Of a stretch of DNA of 64,000 bases, positions 1 to 64,000 are shown piece after piece (positions within the stretch are counted from its first letter, which is position 1; each line of letters opens with the position of its first letter). Source of the stretch: Cyathus striatus (lineage: Eukaryota > Basidiomycota > Agaricomycetes > Agaricales > Nidulariaceae); the NCBI GenBank assembly GCA_025738555.1, contig JAOVFP010000016.1, positions 248,001 to 312,000 on the forward strand, given 5' to 3'. Position numbers and translations under genes: made by a program. The notes beneath the pieces are model-generated. The model searched no databases, was not told the origin of the DNA, and saw only the letters and a program-made list of their open reading frames with translations.

Positions 1-136
1 CTAACATGAACTCGTCAGTAAAAGGCCGTCCCAGATGGCGGTCTATTTTTTCCTTGGTAGATAATACGCAAAATCAAAGCGGCTCCTTGATCATTATATT
101 GGGTATGTTCCTTCCTCACTTTGTCGTAATCCGAGT

Positions 137-596
137 ATGCTGATGAAATGGACAGCGAAGGCACTGCGAAACGTGACACCGCACAGTTCAACTTTCGACG
201 AACTCGTGCAAGTTAGAGTTTATCCTACTGCTACGACTCGATGTTGGCAAGGAAGTTGGCCTATATTGTCTGACTCCTATCCACTTTCGTCATACGTACT
301 CTCTGTTTCATTTAGACTTCTGGAGACCGGCGGGGATTACAAGCACGCTGTGAAATACGTCTCAATAAAAGATGGTGTTTTGTAAGCCTGGCCTACACGA
401 GCTTGTCCAATCTCACCACCGACGCATGCCGACACACGCGTCGATCACTCCCGCATTTTCTTCCCACCCTTTTTCTGACTATAAAAGAGTTTTTTATCCT
501 TCTTCGTTGCCCACACGCCAGCCATTCATTTTTCACTCGAATGAAGAGCTTCTGGGTGGTATGGAGGAATTGGAATTGGGCGAAAGTCGAGTTTGA
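137..596 (+). pseudogene. Broken copy of an unrecognised short ORF
   Basis: This matches the 99-codon open frame at 17,608-17,907. Here the frame that begins at the ATG at 148 meets a TAG after about 21 codons, and the downstream part is split by about 155 bp (roughly 372-540) that starts with GTAAGC like an intron donor and contains a CTATAAAAG box. The matching tail, GGMEELELGESRV, is still readable to the stop near 596. I do not recognise the product. It could also be the 5' exon of a spliced gene whose other exons I cannot place. Confidence 0.35.
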
Positions 597-599
597 GAG

Positions 600-1331
600 A
601 GAAGGGCTGCCTTTTGTTATCTCCGTCGTCCCCCCTCGTCGTTGTGTTCCCCGGTGGTCATCGAACATCTTACCCCCCCTCTTCGTCATCTTCCTCCTGT
701 TCCCCTGGTTCCCATCTCGCCCCCTCGCCATCTTCTCGGCCCCTTCGCACTTCTCCCTTGTCGTTGTGTTCGCTGCAGTTCAGTGGCCTCATGGCTAAAC
801 CATTAAAGCTCGTTAGATGATGTCGTTTGGTGCTGTATACTCACAAACCTTAACCACCTCGAGTCATTGTATATTGGTCTTGGTGACCTTCCTGATGTGG
901 TCATTCTACTCTTTATTATTTACCCTTTCAGCCAATCAGACTTCGCTTTATGGGGTAGTATTGGTATCGTTAATATTGTGAGACGACGATATATGAGAAA
1001 AAGTATCATAGGTACACTATGTAATATATACATAGCCAAAGTAGTTTGAACAACTTTGAAGATAATAAAAAGACGGATGATACGAATTAAAGCGTCTCTG
1101 AGCACGACATGGTGTCAATGAAGCAAGAAGGAATAATGGAACAAGATTTCAATTCATGAGAATGGTTGTGTAGACAAGTAATTGAGGACTGGAGATAATG
1201 AGGATTGGAGGGAATCAATGATGTACTTAGGGTGTCGTTTAACCTTTGTACTTTGCTTGTCCCCAAATTTCCATTAGCGCACATCCAGAGTATCGAAGAC
1301 ACTCTCGTCACTTACAGTAAAGACCCAAAGT
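600..1331. other. Gene-free DNA downstream of the VWA gene
   Basis: Pyrimidine-rich tracts (CCCCCCTC, TCGTC) at 610-760 are followed by AT-rich sequence. Several short open frames exist on both strands, but none is conserved as coding in the duplicate at 17,910-18,860. I see no gene here. Confidence 0.5.
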
Positions 1332-3497
1332 CTATGTACCCTTCGCCCTGACGTTTGGATGAACTCCTCCTAGCATAAGCTGCCCTAGCTTATCTGGGGA
1401 CAGCGATCCAAGATCGGCAGAGGAAATGGCATCTACCATACCCTAAGATTGTCGTCGTTAGTGCTAAGGTCAGGCAACTAGCAAGAATGGTAACCTACAT
1501 TGGTCTTTACCTGCGTCAACAGCTTTAGAGCCTGCGTGGCCCCCAGGTCCCCTCCTACTTGAACAAACTGAACCGCCATTGAGTTAGGGTGATGACAACA
1601 CGCTGCCAAGCGATTCGAAACCGACAAAAGGACACCAGATAATCCATAATTATATCCATCGGCTGTGATGCAGTCAGTCAAAAATCATAAAATATAAAGT
1701 AGAAAACGTGCTCGGAACACCGTCCGTAATAACAACAAGGATGAGCGGTTTAATCCTAGAGTACTCTGGAGTATGCTTCGATTTCTCTAGTTTGTCAATA
1801 TGAGAGTTTAATATCTCGGAACATCTCTGTCCGGTTGGGGTTCCACCTGCGTATCATAATAAGTGACTAGAACATATAGATATATAAACATAACAAACCG
1901 TTGGGGTGTACCATATCAACGAGTTGTCGTATTTTGTTTTTATCCTGTGCATAAACGTGGCACATGAGACGGCGGTACTAAATCAGTAATCGGCAAAAAA
2001 CTTACAGCTATACCAATTAAATCCTTGAATTGAAAGAGACGATTCGAATTAAGAAATCTCAAACTTATCCCTCCTCTATCCCATCCGTTGTCAAGGATCC
2101 AGTTTGCGAGTTGATTTACTGAATCTCTGGCCTCGGACCATGAGGATCCTATCATCTTTACAAAATTGAGATACCCCCAACTTAGTATAGAGCTCGTGAC
2201 TTACAGATCCCGAGTCATCTATGAGAAAGATGAAATCGTAAACCCTAATAGATGTATAAATTCATTAGTAGAAATATCAATAGTAGAAGCCGAAGACAGT
2301 ACTGCAGAATCTTCTCGATCTTTGCAGGTCGCGGCAGCCCGAGCACAGGGTTAAAATTCTGAATTGTCCTCAGAGGTGGAGGTGGAGGGGTAATATTTCT
2401 TTCTGGAGGTAAGAGAACAGCAGGAGTGGCTGCAAATCTGGTAGTCTTTGACACGTCACTATGTGGTGTCCACGTGTCCTGAGGAGGGGCTGGAGCTGCC
2501 TGTGGAGCAACGGAGATGGGAGACTGGAATCCTTCGTCACCTACATATATAGATGCCACTGATTCGCCTGAGACAGAATCGTGTTCCGAGGGTTCAGGCA
2601 GAAGGGGGGTGGACTTCTTTTTAGGAATAGCAGAACCGCCTTTGTTAGAGATTGGAACACCATGTGTCGAATCTACTCCACGTGCATCATTAGCGCCGGG
2701 CACGAAGGCCGGAGAAGCGGTAACAGCAGCGTCCTTGTATTCTTTAGATGCCCTCCCTAGGTCGTGTTTGTGGATAGAAGAGACGCGACTGCTCGTCTGC
2801 AGCTTGGAGCGGGAATTGGATGCACGAATATGCGAATGATTGTTGTTCTCAACAAACCACCGAAGCAGGAACCAGACACATACGAAAATGAGTAAAATGC
2901 CAAGTCCTCTTATGAAAGCATCGACGAGGATGGATTGGACGCCGCTGAATTCACAGGTCGGGTTAAAGGTATTGCCATAGCTATCAAAGCAGTCATTGAA
3001 GCTAAGTAATAAAAGTATTGCGAGAAGGAGACCGGACTCACAGCTGCGCATTCTCCAAAGCGGGAATATCCCGCTCGCCAGAAAACGAGACACGTACGCT
3101 GCGGTCATTACTGAATCGTTCAATCTCATTGCATGTGTCAGCTGTCCCCCCTTGTGATGTATCCAGACATTATAGAAGAATAAACCAATAACGACGAGAA
3201 GTACTTACTAGTGAATCCCGCAGATGGCGACACGAAATCAAATCGAGTTCCTGTTCAGCTACATGTTAGCACTGACACCATAAAATAATCAGAGAGTATA
3301 AGCATCGCACCATCTATAACAAAAGAAGCGGCATTGTTTGTTCCAGAAGAGACTGCATATGACATCTCGAAGGTCCTTGGTATTTTCCCGGTCACTGAAA
3401 TGGTGTGTCCTCTTCCATCTCCATGCGAAGATCGAACGGAGGTCCTAGAGCCAGCACAAACAGTTGGTAGGAATACGAAGATGAGAAATGTACACAT
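1332..3497 (-). CDS. Membrane-anchored protein with cytosolic VWA domain, copy 1
   Basis: Splicing short introns by eye gives one protein of about 550 residues. Proposed exons, 5' to 3': 3497-3311, 3250-3209, 3141-3042, 3001-2304, 2244-2205, 2155-2006, 1944-1899, about 1846-1721, about 1665-1499, 1442-1332. Order of parts: secretion signal (MCTFLIFVFLPTVCAG), a short extracellular domain with a few cysteines, one transmembrane helix (GLGILLIFVCVWFLLRWF), a Ser/Pro-rich linker with a run of five prolines, then a VWA domain. The MIDAS motif FLIDDSGSM is formed across the 2205/2155 splice, followed by GGTPTG, LILVVITDG and MAVQFVQVGGD. VWA domains bind metal-dependent protein partners; the role here is unknown. 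The intron after ITDG has lost the donor and acceptor seen in copy 2, so this copy may be damaged or use shifted sites. Confidence 0.72.
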
Positions 3498-5030
3498 TCT
3501 CAGGTACTGAAGAGGTTGTTCGAATAGAGGGGGGGTGGGAGTCTTACTCTTATATATTTGTTGCTGTACCATCATTGAAGTATATTCCTATGAAGACGTG
3601 GTTGTCGGATCACCTCGTGCAAGCAGAGTCATCCATACATCTTAACCAGGAAGGTATATGAACTACTAATCAAGTCATGCGCTGGGATAAATGTAGGTAG
3701 TCGTCGAGCCTAGCGGCAGGTGCTGAGCGTGATGAACTTAAGTCCTTTTCACCTTGAGGCACAACTCGCAGTAACCCCAAATTCACCGACAGAACTATAG
3801 GCATTACCCCCCTTTATGTCATGGTTAGTCGAAGTCTTGAAGTATCAAACAATGTTTGAATTGGTTTGACTATCCTATTTCTCAACTTTGATTCACGTAC
3901 GTACCTGTAATATGAGGAGACATTCCGGTTCCACTTAAATATTATACGGATGGAAATGTGAATACATAAAATACACCTTGGATCCGACCCAACTCAACCA
4001 AAAAGATCTGACTATTGGAGGGAGAGCTTCGTGCAAGCGATGATCTATGATCAATTTTTTCCCAGGAATATGAACGTATGGAATTAGACATTTCTACTCT
4101 CCGCTCTCCAATGATACCTAGCAGTGCGAAAAGGAAAAAGGGAGAAATCGGCGGAGTTGACTGCTACGTCACCACGCCTTCGATCGATCACGAAAAAGAC
4201 GAAGTCGCGCTATACATCCCTGATGCCATTGGAGCTGAGTAGGACGAAATACAGCACCTTACACGTTGGGTACCACACATACACGTCGAATTTACACTAT
4301 ATATCTACTTATCAGGAGGTGGCATAAATCTCATAATTATAATAGAATACAAAGGAGATTTTTTCGAGTATAAGTTCTCGGCTACCTAGTACTAAAGTGA
4401 AGACAAAGTGACAAAGAAAAGTATAACGACAAAATGGGGTTAGGGTTAGAGACACAAAGCGCATAGCTCCTGTCCTCCGCTCCATATAGGCGGCCGGTAA
4501 AGTGTGTTTGCTCGAGCGCGCCGGAGAGCATGTGCGCGTTGCGTACGTTTATGGTAGCGATGGATTTGTGCCCGTCGAACGTTTGTGCAAGGAAGGGGAC
4601 ATGGGCGTACAGGGAGCATAGACACCAACATCTTGCAAACGTCAGTTCAAAAATCGAGCCATACCTATATAACACCTTCAGTTACACATTTTTAATCATA
4701 CCAACAAAGGACATACGAGAATGCCCAATACTGTATCATCTCCCTCCTTTGCGCTCACACAATATGCAGTGTATCCTCCTCGTTCTCCTTCACAAGCTTC
4801 GTTTCGATCTTCACTCATGCCCAGCTATTGACACAGAATCTTCAGTAGAGGAAGCAGAGGAGAGAGGGGAGTGGTACATGATCCAAAAACGACTGTGGAC
4901 GAAGCTCCGACTCGGCGTTCCCCACATCCAAAACATTCTTTCTGGAAATAGGACATAAGAAGTCAGGTCTTGGCACAACCAATGCGTCGCCATTCAGACC
5001 GGTGAATCACTTCTGGTGCAGAAGCGAAGA
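3498..5030. other. Region between blocks A and B without a recognised gene
   Basis: Open frames of 60-142 codons occur on both strands (for example 4,530-4,958 plus), but none has a recognisable domain and none is repeated in the second unit. A short GGGGTTAGGGTTAG lies at 4,436-4,449. This segment has no counterpart between A' and B' (21,180-23,870), so the two units differ here. Confidence 0.4.
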
Positions 5031-6104
5031 AATGAACGAAGAACCTCCAGTAGAAAAGGGGGCTATGTGGGCGAATCGAGAACAGAAGTCCGTACGAGAG
5101 ACAAACCTCACCTTTTAGCCTCACTCTCATCCCCCGATGCGGTGTCCAGCACTTCCCACTTCCACCATCTCTGCCTGGATTCCTAGCACGGCCTTAGCAC
5201 GTCCATGAGCGTAGTTTAGCTACACCAGCAATGCGAAGGCGCATGAGAGCGATGTAAAGTTTGAGGTTAGACAAGAGATAGTGTGTTAGTTTCATGAATG
5301 AAGAAAGTAGAGAATGAGAGGGGGAGGATAACCGTAGTCCGGAAGCCGAACCGTCTAAAAAGATATCACGCTCGAGTCATATGACTGTATCACGTGACAA
5401 AGTCGTGATCTCGTTCTCAGGATAGGCAAATCGGCCTTCCGATCTAACCAAGGGGTGAAGAGAGTGTATGGGAAGTGTGCACGTGGGAGCGGCCCGTTTC
5501 TTCTAGATCCTGATAGATGAGTCACAGTGGAGGAAAGAGTGTTTGAACTATGCTGAAACTGGGAGTCATCAGTTTGCCCTCCGGTTGATTGGAAGCAAAA
5601 GAGGACCCAGATGGGTGATGATCGATGAGGCGCGGTTCCTGTTGGTGCTTAAGTAAATTGGGTCTCGGTGCCATGAGGTACTCGTGAGTAAGGAGACAAA
5701 TGGTTGCTGAGAATTTCTGCACCTCTGAACTGCTGGTTTCCTTCCGATATCCCTCTGGCATTCTGTGTATCGTAATTCATGTACATAAATCAAGATGTAA
5801 AGGTGTCACATGCCACTACTTTAATCCACCTGTTCTTGCGATTGATTCAGATATCACACCCGCTTTATGTAATGGCAAAGTCACTTAAAGAGAAGAAATG
5901 TAGGTAGTAATCTATATTATTATAACCACGATTCAAACGCTTGTACAAGTTGATCATTTATATAAGTAATTTTATGAGGAAAAGTCATAGGCTTTGGTGT
6001 TGCAGTTTCTCACAACGCAGATAAAAAATAGGACATATTTATACTACATGGTTAGATGACAAGATGTTTCTTATGTAGTCCATACGTAGTGTCTTGACGA
6101 CTTC

Positions 6105-7302
6105 ATGGTTACCGGCGCTTCGGGTGGAATAGGTCGCTCGATAGCATTGCGTCTCGCTAAGGATGGATATCACATCTCAATTAATGATCTCCCATCCAAT
6201 AATGAAAAGCTAAAAGAAGTAGAGCACGATATCGTAGGTATGGGAAAGAAGTGCTTTATCTCTCTTGAAGATGTCTCGAACGAAGGGGTCGTCAAATCAT
6301 TAGTTCAAAATGCAGCTGATGAACTTGGAGGTGTTGACGTTGTATGTTCTTTCTTGTTACATAATAAGGGGTCATACTTACGGAGTATATCACGCAGATG
6401 GTTGCGAATGCGGGCATATTCAGTGGAAAGAACTCCATCTTGGATAGTAAACACAGCTTCTCCATCTCTTATCAACACGATCTAACCGCAAGATTAATTG
6501 CAGTGACTGTTGACGAAATGGATAGAACATACTCTGTCAACATCCGCGGGGTTTTCTTGTGTTACAAATATGCTGCCAACCAAATGATCAAGCAAGGAAG
6601 AGGTGGAAGGATTATCGGTGCCTCTTCTTTAGCCGGAAAGCAAGGTAATCCAATCGATTCATGGTATTATCCTCTTATTATTAATGCAATATTTCAGGAT
6701 ACCCATTTGTTAGTCCTTATGTCACATCAAAGTTTGCAGTTAGGGGTCTGACGCAAAGTGCCGGTAGGACATATTTCGCAATGTGCAGCAATCACCCCAT
6801 TAATATCGTCACACTTGGGCAGCTTCAGAACTAGGTAAATACGGAATAACAGTCAACGCATATGCTCCAGGTAACTATCAGGCCAATCTTCCTTGAAAGA
6901 ACTTAAGATTGACTTGCATGTCCATCATAAGGATTCGTAGAAACCGCTATGAGTAAGTAGTCTCATAATATGACCTAAATTTACACGTTTATAATGCGGT
7001 TTTTCAGTGAAACAGTTCCGAGATCCAAGCCCCGGAAATTCCCAATTTTCCACAGTCAATCTGGTAGGAAGAATAGGCGATGTCAAGGATATAGCAAGTC
7101 TTGTGTCGTTTTTGGCCTCTTCAGGCTCCAGCTTCATCACAGGTACATTTCAATCAGTACATGTTCTAAGAGAAGCATTAATAACACTACAATTTCACTA
7201 CCAGGTCAAAGCGTGAGTATTACTTTTTGTTCATATTTTGCAACTGTTAACTTACACCTACCTGTCAAGATTTTCATTAACGGCGGTGTTTTTTTCGATT
7301 GA
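6105..7302 (+). CDS. SDR1: short-chain dehydrogenase/reductase lacking its N-terminal extension
   Basis: Classical SDR fold enzyme of the acetoin/diacetyl reductase type, expected to use NAD(P)H to interconvert a ketone and an alcohol. Visible motifs: VTGASGGIG (TGxxxGxG cofactor loop) directly after the first Met, NDLPSN after beta-2, DV, VANAGI, the catalytic Ser region GASSLAGKQG, YVTSK (YxxxK) across the exon at about 6,700, GITVNAYAPG, and the C-terminal QSV/INGGVFFD. It has about eight exons with short introns. Relative to SDR2, roughly 370 bp holding the presequence is deleted, and the deletion joint itself makes ATG-GTT-ACC. The product would start at the cofactor loop, so it may lack the first beta strand and be weak or inactive. 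One change, GDVS to EDVS, is also visible. Confidence 0.75.
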
Positions 7303-7530
7303 GACATCGGTTGTCTATTTTATGTAGTCTCGAACAAATATTCTAAGGCTGAGGACTGGGATGGCAAATTTTACAATGATATATATGTCCCTCTTTATAG
7401 CTGTCAAGAAATACAATTTGGAATGTTAGTCTCTGAACTTTATAAGCTCTGTCTATGTATGACATAGGTATATATAGTTACATAGTCAGACAGCGTTTGT
7501 GAGCTACATATAGAATTGGATCGAGTAATA
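7303..7530 (+). promoter_or_regulatory. Orphan SDR promoter block
   Basis: This aligns with the DNA between SDR2 and SDR4 (26,790-27,020), including GTCAGACAG and GAGCTACATATAGAATTGGA just upstream of the SDR4 start. Here the match breaks off near 7,530 and no SDR start follows, so it is a promoter left without its gene. Confidence 0.6.
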
Positions 7531-7911
7531 AATGGACACTTGAATTTAAGCCGAGTTCCTTTTGAGTTCCACTTAAGTTCCATTACAAAATCCCATACAT
7601 TATAATTGTGCTCATAGTTGTCGAGATCCCTTAGCTTGTTGTTTCCCATACAAGCCCCTGCCGCCGCGGATGTGGCGCGGGAGTGAGTGATGGTGATCCA
7701 TACTTAGGCTCATCAAAGGCCCAGCCCGCGAGCAATCGTGAACGGTCTTGGTTCGAGACTAATCCATACTGTACATACAGGCCACAGAATGTCTGTCATA
7801 TACCATACATATCAAGATGAAATACAAGTTTCGAGTTACAATTAAGTTCCTAAATTAAGTTCTACTTAAGTCACAAGTGTCAGTTGAGTTCCATTCGAGT
7901 TACCGGTAACT
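7531..7911. other. Unique segment with possible tRNA-derived SINE boxes
   Basis: No gene seen. TGGCGCGGGAG near 7,672 and GGTTCGAGACT near 7,750 resemble RNA polymerase III A and B boxes, but no cloverleaf can be drawn and the spacing is long. The right part has GAGTTCC/AAGTTCC repeats and ends with CCGGTAACT, the target of the MITE. Confidence 0.25.
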
Positions 7912-9357
7912 CAGGCTCCTAAAACCAGCACGCTCGTATCTCGCTACAACCTCCTTAGGTAAACAAAGTCAAATATTTGCTTAAGGCAAATAAACCTAAG
8001 GGAGGTTCTGCTCGATAGAGCGGCTGGCACAAGTCATCACCGAAATTTCCCCACGGACCCTTGCCATCAACAGGGAAATCGACGGCGGAGTACGCCGCGT
8101 TCCCACCTCATACTTACCCACTCGCGCTCATGAGCGCAATGATCTACAGTTATCTCAGTCTGAGCCTCATACTCTCCATGTACTTAAGTATTCTAAAACC
8201 TAATAATATGTTTTTGATCTTTCTTGGGTTATACTTGTTAAACGTCGTTAATAGCTGGATTCAAGTGGAGTAATAGAATAAACTGGATTTTTGAAAGTTA
8301 TTGGCCTATAAATTTAAAGTAAATACATATGAATTGGAATGAATAATTAAAAATAAAGCATCCTGTGGGTGTGTACTTCACAAACAATTATATATATATA
8401 AAACTGAATGCTGACTGCTGGTTGTAATGGAATGACATGCCTATAGAATAATTATGCATTAATGAATGTACATAAATAGTATATCTAAGTGGCATAAGTC
8501 CAGCTCACCTCAGCTCTCGTAAGTTGAGTGACAACTGAGGACGGTGAATGACTTTTTAATCTACTTTATAAAAGAATATGTAGATCGAAAATTTAATCAC
8601 TAAGCCACTGTACCAGATCAATTGGCGAGGAGAGTGCAGCATCCTGCCTAAATGGTATGGCGCATCAATAACGCACATACTTATTGCATAGACATCGCTT
8701 GCGCTCCAACAGGTTGCCTGCCAAAGGCTCATGCTACAGAGTCCATACTGTATATTCTAAAGTTACTTTCATCAATCTTGTAAATCTATGAAGAAAGACT
8801 TATAGTATAATCAACCACACTGATACAGATGTTGCAATAGGAATTATTTTAATATCTAGCAAGATACAATGATGAATACACCAATGGATTCTTCAGAGCA
8901 TCATGATGTGTCCAGTATATGTAACAACATTTAACAGAGTGATTGCTGATACTTACAAAATGAAAGGCATTCCATATTGTACTTAAGAGCCATGTGAGCC
9001 CGATACTTATCTTAAATGGTAAGTGTACATGCCAGTGCAGCTCAAGAAAGATAAAAAATAAATTATTGAGTTTTAGAATACTTAAGTACATGGAGAGTAT
9101 GAGGCTCAGACTGAGATAACTGTAGATCATTGCGCTCATGAGCACGAGTGGGTAAGTATGAGGTGGGAATGCGGCGTACTCCGCCGTCGATTTCCCTGTT
9201 GATGGCAAGGGTCCGCGGGGAAATTTCGGTGACGACTTGTGCCAGCCGCTCTATCAAGCAGAACCTCCCTTAGGTTTATTTGCCTTAAGCAAATATTTGA
9301 CTTTGTTTACCTAAGGGGGTTGTAGCGAGATACAAGCGTGCTGGTTTTAGGAGCCTG
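7912..9357. mobile_element. hAT-like foldback MITE, 1,446 bp
   Basis: The termini are CAGGCTCC and GGAGCCTG, the outermost bases of inverted arms of about 310 bp (7,912-8,225 and 9,048-9,357) that match almost base for base. The flanks are CCGGTAACT (7,903-7,911) and CTGGTAACT (9,358-9,366), an 8-9 bp target duplication with one mismatch. An unfilled version of the site, ACCGGTAACTCG, is present at 29,233-29,245. There is no transposase ORF, so it is non-autonomous. Assignment to hAT rests on CAG-type ends and duplication length only. Confidence 0.8.
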
Positions 9358-9358
9358 C

Positions 9359-9560
9359 TGGTAACTCGAAAAGTTGACGGCCTCTATTATTATTACTGTT
9401 TGTTCATATTTAGAACTGTTAACTTACCACCGGTAACTCGAAAAGTTTATGGCCTTTATTATTATTACTATTTGTTCATATTTAGAACTGTTAACTTACC
9501 CCTCCATACCCATCAAGATCTCCATTAACAGCGGTACTTTTTTTGATTCAGATATTGATT
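9359..9560 (+). pseudogene. SDR ghost: 3' intron and last exon only
   Basis: TCTCCATTAACAGCGGTAC followed by TTTTTTTGATTC corresponds to the final SDR exon (SINGGxFFD), and the preceding TTTGTTCATATTTAGAACTG matches the last SDR intron. About 71 bp is duplicated in tandem (9,359-9,430 and 9,431-9,500). No upstream SDR exons remain. Confidence 0.6.
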
Positions 9561-9848
9561 TTCTATCGAGCTCAAGACACCTTAAGGTTGAGAACTGGAA
9601 TAGTGAATTGTTCAATTCGATATAACTATGTTCTCTCTATATCTTTCAAGAGATAAATTTTGGAATGTCAGTCTATGAACATTATAAGCTCTGGCATATA
9701 TAGTCACACCGTCAGACAGATGTTGTAGATTCTTATATGATGCTCTAGCATTTATGAACTACATATAGAGTTGGACCTAAGTATATCACAGAGATAACAT
9801 AAAACCTCTTTCTTCCAAAGACTCCATCTTTTCCCCCCACTACAGCAA
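9561..9848 (+). promoter_or_regulatory. SDR3 promoter, conserved between SDR copies
   Basis: The sequence is shared with the DNA upstream of SDR4 (26,800-27,100) and SDR5 (29,375-29,664). Shared elements include TATATAGTTACACCGTCAGA, ATTCTTATATGATGCTCTAG and CTACATATAGAGTTGGACCT about 85 bp before the ATG; the last carries the likely TATA element. Confidence 0.5.
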
Positions 9849-10119
9849 TGTCAATACTTCCATCATTGCGTTTCACCAAAGCCATTCCCTCCCCCCTCCA
9901 CCATATTCATTACAACGTAGTCACAGCCCTTCGCAAAACCTCCTCTTCATTTTCCACATCGAGTAGTGTCAGCAAATATTTTCATATTAACTCCTGGCTA
10001 TATGATCATGCGTTCTTATAAGCATGGAGTTTTATGATCACCTCTAAATTATATAGTGTTCTATACTATTAGTGATTGTAATAGTGATCATAAATGATCA
10101 TTTAGGGATATAGGTGGCG

Positions 10120-10550
10120 TATTGGGGTGAATACTAGTACTGATGGGTTTCTATGGACTATTACTTGTTCTAATGGATTTGTAAATGATCATAAGTGATC
10201 ATTAGGTGGTGCAGGTGGCGTAATAGGATATTAGTGGTACTAATAGATTTGTAAGTGATCATAAGTGATCATTAGGTGATCTAGGTGGTGTAATGGGTTA
10301 TTAGTGATACTAATAGATTTGTAAGTGATCATATGTGATCATTAGGTGATCTAGGTGGCATAATGAATTACTAGTGGTACTAATGGATTCGTAAGTGATC
10401 ATAAGTGATCATTAGGTGATCTAGGTGGTGTAATGGGTTAATAGTGATACTAATAGATTCATAAGTGATCATATGTGATCATTAGGTGATCTAGATGGTG
10501 TAATGGATTATTAGTGGTACTAATGGATTCATAAGTGATCATAAGTGATC
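10120..10550. repeat. Subterminal tandem array, ~70-bp units, left arm
   Basis: Six or so units of about 70 bp, each with two TGATCA palindromes (AAGTGATCATAAGTGATCAT) followed by AGGTGATCTAGGTGG and TTAGTGGTACTAATGGATT. The units differ at a few positions. Confidence 0.85.
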
Positions 10551-11290
10551 ATATATGTCACATGCATTGTGTATGTCACAGATGTCACGTTTGTTATGGA
10601 TGTCACACGCGTCACACGTGTCACAGATGTCACATATATCGCATTTGTCACACTTTTACAGATGTCACATGTGTCACACTTTCACAGATGTTACAAATGT
10701 CACACCTTCGCATATGTCACACTTTCGCATATGTCACGCATTCACAAATGTCACACCTTCGCATATGTCACACTTTCACATATGTCACATGTGTCACACT
10801 TTCGCATATGTTACGCATTCACATGTGTCACACTTTCACATATATCACAAATGTTACACTTTCGCATATGTCACACTTTCGCATATGTCACACTGTCACA
10901 TACGTCACATATGTCACGCTTTCGCATATGTCACGCATTCACATGTGTCACACTTTCACATATGTCACAAATGTCACACTTTCGCATATGTTACACTTCT
11001 GCATACATCATACTTTCGCATATGTCACACTTCTGCATATGTTACAAATGTCACACTTTCAGAGATGTCACAGGTATCACACATGTTTGCATATGTCACA
11101 CACTTTCGCATATGTCACACTTTCATATATGTCACACTTCCACATATGTTACAAATGTCACACTTTTACATATGTTGCATATATATCACACTTGTCACAC
11201 TATATAACACTATGTCATACTTTTACATATGCTACACTTGTCACATTTTCACACTCTTACATATGTCACCCCTATCACATTTACTTGTAT
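10551..11290. repeat. Subterminal tandem array, ~17-bp units, left arm
   Basis: Dozens of units close to TTTCGCATATGTCACAC, with variants such as GCATTCACATGTGTCAC. Because the unit is not a multiple of three and contains no stop codon, all three frames stay open for over 200 codons. I treat these frames as non-coding. Confidence 0.88.
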
Positions 11291-12252
11291 GACACTCCTA
11301 TTATATAGTTACATATGTCACATTTCCAAATTCATGTTACACCACACCTGTTACAACCATTATACTTATCACATGTCATACATCTCTTATATGTCAATAT
11401 TACACCTGTTAGATTCTTACATCTGTCATACTTTGTTCACTACCAGGCTTGTCACTGACAGGAGTGCTCCAATATTATACACCCCCATAACTCAGTCAAG
11501 GCTGTCATTCTTGCCAATCAAACACATACATGTCACATATCCCAACACATCACATTTATTCACATTTTATTCACAGGTCACACATCTCTCATTTGTAATA
11601 CTGTACAATTCTGTAACAATGAAGATTGAACAGTAGTGAGTACTGCTAAGAAGGACACAAGAAATCATATACCCCAATGATCAGTCAAGAAATAAATATC
11701 TGATTGGCTAATGGAAAGTGTGACAAAAATATAAGTGATGTGATAATAGAAGCAATAACTGAATGGAAGATATAGATAAGGCAACATAACCAGACCAGGT
11801 TACTGAACATGCTTAAGGTTGGTTAGACAAAATTAGAATCTAAGTACAGTTATATCTACTATAGAATCTGATAGACTAATTAAAACATAATATTGTGATT
11901 GCCAGAAAGTAGTATTGATATAATGTGATTTTTGCCTAGTGCTATGAATGTTGAATTCAACCAAACACAGGTAAATAGTTGAAGAAATATGATTCTCTTA
12001 AAGTGGTCTAGTGTCTTTGTCATATAACTTGTAATGCACATAAATCACTAGATGAGCACTTTTCATGTAACCTTTTCATGTGACATGTATGATATGTGTT
12101 GCAGCAGATGGTTGCAATGCAATGTTGAGAGAATGATAAGCTGGTAGAGGCAAAAAGCTGTCAAGAGTTTCAAGAATGGTAGGAGAGTCTGTGACTGTGG
12201 TGTAATTTTACTTTTTGACAGGGAGAGTACCTTGACAAATCAAGATGATACT

Positions 12253-12406
12253 TGGTAAAATTCAAAATTGGTTAATGTCACACAGAGTCAAATGTAACCA
12301 CATGTTAGGTGTCACTATTATTCAACCATGTTTCACTTTTAGTCCTTATATTTGACTTACATTTGACTCTGTGTGAGATATATCCAATTTTGCTTTTTAC
12401 CAAGGG
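12253..12406. repeat. Imperfect inverted repeat in the transposon core
   Basis: TTGGTAAAATTCAAAATTGG at 12,253 followed by CACACAGAGTCAAATGTAA is mirrored by TTACATTTGACTCTGTGTG near 12,356 and CCAATTTTGC...TTACCAA to 12,403. It forms a stem of about 45 bp with a loop of about 55 bp, inside the element. Confidence 0.6.
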
Positions 12407-12559
12407 TGTCATGAGAATGAAGTGTGATATGTGTGACAGATGTGAGAATGTAACAGGTGTAATATTGACACATAAGGGGTGTATGACATGTGATGAGTAT
12501 GACAGTTGTAATAGATATGGTGTGACATATGTGACTACATGACAGGAGTGTCATAAAAA

Positions 12560-13280
12560 GCAAATATGACAAGTGTAACAAGTGCAATATATGTGACATA
12601 TGGGAAAGTGTGACATATGCGAACATGTGTGACATATGAGACAGTGTGTGACATATGCGAACGTGTGACACCTGTGATATTTGTGAAAGTGTAACATTTG
12701 TGACATTTGTGACATATGCGGAAGTGTGACATATGTGAAAGTGTGACATTTGTGACATTTGTGACATTTGTGAATGCGTGACATATGCGAAGGTGTGACA
12801 TTTGTGACATCTGTGAAAGTGTGACACATGTGACATCCATAACAAATGTAACATCTGTAAAAGTGTGACAAATGCGATATATGTGACATATGTGACACCT
12901 GTGACGCGTGACATATGCGAAAGTGTAACATTTGTGACATATGTGAAAGTGTGACACATGTGAATGCGTAACATATGCGAAAGTGTGACATATGCGAAGG
13001 TGTGACATTTGTGACATTTGTGACATTTGTGAATGCGTGACATATGCGAAAGTGTAACATTTATAATATATGTGAAAGTGTGACACATGTGAATGCGTGA
13101 CATATGCGAAAGTGTGACATATGCGAAGGTGTGACATTTGTAACATCTGTGAAAGTGTGACACATGTGACATCTGTAAAAGTGTGACAAATGCGATATAT
13201 GTGACATCTGTGACACGTGTGACGCGTGTGACATCCATAACAAACGTGACATCTGTGACATACACAATGCATGTGACATA
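12560..13280. repeat. Subterminal tandem array, ~17-bp units, right arm
   Basis: The mirror of the left array, read as GTGTGACATATGCGAAA units on the plus strand. The order of variant units is similar but not identical to the left arm, so the arms have drifted or exchanged units. Long open frames on the minus strand are by-products of the repeat. Confidence 0.85.
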
Positions 13281-13720
13281 TATGATCACTTATGATCACT
13301 TATGAATCCATTAGTACCACTAATAATCCATTACACCATCTAGATCACCTAATGATCACATATGATCACTTATGAATCTATTAGTATCACTATTAACCCA
13401 TTACACCACCTAGATCACCTAATGATCACTTATGATCACTTACGAATCCATTAGTACCACTAGTAATTCATTATGCCACCTAGATCACCTAATGATCACA
13501 TATGATCACTTACAAATCTATTAGTATCACTAATAACCCATTACACCACCTAGATCACCTAATGATCACTTATGATCACTTACAAATCTATTAGTACCAC
13601 TAATATCCTATTACGCCACCTGCACCACCTAATGATCACTTATGATCATTTACAAATCCATTAGAACAAGTAATAGTCCATAGAAACCCATCAGTACTAG
13701 TATTCACCCCAATACGCCAC
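13281..13720. repeat. Subterminal tandem array, ~70-bp units, right arm
   Basis: The mirror of 10,120-10,550, with paired TGATCA palindromes and the same unit length. Confidence 0.85.
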
Positions 13721-14884
13721 CTATATCCCTAAATGATCATTTATGATCACTATTACAATCACTAATAGTATAGAACACTATATAATTTAGAGGTGATCAT
13801 AAAACTCCATGCTTATAAGAACGCATGATCATATAGCCAGGAGTTAATATGAAAATAGTTTGCTAACACTTATGCCACATCCGCTTTGAACAGTAGAGTC
13901 GCAGTAGTCACAGGCGCCTCACGTGGAATTGGACACGCAATAGCCTTACGTCTCACTCAAGATGGATTCAATATCCATATTACCACTATCAACAGCGAAA
14001 GGCTGAAAGACGTAAAACGTAGTATTGAAGATCTTGGGAAGAAATGCTTCATCTATGTTGGAGATGTATCAAAAGAGGAAGATGTTAAAGCGTTAATTGA
14101 AAGTGCAGTAGACGAGCTTGGGAGCATTGACATTGTATGTTATTTCATTTCTACCTAGTAGCACATTGTCATATTTATTAAGCGTGATATATACAGATGG
14201 TTGTGAATGCAGAAATATGTTGGCTCGCATCTATCACGGACAATGAATTACCTTTTTAAATTCCGTTACACATACAGTATCTTATCTCACCTCAATATAC
14301 ACTACAGTGCCAGTTGATGAAATGGACAGACACTACGCAGTCAACACCTGCGGAACATTTCTGAGTTACAAATACGCTGCTCAACAAATGATAAAACAAG
14401 GGAGAGGAGGGAGAATTATTGGTGCCTCTTCTATAGCTGGGAAACAAGGTAATCTAGTTGATTTATCGATTGAAGTTAGACGATTACTATCGCAATGTAT
14501 CAAGGATATCCATATATTAGTGGCTATGTTGCATCCAAATTCGCAATTAGGGGTCTAACCCAAAGCGCTGGTAGAACATATTCCGGAATGAAAAGCCAAA
14601 TATCCTACTGATATACTTGAATAGACACGGAGCTCGGCAAATATGGGATCACAGTCAATGCATATGCCCCAGGTACCCCATGATCTTCTCTTAATCTTCC
14701 AAGTCCCCAATGTTAATACATTTCTATACTATGTAGGCGCAGTAGAAACTGATATGAGTAAGTAACTCAGCTTCAGCTTTACAGTCGTAATACCTAATGC
14801 CACATGTTTAGCAAAAACTCTTCGAGACATAACGGGAGATCAAACACCCGATTACACTGCTAATCCAGTAGGAAGAATGGGAAA

Positions 14885-15243
14885 TGTAGAAACAGCAAGG
14901 ACTCTGCACAGGGCAGTTGCTGATCTGGGTACAGGCTCACCTGAGAGGTAGAGTGTGTAGATAGAGGCTTAGAGCGACTGTAAGAAGAGTAAAGACTTTC
15001 TTATTGTTATCCAGTAAAACTGGGGGGTTTATATACTGTACAAGAGGTGTATAAATATCTACTGCTGTAAAAGGAGCTGTTAAGCTGTTATGCTGTTGAG
15101 TACAGCAGTACTGTATATAGTGCTACTATAATTATATCTACCTAAGAATAAACATACTAGAAGGTTCTAGTATGTGCTACGGAATTCCATGATTAGATAA
15201 GATCCGCCAGATCCGCTTTTGTCGAGATAAGATAATCTCAACA
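14885..15243 (-). mobile_element. Solo LTR, 359 bp, inside SDR3
   Basis: On the minus strand it starts TGTTGAGATTATC and ends TTCTACA, with a 5-bp target duplication: GGAAA at 14,880-14,884 and 15,244-15,248. An internal TATATAAAC lies at about 15,030 (minus strand). SDR5 shows the uninterrupted sequence GGGAAATGTAGAAGATG. No internal retrotransposon sequence remains. Confidence 0.82.
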
Positions 15244-15591
15244 GGAAATGTAGAAGATGTAGCAAGCCTTGTATCGTTCCTTGCTTCATCAAAGTCGGGA
15301 TTTATAACAGGTAAGTAGCATTACCATTTCCGTTCCCTGTGTAATGTATTCATCTAACTTCTGGACACAGGTCAAAGTGTAAGTTGCCGTAGCGTGTGTA
15401 TATTTTCAATAAAATTAGCTTCTGATTATCACTTCCAGATATCTATCAATGGCGGTTTTTTCTTCGATTAAACTTGTTCTCTATCACCAAAAGTTCGTAA
15501 AACTTTGCCAAAGTGAACCAAAAAATAAAACAAATTCCCTCTTCAATTACAAAATACAAATTTGTAAACTACATAACAGATATTTATTCGA

Positions 15592-15970
15592 CTACTTTTG
15601 ATTCCCTCCGACAGCAGTATTAAGGTTCCTCGCGATCGATTCAGCCATCGCAGCCACGTCGGTAGCGAAATTGATCTTCAGAATGTAATTAATGATCAAT
15701 GCGAACGACAAAACATTGTACGACATACCATATCGAAACCTTGAGCGGCTCGACAAGCAGCTGGTTCTCCATTTATACAAAACATAGCGCTGTGCGAGAG
15801 ATTAAGCTGCCTGAGAATCTATGACGATGCCAGCATACCATTTCTTATTCTGTTCATGAGAAACGCGTAAAATCCTCTGAATGATTTCTTCTACATCTGG
15901 ATGAGGGTCAAGAGAAGGAGGTGGATGTGACAACGAGATGGACAAATCATACGGACCAATAAACACTCCA
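15592..15970 (-). pseudogene. Aldolase 3' fragment 1
   Basis: Matches the last third of the intact aldolase at 31,132-32,165: FIGPYDLSISL, DPHPDVEEIIQRILRVSHEQ, and the final exon with ATDVAAMAESIARNLNTAV. The match stops abruptly near 15,970. It lies tail to tail with SDR3, as the intact gene does with SDR5. Confidence 0.8.
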
Positions 15971-17459
15971 TTCGACATCAAAGACACTTAATGGTAAAGC
16001 ATGAGGAGATTGACGATGGTGAATAAGTAAAGAAAAGATAATAGCCTGACGATAGACCAAGAACTGGTGCAGGAAGGAGGAGGAATGCGGATTATCAATT
16101 CACTCTCCCATCCTTGTACCAATTGCTCTTAGAGCCGCTCCAAATAAAAAACCGAGCCTAGGCGTACAAATGAATGGAAATGCGATCGGGTAGAGTCATC
16201 GTGAGTTAACAACCTCGACGCAGAGGTCATAATAAAATAACTCACACGTATAGAAACTACCATTTGCCGGCTGCCCATGAAACTTCGACGCTTCATGGCC
16301 CAAGGCTATAGCGCTACCGTTCCTATTGACTCAGTGCAAGAGACTTGAACTGAGACACAACTATAGTACGTAGCACAGATTTGTCAGCTCCCCCCCTCCA
16401 TTTCGAGCCGCGAGCATGCCATGCTTGTGTTCTACGGCCGCTCTCTCCGTTTCTCTTACCTCCGCAACTTCGATACACTGTACCAACCTCATGCCATCTG
16501 ATGTTCAACCAATTCGAGTACCTGGGCCATCAAGTAACCTGTATCTCCGTGAACATCTTAGTACTCAGCGGCAGTCTGACTTGTAGATACCAAGAAAGGG
16601 GGAAGCACGGATATGCTGGGAAAGTGGGATGAGGGAGCGGCAGGAGGTGAAGTCCAAACTCAGTCCTCTTCGTTACTGACAAGCTAAGGATACCACATAC
16701 ACTAGCAAGTTTATGTGTACTATACCCTTCCTCTCAACAATGTACCTCGCTTTGGCCCTCGTTCCTGTTCATTCTGTTCTGCCGTCACTCGTGTCTTGCT
16801 ATCAAACATAGTACATCTGCACATATAACATGGTTTCTTTCTCATGCCATTGTATTGTAGTCCAATGTAGTCTAGAAACATTGGATATTGATATTGAAAT
16901 ATTGAGGGCTTGAGGCATCGTTGCGCATATGCATTGTCGTGAATAACAGGATAGTCGTACATTTTACGTCATGTTACCTCTTCCTGGAATTGATCGAAAA
17001 TCGAGCGCAAGTGCCATCAATCTGGCAGATTTCGGGATCGCGTTCAAGATCTCGAAGGATCACAATCTGATTGGCTGATGCCTTGTGAGTACTTGAGTTG
17101 TGACGCTATGTGACCGGTTGACCGCTGACGAAGTGCACACCAAATCCTCTTCTTTACCATCATTGCTTCATCACATACTAGCTTCCGAGGTACGTTCCCT
17201 CCCCCTCCCTCTTCACATCCACCCACATTCATAACAGTGCACAGCAACATTCGCCCTACCAAAATGCAACCACCACCAAACTCACCTATTCCAAACCTCG
17301 GGCGGGCTAGCGCAAGAACACAACGACATCGTAGCAGCATGCGACGTCACTATCGTGTTCTGCACCTTCGTATCAACACTCTTTGGTGCTAGTTCTTTTC
17401 CTTTTATTTTCACTCTGATTCTCCCTCCCATATTCCTGTTATTCTCCTACTCATATTCT
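15971..17459. other. Junction region between duplication units
   Basis: I find no recognised gene in these 1.5 kb. Short open frames occur on both strands (16,381-16,632 plus; 17,044-17,340 minus), without recognisable domains. Duplication unit 2 starts at about 17,460 with the sequence that opens this window. Confidence 0.4.
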
Positions 17460-17607
17460 TGGCACATATGAACTCGTCAGTAATAGACCGTCCCAGATGG
17501 CTGACTCTTTTCCTTGGCAGATAATACATAAAATCAAAGCGGCTCCTCGATCATTATATTGGGTATGTTCCTTCCTCACTTTGTCATAACCTGAGTATGC
17601 TGATAAA

Positions 17608-17907
17608 ATGGACAGCGAAGGCACTGAGAAACGTGACACTACACAGTCTAACTTTCGACGAACTCGTGCATGTTACCGAGTTCATTCTGCTGGTATCACT
17701 CGATATTGCCAAGGAAGTTGGCCTATACCATCTGACTCCTATCCCCTTTCGTTGTACGTATTCTCTGTTTCATTCAGACTTCTGGAGACCGGCGGGGATT
17801 ACAAGCACGCTGTGAAATACGTCTCAATTAAAGATGGCGTGTTTCACTTGAATGAAGAGCTGCCGGGTGGTATGGAGGAATTAGAATTGGGCGAAAGTCG
17901 AGTTTGA
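17608..17907 (+). CDS. Unrecognised 99-codon ORF
   Basis: Opens MDSEGTEKRDTTQ and ends GGMEELELGESRV. The second half, LLETGGDYKHAVKYVSIKDG then VFHLNEELPGG, reads like folded protein and is retained in copy 1 despite nearby breaks. I do not recognise the family. It may be an exon of a larger spliced gene or a relic. Confidence 0.3.
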   Translation: MDSEGTEKRDTTQSNFRRTRACYRVHSAGITRYCQGSWPIPSDSYPLSLYVFSVSFRLLETGGDYKHAVKYVSIKDGVFHLNEELPGGMEELELGESRV

Positions 17908-18861
17908 GAGAGGACATAACGAGGAGAAAGATGGAAATAGGGTCGTTGGTGTTTTCGGCTTCGTTGGTGGTTGTTGTCTTGTTTTGTCTCCGTCGTCCCC
18001 CCTCGTCGTCATGTTTCCTCCTCTTCGTCGTCTTCCATTTGTTCCCCTGGTTCCCCCCTCGCCCCCTTGCCATCCTCTCGGCCCCTTCGCCCTTCTCCTT
18101 CGTCGCCCTCGTCTTCATCCCCCCTCGTCTTCATCCCCCCCTCGTCTTCATCCCTCCCCCCCTCCCCTCGTCGTTGTGTTCGCTGCAGTTCAGTGGCCCC
18201 ATGACTAAACCATTAAAGCTCGTTAGGTGGTGTCGTTTGGTGCTGTATACTCACAAACCTTAACCACCTCGAGTCATTGTATATTGGTCTTGGTGACCTT
18301 CCTGATGTAGTTATTCTACTCTTTATTATTTACCCTTTCAGCCGTTTCGTTGTATTTCATTATGTAGTTTTGGTCACCACAATGCAGAAAATGTGATTTT
18401 GCTGCGAACTTGGGGGTGTGTATGCTTTATACAGAAGACAAAAACATGGCGGTAGACAAAAACAACCAGACTTCGCTTTGTGAGGTAGTATTGGTATCTT
18501 TAATCTTGTGAGACGACGATATATGGGAAAAGTATCATAGATACACTATGTAATATACACATAGCCAAAGTAGTTTCAACAACTGTGAAGATAATAAAAA
18601 GACGGATGACGCGAATTAAAGCGTCTCTGAGCATGACACGGTGTCAAAGAAGCAAGAAGGAATAGTGGAACAAGAGTTCAAATCATGAGAATGGTTGAGT
18701 AGACAAGTATTTGAAGAATGAATATAATGAGGATTGGAGGGAATCAATGATGTACTTAGGGTGGCGTTTAACCTTTGTACTTTCTCTTCTCCTTATTTTT
18801 CCATTAGCGCACATCCAGAGAATTGAAGACACTCTCGTCACTTACAGTAAAGACCCGAAGT

Positions 18862-21036
18862 CTATGTACCCTTTGCCCTGACGTTTGGATGAACTCCTCC
18901 TAGCATGAGCTGCCCCAGTTTATCTGGGGACAGCGATCCAAGATCAGCGGAGGAAATGGCGTCCACCATACCCTAAGATTGTCGTCGTTAGTGCTAAGGT
19001 CGGGCAACTAGCAAGAATCGTAACTTACATTGGTTTTTATCTGCGTCAACAGCTTTAGAGCCTGCGTGGCCCTCAGGTCCCCTCCTACTTGAACAAACTG
19101 AACCGCCATAGAATTTGAATGATGACAACAAGTTGCCAAGCGATTCGAAACCGACAAAAGGACACTAGATAATCCATAATTACGCCCATCGGCTGTGATT
19201 CTGTCAGTCAAAAATCATATAATGTAAAGTAAAAAACGTACACGGAGCACCGTCCGTGATAACAACAAGGATGAGCGGTTTAATCCTAGAGTACTCTGGA
19301 GTATGCTTCGATCTTTCTAGTTTGTCAATATGAGCATTTAGTATCTCGGAACATCTCTGTCCCGTTGGGGTTCCACCTGCGTATCGTAATAAATGACCGG
19401 GACCTATAGGTATATAAGCATAACAAACCGTTGGGGTGTACCATATCAACGAGTTGTCGTATTTTGTTTTTATCCTGTGCATAAACGTAACACGTGAGAA
19501 CGCGGTACTAAATCAGTGATTAGCAAAACTTACTGCTATACCATTCAAATCCTTGAATTGAAAGAGATAATTCGAATTAAGAAATCTCAAACTTATCCCA
19601 CCTCTATCCCATCCGTTGTCAAGTATCCAGTTTGCGAGCTGATTTACTGAATCTCTGGCCTCGGACCATGAGGATCCCATCATCTATACAAAATTGAGAT
19701 ACCCCCAACTCAATATAGAGCTTGCGACTTACAGATCCCGAGTCATCTATGAGAAAGATGAAATCATAAACCCTAGTAGATGTATAAATTTATCAGTAAA
19801 AATATTAACGGTAGAAGCCGAAGACAGTACTGCAGAATTTTCTCAATCTTTGCAGGTCGCGGCAACCCAAGCACAGGGTTAAAATTCTGAATTGTCCTCG
19901 GAGGTGGAGGTGGGGGGGTAAGATTGCGTTCTGGAGGTAAGAGAACGGCAGGTATGGCTGCAAATACATTGGCCTTGGATACGTCGGTATGTGGTGTCCA
20001 CTGAAGAGGGGCTGGAGCTGCCTGTGGAGCAATGGAGATGGGAGACTGGAATCCCTCGCTACCTACATACATAGATGCCATTGATTCGCCTGAGACAGAG
20101 TCATGTTCCGAGGGTACAGGCGGAAGAGGGGTGGACTTCCTGTTAGGAGTAGCAGAACCGCCTTTTTCAGAGATTGAAACAGCATGTGTCGAATCTACTC
20201 CTCCACGTGCATCATTAGCGCCGGGCACGATGCCCGGAGAAGTGATAACACCAGCGTCCTTGTATTCTTTAGATGCTCTCCCTAGGTCGTGTCTGTGGAT
20301 AGAAGAGACACGACTACTCGTCTGCAACTTGGAGCGGGAATTGGAGGAACGAATATGCGAATGGTTGTTGTTCTCAACAAACCACCGAAGCAGGAACCAG
20401 ACACATATGAAAATAAGTAAAATACCCAGTCCCCTTATGAAAGCATCGACGAGGATGGATTGGACGCTGCTGCATTCGCAGGTCGGTGTAAAGCTATTAC
20501 CATAGCTGTGAAAGCAGTCATTGAAGCTAAGTAATAGAGAAGAAGACCGGACTCACAGCTGTGCATTTGCCAACGCGGGAATAGCCTGCTCACCAGAAAA
20601 CGAGACGCGTACGTTACGGTCATTACTGAATCGTTCAATCTCATTGCATGTGTTCGAATCCGGTGGAACCACTGAGTCAGCTGTCCCCCCTTGTGATATA
20701 TCCAGACATTAAAGGAGAATAAACCATTAACGATGAGAAGTACTTACTAGTGAATGCTCCTGATGGCGACACGAAATCAAATCTAGTTCCTGTTCAACTA
20801 CATGTTAGCACCGACACCATGAAATAATCGGAGAGTATAAGCATCGCACCATCTACAACAAACGAAGCGGCCTCGTTTGTACCTGGAGAGACTGCATATG
20901 ACATCTCGAATGTTTTAGGGATTTTCCCGGTCACTGAAATGGCATGTCCTCTTCCGTTTGCATGTGAGGATTGAAAGGAAGTCCTAGAGTTAGCACAAAC
21001 AGTTGGGAGAAGTATGAAGATGAGAAATGTACACAT
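18862..21036 (-). CDS. Membrane-anchored protein with cytosolic VWA domain, copy 2
   Basis: Same structure as the copy at 1,332-3,497, but with every proposed splice site intact. Signal peptide MCTFLIFILLPTVCAN; extracellular part with eight extra residues (SVVPPDSN) relative to copy 1; one transmembrane helix (GLGILLIFICVWFLLRWF); Ser/Pro-rich linker with PPPPPP; VWA domain with FLIDDSGSM (MIDAS DxSxS), WSEARDSVNQLANWIL, GGTPTGQRCSEIL, LILVVITDGAP, FVQVGGD, and the tail GMVDAISSADLGSLSPDKLG typical of fungal VWA proteins. The start is the Met at 21,036, directly before the hydrophobic signal. Function unknown; a cell-surface sensor or adhesion adaptor is only a guess. Confidence 0.78.
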
Positions 21037-21180
21037 TCTCAGGTACTGAAGAGGTTGTTCGAATAGGGGGAGAGTGGGAGGCCTCGCTCTTATACATTTG
21101 TTGCTGTACCATCATCGAAGTATATCCCTAAGAAGACATGGTATTCGGATCGCCTCGTGAAAGTAGAGTCATCCATCGAT

Positions 21181-22860
21181 TGTGGGTCCATGGGTGTACA
21201 GCGAAAGACTTGTTTTGGGAGCATTATTGGACAGATTGGACAGGAGTTTACCTAGAATGATGCGGGATACACAGCAGAGGAATGCATTTTCTATTCTGCG
21301 TGCTTCCTTTTGTCCCGTTTGGACTGTTCGCAGTGCTGACAAAGGCGTTAAACCCAGGGCTTCCCAGCTTCTTGATAGGCATCAGGGACCCTCAACATGT
21401 CAAGTAGCTGTTGTAGCGCTTTGGAAATGGACATATAAAAATCTGCAGTTAACCATCCTATGGTGGGCGTATGGTCCACTGACTAGTCAGCATACCCTCT
21501 ATTTAATGTCCATGTATAGAGAGCAGGACTATACATGAGAAGCGTTTATTATTCCTTCCGCTATCTATATCTTGGTACCCCCCAACCACAGAAGTCAATC
21601 CGCCCTATATCTCACATCACTGTTCGTACGCGAGGACTTACTGTCCAGATTTATTGGTTGCTTTCTAACCCTTTTTGTGAGATTTCCAAGTTCAAACTAG
21701 AAGGTAAAGTTTGAGGACTGGAAATACACTAGTTAGGTTGAAGGAAGTTCGAGCTTAATTGGCTAGAATTGCGTGTCTAAAGTTTCGTATTCAAGAATTC
21801 CCAGCGTACAATCTAATTCTAAGGGTTTATATATCCTATGGAAAGTAGAAGACGAGTCATAAAGTGAGGAATTTGTAAGGAAGAGTAAGTAAAGTCACGA
21901 GAAAAAGGGGAATGAGTAAGAAAATGGAACGGGGTTGGTAAGGAACGACACCAAAGAGACCATTTGTCGCTGTAAATCTAAGTGGAAGGTGGAAGGAGCA
22001 GTATCGGGGAAGAAATAAAGAGCCAATGAGACGAAGTAGAAGTTGGGAGATAGCTGATAGTACGCGGGTGTGAATGTCTCGTGACATTCAAACTCCGTGG
22101 CGCGTAGTCGAAGATGCAAGGTCGAGACCTTAAGCTTTTCCATCCAGTGCCCCGATATACTTTGTGTCAAGGGTGCTTATCTCCCCCAGATTCATATTTA
22201 ACTTGTATCCCCGCTCCTGTCACGAGGATTTATCCCATGTCTAGTGATTCCGAATATGCGAGGGCCTTCGTTTTGCTATTATCGATACATTATTCAGCCC
22301 CATCTTCGGAGGATGACTATGGTCCTCAAGATCTAGAGACGTTGAAGGCCCTTATGACTACTGCTCGTGAACCCGGTAACGCCAGAGAGTTGGATCGGGT
22401 TCGTGCATTGTGTACCTGCACTCATAGAACTACACGCGGGCAATGTACAAACCTACAGAAGTATCTTCTTTTGAACTGGAGGTCCCCGCAGAGGTGTAAC
22501 AGTTTTCCCCTGCAGACTGAAACTATCACTCGACGTTTAGCCTGTGAGATCTTCGTGGATGTCTTCCCTTGCCCCCCCCCCCTCCTTCTTTCATCCTTTC
22601 TCTTCGTTTGTTCGATTATATCTCTTAGTTCCCATCCTCCTCACTTCTTTTCTTACACTTTCTAACACCTGAAGTTAACAGCCTTCCTAGGCTTGATTCA
22701 TACTTTCCCCTCCGTATCCAATGTCGCACACGAAGCCCGCTCTCGTCCTACGCTCTCACTACTACATGCACGTAACAACCCGCAGGGCGTGGCGAGATAA
22801 CACTCATCCTCATCACTTCAAGGGGGAGAGAAGGCGAGACGGCATGAAAGCGACGGGGTT
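21181..22860 (+). other. Region with two unrecognised open frames
   Basis: Plus-strand frames at 21,182-21,538 (118 codons, YSERLVLGALLDRLDRSLP) and 22,237-22,665 (from MSSDSEYARAFVLLLSIHY, 142 codons, with a Cys/His-containing CTCTHRTTRGQC) show no known domain and are single-copy in the window. They could be exons of an unknown gene or relics. The stretch 21,540-22,110 holds nothing I recognise. Confidence 0.25.
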
Positions 22861-23790
22861 CCGGGAGAAATGTTTGCCCTACTCACTTGCAGACGAGGGC
22901 GAAAGGGAGGGGGGGCGCAGAAGAAAACAATTCTCTTCGTCACTTGCAGACGAGGGCGAGAGGGTGAGGGCGTTGGGAGGAAACGCGTGCCTTTGTCACT
23001 TGCGAGACGTGGGCGCGGGTGAGACGGATAGGGCGAGAGGGTGAGGGGCGAAAACACGTCCCCCGTCACTTGCAAGATGGGGACGAAGACGCGAGCGAGA
23101 GAGAGGGGAGGAAACACGTCCCCTCGTCACTTGCGAAACGGGGGACGAAGACGCAGGCGAGGGAGAGGGGAGAAGGAGAAGGAGAGGGTGCGGGTGAGGG
23201 AGAGGGTGCAGGCGAGGGGAGAAGACGCTCACCCTCGTCACTTGCAAGACGAGGGAGGGGGCGGGAGAGAGACACCTGCCCTCGTCACTTGCAGACGAGA
23301 GGTCGAGGGAGACGGCAAGGGCGAGATGTCGAGGGGGAAGACGCTTGCTTACTCTCGTCACTTGTGAGACAAGGGAGAGAGGGTGGGTGAAAGACGCCCG
23401 TCCCCGTCTCGTCACTTGTGAGACGAGGGGACGCGTGTGGGTGCGGTGTCGGCGGGTGTGGGTGTGGGAGCGGGAGCGGGTGTGGGTGGTGAGACGAAGA
23501 TGGCGAGAGGGCAAGGGAAAGGGGAGGAAACATGTCCCCTCGTCACTTGCGAGATGGGGGACGAAGACGCGGGTGATGGAGGCGGGAGGAAACGCTCGCC
23601 CTCGTCACTTGCAGACGAGGGCGAGGGAGGGGGGGACGAAACGTGTCTCCTCGTCACTTGTGAGACGGGAGGAAACAATCGCCCTCGTCACTTGCAGACG
23701 AGGGTAAAAGGGAGGGAGCGCAGGGGGCGCGGGGAGAAAACGCGTCACCCCGTCACTTGCGAGACGGGCGATGAAGATGCGGGAGAGAGG
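22860..23790. repeat. GC-rich minisatellite with hairpin-forming units
   Basis: About 14 copies of CGTCACTTGC or CGTCACTTGTG are spaced 30-120 bp apart in a purine-rich background (GGGCGAGAGGG, GGAGGAAACGC). Several units read CCCTCGTC-ACTTGCA-GACGAGGG, a perfect 8-bp stem with a 7-nt loop. Long open frames on both strands translate the repeat (for example LASDEGERFL) and have no other support. Confidence 0.85.
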
Positions 23791-23869
23791 GCGAGATGGA
23801 GGGCGGAGCGCGTTGGAGGGGGCGGCTTGACGAGGGGAAAGAGAGCGAACAAGGTGTGTGAGCAAGAAG

Positions 23870-25440
23870 GGGTGAACAAAGAACCTCCGGTAGAAAACAC
23901 TCCTGGCACACGGATGTATTGCGGTGCTGCAAAATCGATTGCAAAATGACCTGCAAAGTGTTTTCATTTTGACACATGCAAAATGGAGTGAAAATACATT
24001 TCCTTAAAAGGTAATTTTATCTATATAAGGAAAGCATTTTACTCACAATTAGCCCTGCTCAAAACGTAAACACCTTGCAACCAATTTTGCATCAGATTTT
24101 GCAGTACACAATAATGCATCAGGTCAGGAGTGAAAGGGATCCTTGGGGGTGAATCGAGAACAGAAGTCATAAAAAAGGTCGCTCGAATAGAATGAGAGCA
24201 TGTCCCACACGTACAAGAGACGAACCTCACCTTTCTGCCTCACTCTCATCCCCCATGCGGTGCCCAACACTTTCCGCTTCCACCACCTCTGCCTGGATTC
24301 CTAACACGGCTCTGGCACTTCCATGAGCGTAGTTTAGCTGTATCAGCACTGGGAAGTCGCATGAGAGTGATATGAAGTTTGAGGTAATTAGACTAGATAT
24401 AGTGTGTCAGTTTCATGAATGAAAAAAATAGAGAATGAGAGGGGGAAGATAGCCGAGGGGTGAAGTGAGTGTAAGGGAAGTGTGCACAGGGAAGCGGTAC
24501 AGGAAAGGGTGTTTGAACTATGTTGAAGCTGGGAGTCATGGGGTTAGGGTTATGATTAGTCTCGATCCAAAAACGTCCTCGCTTGTGTTTCGTGGTCGGC
24601 CTACATATATCCGGAATACTTAGACCGCGTGAAATCGTGGGAGGGATGACGGGTGATGAGTCAAGGTTCCTGTTGGTGCTTAACGTTTTAACCCTCATCC
24701 ACTTAAGCAAAGTGGGTCTCGGTGCCATGAGGTACTCGTGGTCCACGTTGTCTAGCCCATATGGTATGTCTCCTAGTTTTCTTGCATCCTTCTCGAGGTT
24801 TAAACAGCTCCTTTTTGCAACTTAGTAATAATAGGATACTCAATATCTGACTGCTAATATCCTTCCTATGCCCCTCTGACGTTCTGTGTACTGTAATTCA
24901 TGTAAATCAAGATGTAAAGGTGTCACATGCCACTGCTTTAATCCACCTGTTCTTGCAATTGTATCAGATATCACACCCGCTTTATGTAATGCCAAAGTCA
25001 CTTAAAGAGAAGATATGTAATCTATATTATTACAACCACGATTCAAACGCTTGTACAAGTTGATCATTCATATAAGTAATTTTATGAGGGAAAGTCATAG
25101 GCTTTGGTATTACAGTTTCTCACAACGTAAACAAAAAAAAGGGCACATTTATACTACATGGTTAAATGACAAGATGTTTCATATGTAGTCAATTAGTAGT
25201 GTCTTGAAAACTTCATGAATAGCAAAACTTGGTTTAAAGCTGTCAAAGTCGCCCATGGAAGCGAGGAGATAGTCTTAGATAGACTAGTATGTAGCCGATC
25301 TGAACCCGAAATTAAGATTACAGTTTCCTAGCCATCAATGATACTTTCCGATACAATGCTTGTGCATCCAACACATTTATAACTGACAATCCATCACAGG
25401 TGGAACTATAAGTACCTCAGCCTTCAAAACTCCCCCTTTA
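23870..25440. repeat. Segmental duplication block B copy 2, upstream part
   Basis: Matches 5,031-6,104 with indels. A minus-strand frame through VLIQLNYAHGSARAVLGIQA ends at a possible GTGAGG donor; it is open here and shifted in copy 1. Product unrecognised. GGGGTTAGGGTTA at 24,540 is absent at the matching point of copy 1. About 25,217-25,587 is the stretch that SDR1 lacks. Confidence 0.6.
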
Positions 25441-25467
25441 TTGAGCCCATTTTCTTCGAAAGATACA

Positions 25468-26784
25468 ATGCAAGCATTTTCATTTCGTCGCCTCACATCT
25501 CTCCCCAAGATTCATAACCACATAGGCTCTCATAAACATCACGCATTTTCCACTTCCACTTCCGAGTCGAACGATGGACTCGCTGCAGTCGTTACCGGCG
25601 CTTCGGGTGGAATAGGTCGTTCAATAGCATTGCGTCTCGCTCAGGATGGATATCACATCTCAATTAATGATCTCCCATCCAATAATGAAAAGCTAAAAGA
25701 AGTAGAACGCGATATCGTAGGTATGGGAAAGAAGTGCTTTATCTCTCTTGGAGATGTTTCGAACGAAGAGGTCGTCAGATCATTAGCTCAAAATGCAGCT
25801 GATGAACTTGGAGGTGTTGACGTTGTATGTTTTTTATTGTTACATAATAAGGGGTCATACTTACGGGGCATATCACGCAGATGGTTGCGAATGCGGGCAT
25901 ATTCAGTGGAAAGAACTCCATCTTAGATAGTAAACACAGCTTCTCCATCTCTTATCAACACGATCTAACCGCAAGATTAATTGCAGCGACTGTTGACCAA
26001 ATGGATAGAACATACTCTGTCAACATCCGTGGGGTTTTCTTGTGTTACAAATATGCTGCCAACCAAATGATCAAGCAAGGAAGAGGTGGAAGGATTATCG
26101 GTGCCTCTTCTTTAGCCGGAAAGCAAGGTAATCCAATCGATTCATGGTATTATCCTCTTATTATTAATGCAATATTTCAGGATACCCATTTGTTAGTCCT
26201 TACGTCGCATCAAAGTTTGCAGTTAGGGGTCTGACGCAAAGTGCCGGTAGGACATATTTCGCAATGTGCAGCAATTACCCCATTAACATCGTCATACTTG
26301 GGCAGCTTCGGAACTAGGTAAATACGGAATAACAGTCAACGCGTATGCTCCAGGTAGCTATCAGGGCAATATTCCTTGAAAGAACTTGAGATTGACTCGC
26401 ATATCCATCATAAGGATTCGTAGAAACCGCTATGAGTAAGCAGTCTCATAATATGACATAATTAACGCGTTGATAATGCGGTTTATCAGTGAAACAATTC
26501 GGAGATCCAAGCCTCGGAAGCTCCCAATTTTCCACAGTCAATCCGGTAGGAAGAATGGGCGATGTCAAGGATATAGCAAGTCTTGTGTCGTTTTTGGCCT
26601 CTTCAGGCTCCGGTTTCATCACAGGTATATTTCAATCAGTACACTTCCTAGGAGAAGCGTTAATAGAATTACAATTTCACTACCAGGTCAAAGCGTGAGT
26701 ATTACCATTTGTTCATATTTTGGAACTGTTAACTTACACCTACCTGTCAAGATTTCCATTAACGGCGGTGTTTTTTTCGACTGA
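25468..26784 (+). CDS. SDR2: short-chain dehydrogenase/reductase with presequence
   Basis: Complete SDR of the acetoin/diacetyl reductase type. The Met at 25,468 opens a basic, Ser-rich presequence (MQAFSFRRLTSLPKI, then HHAFSTSTS) suggesting mitochondrial import. Motifs: TGASGGIG at residues 43-50, acidic Asp 68 in NDLPSN (typical of NAD-preferring enzymes), GDVS, VANAGIFSG, TVDQMDRTYSVNIRGVF, GASSLAGKQG, YVASK, GITVNAYAPG, NPVGRMGDVKDIASLVSFLAS, QSV and the C-terminal INGGVFFD. About eight exons; every GT-AG junction keeps the frame. It is the parent-like partner of SDR1 at 6,105. I chose the ATG rather than the upstream in-frame TTG at 25,441. Confidence 0.85.
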
Positions 26785-26799
26785 GACATCTGTTATCTA

Positions 26800-27100
26800 T
26801 TGTATGTAGGTTTGAACAGATATTCTAAGATTGAGGACTGGAATGGCGAATTTTACAATAATATATATGTCCCTCTTTATAGCTGTCAAGAAATAGAGTT
26901 TGGAACGTCAGTCTCCGAACTTTATAAGCTCCGTCTACGTACGACATAGATATATATAGTTACACGGTCAGACAGCCGCTAGATATTCTTATATAACGTT
27001 CTAGCGTTCGTGAGCTACATATAGAATTGGACCTAAATATATAACAGAGTAATAACATAAAGCCTCTTCCCAGACTCTACCTTTCCCCACCGTTACAGCA
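26800..27100 (+). promoter_or_regulatory. SDR4 promoter
   Basis: The intergenic block is repeated upstream of SDR3 and SDR5 and, without a gene, at 7,303-7,530. CTACATATAGAATTGGACCT lies about 85 bp before the ATG and holds the probable TATA element; GTCAGACAG and GTTCTAGCGTT precede it. Confidence 0.5.
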
Positions 27101-28410
27101 ATGACAATACTTCCACCATTCCGCTTCAACACAGCCATTCTATCGCCCCTTCATCATGTTCGCTACAACGTAGCCCTTCACAAAAACTCCTCTGCATTTT
27201 CCACATCCGCTTTGAACAGTGGAGTCGCAGTGGTGACGGGCGCTTCACGTGGAATCGGACGCGCAGTAGCCTTACGTCTCGCCCAAGATGGATATGATGT
27301 CTCAGTTAATGACCTCCCTTCCAATGTGGAAGGGTTGAAAGACGTTGAACGCGGTATAGTTAGTCTGGGAAGGAAAAGCTCCGTCTCTGTTGGAGATGTG
27401 TCGAAAGAGGAAGATGTTAAGGCATTGGTTAAAAGTGCGGTTGACGATCTGGGAGGAGTCGATGTTGTAGGCCCTCTCATTCCAAATAATCGTTATGAGG
27501 CTTATTAATCGTGAAACACAGATGGTTGCGAATGCAGGGATATGTGGACTTACCTCTATTGTGGACAGTAAATTACCCTTTCATATTGTTGAGCATGCAT
27601 TGTCTAATCCCACCTTCATACACAGTGCCAGTCGAAGAGATGGACAGACATTACGCTGTCAATATCCGTGGAGTTTTTCTGAGCTACAAGTATGCCGCTC
27701 AGCAAATGATTAGACAAGGTCGAGGCGGGAGAATCATCGGGGCCTCTTCTATAGCTGGAAAGCAAGGTGCTCTAATCGTCTCGTAGAATACCGTCAACCA
27801 TCCCCTTATTATTACTGTACCTTTTAGGACAACAACATTTTACAGCTTATGTTGCATCAAAGTTCGCAGTTAGGGGTCTGACTCAAAATGCTGGTAGGCA
27901 TATTCCTCACAATGCGGCAAGAATACCACTGACAGTATCATATTTGAACAGCTTTGGAGCTAGGGAAATACGGAATCACAGTCAACGCATATGCTCCAGG
28001 TGAACCCCATCAAATCTGCCACTCACACTAATCTCAACATGCTTCTATTACAGGTGCAATAGACACTGATATGAGTATGTCACTTGTAGTTTAAAAACGT
28101 AATTACTTATATAGCCCATCTAGCAAAAATGTTTCAAGGCATACTGGGAGAGAAAGCACCAAATTATGCTCTTAATCCAGTAGGAAGAATGGGAAAAGTA
28201 GAAGATGTGGCAAGCCTTGTATCATTCATTGCTTCATCAAAGTCAGGCTTTATTACAGGTATGTAGTTTTTTTAATGGTTTGTCCTGTGCAATGCATTAA
28301 TATAGCTTTGGAACGTAGGTCAAAGTGTGAGTTACCATGGTGCATCTGCTCGAAAGTAGCTTATTATTATTTACTAGATATCTATCAACGGTGGTTTTTT
28401 CTTTGATTGA
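27101..28410 (+). CDS. SDR4: short-chain dehydrogenase/reductase
   Basis: Complete SDR. The presequence MTILPPFRFNTAILSPLHHV and FSTSA suggest a mitochondrial protein. TGASRGIG lies at residues 47-54, Asp 71 in NDLPSN suggests NAD(H) preference, then GDVSKEEDVKALV, VANAGI, VPVEEMDRHYAVNIRGVF, GASSIAGKQG, YVASK, GITVNAYAPGAIDTDM, NPVGRMGKVEDVASLVSF, QSV and INGGFFFD at the end. The motif order is that of bacterial and fungal acetoin/diacetyl reductases (known for the family); the true substrate cannot be told. It is tail to tail with an aldolase fragment about 130 bp away. Confidence 0.86.
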
Positions 28411-28543
28411 AATCGCTCTCTGTCACGAAAAGTTGGAAAAGTTTGCCAATACGTGAGCTAGTTGGATCAAAAAACATATAATCGATTTCCCTCTTCACTA
28501 CCGAAATACAAATTCGAAAACTACGTAATAAATGTTTACACGA

Positions 28544-28889
28544 CTACTTTTGATTCCCTCCGACAGCAGTATTAAGGTTCTTCGCGATCGATTCAGCCAT
28601 CGCAGCTACATCAGTGGCGACATTGATCTTCAGAACGTAATCATCAATAATCAACGCGAAATATAAAATATTATACGACATACTATATTGAATCCTTGAG
28701 CAGCTCGACGAGCCGCTTGTTCTCCACTAATACAGAACATAGCACTAGTGCACAGATTAACTCTGAGAAAATCAACGACAATGAATCAGTATAAACATAT
28801 CATTTCTTATTCTGTTCATGAGAAACACGCAAAATTCTCTGAATGATTTCTTCCACATCCAGATGAGGGTCAGGAGAAGGAGGTGGATA
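28544..28889 (-). pseudogene. Aldolase 3' fragment 2
   Basis: Matches the C-terminal exons of the aldolase at 31,132-32,165 (DVEEIIQRILRVSHEQNKK and ATDVAAMAESIAKNLNTAV), with several small changes, then stops abruptly near 28,889 after GGAGAAGGAGGTGGATA. It sits convergent to SDR4. Confidence 0.75.
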
Positions 28890-29235
28890 GGTCCAGTTAT
28901 GGCTTATGCTGCACAGAGTCGAAGAACTAACACAATTGATTAGGAATGCGGAGTCAGAGGGGCACTCTGCTCCATTACTTGACTTACATTAACTATGTGT
29001 TAACTACAAATTTTCGTACATCTATCACTACTGCTCTGATACATTTACTGGTTCCTGAGATGATCGCTTAACATGCCATTTGATTGGCTGCTAATCTTAA
29101 CACCGACTTACCGCCGAAATCGTGAACTAGATCACCACCCCAATCGCTGTAACTCGCTTTGTAATTTGGGGGCGAACTGTCGTCGGAGCTTCAGATCAGT
29201 TCACTTTAGTTCACTCCGCGACAACACTACATACC
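28890..29235. other. Unique spacer
   Basis: No gene or repeat recognised. It joins the end of the aldolase fragment to the SDR ghost at 29,236. Confidence 0.4.
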
Positions 29236-29372
29236 GGTAACTCGAACAGTTGACGGCCCCTATTATTATAACTGTTTGTTTATATTTAAAACTGTTAACT
29301 TACCCCTCCGTACCCATCAAGATCTCCATTAACGGCGGTTTTTTTTTTGATTGGGATGTCGATTTTCTACCG
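29236..29372 (+). pseudogene. SDR ghost 2: last intron and exon only
   Basis: TTTGTTTATATTTAAAACTG and ATCTCCATTAACGGCGG match the last SDR intron and exon (ISINGG). It is the counterpart of the ghost at 9,359-9,560, but without the MITE and without the 71-bp tandem doubling. Confidence 0.6.
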
Positions 29373-29374
29373 AG

Positions 29375-29664
29375 CTCGAGTCACTTTAATGTTGAGGACT
29401 TGAATAGTGAATTGTACAATATGATATAAGCATGTTCCCTCTATATCTGTCAAGAGATAAATTTTGGAATGTCAGTCTCTGAACAATATAAGCTCTGGTA
29501 TATATCTGGTATATATAGTTACACCGTCAGACAGATGCTCAAGATTCTTATATGATGCTCTAGCGTTTATGAACTACATATAGAGTTGGACCTAAGTATA
29601 CCACAGAGAGATAACATAAAACCTCTTTCTTCCCAAGACTCCATTTTTGCCCCCCACTACAGCA
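29375..29664 (+). promoter_or_regulatory. SDR5 promoter
   Basis: Nearly identical to 9,561-9,848 upstream of SDR3, including CTACATATAGAGTTGGACCT about 85 bp upstream of the start. Confidence 0.5.
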
Positions 29665-31011
29665 ATGTCAATACTTCCATCATTGCGTTTCACCAAAGCC
29701 ATTCCCTCCTCTCTCCACCATATTCGCTACAACGTAGTCACAGCCCTTCGCAAAGCCTCCTCTTCATTTTCCACATCCGCTTCGAACAGTAGAGTCGCAG
29801 TAGTCACAGGCGCCTCACGTGGAATCGGACGCGCAGTAGCCTTACGTCTCGCTCAAGATGGATTCGATATCCATATTACTGCTACCAATAGCAAAATGCT
29901 GAAAGACGTAAAACGTAGTATTGAAGATCTTAGGAAGAAATGCTCCATCTATGTTGGAGATATATCAAAAGAGGAAGATGTTAAAGCGTTAATTGAAAGT
30001 GCAGTAGACGAGCTTGGGAGCGTTGACGTTGTATGTTATTTCATTTCTACCTAGTATCCTGTTGTCATATTTATTAAGCGTGATGTATACAGATGGTTGC
30101 GAATGCAGGAATATGTGGGCTCGCGTCTATCATGGACAGTGAATTACCTTTTTAAATTCCGTTACACATACAGTATCTTATCTCACCTCAATATACACTA
30201 CAGTGCCAGTTGATGAAATGGACAGACACTACGCAGTCAACACCCGCGGAACATTTCTGAGCTACAAATACGCTGCTCAGCAAATGATAAAACAAGGGAG
30301 AGGAGGGAGAATTATTGGTGCCTCTTCTATAGCTGGGAAACAAGGTAATCTAGTTGATTCATTGATTGAAGTTAGACGATTTTCTTATTACTATCGCAAT
30401 GTATCAAGGCCATCCATATCTTAGTGGTTATGTTGCATCCAAATTCGCAATTAGGGGTCTAACCCAAAGCGCTGGTAGAACATATTCCGGAATGAAAAGC
30501 CAAATATCCTACTGACACATTTGAATAGCCGCGGAGCTCGGTAAATATGGGATCACAGTCAATGCATATGCCCCAGGTACTCCGTGATCCTCTCTTAATC
30601 CTCCAAGTCCCCAATGTTAATACATTTCCATATTATGTAGGCGCAGTAGAAACAGATATGCGTAAGTAACTCAACTTCAGCTTTACAGTAGTAATACCTA
30701 ACACCACGTGTTTAGCAAAAACTCTTCGAGAGATAATGGGAGATCAAACACCCGATTACGCTGCTAATCCGGTAGGAAGAATGGGAAATGTAGAAGATGT
30801 GGCAAGCCTTGTATCATTCCTTGCTTCATCAAAGTCAGGATTTATCACAGGTACGTAGCATTACCATTTCCGTTCCCTATGTAATATATACATCTAAGTT
30901 CTGGACACAGGTCAAAGTGTAAGTTGCCGTAGCGTGTGTATATCTTCTATAAAATTAGCTTCTGATTATCACTTCCAGATATCTATCAACGGCGGTTTTT
31001 TCTTCGATTAA
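29665..31011 (+). CDS. SDR5: short-chain dehydrogenase/reductase with altered cofactor loop
   Basis: Complete SDR closest to SDR3. Presequence MSILPSLRFTKAIPSSLHHI with FSTSAS. Motifs: TGASRGIG at residues 49-56, then ITATNSKM where SDR2 and SDR4 have VNDLPSN, so the acidic residue after beta-2 is Ala 73. Further: GDISKEEDVKALIES, VANAGI, VPVDEMDRHYAVNTRGTF, GASSIAGKQG, YVASK, GITVNAYAPGAVETDM, NPVGRMGNVEDVASLVSFLAS, INGGFFFD. The missing Asp suggests a shift away from strict NAD(H), known as a trend in classical SDRs; this is inference. It is tail to tail with the intact aldolase 120 bp away, which suggests a two-gene pathway segment. I chose the ATG at 29,665 over the in-frame TTG at 29,647. 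Confidence 0.86.
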
Positions 31012-31131
31012 ACTTGTTCTCTATCACCAAAAGTTCGTAAAAATTTGCCAAAGTGAACCAAAAAACAAAACAAATTCCCTCTTCAGCTATAAAATACAAA
31101 TTTGTAAACTACATAACAGATATTTATACGA

Positions 31132-32165
31132 TTACTTTTGATTCCCTTCAACAGCAGTATTAAGGTTCCTCGCGATTGATTCAGCCATCGCAGCCACATC
31201 GGTAGCGACATTGATCTTCAGAATGTAATTAATGAACAATGCGAACGACAAAACATTGTACGAAATACCATATCGAATCCTTGAGCGGCTCGGCGAGCAG
31301 CTTGTTCTCCGTTTATACAAAACATAGCGCTGTGCGAGAGACTAAGCTGCCTGAGAATCTATGACGATGATCCAGCATACCATTTCTTATTCTGTTCATG
31401 AGAAACGCGTAAAATCCTCTGAATGATTTCTTCCACATCCGGATGAGGGTCAGGAGAAGGAGGTGGATATCCCAACGAGATGGACAAATCATACGGCCCA
31501 ATAAACAATACATCTATAACAAAGAAGTTCACTATATTAGCAACGAATACAAACATTCTGATAATGATCTCACCAAGCCCATCAACCTTCGCGATTGAAT
31601 CCAAGTTCTCCACAGCTTCTTTCGTCTCAATTTGGATCATTACGAGGATTTGTTCATTCGCGCACTTGAGGTATTCAGGGAAGGTCATTCCCCATATTCC
31701 GCTTACGAACGGACTGCCGAAGCCTCTCCTTCCCACGGGGGGAAGACGACTATCAGCTACGATTTCAGCTGCCTTTTCTGCTGTGGACACCTATATTATA
31801 GCATACATTTAGCATCCATCTTTGATTCTACAAGAGAGAAAGACACGAACCATGGGAACCAAAACACCATGCGCACCTGCATCCAAAGCGTACTTGATCT
31901 GCCAGCTTGTGCTCCCACTCACACCAGTAGAAGGAATCCTAACGAGACAAGAAGGCTTATTCTTCGTGTTTTGAATGGAAGATATACTCTCGGCGGCTCC
32001 AGGCACAAGAGGGACCAATCCATGCTCGCAATCTACAAGGATCCAAGAGAGGTGCGAACTAGCTTGGGCGACCTGAGAAGCGAAAAAGACCCCAGGAAGA
32101 GTGAGCCAGGCTCCAAAGGCGGGTTTGTTTGCTCTGAATGCCTTTAGAAGGGCGTGGGCTGCCAT
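31132..32165 (-). CDS. HpcH/HpaI-type class II aldolase
   Basis: Aldolase family that splits 4-hydroxy-2-oxo acids (such as 2,4-dihydroxyhept-2-ene-1,7-dioate) into pyruvate and an aldehyde with a divalent metal. Opening MAAHALLKAFRANKPAFGAW; catalytic-region VDCEHG; RIPSTG; YALDAGAHGVLVPM; GRRGFGSPF; metal-ligand motif MIQIETKEAVENL; FIGPYDLSISLG; C-terminal CINGEQAARRAAQGFDMINV and ATDVAAMAESIA. About five introns of 50-65 nt join in frame (one after VPM, one after VDGL, one after KK, one after GFDM). It is convergent with SDR5, and the same arrangement recurs with truncated copies beside SDR3 and SDR4. The pairing suggests the aldehyde or keto product may be handled by the SDR, but no substrate is shown. 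Confidence 0.85.
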
Positions 32166-32419
32166 GGTGGGGAATGATAAGAGGTGGATGGGATGTGGGT
32201 ATCGGAATCATTATTGATGATGAGCTGATGGTGAGAACGAAGGAATCGTATGGGAAAAGAAGGGATGTCACGCGGTACGTATTGTTTGTATTTGTTGTCA
32301 ACGCGGGGAAGGCTCAAGCGAGCCAGAAGCGAGATTAGGCTTCTTCCCGAGGAGCGAACTCAACCCCAACCAATAATATATACACTCGACATACATCCAA
32401 AAAATATGTAGTTTAACAA

Positions 32420-33122
32420 TTAAGAATAAGCATTAATAGCACTAAGAAACGCAGCATCAATAACACTCTTAACCGCAGTAGCCTGACTCTTCAAATCCGT
32501 CTGTGTGGTACGATCAGCTTCCCGTGGGGTCGCACTGAGAAATAATATATACTTACGGGAGCACTAGCAATCAAAGCGTTCTCAAAAGCCGAGGTACTAG
32601 CATTCAGAGTCTCAAGATCTTGCCTCACCAACGCTGGGAACCCCCCGACAGGGAGCCCCTGGAACGCTGCTATCTTCGCGATAATTTGTTGAAGCGCATG
32701 AATAATCGTGGGCTCGAAAGCCGTTACGGCCGCCAGTATCGTGTTACCGTCTGCCTCGGAGAACGGTTTTGGGGAGACTCCCTATATAATTGAAAATGTA
32801 AGTGCCAAACTTATAATGAAGAGATGTCGCTCACGTTTACATCAGCCGTTCCTTTGTCGATAGCAGTGGCCAAGTTATTTGCATCATTGTGGATGGCCTA
32901 TAAAAGCCAATCAGTCATGCACAAAAACACAGAGCAGGCGAATCAAACCAGAGCATTGACTAAAGATCCACCAGTATTAGGGAGCGCAGTAATCGCATTG
33001 TCAAGAACAGAAACCTGGGATGAAATCGAAGAGATATCAGACTCGACGTCAGCAACTGTAGAAGCCAACGCGATAGTAGCGAACGCAATGATAGCTAAGA
33101 ACGGCGATTTGAGCTGAACCAT
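32420..33122 (-). pseudogene. HsbA-like secreted protein, copy 1, C-terminal frameshift
   Basis: Hydrophobic surface-binding protein A family (in Aspergillus, HsbA coats hydrophobic surfaces and recruits cutinase; family knowledge). Start MVQLKSPFLAIIAFATIVAL is a signal peptide, followed by SSISSQVSVLDNAITAL, then NLATAIDKGTADVN, then SEADGNTILAAVTAF and ALQQIIAKIAAFQGLP. Introns match copy 3. Just after the last acceptor, copy 1 reads CTCAGTGCGACC where copies 2 and 3 read CTCAGAGTG..., so two bases are missing and the frame stops after CDPTGS, losing about 35 residues. Beyond the break, the old reading SQATAVKSVIDAAFLSAI is still well preserved, so the lesion looks young. A truncated but secreted product is possible. 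Confidence 0.75.
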
Positions 33123-34870
33123 GGTCTGGTAGTGCTAGAAGTAGATGATTTGAACTTGTAATGAAATTCTTAGTATCTACTCCTACATACAGCTTTTATA
33201 CGCGAATTTCGAATTTGTCCACCAAGCTTGTGATAATTCATAATATGATGAGATCCAAGAAAAACGAGGCTTTGGTAGATTAGTTCCTCGCTTGGGATTC
33301 ATAAAGCTAGAAGTGTGCAAACGTAATCATGTACTAACAGACTAGAAGCTAGATAGTTGAAGTTTAGACCACTGTAACATGCCTTTTGAGCTGTCGTTTG
33401 CTTTTTGTATCATGGCGTTAGAATTTATTAATAGATGCCTAGCATCTTCTTTAGACGTAGCATCGCATAAACAAAATATATTATCGATCCCTTTGAGTGT
33501 CGAGTTGCACTACAGACATCCACGTAGCTATATTTTCTCTTTGAACCGCAGTTAGAAACTTACATGAATCTAAAATAACGACAGAACGCAGAGCATTTGC
33601 TCGTGAAATTGTAATTCAGTCTCAAATGCAAATGCCACAATCGCGCCATATATATGACGTATCAGGTGCCCTTGACATACGATTGGCCGTGAAATGTAAA
33701 CCATTAACACAGCAAAGGGAGCAAGGTATATCACCAAGGGTACAGTAGATCCAGTACATGAGAAGCGTAGAAATATAATTCGTCCCATGATTTACTAGCA
33801 TGACTGTATGATCTGTCATTTGATGTCATTTTGGAGGACTAATCACGTTCTTGTGGTACCGGTAAGTACTATTGGGTAAAAGGAAAGCGGTTCGCCGATG
33901 TACTGTCTATTATAGCTGTCAACATCAAGCACGGTAGATGTTGCATGCCTTCCGGCGGCCGCTGAAGCGCTGAAGAGTGGATTTTCAAGTGACTTATAAA
34001 ATAGATCAGACTGTGTTATTACGAGGCGGTGAGCTATTGATTTCAAATGAGACGGATCATTCATTACTTTTCGGAAATGCTAAGGTACATTGCACGTTAA
34101 TCCATTCATTGATTCAACCTCAAGGGGTCACATATGTCGTACATGGAATTTCGTCTTAAACAAAAAATTTCAATGCCTACATGCTATTTCTAAAACGGTA
34201 TTACAGCAGCAACATAAAAGGGGAAAAAAGCACAACTTCCCTTAGCGCTTGTTTGGCGCCAATCGACTGTTACGCCACAAACGTCGTTTTTTGAAGTTTG
34301 AGGGTTATGGTAACTCGACATGTAATATGTTTGAATATTCTTTCAGCACTACTTACTTGTGCTAGTAAATTGCATCAAATGTCCATTTTCCATTCCGAGG
34401 GCCTTCAAATTCTTATCAGTACTGAGTATCGCGTGAAGAATGTTTCATCACATGCTTCATTTCATCGGAGTTTGAAGCACTATCAGACTGTCAAATCTAG
34501 AGGACGTCCAGCCACTTAAATATTCGACAGCCATACCTTCACCCTCTTTCCTTTCAACCACGATCATGTCAACTTTTCCATCCATACCACCTGCTTCATT
34601 CTCCATCCTATGATATACTCTTATATTGTTTGACATCCTTTTCAATGCTGCTTGGTACAGGCCTTGACTCGAAGTATGAGTTGCCTCTTCAACTTTGTGC
34701 CAGTGGCTGACTAGTATCCCTTGTTGAAATAAACAATGCATCGATGATGATGACGTTACATTGTAGAGCAGGCTTTCTGCCTGCACAGTAGAATCGATGT
34801 TCTGACGCGTTCCGGTATTGTCACGTGACCTTCCCATCAAGCGCGTCAACGCGTCTGCCGTTGAACTGTC
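33123..34870. other. HsbA1 upstream region
   Basis: Present in all three D blocks. It contains CTTCCGGCGGCCGCTGAAG at 33,949 and the shared ATCATGTCAACTTTTCCATC near 34,563. No gene is recognised; short frames are not conserved among the three copies. Confidence 0.4.
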
Positions 34871-34873
34871 CTC

Positions 34874-35185
34874 TTGAACGCATCTCAACGCATCTCAACG
34901 CTCTCAGCGTCGGACGGAATCCGCTCAAGTCTCAAACCTCGGACACACACGGAGGCATTCCCCAGATACTCTAATAAGAGTTGCGAAGCAACGGACCTCG
35001 ATACGCATGCATATGACAGCAAGTTTCACCCGGACATCGGTCTCACCACATTGGCAGGACCAACAACTCTACAGTTGCTCCCCCCCTCGCCGTCGCTTCA
35101 AGACTTCTCTACAATTATTTTTCATTCCTCCAGTCCTACACTCCTTGAAACCGTAGTCAAGTTCCTATCACCTCCTTGGGCTTAA
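34874..35185 (+). CDS. Unrecognised 103-codon ORF
   Basis: Opens MNASQRISTLSASDGIRSSL; hydrophilic, Ser/Thr-rich, with no signal, membrane segment or known domain. Found once in the window. The ending LSPPWA lies just before an AT-rich stretch. It may be spurious. Confidence 0.25.
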   Translation: MNASQRISTLSASDGIRSSLKPRTHTEAFPRYSNKSCEATDLDTHAYDSKFHPDIGLTTLAGPTTLQLLPPSPSLQDFSTIIFHSSSPTLLETVVKFLSPPWA

Positions 35186-35389
35186 TAAAAATTTATTCAC
35201 TCCTTTTAGGTATATTTCGTTCTCTTTCTCTTATTTAAACTGTGTATCTAGGTCTATCGTACTTTAGTGAAATTCACCCCTCGTTTCTACCTCTCACTCA
35301 TCTGGAAAAACCCCATCAGCTAAATTAGTAATATTAGTAAATCTAAGGTGTACCCATGTCCAAATGTTACTAATTTGAGGTAATTCAAC

Positions 35390-35580
35390 TTAATTGTACT
35401 TATATTGCCTATTGTGAGGCATGATAAGTATTCATAAGTTTGGTACAATAGCAAAGCATACTTATTTGTGCTTATATTTCCTATTGTGAGTCATGATAAG
35501 GGTTCATAAGTTTGGTACAATGGCAAATAAAATTTACTTGTACTTATATCACCTACTGTAAGAATGATAAGTTTTATAAG
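35390..35580. repeat. Tandem repeat, ~75-bp units
   Basis: Two and a half units of TTGTACTTATATTGCCTATT, then GTGAGGCATGATAAGTATTC and ATAAGTTTGGTACAATAGC. The last unit is degenerate. Confidence 0.7.
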
Positions 35581-35733
35581 AATTAACTATCATGAAATTA
35601 CATTCAATTTTAGTATAATATACCAGCTATTCCTATAGCAAAATTAATTTTATGACAATTCCATTTCACAAAGAATTTCATCTCAGGCACTGTGCATCTA
35701 GTTTAATTCCATAATGAAATTATGTGTGTGCTA

Positions 35734-36336
35734 CAGTGCTGATCAAAAGTATTGTACACACAAAATCCAAACAAACAAGATTGCGAAAGACATAACTCCT
35801 CTCTAAGTTGATCAAATCTCTTCATGTAAAATGTAGATATGTAATATACGGCCTGCTCTACTATAATATGATTTTTGCAAATTTTTATACGCACAGAATA
35901 ATGCTACAAGAAGTGACGAAAAAGGGTGAGGTTTTGACTGTATTGCGAGCTTTACCACATTATCCGGGATCGACGAAATTACGTTTATTTTAGGTATGTT
36001 ATACTACTGCTTAAGATCTTCAAAACGCGTCATTAAACATAAAATTATGAGCTGTGGGTCATTTGTAATTGTCGAGGCGTTCTGGCGACTTTCGCTAAAA
36101 ATAGCCAAATGATGCGAAAAATAGCAAAAGTCGCCGGAACGCCTCGACAATAACAAATGACCCACAACTCATAATTTTGTGTTTAATGACGCGTTTTGAA
36201 GCTCTTAAGCAGTAGTATAACATACCTAAAATACACATAATTTCGTCGATCCTGGATGGCACTGTATATATATTCCATTCAATGGCTAAAGGCAATAGAT
36301 TAAGTACATGTACAATACTTTCTAGTAATTAAACTG
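35734..36336. mobile_element. Tc1/mariner-like MITE with palindromic core
   Basis: Left end CAGTGCTGATCAAAAGTATT and right end (inverted) CAGTTTAATTACTAGAAAGT then ATTGTACA, flanked on both sides by TA (35,732-35,733 and 36,337-36,338), the mariner-family target. The right half (about 35,965-36,255) folds into a hairpin with arms of about 125 bp. Left-end sequence recurs at 47,518. No transposase. Confidence 0.72.
35965..36255. repeat. Long hairpin (foldback) within the mariner-like MITE
   Basis: Arms read GGGATCGACGAAATTACG to GTCGAGGCGTTCTGGCGACT and return in mirror as AGTCGCCGGAACGCCTCGAC to TAATTTCGTCGATCCTGG, with a loop of about 30 bp. Few mismatches. Confidence 0.9.
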
Positions 36337-36338
36337 TA

Positions 36339-38340
36339 GTTAAGAACCAATATCATGGTGGGGGAGCACACAACATAGCCTACATCATTGTTAATTGGGG
36401 GGAGAAATAAGTTACATACAAGTTAGATGTACTGTATGAAGGTTTAAACATTAAGTTCAAACGGCAAGCTATAAAGTGAAGTGGTCATGGCAAGCGAGAA
36501 AGTCGGCATGTGATCACTTCACTTTATTTGGCCTTGATTGGAGCACGTGCTTGTTGAACTCGAGTCTTGACACATCAATGGTTGTCATGCTTCTTTCAAT
36601 TCCCCCACCTTTTCTAAGTTCCTTCCTTCCCCTCCCTCCTTCCCCTGCCCGTCATTTGTACCCGTTTGTCTAGTAAAATGCTGGGTTTCTACTTCAAGAT
36701 CCGACTTCAATATCCACACTCAAGTCTGCTTCAATAACTTCCACCAGTCTCACTGCTTTCCAACTTATGGGCTCGTCCTCCACTTGAACTTGTATTGCAC
36801 GTTTGGTCATTACTTGTATTTATGGTCTCTATTTCCAGGTATGTATTTGAGTTGTCTTCTTATGTGTGTGCTCATCATGTACAGGAGCACTCTAGTTGCT
36901 GTCATTGTGTAACTGGTGCTGGTGGATGATGGAAAGGGGGTGGATATGGGAGGATATGTGTAGCTGGATGTTGTGGGGTGCATATGTTGTCATTGAGTGA
37001 GTGCTGCTTGCTGCTGGATAATGGAAAGGGGGATATGTGTAGCTGGATGTTGTGGAGTGCATATGCTATATCTTTAGGGAACTGTTTTAATTAGATATAT
37101 TATGTATATATTAATGTAACCACTTTCATTCTAATACAATAACAATATATAATTAACTGAAACCTATTGTATACTGCACTGAGTGAAAAGTAATGTGTGC
37201 TTATAAGCTTCCAGGTTTTGTTTATGTGAGCATATTACCCCTTAAATGAACTTATCAGTCCTTATCTGAACTAAAAAAGGATGGAATAAGGTTGGGACCT
37301 TACTATTATCACTAATAGTACTTATTTCCCTTTTTCAACCTTTTTTCTGCTCTTTTTCACTTAAGTTCCCTGAAATTGGCTTTTTTAGTGAACAGGATTT
37401 TTCCTGATGCTCTCTCTCGTTCTGTCTCTGAGTCGTCGTCTCGCTCATTCTGATTGTTCTCACCAAGTCTCATTTTTCCGAATTCATTCCAGAACTTCGT
37501 CTCGAAGTTCTGCTCCTTGTTGCATCGTCATTTCACTCAATTACGTCGCTAACACTCTCTTTTACCCTACCTTAGAACCTTAAGGTTAGACGGACATGCT
37601 AACCGCTCGCATTCTTTGTCAAGGAACCTTCAACAACACTTTGTCCTCTTCAACATTTGGCCTCAAATCACACAAGAGAAGGAAGGATAACACAAATGGA
37701 TAAGTAGTTACAGTACATAGTAGACTACTTAAATACATAAAGAGCAGCAGCACATTGTCTGTAGAATACATAATAAGTATAGTAAAATATCTAATAGCAT
37801 ATGTGGAGGCAGCATGGAATGATTATCATTGTGACATTTGAATAGGTAATATAATTCTACATCCCTCTGGCAATGTCTCCTCATTTATCACTCTGCTTCC
37901 TGAAGGTAAGTTTCCATATGTCCCTTATTGTTCCTTTCAGTCAATGGTGACCCATAGTCCCCCTTTCCAGTCATTCACATTTCCCCCCTTGGTCCCATCA
38001 TCCCTTCCATCAATTGGCTCAATTTTTTGTATCCTATGACATGGTAGAAGTTATAGCAGAGAAACTACATGTGGTGGAGCTGAAGGTACCACATGCTTCA
38101 CAAGCATCAATGTACATATAGTTTCTGCATGCAGACTTTTATGGCAGAGGGAGATAGTGTCTTGTCCACCAGAGAAAATGTGCTCAGCCACAGCAGCAAA
38201 CTCTAAATGTTTAATAGTGTCAGTAACTATTAAAATAGCAAAATGGCAGAAAGACAAATCAATAATTGATAAACATCAGTTTCTAGAAAGCATAAGTTAG
38301 ACAACTGAGCCTTACATCCAGCCACCATTTGAAGGTATCA
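36339..38340. other. CpG-poor intergenic region
   Basis: No gene recognised. A 90-bp imperfect tandem doubling lies at about 36,915-37,070 (GATGGAAAGGGG, GTAGCTGGATGTTGTGG). CpG is rare from 36,830 to 37,400 and again from 37,640 onward, while 37,400-37,630 is CpG-normal. A short piece at 37,860-38,010 is a CpG-depleted relative of 43,728-43,860 and 50,810-50,940. Confidence 0.5.
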
Positions 38341-38370
38341 CATCAGTAAAAATCCTCTGGTGGTGAGTTG

Positions 38371-39332
38371 TGGCTTCAATTCTGATAGATCACTACTGGG
38401 AATTTACATTGATCTCCCCAATGATTGAAAACTTGTATCAATAATATTACAAAGTCCAAAAGGATTGATTTCAGCAATGATTTCACTTTGCAATTTAAAC
38501 TAAGTACAAATGATTGATTTCAACATTGATTTCACTCTCCAGGTATGTGTAATATTGTTAGGATTTCACACCTTATCTTATCTAATCCGTATATCTTATC
38601 TTATCACAGTCACCTGACATACAATGCAGATACCATACATATCGACATGAATTATTCATCAAAACTATGGGCACAGTCCACAGTTCAGCCATTCTTGTTA
38701 CATATGTAGTACATGAGTTTGCACAGTAGAAGCACAGTAAACATGTGTTATAGTGTAGGTTAGAATACATGTGAATTCCTCATGGACTTTTATTATAAAT
38801 ACAGTCATTTTAGTTAGATATTCTCTATTCTTGTGCTAGTTTATTCCAGACTTGCAATAAGATTCACTTCATCTTCCTTTCTTCATTGTTTGAGTTTGAC
38901 TTTGAGCATTTTGCTTGTCTGTTGCTAACAAATATAGAGTAAAGTTTACTTGTTGGAAAAGGACTCATGGTCTAGTAGATAAAGTAAGTATATGTATATA
39001 GTTAACCACCCTAGTATTTAGTGTTGGGTACCTAACAATTTTGAGTTATTCATTGATTTTTGACTGATTTCTCACTGATTACACATTTATTTCTCATTTA
39101 TTTCATTTCTAATTGTCATTGATTCCACTCCAATGATTTGTTCTCTAGTTATCATTGATTTAATATGCACAATCTACCATTGATTCATACTTGTATATAT
39201 TGATTTCAAATGCAATGTCCATTGATCACAGTGCATGCATTATGATCCCAAATGCACTCAATCAAGCTCCCAGTGATGAAACAGTTCACAGCCCCAGTGC
39301 TTACCAGTAGCAATCTATCAGAATTGAAGCCA
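38371..39332. mobile_element. Inverted-repeat element with internal TTGATT motifs
   Basis: TGGCTTCAATTCTGATAGAT at 38,371-38,390 is mirrored by ATCTATCAGAATTGAAGCCA at 39,313-39,332, with weaker similarity beyond. Both interior flanks carry many ATTGATTTCA/TTGATT copies. A solo LTR sits inside. Exact ends and target duplication were not resolved. Confidence 0.5.
38556..38930. mobile_element. Solo LTR, 375 bp
   Basis: Starts TGTTAGGATTTCACACC and ends TTGCTAACA, with a perfect 5-bp target duplication AATAT at 38,551-38,555 and 38,931-38,935. The same LTR family occurs at 41,087-41,474 with a different duplication, so they are two independent solo LTRs rather than the two ends of one element. 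Confidence 0.88.
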
Positions 39333-39547
39333 CTGGTGTGGTGGTAGCTTACAGTGCTTTGCATATTGATATAGACTTAAAATTTCATTAGTATACATCA
39401 GAGTTATATGGCCATCATTGCCAGATCAACAGCCAAACCACTGGATCTTGGCTGCCCCACCACTCTCCACTGCACTACTGCATTGCAGTGTCCCAACTGC
39501 TGCCATGTTTCTTCACCCATCCTGCACCTATTCACCCTACTGTCACA

Positions 39548-40102
39548 ATGCCTGGACCACATCAACATATCCATCAGGAGATCAAGAAGCTGGTCATTCA
39601 CATGTACCACAAGGGACTTTCTTACAGTGATATCTGACAGTTGACAGGATTGGCAAGATCAACACAGAAATGAAGGGATCATCTATGCTGACGTCTATGA
39701 GAGAGCAGTGAATGGAAGGACCTTCTATGCATTTGTAGAAGGTCTTCTCAATCATATGAATCCTTTTCCACAGCTGAACTCTGTAATTATTATGGACAAC
39801 ACCAGCATTCACAAATGTGAGGGTCTCTGCGAGATGATTGAAGAACAGTATGTTATGGTTACTGCTTACTTTGCTGTATCTTATTATTGTTGGCTAGCAG
39901 TATGAGGCTCGAGTATCTTCCACCTTACTCACCGGACTTCAATCCAACTGAAGAAGCTTTCTCATGCATCAAGTCATGGCTGCGCTCCAACCATGATTAT
40001 GTCCTTAGGGAAATGATGGGGGAAGAATATGATAATCTGTATGATATGATATGGAATGCAATTTACAGTGTTATTCCTGGTAAAGCAGAGGGGTGGTTTT
40101 GA
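39548..40102 (+). pseudogene. Mariner/IS630-type DDE transposase relic
   Basis: The N-terminal helix-turn-helix is readable as EIKKLVIHMYHKGLSYSDI, then a TGA. The catalytic part resumes after a deletion: RTFYAFVEGLL, VIIMDNTSIH (second catalytic Asp), a 52-nt intron from GTATGTTATGG to GGCTAGCAG, and LEYLPPYSPDFNPTEEAF (PYSPDxNPxE, third acidic residue). The region with the first Asp is missing, so the enzyme is dead. The family is common in Agaricomycetes (DDE_3). Confidence 0.8.
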
Positions 40103-40785
40103 CACAGTGGCTATATTATGTAGGTAGCTACATAGTGTTTATATATTATTACTTGACATCATTGTCCCTCAGTGCTCATCATCCCCAACGACTAAGGGTC
40201 ATCCTTGTTGCTGTATATTGCTTGAGACTGCTGCAGATAATTGAGAACTGGTACATCAAGCATCATAACCCTTTTAAGGAATAGCCTGTGAATCCTACCA
40301 GCAGACTGGCTTGGATCATGCTGCTGGTGGAACTCAGATATGTACTAAGAAAATTGTAGGTCTATATTGATATGCAAAGTGCTGTAAAGTACTCCTTGTG
40401 TTTGTTTGCAACTTGTTGTTCCACAAAAAGTTTGTGCATCATGAAAATTTAGTAATTAGTACTACCCTCTTGAGCCTTCACTAATGCAGCAATGTGGCAT
40501 GGCATGCTCAGCCATGGTGGATAGGAAGTGAGTATCAGAATCATTATTCTGTTGATGAGCTGATGAGAAGGAATCACATGGCAGCATGGGAAACCATGCT
40601 TGTCACATGGTAAAGGTTGTTTGTATCTATTGTCAATGCAGGGAAGGCTCAAGTGAGCCAGAAGTGAGATTAAGCTTCTTCCTGAGGAATGAGCACAACC
40701 CCTGGACAACCCTTTATTAATTATTCCAACCAACCAATAATATTTAATCTTGAAATACATCGAAAAAACATTTAGAACAACACAA

Positions 40786-41904
40786 TTAAGCATCAGCATA
40801 AGCAGCAACGGCACTAGCAAGTGCAGCATCAATAGAACTCTGAAGCACAGTAACCTGACTCTTCAAATCCACCTGTATGGTATAATTACTCAGCTTCCCA
40901 CTGTGTGGTGTGTAGAATCACACTCTGAGAAATAGTATACACTCACGGGGGCACTAGCAATCAACACAGTCTCAAACAAGGAAGTATTAGTACTCAGAAT
41001 TTCAAGGTCCTGCTTCACCAATGCTGTAATTCCCCTGATAGGGAGTCCCTGGAACACTGCCTTCTTATCGACGATTTGTTGGAGGGTGTTAGGATTTTAC
41101 ACTTTATCTTATCTAATCTGTATATCTTATCTTATCACAGTCACCTGACAAATATCACCTGACATACAATGCGGACACCATGCATATTGACATGAATTAT
41201 TCAACAAGACTACAGGCACAGTCCACAGTTCGGCCATGCTTGTTACATACATAATACATGAGTTTGCACAGTAAAAGCACAGTAAACATGTGTTATAGTG
41301 TAGGTAGATTACATGCAGTTTCCTCATGGACTTTTATTATAAATACCATCATTTTAGTTAGATATTCTCTATTCTTGTGCTAGTTTATTCCAGATTAGCA
41401 ATAAGACTCATCTTCCTCTCACATTTCGAGTGTTTAAGTTCGGCTTCAAGTATTTTGCTTGTCTGTCACTAACAGAGGGTGTGAATGATCATGGGCTTGA
41501 AGGCCATTATGGCCACAATGATAGTTTTAGTGTTGGCCTTGGAGAACAGTTTTGGGGAGACACTCTATATGATTTAAAATGTAAGTGCAGAACTTATAAT
41601 GAAGAGATGTAGCTCATGTTGACATCAGTCGTTCCTTTGTTGATAGCAGTGGCCACATTAGTAGCATCAGTGTGGATAGTCTGTTGCATGCATCAGTCAT
41701 CCACACAAACACATAACAGAAAAATCAAACCAGAGCATTGAGCAGAGATCCAGCAGTATTGGGGAACACAGTTACAGCAGTGTCGAGAGTCAAAACCTGG
41801 GATGAAATAGAAGAGATATCAGACTCAATGTCTGTGGTTGTCGAAGCCAACATGACAGTAGCGAATGCAATGATGGCAAAGAATGATGATTTGAGCTGAA
41901 CCAT
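40786..41904 (-). pseudogene. HsbA-like pseudogene, copy 2
   Basis: Aligned along the full length with the intact gene at 48,116-48,827, but interrupted by a solo LTR at 41,087-41,474 and scarred by many CG to CA/TG changes. The start MVQLKSSFF is readable; several exons have lost residues and splice sites. The CpG-directed pattern is described in the findings. Confidence 0.85.
41087..41474. mobile_element. Solo LTR, 388 bp, inside HsbA2
   Basis: TGTTAGGATTTTACAC to CACTAACA, with a perfect target duplication GAGGG at 41,082-41,086 and 41,475-41,479. It matches the LTR at 38,556 except for a small internal repeat of CACCTGACA and scattered changes. Confidence 0.9.
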
Positions 41905-42492
41905 GGTCTGGTGGTGCTAGAAGTAGATGATTTGAACTTGTAATGAAATTTTTAGTATCTACTTCTACATACAGCTTTTATACGCAAATTCAAATTCACC
42001 CACCTCATCTGTGTCAATGAGCAGGAACAATGTCCAACAACCTTGTGGTAATTCACCATAAGAATGCACTAGGATATGAGATCGAAGGAAGAACAAGCTC
42101 TGATAGATTGTTTTCTTGTGTGAGAGTCATAAAGCTAGAAAAGTGCAAACATGCTTGCAAAGAAGGAAACTCAGATGTAAAGGAAGTTCAGGAAGACTGA
42201 TTTCGAAAGAAAGAGTCACAGGGAGTCGAGACTCATGACAATCCCATACAACAGAGTTTCCGCACATTTGGAAAATTAGAAGCTAATGATGGTAGAACTT
42301 TAGTCCATAACATACCTTTTGGCTTGTTGTTTGTTTTTTGTGTTATGGCATTGAGGGTTATTAATAAATCTGTAGCATTTGCTTTGAACTTACTCATACA
42401 CTCTTCCCATAAATGAAATGTATAATCAGTCCCTTTGAGTACCGAGTTGGGTTGAAGACATACACACAGTTATATTTGCTCTTTCAACCGCA

Positions 42493-42887
42493 CACCTCAG
42501 ACAAGGGTGAATTGGATCGCTGTAAATATGGTACAACCCAATTTACTTAACAATTAGAATAGTTATTAAAATATGTTATCTGACCAATGTGTGAGCAAAT
42601 CTTGAATATGTGCAAGAATAGGAAAACCAACTGATCCATGCAAGATATTTACAATAAGATCAGTGTCCCCATCTGTTCTAGGGCCAATCAGAAAATTTTC
42701 GGAGGCTCGGTTTACATTGCACAGGTAAATTCAGCACGAAACAATTGGAACAATAAGCAGATTTATTACCCAATTTAGAATTTTCTAATGCATCTGGCAC
42801 ATTACATATTTTATGGCATATTCTAATTGTTACAAAAATCGGGGTGTACCATATTTACACGAACCCGATTTAGGCCTGTCTGAGGTG
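42493..42887. mobile_element. CACTA-like MITE, 395 bp
   Basis: Perfect 11-bp ends CACCTCAGACA and TGTCTGAGGTG, with inverted similarity continuing about 65 bp inward through GTAAATATGGTACA and AACAATTAGAATA. The flank GCA is doubled (42,490-42,492 and 42,888-42,890). The uninterrupted site CAACCGCAGTTAC is seen in D copy 3 (49,393). The CAC ends and 3-bp duplication fit the CACTA superfamily; PIF/Harbinger is the alternative. Confidence 0.8.
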
Positions 42888-43730
42888 GCAGTTACTTACA
42901 GTTAGAAACTCACATGAATCCAAAATAACGACCAAACACCGTAGAGAACAGAGCATTCGCTCAGGCTCGTGAAATTGTAATTCAGTCAATCGCGTCATCA
43001 ATCGCGTCATGTATACGACCCATCAGGTGCCCCTAACGAATGATTGGCTGTGGAATGTGGATCATCGACACCGCAAAGGGATCGTGGTGAATCACTAAGG
43101 ATACAGTGCATGAGAAGCGTAGGAAATATACTTCGTCCCATGACTTACTGGCATGACTGAATGATGTGTCACTTGACGTCATTTTTCATGCGATACATGA
43201 TGCTATTGCTCACTAAGCTAAACAGTTAGAAGTTTATCGGAGAGATGCTCCGTTAGATGCCTAATCAGGTTTTTGTAGCACCGGGAAGTGCTGGACGAAG
43301 GAATGCGGTTCGATGAGGTACTGTCTATTATAGCTGTCAACGTCAAGCATGGTAGATGTTGCATGCCTTCCGGCGGCCGCTGAAGAGTGGATTTTCAAGT
43401 GACTTATAGAATAGATCAGACTGTGTTATGACGAGGCGGTTATCAGTACTGAGTATCGCGTGAAGAATGTTTCATCACCTGCTCCACTCCATCGGAGTTT
43501 GAAGCGCTATCAGACAGTAGAATCTGAAAGACATCCAGCTACTTAAATATTCGACAGCCATACCTTCGCCCTCTTTCCTTTCAACCACCATCATGTCAAC
43601 TTTTCCATCCATACCACCTGCTTCGTACTCCATCCTATGATATACTCTTCAATGCTGCTCGGTACAGGCCTTGGCTCGAAGTATTAGTTGCCTCTTCAAC
43701 TTTGTGCCATAGGCTGACTAGTATCCCTCT

Positions 43731-45055
43731 GGCAATGTCTACTCATTTATCGCTCTGCATTCCGAAGGTAAGTTTTCGTATTTGCCTCATTGTTCCTTTC
43801 AGTTGATACCAACCCATAGCCCCCTTTTCCAGTCGTTCACATTTCCCCCCTTGGTCCCGTCATCCCTTCCATCGTCTGTGTCACCCTCCTGTTTTCTTCT
43901 ACATGAATGTCAGTTTACCAACGTTGCTCCATCATCATACTCTTGCAAATCGATCACCGCCTCTCCTTCGGTATCCTAGATGTCTCGGGGTCGAGGCTAA
44001 CAATGTCGAAGATGTGCGTACTCTCTATCTCGACAACCACTCACTCCCGTCTTTTTCTTGTGCAGTGGTCTTGACTTTTGTTCTGGGTTTGGGGCTGACT
44101 GGGCTAAGTGGATCATCTGGCTGGTCTCTGGAGATAACTTGAAATTTATCCCTGGCTTATCTGACGGGCAAATACGTGTTGTACCCACCAGGTTCGGCAA
44201 GCATCGCGTATTTTCTCATAACTTAATAAAGCATATGAGCTTTGGTCCAACATCAACTTCACTATCTCGACCACACTAAGCGAGGACGAACGGCTCCTTC
44301 ACACCTATGTAGAAGCAGTTGTTGCATACTAATGAATGCAATGATCATGAAGACAAGCTTGGAGCCCCTTTGTATTGAAATCTGCTTAACATAAATTGAT
44401 GGCTCACATAAGTTATCACTCCATGATATTACTTCTGCAGATACTACATGATGGAATTGCGTAGATCTATTTATTACCTCATTCAATTCATCTCATGAGT
44501 AATTTTCTGTATCTTTTTGATTCTGATTCACATCTAATTGAGATACAATCTCCCTTCGCAAGTGTCAGCACTGTACTACTACGTGGATTCTTGAAATCCT
44601 TTTCGATTTAACTGGTGACTATGTCTAATGATCGCCGGTATGGCGGTCTTTGTGATTTTCAAGCACGTAGTAATTGAATACCGCACACAATGTGAATATC
44701 ACCGGCGCTGATGTAAATCAGCCAGTGCCAGTTCTTAGAGATCTCTGCGGAGGTTCGATCTTTTGATAATCATATTCAGCCCATTGATGTTTATTGCAAT
44801 AGGCTCACAGGTGCTGATCTATTTCTATCTCGCTGCGATAGATCGTAGGAGATCTCTTCGTGGACATACATACATAGGTATAATATGAGCTATAAACATT
44901 TAAATGATGGCATAACCATGGTCGAATGGGACTCCTTCTTCCTCTTCCTTTTCTCCCACTGGATGATCTTTCGTTCTTCTGTTGTCCTTCCCTGAACCTT
45001 GGACCGTTTTTTTCCGCTGTAAGGCCTCGAAGCTTCAATTTTCCTCTGAGTTCCT
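43731..45055. other. Dispersed-repeat DNA before the DUF6533 gene
   Basis: 43,731-44,210 resembles 50,810-51,310 (for example CCCTCTGGCA, GGGGCTGACTGGG, GGCAAATACGTGTTGTA). No intact frame is shared, so I see no gene. 44,280-45,055 is unique, with nothing recognised. Confidence 0.45.
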
Positions 45056-46719
45056 ATGACGGGTGGCCGGAGCCTGAGTTTGGTGGATATATGGAGCGAT
45101 ATTCAGCTTATGCGTTATACGCAACGTGAGCGATATCTTAATTATCTTGGAGGAGGGATGGCGAGGTTGACAAGGGTTTAGTGGCTGCTAGATCTATTAT
45201 TATCTACGATCATCGTGAGTGTTGGACTTTTAATCGAATAGCGAGGAAGCTTAGATTTGCGTCGTGGGTAGTTGTGACATTAGACAATGAAGTGAGAGTG
45301 CGTCTACTCTATGTTGATTCCCTAGATTGACCAGTGATGGCTGTAGGTCAATCTCATATGGGTATGATTCTCCGGTCCGAAACCACAAGCTGTGCACCCT
45401 GATACATAGACTACAGAAAAGCTCGTGGTCAATAGTTAAAGTGCTCTTTATCGTTGTATGATTCCCCTTTACTACTCTGGTGATTGGCTTACCCACACTC
45501 CGTCTAGAATCGTTATTACTCTCTATTCTGGGTCATGTGAGCTTCAACGAGCTGTAGAAACTCAAAAGGATTATTTCTAATTAAAGACTATTCTAGCTTC
45601 GGATATTATGGTATTATTAGTTCTTTTCTTTGGGGTAACCATATTATATATATATATATGCTCATTCGTATGCTGTCAGGGTCTTTCTCTATTGCACTTA
45701 CTACGTCTGTAAGTTTTTTTGTAGTTTCATAACATGCATACCTGCTCACTAGCACTTTTGATCCGATCTAAATAGTTGTGAGTAATTCCAAAGTAATTCG
45801 ACGTGTACTCTTCACATCAGTCTTATAATGATTTCCAGCTGTACGTAATTCATTTAACTGTTTATTTCGTGCTTGCCTCACCTTTTAATATCATGTTACT
45901 GTAGGCACATCGTTCTACCGCTGGCAAGGATGGACGGGGTTAGTTTCTTGTATGCTTGCTGAAGGTAATTCCTCTCAACGTGGGCATTATAGCAGAGAAA
46001 CTAAACTTTCGCTAGCAATATTACAAATACCACTACATGCTCTATATTCATTAAACATGAAAGTAGTAGCATTTATGGTATTTTCCTATATCACGTGTTC
46101 CGCCGCTGCCGCCGCAGTTATGGGTTTCACACTGCAGAGAGTCGAAGGTAAGTCGTCGTAACATTGTGATGGAACGGTTGTTTATCTCTACCATCTTAGC
46201 AATTGTTATACAAATTTCAGGAGGAGTATTCTGTGCACCTCTCAATGTCTGGCCGAAATTTTACACCTTTTGGGTACCGATGCTTGCGTTTGAGACTGTG
46301 TTGTGCACGATGGCGTTCATTCGAGGATTTCAAATATTTATGGAAAAATGGACAATATTCATTTCAAGATCGTCTTTAGTCGGGACTCTAACTCGTGATT
46401 CGGTACTCTACTTTTTGGTGTATGTTTCGAAATCATCACGTTGACATAGAACACTCATGATAGTATAGGATCTGCATAATGTACCTCAGTTGTCTTGTTG
46501 TATGGGTTTTTTTGCCTGTGAGCTGTATCTATGTCCATTCTTTATACACATTAATATTTTCGCTATCCCTAGGTCTCACTTCTTGAGATACCTATTGGAT
46601 TTTCGGTCGCCATGTCTTGTATTCTGGGGAACAGAATAGTTCTGAATGTCCGGAGTCTTAATGAGGGCATTGAAAGGGGACATGTAGTTTTTAGCCTGCG
46701 TGTTCAAACGCGAGGGTGA
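45056..46719 (+). CDS. DUF6533-type multi-pass membrane protein, copy 1
   Basis: Agaricomycete DUF6533 family, function unknown. Pieces joined across short introns: MTGGRSLSLVDIWSDIQLMR, IIYDHLVTLDNE (family hallmark formed by splicing), VNLIW, VLFIV, FYRWQGWTG, helices with MVFSYITCSAAAAAVMGF and FETVLCTMAFIRGFQ, then TRDSVLYFLV and VSLLEIPIGFSVAMSCILGN followed by RIVLNVRSLNEGIE. About seven transmembrane segments are expected. Relative to its paralogue at 57,694-59,572 the C-terminal tail is cut short: a deletion and shift lead to a stop after RVQTRG, about 50 residues early. The start is the ATG at 45,056 aligned with the paralogue. Confidence 0.7.
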
Positions 46720-48115
46720 TTGAGGTGGTTATACTAGAGAATGTATGCTTATATCTATCATTTTCTCTTTGTATATAATATTTCGCGATTTATATCATTA
46801 GAGCGTTGGATCATAGTTAAAATAATGGGAAAACTACTGGTGTGTAATATACAATGGCAGGTTCTTATTGTGTCCATGTCGTCCAATTTGAGCACCACTT
46901 GTTGTTAAGGCAGATGTTTTCAGGGACAAGTACTCCAATATGCATAGGAAGACTCCCCCCCTCAGCTTACCCATTTTTGTAAATCACCTTGTTTGATAAG
47001 TATATTGCCTTGCTTGTCAAGCTCTCACAGGTGAAAATGTGTTCCACTATTCAACCTGCATGTGATTTTTCCCATGTCCCCCATCTGGCACTTGCACACT
47101 CCCTTTCTTTCCTTTACCTTTTGAAGAGGAGGAATACCACTTGGTGGTATCCTCTTGATGAAGAAATCATGTGAGTGGTTGGCATATCCATCCAACCTCC
47201 AGATCCTAGTGAGCTTGCAATAGAGGTAAAGTGAAGGGGAATGCGAAGCTTGATTCTCAGAGTGTATGTATGACACTTATGTAGCTACTGAGATAAAGTC
47301 ATGTGAATGGTAGCATGTGGGTAATGAGGTAGTGGTAATGAAAACAAATGAAATCCACATTTTGCTGTGCAGGCAGAATGCATGCTCTACACTTTGCACC
47401 TTTTCCCTTGACATTATGTAGTGGGTTATAGAACATGATTGCAGTACTTGGTGATATTGGAAGCACTGACCTTGCAATAGTTGTACACTCATACTTACAT
47501 CCATTCAACCTGAGGTACAGTGCTGATCAAAAGTATTGCACAACATGTACAAACAGAGTAGATAAAAGTCCAGAACGAGTAGAATACGTTGTAAATACAC
47601 GTATTATACATTAATAGAAAGTTGAAATAGTGTAGAATCATATGGGAAAGCATAAGATATGATATAAGTGAAAATGAAAGAAAAATTAAGGTGTAAATGC
47701 GAAATGTGCTGTGCAATACATATGTTCATACCTAAATCTCAGAAAGATAAGTGTCGCATTCCTCCCACAAAAAATCGGCGCATCATGAAAATTTAGTAAT
47801 TAGTATTACCCTCTTGAGCCTTCACTAATGCGGCAACGCGGCATGGCATGCTCAGCCATGGTGGATAGGAAGTGAGTATCGGAATCATTATTCTGCTGAT
47901 GAGCTGATGAGAAGGTATCGCATGGGAAACTAAGCTTGTCACGCGGTACGGGTTATTTACATCTGTTGTCAATGCGGGGAAGGCTCAAGCGAGCCAGAAG
48001 CGAGATTAGACTTCTTCCCGAGGAGTGAGCAACAACCCTGTACAACCCTTTATTCCAAGTCAACCAATAATATTTACACTCGAAATGCATCCAAAAAATA
48101 TGTAGTTCAATAGGA
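46720..48115. other. Intergenic region, CpG-poor, with a MITE
   Basis: The decayed DUF6533 tail continues for a few dozen bases after the stop. 47,030-47,750 is nearly CpG-free. No gene is recognised; open frames at 47,025-47,716 are AT-rich and unsupported. Confidence 0.45.
47518..47735. mobile_element. Short mariner-like MITE, about 217 bp
   Basis: The left end CAGTGCTGATCAAAAGTATT followed by GCACA is preceded by TA and identical in its first 20 bases to the element at 35,734. The right end TGTGCAATACATATGTTCAT is an imperfect inverse. The right target duplication is not clear. Confidence 0.5.
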
Positions 48116-50700
48116 TTAAGCATCGGCATAAGCAGCAATGGCACTAGCAAACGCAGCATTAATAGAAGTCTGAAGCGCAGTAGCCTGACTCTTCAAATCC
48201 GCCTGTGTGATACGATCAGCTTCCCGTGGGGTCGCACTCTGAGAAATAATATATACTTACGGGAGCACTAGCAATCAAAGCGTTCTCAAAAGCCGAGGTA
48301 CTAGTATTCAGAGTTCCAAGGTCTTGCTTCACCAACGCTGGGATTCCCCCGATAGGGAGCCCTTGGAACGCTGCCTTCTTCGCGACAATTTGTTGAAGCG
48401 CATGAATAATCGTGGGCTCGAAAGCCGCTACTGCCGCCAGGATCGTTTGACCGTCTGCCTCGGAGAACGGTTTGGGGGAGACACCCTATATGATTGAAAA
48501 TGTAAGTGACAACTCCTTCAACGTAAGAGATGTAGCTCACGTTAACGTCAGTCGTTCCTTTGTTGATAGCAGTGGCCACGTTAGTAGCATCGGTGTGGAT
48601 AGCCTGTTGCACGCATCAGTCATCCACACAAACACATAACAGAAAAATCAAACCAGAGCATTGAGCAGAGATCCACCGGTATTGGGGAACGCAGTAATAG
48701 CAGTGTCGAGAGCAGAAACCTGGGATGAAATCGAAGAGATATCAGACTCAACGTCCGCGGCTGTCGACGCCAACGCGACAGTAGCGAACGCAATGATGGC
48801 GAAGAACGACGATTTGAGCTGAACCATGGTCTGGTAGTGCTAGAAGTAGATGATTTGAACTTGTAATGAAATTTTTAGTATCTACTCCTACATACAGCTT
48901 TTATACATGAATTTCGAATGCACCCACACCATCCATGTCGATGAGCAAGAACAATGTCTACCAAGCTTGTGATAATTCACAGTAAGGTATGAGATCTAGG
49001 AAGAGCGAGGCTTTGATAAATTGTATGTTGTGCGAGAGTCATAAAGCTAAAAAAGTGCAGACATGCTTGCAAAGAAGGAAACTCGGATCTAAAGAAGTTC
49101 AAGAAGGCCGATTTCGAAAGAAAGAGTCACAAGGAGTCGAGACTCATGACAACCGGGATTTTCCACGCGCCTAGAAAGTAGAGAGTAGAAGTTGACGATG
49201 GTAGAACTTTAGACCATACTATACCTTTTTACTTGTCGTTTTTTTTTTGTGTTATGGCGTGAAAGTTATTAATAGATCTTCAGCAATGTGTTTAGGCTCA
49301 TTAGCGCACTCTTGGCGTAAACGAAATATATTATCAGTCTCTTTGAGTGTTGAGTTGGGTGAAGATATCCACGTAATTATATTTACTCTTTCAACCGCAG
49401 TTACAGTTAGAAACTCACATGAATCCAAAATAACGACAGAACACTGAGAACAGAGCATCCGCTCCTCAGGCTCGTGAAATTGCAATTCAGTCTCAAATGC
49501 CACAATCGCGCCATATATACGACCTATCAGGTGCTAGGCTTCCTCCGTATGATTGGTTGTGAGCCATCTACACAGAAAAGGGAGTAAGGAATATCACTAA
49601 GGATACAATGGATCCACTGCATGAGAAGCGTAGGAAATATACTTCGTCCCATGACTTACTTGCATGACTGTATGATCTGTCACTTGACTCTGTTTTGCAT
49701 GCGGTACATGATCGCTGCGCCCACTCAGCTAAATGATTAGAAGGTTATCGGAGAGATATTCCGTTGGAGGTCCAATCACGTTCTTGTAGTACCGGGAAGT
49801 TCTGGATGAAAGAAAAGCGGCTGCTAAAGACACTGTCAATTATAGCTGTCAACGTCAAGTATGGTAGATGGCTCCTTCCATCCGGCGGCCGCTAAACGCT
49901 GGATTTTAATTGACTTGTGGAATAGATTAACCTGTGTTACGATGCGGTGTGTAGCTATTGTGTTCAAATGAAAAGGACGATGCACTACTTTTGTAGGAGA
50001 CCCTCAGGCGCATTGCTGGTTGATCCATTCATTAGTGTGGTTCGACCACCAGAATGGGGTCGCATATGTCGCACGTAGAAATTTTAGTTCATAAACGAAA
50101 TCTTTCAGCGTCTATTGTTATTGAAAATGGTATTAAAGCAACAAGATGAAAGGGGAAGAGGGAAAAATGCAACTTTGCCTTAGCGCCTAGTTAGCGCTAA
50201 TCGCCTGTTCTTGATGGTTATGTCACGAAAACTTCCAATTTCATCTAGCGCGTTTGAAAAGACGAGACGCCGGCAATAATACATATCTGGAGCGTTTAAG
50301 CATTAACGTTCAACACGTTCAACATAGAGTCTTTCAATATTGCAATACTCAGCGCCCATGCACACGGCACGCACATTGACGTACAAGCATGGCAGTGATT
50401 CTCAATCGCATCGCGGATTCGGAAGAGTTGTGACAGTAATTGTAAGCACCGTCGTTTCTCGAAGCTTGAAGTTGAGGGTTATGATAACTCGACATGTAAT
50501 AAATTTGAATATTATTTCAGGTCTACCAGACAATGTCCATTTTCCATTCCGAGGTATTTGCTTCATCATGTATCATGTACGTCATTATGCGCATCGGAGT
50601 TTGAAGCGCTCGAATCTGGGAGACATCCAGCCAGCCTCACCCTGATTCTCTTTCCTTTCAACCACCATCATGTCAACTTTTTCATCCATACCATATTCCT
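47780..50700. repeat. Duplication block D, copy 3
   Basis: Holds the intact HsbA gene and an uninterrupted upstream region; serves as reference for the insertions in copy 2 and the deletion in copy 1. Confidence 0.8.
48116..48827 (-). CDS. HsbA-like secreted protein, intact copy
   Basis: Hydrophobic surface-binding protein A family (PF12296-type), 194 residues in four exons. Signal peptide MVQLKSSFFAIIAFATVALA, then a helix-rich mature part: SSISSQVSALDTAITAFPNT, NVATAINKGTTDVN, SEADGQTILAAVAAFEPTII, ALQQIVAKKAAFQGLPIG, GTLNTSTSAFENALIASAP, and the last exon SATPREADRITQADLKSQAT ending AYADA. All three introns are GT-AG and keep the frame (for example GTGAGCTACATC to ATCATATAG). Likely secreted, binding hydrophobic surfaces such as plant cuticle; that role is known for Aspergillus HsbA and inferred here. 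Confidence 0.88.
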
Positions 50701-52726
50701 CGCACTCAATCCATATACTCTTACTATCTCTCATTTGGCATTCTCTTCAGTGCTTTTCGGTACAGGTAAGTACTTCCTCCGAGTCTTCAACGTTGTGGTG
50801 GCTGACCGTCCCTCTGGCAGCGTCTCCTCATTTATCGTTCTGCTCTCCGGTGAAGGTAGGGTTTATCTCGTTCCTTTCAGTCGATACTGACCCTAGTTGA
50901 GTCTTCTTTTTTAGTCGTTCACATTTCCCAAGTCCTTGGTCGAGTCGCCCTCCCTTACATCGTTTCAAGTGTCAGTATCCTGTTTTCTTCTGCATGATTG
51001 TCTGCTTACTAACGTTATTCCACCATTATACTCTAGCAAACAATGTCGACCTTCGCCTCGCCTTCGGTATCCGCAGATGTCTCGGGGTCGTGGTAGCTGT
51101 CAGTTTTGAAGAGATGCACACTCTCCTGTCCGTCTCGGCAACTTCTCACTCCTCCCTTTGTCTCCTGCAGCAGTATCTTTGGTTCTGGGTCTTGGGCTGA
51201 CTGGGTATAGTGGGAAATCTAACTGGTCTCTGGCGACAACATCCGATATCTCGAACCTAATCCCTGGCTTTCTGATCGGCAAATACGTGTTGTACTCACC
51301 AGGTCTGGCTTACACCACATCCACGGAACTTGGGATTGGCGTCGAACACGCAAATTTGTTCGGTAGCGTGTCGTTTGTCTGGCGGATCAGTGCTGTCCAC
51401 CAGTTCGTTGACGCACTTATGTCGTCAACACTCTGATAGATCCTCCGTGAAATATATGCTGTACGCACCAGGTTTTACATTCATTAACGTGCGATGTGTG
51501 CGACTTAGGTTTGGCGTTGAACTCGTGTATTTGTCTGTCATTTCGACCCCGTTCCTATCCATTATATCTGGTGGCTTTCTTTGGCTTAGACTTTTAGCTA
51601 GTACTTCTTGGTCTTTCTTGGATACTGGTGCTCGCTCTCTTGACTGGATAGCCGTTTAGTCTCATGCTAACTGGTAAATCTGGCTGGTCTCTTGGCACAC
51701 TCGAAACTCATCCCTGGCTTTCCGACAGGCAAATACGTGCTGTACCCACCAGACCTGACATGCGCAATGTCCACATAACTTAGGTTTGGCGTTGAAGGTA
51801 CATATTTTTCGGTAGCGAGTCGTCTGCTGGCGAATCCGTGCTGTCCACCAGGTTCGGGTCTATACCCAACTTAGGTTCGTTGACACACTTTTCGTCAGCA
51901 CTCTGATAGATCCTCCGTGAAATATGTGCTGTACCCACTAGGTTTGACCGTGTGCTTAGTCCGATTTAGGATTGGTGTTTAACTCTCGTATTTGTCAGTC
52001 GTTTCGACCCCGTTCCTATCCGATATCTCTGGTCTTGCAGGTTATTGTCTTGGTCTTTCTCGAATTCTGGTTCTCTCTTTTGGCACAGCAGAAAATAAAG
52101 GTACGTCTTCCCAGGGTGGGTGGGATACTTGCTATCCTTCCTCGTGCTCCCTTGTCGTGGGTCCTGGGCTTAAGACTTTGTGTTTGCACAAGTCGAACTA
52201 AGAGCACGTTAAACTTTCTGTATGTACATACTAGACTATTATATGATACTTGTCAAATAAAATCTGATGAGGTGGCATGCCTGCAGCTGTAATGCATCGG
52301 ATAGTCTTCTGTGTTCCGGTCAGCACGTCATCCAACGGATGTAAATATTAGAGACGGATGAACGTAAATACGTTCGACCTAGAATCGTTGCTAATAAGTG
52401 GGTTGCTTATCAGATAAACATATGATATGGTTTACGCAACATGACTATTGTCAGCACCGTAGGCGGCGAAGTACTCCGGCATAGTACAAGGCCGCAAATT
52501 ACCACTGCGCTAATGAAAGTGCGACTTCCTCCGCTACTTTCGTGCTTCAGATGGATACGTACATCTCCGCAAGAACGTTTGAAACAGCGCCAACACAGCT
52601 CTGCAAATCCTCAGCACCTTTTTGGCACTTCGCAGGTAATATAAAAAGGATGGCTTCGTACGCTGAAGAGGGCACAATCCAAGCACAAGATTCAATTCAC
52701 TCTGCAGTTCTCAACATCCTTATCAT
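48828..52726. other. HsbA3 upstream and repeat-rich intergenic region
   Basis: 48,828-50,700 is the upstream part of block D. 50,700-51,310 is related to 43,731-44,210. No convincing gene is seen, although frames such as 50,670-50,900 (MSTFSSIPYSSHS) begin at a conserved ATCATGTCAACTTT and may be the 5' exon of an unrecognised gene shared, in decayed form, by all D blocks. 52,040-52,726 is unique DNA upstream of the monooxygenase. Confidence 0.35.
51262..52035. repeat. Tandem repeat, ~445-bp units, two copies
   Basis: ATCCCTGGCTTTCTGATCGG with GGCAAATACGTGTTGTACTC at 51,262 returns as ATCCCTGGCTTTCCGACAGG near 51,711, and TGATAGATCCTCCGTGAAAT occurs in both, as does TTTCGACCCCGTTCCTATCC. The units contain many indels. 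A single related piece is at 44,148. Confidence 0.75.
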
Positions 52727-54839
52727 ATGTCTACCCCCGTTTTGATTGTAGGTTTCATACTTCTTGCAATAACCTTCATATTCATATAGTTGCAATAGGT
52801 TGGTGCAGGACCATCTGGGCTAATCCTAGCCCTGTCCCTTCTGCAAAATGGGGTTTCTGTTCGAATCATCGAGAAAGAAGTGTCTCACCGTGTTGGAGAA
52901 AGAGGTGCAGGCGTGATGGTACGTTTAAATTCAGATATTTTGAGAGTACCTAGCTGATATAACCAAAGCCGCGCACTCTGGAGCTCCATAACTATTTGGG
53001 AACCCTTCCTGACGCCCTCAAGATCACGAAACGATTTCCTCCGCTTAGAATGTATGCGCCCGGAAGTACCAAGTCACTTTTTGACCGAGAAATGGCTCCT
53101 TACGTCGAGTCCACTCCCCATATTCCTTACGTATGTTCATTCAATTCTGCATCTCTTGGTCGCATCATGACACATCCACAATTAGTCGAACCCTCTAGCC
53201 CTTGGGCAAAATCATCACGAAGCAATCCTTCGTTCGCATATCAAGAAATTTGGTGTTGAGGTCGAACTTGGAACGACCCTTGAGACGTTTGAGCAGTTTG
53301 ATGATCACGTCGTAGCACACCTCGTTAAATCAGTTGGGGACACAACAGTTGCAGAAACGGCTAAAGCATCTTGGCTTGTTGGAACGGATGGTGCACGCAG
53401 CGTTGTTCGAAAACAACTCAACTGTTCGTTCCTTGGAGAAACCTTTGACGGTGAACAGATGGTCGTTGGTGATATAAATGTAAAAGGACTCGATTCTGCG
53501 GTTAGTCACTTATCATATATACACTTCCAGGAGGTTCTAAATGTTGGTACTGCAGTTCTGGCATATCTGGGGTGATCCTAAAGATAAAGCGTGAGTTTAT
53601 TCCACTATGATCATTTAAAATATTTACTCATAATATGCTCAAGGGCGTCAATACGCCCTTCTGGCCAAGATTCAGAGATCTTCAATTTCGTTATCCTCGG
53701 AAAGAACGCAAATCATGATGACCTGAACTCCAGTCGCGAGAAACTCGTTTCTTTCCTGTATGAAATGACAGGATCGAAAGATTTAATAACCTTTGGGGAC
53801 GTGATATGGAACAGTGTTTATCGGTAAGTCACTCTTTATTATCTCTCCAGTACGTCAATGATTTACACAGTTATGCAGCGCCAACGTTCGCATGGTCGAT
53901 AAATTCCACGTGGGCAGGGTCTTCATTGCTGGAGGTGTGTCTAATGACTTCATTCTAGATTCAAACGTTTTGACGTGTGTCTTAGATGCTGCCCATTGCC
54001 ATAGTCCCACAGGAGGCCAGGTACGTGGTGAAATCGTCTATTGGAGCAATTACTAAATTTCCACGCAACAGGGTATGAACTCTAGTGTACAAGACGCGGT
54101 ATGTCAATCACCACAAACGATTTACGTACCTTAACTGATCAAATATATTTAGTTCAACCTCGGATGGAAACTTGCTCTTGTCATTCGAGGCCTTGCACCC
54201 ATCACTCTCATTGACACCTACGACGAAGAACGACTCCCCGTAATCAAAGAAATGCTCCAGAAAACAACCGTTCTCCTAAACCAGACAGTCAACCCGAAAG
54301 ACCAGAACGACAGAGACGCAGCTATGCATCGCGGAGTGGAACTGCACATGCTCGGAGTCAACTATCGCAGCAGTTCCATCGTATTCGACGACGATACCCT
54401 CGAGAGGGCTATAGGAGCTGCGTATGGTGTCGATAGTGCATTTGCTGCGAGAGCTGGTGATCGAGCACCTGATGCACCAGGTCTGGTGCAAGTTACCGCC
54501 CCAGAAGGGAAAACGAGCCTTTTCGAGCTGTTTAAAGCTAACTATCATACAGTGCTTGTATTTGGAGGCGCTGAGCAACACGAAGGGTTGCTTTCGAGTG
54601 TCAAGAAGCTTCCTAAGGGATTGGTGAAGACCGTTCTGGTCCTTGGAGCTAAGGACGAGAAGCCAGCTACAGCTGGAGAATTTGACGTCGTCGTCGCTGA
54701 TGCCGAAGGTTATGCACGTGCGGGGTATCATGTAGGAGATGAAGCCAAGTTTGTCGTTGTTCGTCCAGATGGTATTGTCGGTGCTCGCGTTGCCACTGTT
54801 GCCAACGTAGAGAAGTACTTTTCAAAGATCTTCAATTAG
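52727..54839 (+). CDS. FAD-dependent aromatic-ring monooxygenase
   Basis: Ten exons (52727-52747, 52799-52918, 52969-53130, 53186-53500, 53556-53590, 53644-53823, 53879-53934, 53986-54020, 54072-54098, 54153-54839) sum to exactly 546 codons, giving 545 residues. Class A flavoprotein hydroxylase (FAD_binding_3): VLIVGAGPSGLILALSLL (GxGxxG, residues 9-14), RIIEKE, RGAGVMPRTLELHNYLG, the DG motif LVGTDGARSVVRKQL, and GDAAHCHSPTGGQGMN around D297 (second FAD motif), then QDAFNLGWKLALVI. The C-terminal 170 residues, from about GLVQVTAPEGKTSLFELF to VVVRPDGIVGARV, are the thioredoxin-like domain of phenol-hydroxylase-type enzymes. Such enzymes hydroxylate phenols with NAD(P)H and oxygen; the substrate is unknown. 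It converges on the MFS gene 240 bp away, consistent with a degradation/export pair. Confidence 0.92.
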
Positions 54840-55075
54840 AATGTGCAAGCCATATCACTTACATATGCTTTATACCAATGTCATTTTCTGTACCACCGTT
54901 AATATAGGCTCGGTTCTCCCTGTGTTTTTAGAGTGATCCCAGCAACTTTTAAATTTACTCCACTGGTAGAAGTCTATTGTCGGTTTTTAGAACTAGCAAA
55001 TACAGATTTCACATCCTATAAAGTCCTCGTTATATTTAAACTTCTATCCTATCCCAAAATACCATCCAAAACCCC

Positions 55076-57372
55076 CTAAGTCCGTCTAACAAGCGGCTTC
55101 TCAACAATAAACAACGAAGAAGCCAACGCAAGACCAGACATAACCAAACTAAAATAAAACGTCACGTGTATAGCAGTTTCATACGATCCCCTTACGACCA
55201 CGCGCATATCCGGGTCCAGCGTCTCTATGTACTTGAGCGATTCACGAACACGACGGACGATCTACAATTTTTCTCTAAGCGCTTTCCCGAATTATAGAAA
55301 GAAGGGATGAATGTACCTCTTCTATATCAGTCCCGACAAGTTTCTTACGCAGATCAGCGCGCAATGTGTCTTGTACTATTGCGCTTCCTACCGATATACC
55401 GATGGAAGATCCAAGTGAGCGGAATAGATATGACACTGCGCGCTTCGTTCAACACGGGAATTTGGAGTAAATGGGCGGGGATCACATACCTGCTGTGGCA
55501 ATTGCTTGATCTTCTGGGCCCGCATTTGCAATAAGAGATATTAAACTCGTCGTGATGCCCGATCCTAAGTATCGACTATTAGCATCAAACCAGACATACA
55601 ACGACGAGTGAACTCACCATTTCCATAGCTAGACAATCCAAGACCTATCCAATACAATCAAAAACGACGCACAAAATATGATAGAAAAACCTACCAATAC
55701 CCATAGCCACCAAACTCTCAAACACAACCCCCGAAGCAACAGTCAACATCACCGTCCCACACAAAAATACAGCATACACAAAGACAGTCAACATATAATA
55801 CCTCCCCGTAGCCTGCATAATCAATCCACCGCTCAACGACCCCACCAGGCCCATCACCACACTAATAATCAACCACAGTCCCGCTTCGGATGCACTTTTC
55901 CTTAGTACAGCCTGGAGATACAATGGGAAGTGAAAGATAATACAGAACGCCGACGCGACCCCGAATAAATTGACAAGGTAGCTCGCTATAAGTGCTCTAT
56001 TGGCAATAATCCGCTTCGGAGCGAATGGTTCCCTTGCAAATTTTAACTCGATAAGTCCGAATAAGATTCCAACGAGAATGAAGAGGATAAGTGAGGATAT
56101 GGTGTACTTGTCGTTCCATGATTTGTTGCTTCCTCTGTCGAGCCCCAGAAGGAGGAAGAATACGGATAGAACGAGTGTAGCGGCTCCTCCGAAGTCGATT
56201 CTGCGGATTTTGGTGTTGAAGTCGGATGTTTCTTTCTCTGGGAGGGATAAGGCTAGGCTGACGGATATGATTGCGATGAGCGCAATGGGGACTTGTATAA
56301 GAAATGACCTGTACACTCCATATCAGCTCTCCAAAGTAGCAGAGTATGCATTATCAATTACCATCTCCATCCAATAGTATCAGCAAAATACCCTCCGAGG
56401 GACGCGCCCACCGTATTCCCAGTAGCCCAAACTATATTTAACACCCCTGGTTATTTGGGGTCCAAGTACAGAAGGTAAGCATGACGGCTTTCTCATGGAC
56501 GCACAGCTGCAAAGGGAAAAAATTACCTTGCCAAGTACCCCGTGAGCGGAGAGGTACAACATCGGACATAATGATGCTGACGAGGCTAGTAGGGTTTGGG
56601 TAAGCACGGGACACCGGGTGGGTACCCATCATGGATTTGGAGCTGAGACAAAACACTTACGTTTGCATGCCTCCTCCCCCAATTCCTGTAAACGCACGAG
56701 CAGCAATGAGCTCGTTCATGTTCCTCGCTAGTCCGCAGAGGAGGCATCCGATAGCAAAGATGGTATAAGCGAAAATGAGACAATTCTTCCTGCCGAAGAT
56801 GTCGCTCAGTTTCCCATACAAAGGTCTATCACGTCAAATCAGCCCTAGCAAAAAAAACAACTCATGACATGCGAGGGTGACAACGTACTGAAAGCTGGTG
56901 ATAGTAAGGAAATATGCAGTCGCTATCCAACTGGTATTCTGCAACTGGTTGAGTTCGCTACCAATAGCAGCGTATGCTAAATAACATAGTGACCATCGCT
57001 ATATTAATTGTGACCGGCATCAAGGGCGCTAGAGCTTACAAGAGACGATAATTGTGCCATCCATCGCAGTTAAAAAGATGCCGACAGCCATCGGTAGAAC
57101 CTACATATCGATGCGTACACATCTACACATCAGTGAATCAAAAGAAGAAAGTAGGTAGAAGCACGTACAAACGTAAAGTACGACTTCATAGGCGGATCCT
57201 GCTGAGCTTGGTGCTCGACACTCGAAATATCCCGATGGACGCTCGTCGCAGAACCATTGATAGACGCACTATCAATCGTGTAGCTCGCCGGCGTATCATT
57301 CTGCGAAGACTGAGAGAGCAGGGGCGTTCTCTCAGAGTCGGCTGCTGTTTTGTAGGTTTTGACCTCAGACAT
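55076..57372 (-). CDS. MFS transporter, DHA2/Fnx1-VBA type
   Basis: Proton-coupled export-type carrier expected to have about 14 transmembrane helices. The N-terminal cytosolic tail contains SERTPLLSQSS (possible acidic-dileucine vacuolar sorting signal). Then AMDGTIIVS at helix 1, TSWIATAYFLT, the loop-2/3 motif PLYGKLSDIFGRK, NMNELIAARAFTGIGGGGMQ, VVSIIMSDVVPLRSRGTWQG (motif C-like region), IGWRWSFLIQVPIALIAI, FGGAATLVLSVFFLLLGLDR, ELKFAREPFAPKRI, FPLYLQAVLRKSASEAGL, GSIVQDTLRADLRKKLVG-type end and VEKPLVRRT at the C terminus. It has many short introns. The preferred start is the Met of MSEVKTYKTAADSERTP at 57,372; an in-frame Met at 57,486 is the alternative. Paired tail to tail with the monooxygenase. 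Confidence 0.85.
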
Positions 57373-57693
57373 GGTGTGGTGGGCGGGGGGAGACAGTTGA
57401 TGTTCAGGACCGTGGAGAGTGGGGAACTCATCGCCGTCGGAAGCGACTCCGAAATTTGGATCCAGTGAGAGCGTTTGCGCTGTCACGTGCGCACCAGCGC
57501 GTGCGGCGTTATGGCATATTTTAGCGTCATTGATTGCCGATGCGGCGGCTAGCCCACCGCAATTGACTCAGATAAGAACCAGGAACATCTCACAAGAACT
57601 GAGAAGACGCCGTAGACTTGTCGAAGACTTCAATTTTACAATCTACATAACAAACTATATAACAAGATAACATACAATACACTAGTGACACAT

Positions 57694-59572
57694 CTACAAC
57701 ACAACAAAAGGCTGGGAGAACCGCGGATCAGCACGCATCCCACGCAGCGTGTCCATCTCATACTCAGACAAACTCCCAGTGACAGAGTACCCCTGCGCGT
57801 TCTCCACATCGACAATATCCACCAACACATCCCTCCTCGAGCTCACATGCACACTTAATCGACCATGACCGCGCCCCATTGAAGGTTTCGAAAGATGCGT
57901 CCCGCGGGACCTCTCAATGTCCTCATTCACCTCTCGGACATTCAGCACGATTCTATTTCCCAGCACGCACGACATGGCCACTGAAAATCCGATCGGTACC
58001 TCAAGAAGCGAGATCTACATAGGAACACAGGGGAATGAGTAATGCGAATGCGTATACAGTCGAACCCCTTGTCATATGGATGAACTTACAGGAGAAGAAA
58101 TCCAAACGAGCAGACAGCTGAGGTACGTTACGCAGATCCTGTACCACCGCGGCGTGAGTGATTTACGAAATATCAAAACATTTTAAAAAAAACATACACT
58201 AAAAAGTAAAGTACCGAATCGCGGATTAGAATCCCGACTAATAGCCGTCCAGAGCTAAATAAAGGTCCCTTCGCTTTGAAAGTTTGGAATCCTCGAATGA
58301 GCGCCAGCGTGCATAAGAGAGATTCAAACACAAGCATCGGTATCCAGAACGTATAAAACTTTGGCCAGACATTAAGAGGCGCGCAGAATATTCCCCCTGG
58401 AGTTGGAATTACAATCGCTGAGATGGAAATTTAACTATTAATATCTCTTAAGGAGCGTTGTAAAGACTCACTTTCTACCCTTTGCAGAACGTATCCCATA
58501 ATCGAAGCGGCGGCAACAGAACAAGTTAAATACGAAATTAACATCAGTGCAAGCACTTTCTTGTTTAACGAATACAAAGCGTATAGTCGCATCTGTAATA
58601 TTGCTACCAAACGTTTAGCTTTACCATACCCCACTTCAAAAGTCAAAAAAAAAAACCTTCAGCAAGCATACACGCTATTAACCCCGTCCATCCTTGCCAG
58701 TGGAAGAACGTTTTGCCTAACAAAAGACGATATTAATAACATGTGCGTAAAGGCACAATAAGCAGTTAAATGAAATTACGTACAGCTAGAAACTATTATC
58801 AGATTCCTGTCAAGAGGCACACATCGAATGTTTACTCACAACTATTTCATATACATCGGATCACAAGTAAGCACATATGTCAACCCATGCATGCCAGCAC
58901 GAACAAAAAACTTACAGAGGTCGTAAGTGAACTTGAAAAGAACCCTGGTAGCATACGATCAGTGAGCATATGGTATCCCCAAAAGAGTAGAAAAGAGCTA
59001 ATAATACCATAGTTATTGAAACTGGTACGTGTCTTTAATTAGCCATAATCCTTCTCAACTTCTACAGCGCGCGCTCACTCACATGACGGAGAATAAAGAG
59101 TAATAACGATTCTATGTAGACGGGGTGAGGGTAAGTTAATCACTGAGAGTTGCAGTTCGAAGAGGGGGATCGTACAATGATAAAGAGTACTTTTCCCATT
59201 GACCATGAGCTTTTCTATATTCAGGTTTCAACGAAAAGCGTAGTGTCTCGGGCGGGACGGTCATACCCATATGAGATTGATCTAGGTATACCAGTTAAGC
59301 TAGGAGAGCAAGAGTAGAATAGGCACACACTCACTTCACTGTCCAACGTCACAACTACCGACGACGCGAATCTAAGCTTCCTCTCGCGATTCGATTCAAA
59401 GGGTCCAACACTCACGATGATCATATATGATAATGGAGCTAGAAGCCACTAAACCATTATCAACCTCCCGACCCCTTCATAACAATCGAAAAAACCACTC
59501 ACACTGCGTATAACGCGTAAGCTGAATATCCCTCCATACATCTTCCAAACTCAGGCCCGAACTACCAGCCAT
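57694..59572 (-). CDS. DUF6533-type multi-pass membrane protein, copy 2
   Basis: Intact paralogue of the gene at 45,056-46,719, on the opposite strand. Exon pieces: MAGSSGLSLEDVWRDIQLTR, then IIYDHLVTLDSE formed across an intron, INLIW, KSSWSMGKVLFII, FHWQGWTGLI, ALMLISYLTCSVAAASIMGY, GIFCAPLNVWPKFYTFW, MLVFESLLCTLALIRGFQ, LLVGILIRDSVLYFLV, TYLSCLLVW, IGFSVAMSCVLGNRIVLNV, and a 70-residue cytosolic tail (REVNEDIERS to DPRFSQPFVVL). Seven or so membrane segments. Family role unknown. Confidence 0.85.
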
Positions 59573-61840
59573 ATAAGAACTGAGAGGAAAATCCAAGCTT
59601 CGAGGCCTTTACAATGGAAAGGAACGGTCCAGGGTCAGTGAAAGGCAACAGAGCAACGCAAGATCATCCAGTGGGAGAAAAGGAAGAGGAAGAAGGAAGC
59701 CCGTACGACTCGATTATGGCATCCTTTAAATTTCAACAAGTCAGCGCTTCACTAACCAAGGAAAGCTAAAGGGCACTTCGGCGTTTAGAAATACTTAAGG
59801 AAATGAACATCGAAGCCACCATGGTCTGGGTTCTCTCATCGACCGCTGGAGGTTTTATTTCCTAATGAAGGACACCATTAACGATGTTGTATATTTGGGA
59901 TACAGCCAGATACAGCTTTTGGCCGGAGATACGCTTGCCATCGGAAATGGAGCTCGGGCCTGTGAAAGGAAAGTGTTGCTGTGAACGGCAGGCACGAGGG
60001 GTACTTTCTCCGGCCCACGTGAGTACTTTACCGGCCTTTCGAAGCTTTCGATTATTTATTGGTTTATTCGACAAGACAATTAGAGGGCCTTTTCGGTGGG
60101 CTGTGTGAGAAGCCTTGCAGTGGCTGAGAAGGGTGGATTGCTGCGGGGAATCTCTCAGGAGAAAGCCAAATACTTTGATAGGCGACTTCGAACACACCTA
60201 CGTTTGTCTACATAGAGTTCCCCCAGCGCGGCGAGATGGAAATAAGTCCGTACCCGTGAGACGTATTAGAATAAAATGACAATGGCTTGAAAACGGCGCT
60301 TTCGGACGAAAGAGGCAGAACAACATGATGATCAAATGATTGGACCGCGCACGGTCAACAAGGTCTCTGACGGGTGGCACCAGTGGCTGATGTAGAAACA
60401 ACATCAAGATACGCATTCCCCTGATGTGCAGTAGTCCATTAGTAACATCACTCGGAAGCTGTAGGACATAATCATCAGTTAAGTCGAAAATGGTATGGGT
60501 AAGTGCGTAAAACGGAATATCGGATTTTCCACTGCACCATCGTTGCCAACGATACCGAAGATACACATCAAGAATCCAGGGAGCAGAACAGAGTCGAAGC
60601 TTGCGAAGTTAAGTTGTATCCAAAGATATGGAGCAGAATCAAAAACATACAAGAAATCACTCACGAAGTCAAAAATCAGTGAAAAAATAGAAATACGCGA
60701 CGCAGCGTCTTAAGAAATCATATCACGGAGTGAGAATTCATGTGAGCCCTCAATCATGTTGAACAGATTTCAATACATATCACTTACCACAGTGTATCTC
60801 GTGGGTACGCATAGCATAGCAGTGGAGAATCAAAGCCGATAAAGGTGATTAACAAACTAAAATTCATCGCACTTCTCTAAGGGAAACAATTGCCCACGAA
60901 TAACGCGTATGTATCTAAGGCAGTCGCCATAACGTCTCTGGACACTGAGAGACATAGTTTTGCAATGCATACGCAGTAGACACACCCTGCATCGGTACTT
61001 CCCAGGGGAAAGTCACCATCCGCGATCATTGCGCGAAGCGCAAGCCATCCAAGGCAGTTGCGTTATGCTTTACGACAAGTTTAATCTTGGTAGATATCTG
61101 CTCTACAAGTGCGAAACTACACCCGCTTCGGACAAATCGGACATCCGGAAGAGAGAATAGACAGAGCATCCGAGACAGGGTGTGACTGCGACGGAACACA
61201 CCCTAAGGGCGCATTACCGACAAAGTTTATGTACTGGTAACAATCTGAGGGTGGGTATATGGCGGCATCGATGAGATGATAACGAAGACGATCGTTGCTG
61301 AGAAACAAGGCTGATAAACGGATTTGGAGCGTCCACGATGGTCAGATGAGGGCTTGTAGTCTGGGTAGTGATAGAGGGAACGATATCTTAGGAGGGAGGC
61401 GCACGGAGTGGATAAGCATCGGAATGTGGCCTCTGGCCGCTGATAATATCTCCGGAGTGCCATGTAACGGATATACTCGACGGTATGAAGAAAGCTACAG
61501 CAGCGGAGGATACAAGCAGATGAAATGAATCCCCTCGATGCTCAAGCGATGGCTCGTGGTATGAATCGTGATGGAGAAAGAGACAGTACAGGAAACGGCC
61601 CTTGGAAAGAGGTTTACGAAACGGATAAGCATCGAATTGTGGCTGACAGCAATTACCCTCCTGAAATGTGAGCGGCGGACTTGTTGAGGAACCTTTAGGG
61701 TTACACGAGAGTATTAGATAAACAGTTAGCATAACTCCTACAGGTACCATATCGACATCAGTTGTACTATAATGGAGCTTATATGTAGTTGAATAATTCA
61801 TCAAATTCGTAGCCTGCGTTATCAAACGTACCTCAACACC
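59573..61840. other. Region without a recognised gene
   Basis: Open frames occur on both strands (minus 59,862-60,197; minus 60,479-60,664 with hydrophobic SVLLPGFLMCIFGIVG; plus 60,495-60,713), but none has a recognisable domain. A pair of related segments about 220 bp apart (GGATAAGCATCGGAATGTGG at 61,411 and GGATAAGCATCGAATTGTGG at 61,622) marks a local duplication. It may hold an unidentified spliced gene. Confidence 0.35.
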
Positions 61841-64000
61841 TTAAGTATCTATATCAGGAGCTACCTGAATAACCGTCGCCATCTGCGTAGCCCATCCAAC
61901 TGTATTCAAGGCTTTACTACCCTCCCAATCCTGCCCGATACGATTTGGCTTAGCTTCAAATGGCGAATCTTGCGCAATGCTGGACAGTTTAGTCGCTCTC
62001 GTGGTAAGGAACAACTTGAAAAATCCAACGTCTTTTGTGTCTCCATCACGCAGGAGGAATTGCCAAGGTGGGGCACCACCATCGCCATACCCGATCGTCA
62101 AGGAACTTTTCGCGCCATTCGCATCGTTAGCATTATAGGGTGGTAATGGCGCATCAACAATGCACGTAAGACCACCACCGAAAGGAGATGAAAACCATTC
62201 AACTAATATCCAAGCACAAATTAGGACTGGTAGGGAGAAATATGATAGGTGCTTACTTATCGCAAAGTCAGAGGGATCAAAGTAAAACAAGTAAGGGTAA
62301 AGATGAACATTAGAATGGTTGGAGATCTTCATTCCAAAACTCTCCGTTTCATCCACAACAATAGTTGCTGGATCAGTTTCCAACAAATTGACACTGTCTG
62401 GTTTATGTACTTGGTCGTAATCCCTAGTAAACTCGGTACGAAGTTTCATGAGTTCCATCGACACATCTCGCGTCTCGTCGCCAGTCCGCGTCAGGTGGTA
62501 GGTGAAGTGCAAGGCCGCCCGAGCAACGCTACGAAGAAAAGTATGTTCTTTCATGTCGATAGGGCGGGTTGGAATTTTTCTACCAATATGGGGGTAATCA
62601 AAGGATTATTTTGATAAAGCGAGACTTTTCCGTCTTGGATGATCATTTCTAGATGTGCCTTCTCCGAAGTGTCAGAAATAGTCATGGAAAGAGAACGTTG
62701 CTGCACAGAGGGGAAAACGGACTCGAGCCAAATGCGGTCATTGGAATAAATGGAGAGTTTGGGTTGAGCTAGCTGTTTAATGCGACAGTAAAGTGACCGA
62801 GGTAGGTCGGAAAAAGTAGATCCTTCTGCAACTTTCAGACAAGACTCAAATGCATCGACTGAAGTGGCGATAAGATGTCCCCTGTTAGTATTCGAATCGA
62901 TCAGGAGATTAGTTGCATGCGCAGTAAACGTTGTATCAACGGTTATCCCCTGAGCAGCACCAGCTTGAAGCTTGATTGAACCATCTTCATCTTTCTTGGC
63001 CAAAATGAAAGATCGATCGGCCCCAGAAGCGTTGCGGTTGAATAATCTCCTGTTGACATGTTGTCCTTCACAGTGAGGAACCTGCTTCCTCGATATGCTG
63101 CGAATTGTAAGCCGTCAACGTAAATATTTGCATTATTACCAACTCACTATTTGGGCAACTGCAGCTTATGCATTAAAGATGTGTATGTAAGATCTTCGAG
63201 ATTGGAATTATTCAAAATCTCGAGGAGTGCATTAGTAAACACTCCACGGCGAGTAATCTTGCATTCATGTGCTAATTGTTGTCGCCCACAGGCAGCGAGA
63301 AGAACGTGAGACGCATGATATTTCCCGGAAAGCCCTTGAGGAACTGCAGCACTTCGAGTACCTTGCAACCATATATCCTGGTCGCAATTAGCAGACAGAC
63401 GTGTCACGTTGGGAGGATTGGGCATGTATCGGACAAGGTAGAGATTGTCTTCCGACATCTGGTTTTCAACCTTATCATTGCGGTTGATACCAGCGGAAGA
63501 ACAGCAGTCCAGAATTAAAGTCTGTTGAAAAGTGAATAAGATATCAATTAAACGAGAATAAAATTTGACGCACGATATTGTCGCCTTTTTCAGACGATAT
63601 TTGGTTTAACATAACGGATATGGAGCGATCGGAAATCTCTTTAATGATATCATCCTCTCCATTCGCATCAGGGTTCGGTGTCCATATATCACTTGGGCAA
63701 AGTATTTCAATCTGATCACCTAACGTAATCCAATCATCTCCCCATTCCTTCGGCTTATCAATTCGACTACCGTGGCCAGCGTAATAGATGATTATTGCTG
63801 CTTCATCCTTCTTGATATCAGTATTATCACGAAGCTGATGAAAGCCGTCAACTATCTTATCTCGGGTTGCTTCCTTGTCGCGAAGGCTGATGATGTTTTG
63901 TTTCGGAACCTGTAGTTTATTGACAAGGAACGCCTCGAATGCATCTGCGTCTCCTTTTGCTGCTTGAAGGTCATAACCTGGGTACTTATACTTGTTAATA
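61841..64000 (-). CDS. Caspase-domain (C14-type) protein, 5' end outside window
   Basis: The gene enters from the right edge. N-terminal part seen: peptidase C14 fold with AIIIYYAGHGSRID (catalytic His in HGS) at 63,790-63,750 and, after a 60-nt intron, TLILDCCSSAG (catalytic Cys in DCCS) near 63,520. Next come LLAACGRQQLAHE and RRGVFTNALLEIL, then a long C-terminal part with ARAALHFTYHLTR, TFTAHATNLLIDSNT, SLYCRIKQLAQPKLSIYSND and, near the end, DVGFFKLFLTT. Stop at 61,841. Both catalytic residues are present. Such multi-domain caspase-like proteins are widespread in Agaricomycetes; cell-death or protein-quality roles are inferred from the family. Confidence 0.85.

What the first reader, a model, noticed from the sequence alone, without database searches (positions are those of the whole stretch)
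9961..13874. Palindromic transposon with two nested layers of subterminal arrays
The element is almost all inverted arms. Each arm has a 70-bp array rich in paired TGATCA and then a 17-bp array of TTTCGCATATGTCACAC-like units, with a coreless centre. Such dense, ordered, symmetric arrays suggest binding platforms for a transposase supplied in trans. I do not recognise a described family with this layout.
Basis: partly seen in the sequence, partly recalled or inferred. Interest (0 to 1): 0.8.

Follow-up and report, generated by a model that had tools for sequence, protein, structure and literature searches.

The report
Gene-less palindromic fungal KDZ transposon
A 3.9-kb jumping DNA element without genes of its own, built almost entirely of two mirror-image arms full of repeated short motifs, has landed in a gene of what is probably a mushroom-forming fungus and appears to be moved by the KDZ-type transposase of larger relatives elsewhere in the same genome.

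Summary
It interrupts a short-chain-dehydrogenase gene; the empty site restores an open frame. The family has 61 recognisable ends in the genome. Of 25 end pairs, 17 have exact 7-bp duplications, 2 have one mismatch, 6 do not match. Two long copies (16.4 and 18.0 kb) with these ends carry a KDZ transposase gene with CxC2 and KDZ domains, so the short elements are most likely non-autonomous KDZ transposons moved in trans. Relatives with diverged arms share the two layers (paired TGATCA outside, GTCAC motif inside). The tips are unlike, one GAG and one CAT type, in 24 of 24 pairs with both tips recognised. The centre is not coreless: a conserved non-coding ~0.7-kb core is flipped in 4 of 12 copies. 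Long repetitive arms are known from Foldback and Galileo; six literature searches listed nothing like it for KDZ. Binding of the arrays by transposase is inferred, supported by cross-family conservation of TGATCA pairs. New variant of a known kind.

The parts
9961..13874 (.). whole non-autonomous element, 3,914 bp
   Evidence: ends fixed by conserved tips in other copies and by the 7-bp duplication
9954..9960 (+). left copy of the target-site duplication CCACATC
13875..13881 (+). right copy of the target-site duplication CCACATC
9961..9977 (+). GAG-type tip (GAGTAGTGTCAGCAAAT)
   Evidence: wider pattern 204 sites in the genome, 0 in the reversed-pattern control
13857..13874 (-). CAT-type tip (read inwards CATAAGTGTTAGCAAACT)
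   Evidence: wider pattern 371 sites, 0 in the control
10003..10552 (+). left outer layer: TGATCA sites from base 43 inwards, 70-bp tandem array 10153-10552 with TGATCA pairs 10 bp apart
13282..13831 (-). right outer layer: 70-bp array 13282-13681 and outlying TGATCA sites
10557..11431 (+). left inner layer: array of mostly 9- and 17-bp units around TGTCACA (tandem array called at 10611-11269)
12431..13277 (-). right inner layer, inverted (tandem array called at 12589-13262)
11640..12350 (.). conserved core, longest stop-to-stop frame 58 aa
9848..9960 (+). 5' part of the interrupted first coding exon of a short-chain dehydrogenase (SDR) gene, left of the insertion
   Evidence: open frame restored when the element and one duplication copy are left out
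13882..14134 (+). remainder of that exon to the right of the insertion; a further exon lies in 14247-14558
   Evidence: Pfam adh_short E 9.9e-19

Best explanation
A non-autonomous KDZ (Kyakuja-Dileera-Zisupton) DNA transposon with Foldback-like anatomy. Transposase made by rare 16-18-kb two-gene relatives recognises the subterminal arms, brings one GAG tip and one CAT tip together, cuts the element out and inserts it with a 7-bp staggered cut. Shown: shared ends, 7-bp duplications, a KDZ gene in the two long copies, unlike tips in each copy, conserved array motifs, an empty site with an open frame. Inferred: that a KDZ transposase does the moving, that paired TGATCA sites (and perhaps the GTCAC array, whose TGTCA word recurs in the tips) are its binding sites, and that recombination between the inverted arms flips the core and keeps arms alike while the tips stay different.
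For: Duplications: 17 of 25 pairs exact 7 bp, 2 with one mismatch; the long C13 copy is exact, the long C7 copy has one mismatch. The long copies align with the window element over about 590 bp at both ends at 85-89% and carry TGATCA arrays at both ends. Pieces of the C7 gene: CxC2 E 2.2e-39, KDZ E 3.4e-33; nearest proteins elsewhere are Agaricomycete CxC2/KDZ proteins at 56-57% identity or less (120 of 332 listed). On C1 to C7:3.25 Mb, exact GAG-tip matches lie within 4 kb 3' of, and facing, 6 of 33 KDZ exons examined (one is the C7 copy itself), with 0 upstream and 0 turned the other way; at 12 kb it is 8 facing, 1 turned the other way, 0 upstream. Tips unlike in 24 of 24 family pairs with both tips recognised and in 29 of 31 convergent pairs under 6 kb on C1-C3; at 12 kb 30 of 37, label-shuffle mean 17.0, maximum 27 of 5000 (includes some pairs). 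First TGATCA at base 43 or 44 in 33 of 34 arms. TGATCA-pair footprints 90% invariant against 50% elsewhere over six arms; without the pair used to find the relatives 88% against 50%, 69 of 20000 random choices as high. Empty site open.
Against: No binding, excision or transposition data. The long C7 copy has almost no GTCAC array (2 and 0 sites within 2.6 kb of its ends) and C13 has it on one side only, with a different 19-bp unit, so the inner layer need not be essential for a KDZ element. Both long copies are broken in the transposase gene: by eye one in-frame stop in C7, two in C13, at other places; no intact source copy was identified here. Six of 25 pairs lack the duplication, two of them ends 27-28 kb apart that may not belong together. 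Within the family the TGATCA sites are only slightly more conserved than the rest of the 70-bp unit, and other frames of the unit are as conserved. The six arms come from few lineages and are not independent. Two of 31 close convergent tip pairs, and 7 of 37 within 12 kb, are of like type.
Confidence: 0.8

Rival explanations
1. Same transposon, but the arrays are not transposase binding platforms: they are slippage or unequal-exchange products, or host-factor sites, carried along by palindromic duplication of one end.
For: The inner array unit changes between families (9, 17, 18, 19 bp), as expected of drifting tandem repeats; C7 nearly lacks the inner array; within-family conservation of TGATCA over the rest of the unit is slight.
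Against: TGATCA pairs stay fixed in position and sequence between families whose arms differ by about 30% with indels; TGTCAC or GTCACA is the first or second commonest 6-mer in 7 of 8 inner arrays compared and third in the other (some stretches were delimited by GTCAC content); order and distance from the tip are nearly constant.
Confidence: 0.25
2. The 3.9-kb palindrome works mainly as a source of hairpin RNA or a cruciform (silencing trigger or rearrangement hot spot), mobility being incidental.
For: Arms 99% complementary over 793 bp; core found in both orientations; no Rfam family matched at gathering threshold, which leaves an unknown RNA possible.
Against: Insertion hallmarks, many similar dispersed copies, and long relatives with a transposase gene show that it spreads as a transposon.
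Confidence: 0.05
3. The short elements are moved by another superfamily that also makes 7-bp duplications (such as a hAT with 7-bp duplications), and the KDZ copies only share end and array sequence.
For: Seven-bp duplications are reported for fungal hAT7 (PMC12730594, passages); long internally repetitive arms for the P-superfamily element Galileo (PMC3688188, abstract and passages).
Against: The two long copies with these tips hold KDZ genes; no hAT or P-type Pfam hit in the 9 pieces scanned from them (2, 7), which is only part of their frames.
Confidence: 0.04

Closest known systems
Kyakuja lineage of KDZ transposons (Agaricomycetes)
   Same: KDZ transposase; 7-bp target duplication; one terminus begins CA (PMC12730594, passages seen)
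   Different: reported there as 5'-CA..TG-3' termini without inverted repeats, for two Laccaria families that carry a TET/JBP gene; here termini are CA..TC with long inverted arms, and no TET/JBP match was found (whose control genomes were also silent)
Cryptococcus KDZ1-KDZ3
   Same: fungal KDZ transposase with a CxC cluster, inverted terminal repeats (PMC12810828, passages seen)
   Different: TIRs of 139-241 bp, duplications of 8 bp (KDZ1) and 4-8 bp (KDZ2, KDZ3), CxC1 cluster; no arrays mentioned in the passages seen
Galileo / Foldback elements
   Same: very long internally repetitive inverted arms; [quoted passage not shown]
   Different: Galileo has a P-superfamily transposase with a THAP domain; this is how ours may work, not a family link
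Zisupton and Dileera lineages of KDZ
   Same: related transposase domain (PF18758)
   Different: 8-bp duplications (PMC12730594, passages) against 7 bp here

Membership tests
KDZ transposons | KDZ transposase domain (PF18758) in full-length relatives with the same ends | tested here: met
   E 3.4e-33 in an exon piece of the C7 copy; last exon 91% identical between C7 and C13
KDZ transposons | associated CxC cysteine cluster | tested here: met
   CxC2 PF18803 E 2.2e-39
KDZ transposons | 7- or 8-bp target duplication (lengths given for Kyakuja, Zisupton and Dileera in PMC12730594) | tested here: met
   17 of 25 pairs exact 7 bp, 2 with one mismatch
Kyakuja | 7-bp duplication | tested here: met
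Kyakuja | 5'-CA..TG-3' termini | tested here: not met
   in gene orientation the ends are CATAAG .. CTACTC (C7) or CCACTC (C13)
Kyakuja | no terminal inverted repeats | tested here: not met
   arms 87% (C7) and 96% (C13) alike in the long copies, 99% in the window element
Kyakuja | transposase groups with Kyakuja in a tree | not tested
   no named reference sequences of the three lineages were obtained
Kyakuja | TET/JBP gene aboard (feature of the published set, not of all) | tested here: inconclusive
   0 matches to PF12851, but the 14 control genomes also gave 0
Zisupton / Dileera | 8-bp duplication | tested here: not met
   7 bp
Galileo / P superfamily | P-type transposase with THAP domain | tested here: not met
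   the long copies hold a KDZ/CxC2 gene; no THAP or P-type Pfam hit in the 9 pieces scanned from them
Galileo / Foldback | long inverted arms made of tandem repeats | tested here: met
hAT7 | hAT transposase | tested here: not met
   KDZ instead; no hAT hit in the 9 pieces scanned

The most novel reading that the evidence does not exclude
This clan of KDZ elements uses a two-part, polarised recognition platform: paired TGATCA sites bind the transposase as helically phased dimers; the inner TGTCAC arrays, which echo the TGTCA of the tips, load a second factor (perhaps the divergent companion gene's product) or more transposase; and synapsis requires one GAG and one CAT tip. The gene-less palindromes would then be platform-only parasites that compete for transposase by carrying more sites.
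Probability: 0.25. Interest if true: 0.65.

Novelty: new variant of a known kind. Interest (0 to 1): 0.5.

Why it matters
KDZ transposons are abundant in mushroom-forming fungi (in Marasmius oreades the repeats are dominated by retrotransposons and by KDZ and Plavaka elements, which its authors call understudied; PMC8290104, abstract and passages). Here one genome offers a whole clan of related families whose ends can be compared: fixed tip asymmetry, phased TGATCA pairs and inner arrays that turn over. That makes it possible to ask directly what a KDZ transposase binds, and whether Foldback-like arms arose in yet another superfamily for the reason proposed for Galileo.

Full report
What is there. 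The window lies at C16:248001-312000 of a 107-Mb genome in 24 contigs. The proteins nearest to its relatives' transposase are from Agaricomycetes, the best two from Cyathus striatus at 56-57% (120 of 332 listed), so the host is most likely a mushroom-forming fungus; no name was given. Its arms 9974-10766 and 13068-13860 are 99% complementary. Each arm has an outer 70-bp array (10153-10552, 13282-13681) and an inner array of mostly 17-bp and 9-bp units (10611-11269, 12589-13262). TGATCA and its 10-bp pairs, and GTCAC, far exceed dinucleotide shuffles. The centre 11640-12350 is conserved in other copies and has no frame above 58 aa.

Insertion. Leaving out the element and one duplication copy gives an open frame, MSILPSLRFTKAIPSPLHHIHYNVVTALRKTSSSFSTSALNSRVAVVTGASRGIG.., the start of a short-chain dehydrogenase (adh_short E 9.9e-19 for the part right of the insertion); with the element the frame closes about 20 codons after the junction. 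The N-terminus looks like a mitochondrial presequence (my reading, no program run). A second SDR-like frame lies at 6090-6485 (adh_short E 2e-12).

Copies. A 35-base end pattern with up to 3 mismatches occurs 61 times (29 forward, 32 reverse; 0 in the reversed-pattern control). Of 25 end pairs, 17 have an exact 7-bp duplication, 2 have one mismatch and 6 do not match; one of the 6 has a tip that was not recognised and two are ends 27-28 kb apart. All 24 pairs with both tips recognised have one GAG-type and one CAT-type tip. The window's two arms are identical over 600 bp inside the tips, and the closest arm of the other 14 elements compared differs by 0.67%, which suggests recent spread. Arms differ more within some copies (up to 11.9%), so homogenisation is incomplete.

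Long copies. C13:1906110-1924089 (17,980 bp, exact duplication) and C7:641958-658352 (16,395 bp, one mismatch) have the same kind of tips. Both carry a multi-exon gene near the GAG end. The last exons are 91% identical. Pieces of the C7 gene match CxC2 (E 2.2e-39) and KDZ (E 3.4e-33). By eye the gene has one in-frame stop in C7 and two in C13, at different places. A second, divergent gene of unknown function (no Pfam match in three pieces) lies 5' of it; of the 40 best KDZ matches in the genome 37 have a relative of it 5' on the opposite strand within 25 kb, and none has one downstream. The outer TGATCA arrays are present at both ends of both long copies (14-15 ten-bp pairs at the GAG end, 7-10 at the CAT end). 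Within 2.6 kb of the ends the GTCAC array is on one side of C13 only (59 against 0 sites) and almost absent in C7 (2 and 0).

The clan. CATAAGTGTYAGCMAA occurs 371 times and GAGNRGTGTCAGCMAAT 204 times, 0 in controls. Convergent neighbouring tips under 6 kb apart on C1-C3 are of unlike type in 29 of 31 cases; at 12 kb 30 of 37, against a label-shuffle mean of 17.0 and maximum of 27 in 5000. On C1 to C7:3.25 Mb, GAG tips lie within 4 kb 3' of 6 of 33 KDZ exons, all six facing the gene, one of them in the C7 copy itself; at 12 kb 8 face the gene and 1 does not. Five loci fetched because of a TGATCA pair (L057-L061) all also have a GTCAC array inside. Two were fetched with both tips: L061 has a 7-bp duplication CTCCCCA at the boundaries set by the tips (longer matches exist at shifted boundaries), L058 has none of 6 bp or more. 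The L058 arm is 70% identical to the window's, yet TGATCA-pair footprints are 90% invariant over six arms against 50% elsewhere. Leaving out the pair that had been used to find these loci: 88% against 50%, 69 of 20000 random choices as high; for the window against L058 alone 88% against 59%, 247 of 20000. The arms are related to one another, so these are not independent observations. The inner arrays differ in unit length and context, but TGTCAC or GTCACA is among the three commonest 6-mers in all 8 arrays compared, from 7 loci; since some stretches were delimited by GTCAC content this is partly by choice, and two of the loci (L058, L061) are 96% alike over 143 bp there.

Mechanism. Best reading: cut-and-paste by a KDZ transposase supplied in trans. 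The outer layer, common to gene-bearing and gene-less copies and at a nearly fixed distance from the tips (first TGATCA at base 43 or 44 in 33 of 34 arms), is the better candidate for the main binding platform. The inner layer is an accessory whose word TGTCA recurs in the tips GTGTCAGC. Of 13 complete short copies 12 have a core match: 8 in the window's orientation relative to the tips and 4 flipped, including copies with cores 99.4-99.7% identical. Recombination between inverted arms would explain both this and the alike arms with unlike tips (inference). Galileo is the precedent for transposase sites inside long repetitive arms (PMC3688188, abstract and passages).

Placement. KDZ: the three features tested are met. 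Kyakuja: duplication length met, published termini and absence of inverted repeats not met, tree not tested; so I file it as a KDZ element with a Kyakuja-like duplication, not as Kyakuja. In the held library no listing described nested arrays in KDZ ends; the supplement of the M. oreades paper, which holds KDZ terminal motifs, was not seen, so an earlier description there is possible.

Noticed in passing
window 7912-8235 and 9034-9357: A second inverted repeat (324 nt, 95%, 798 nt between), followed by two 72-bp tandem copies at 9360-9500; possibly another short transposon.
   Followed up: no
window 35962-36257: Hairpin with 136-nt arms, 93% complementary, 24 nt between; a 72-bp x 2.6 tandem array lies nearby at 35387-35571.
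   Followed up: no
window 6090-6485 and 9848-14558: Two SDR-like genes in tandem; the second is interrupted by the element.
   Followed up: partly
L012 6535-9077, minus strand (C13 copy) and relatives: Divergent companion gene of unknown function, with a relative 5' of 37 of the 40 best KDZ matches; no Pfam match in three pieces scanned.
   Followed up: partly
L009-L011 (C14:2821131-2850341): 28 kb between two tips of this family without a matching duplication, with a tnp2-type transposase gene inside.
   Followed up: partly
C9:3865558-3875604: CAT tip with a companion-gene relative (88%, two in-frame stops) about 10 kb inward: likely a third, broken long copy.
   Followed up: no
core, e.g. 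C22:1501724, C5:6340496, C3:2603322: Ten loci with the core at 88-91% lie where this family's end pattern was not found, so related families share the core.
   Followed up: no
C13 copy, element bases 937-3474: Near its CAT end the copy carries a 19-bp TAGTGTCACACTCAAC-type array followed by a direct second TGATCA array.
   Followed up: partly
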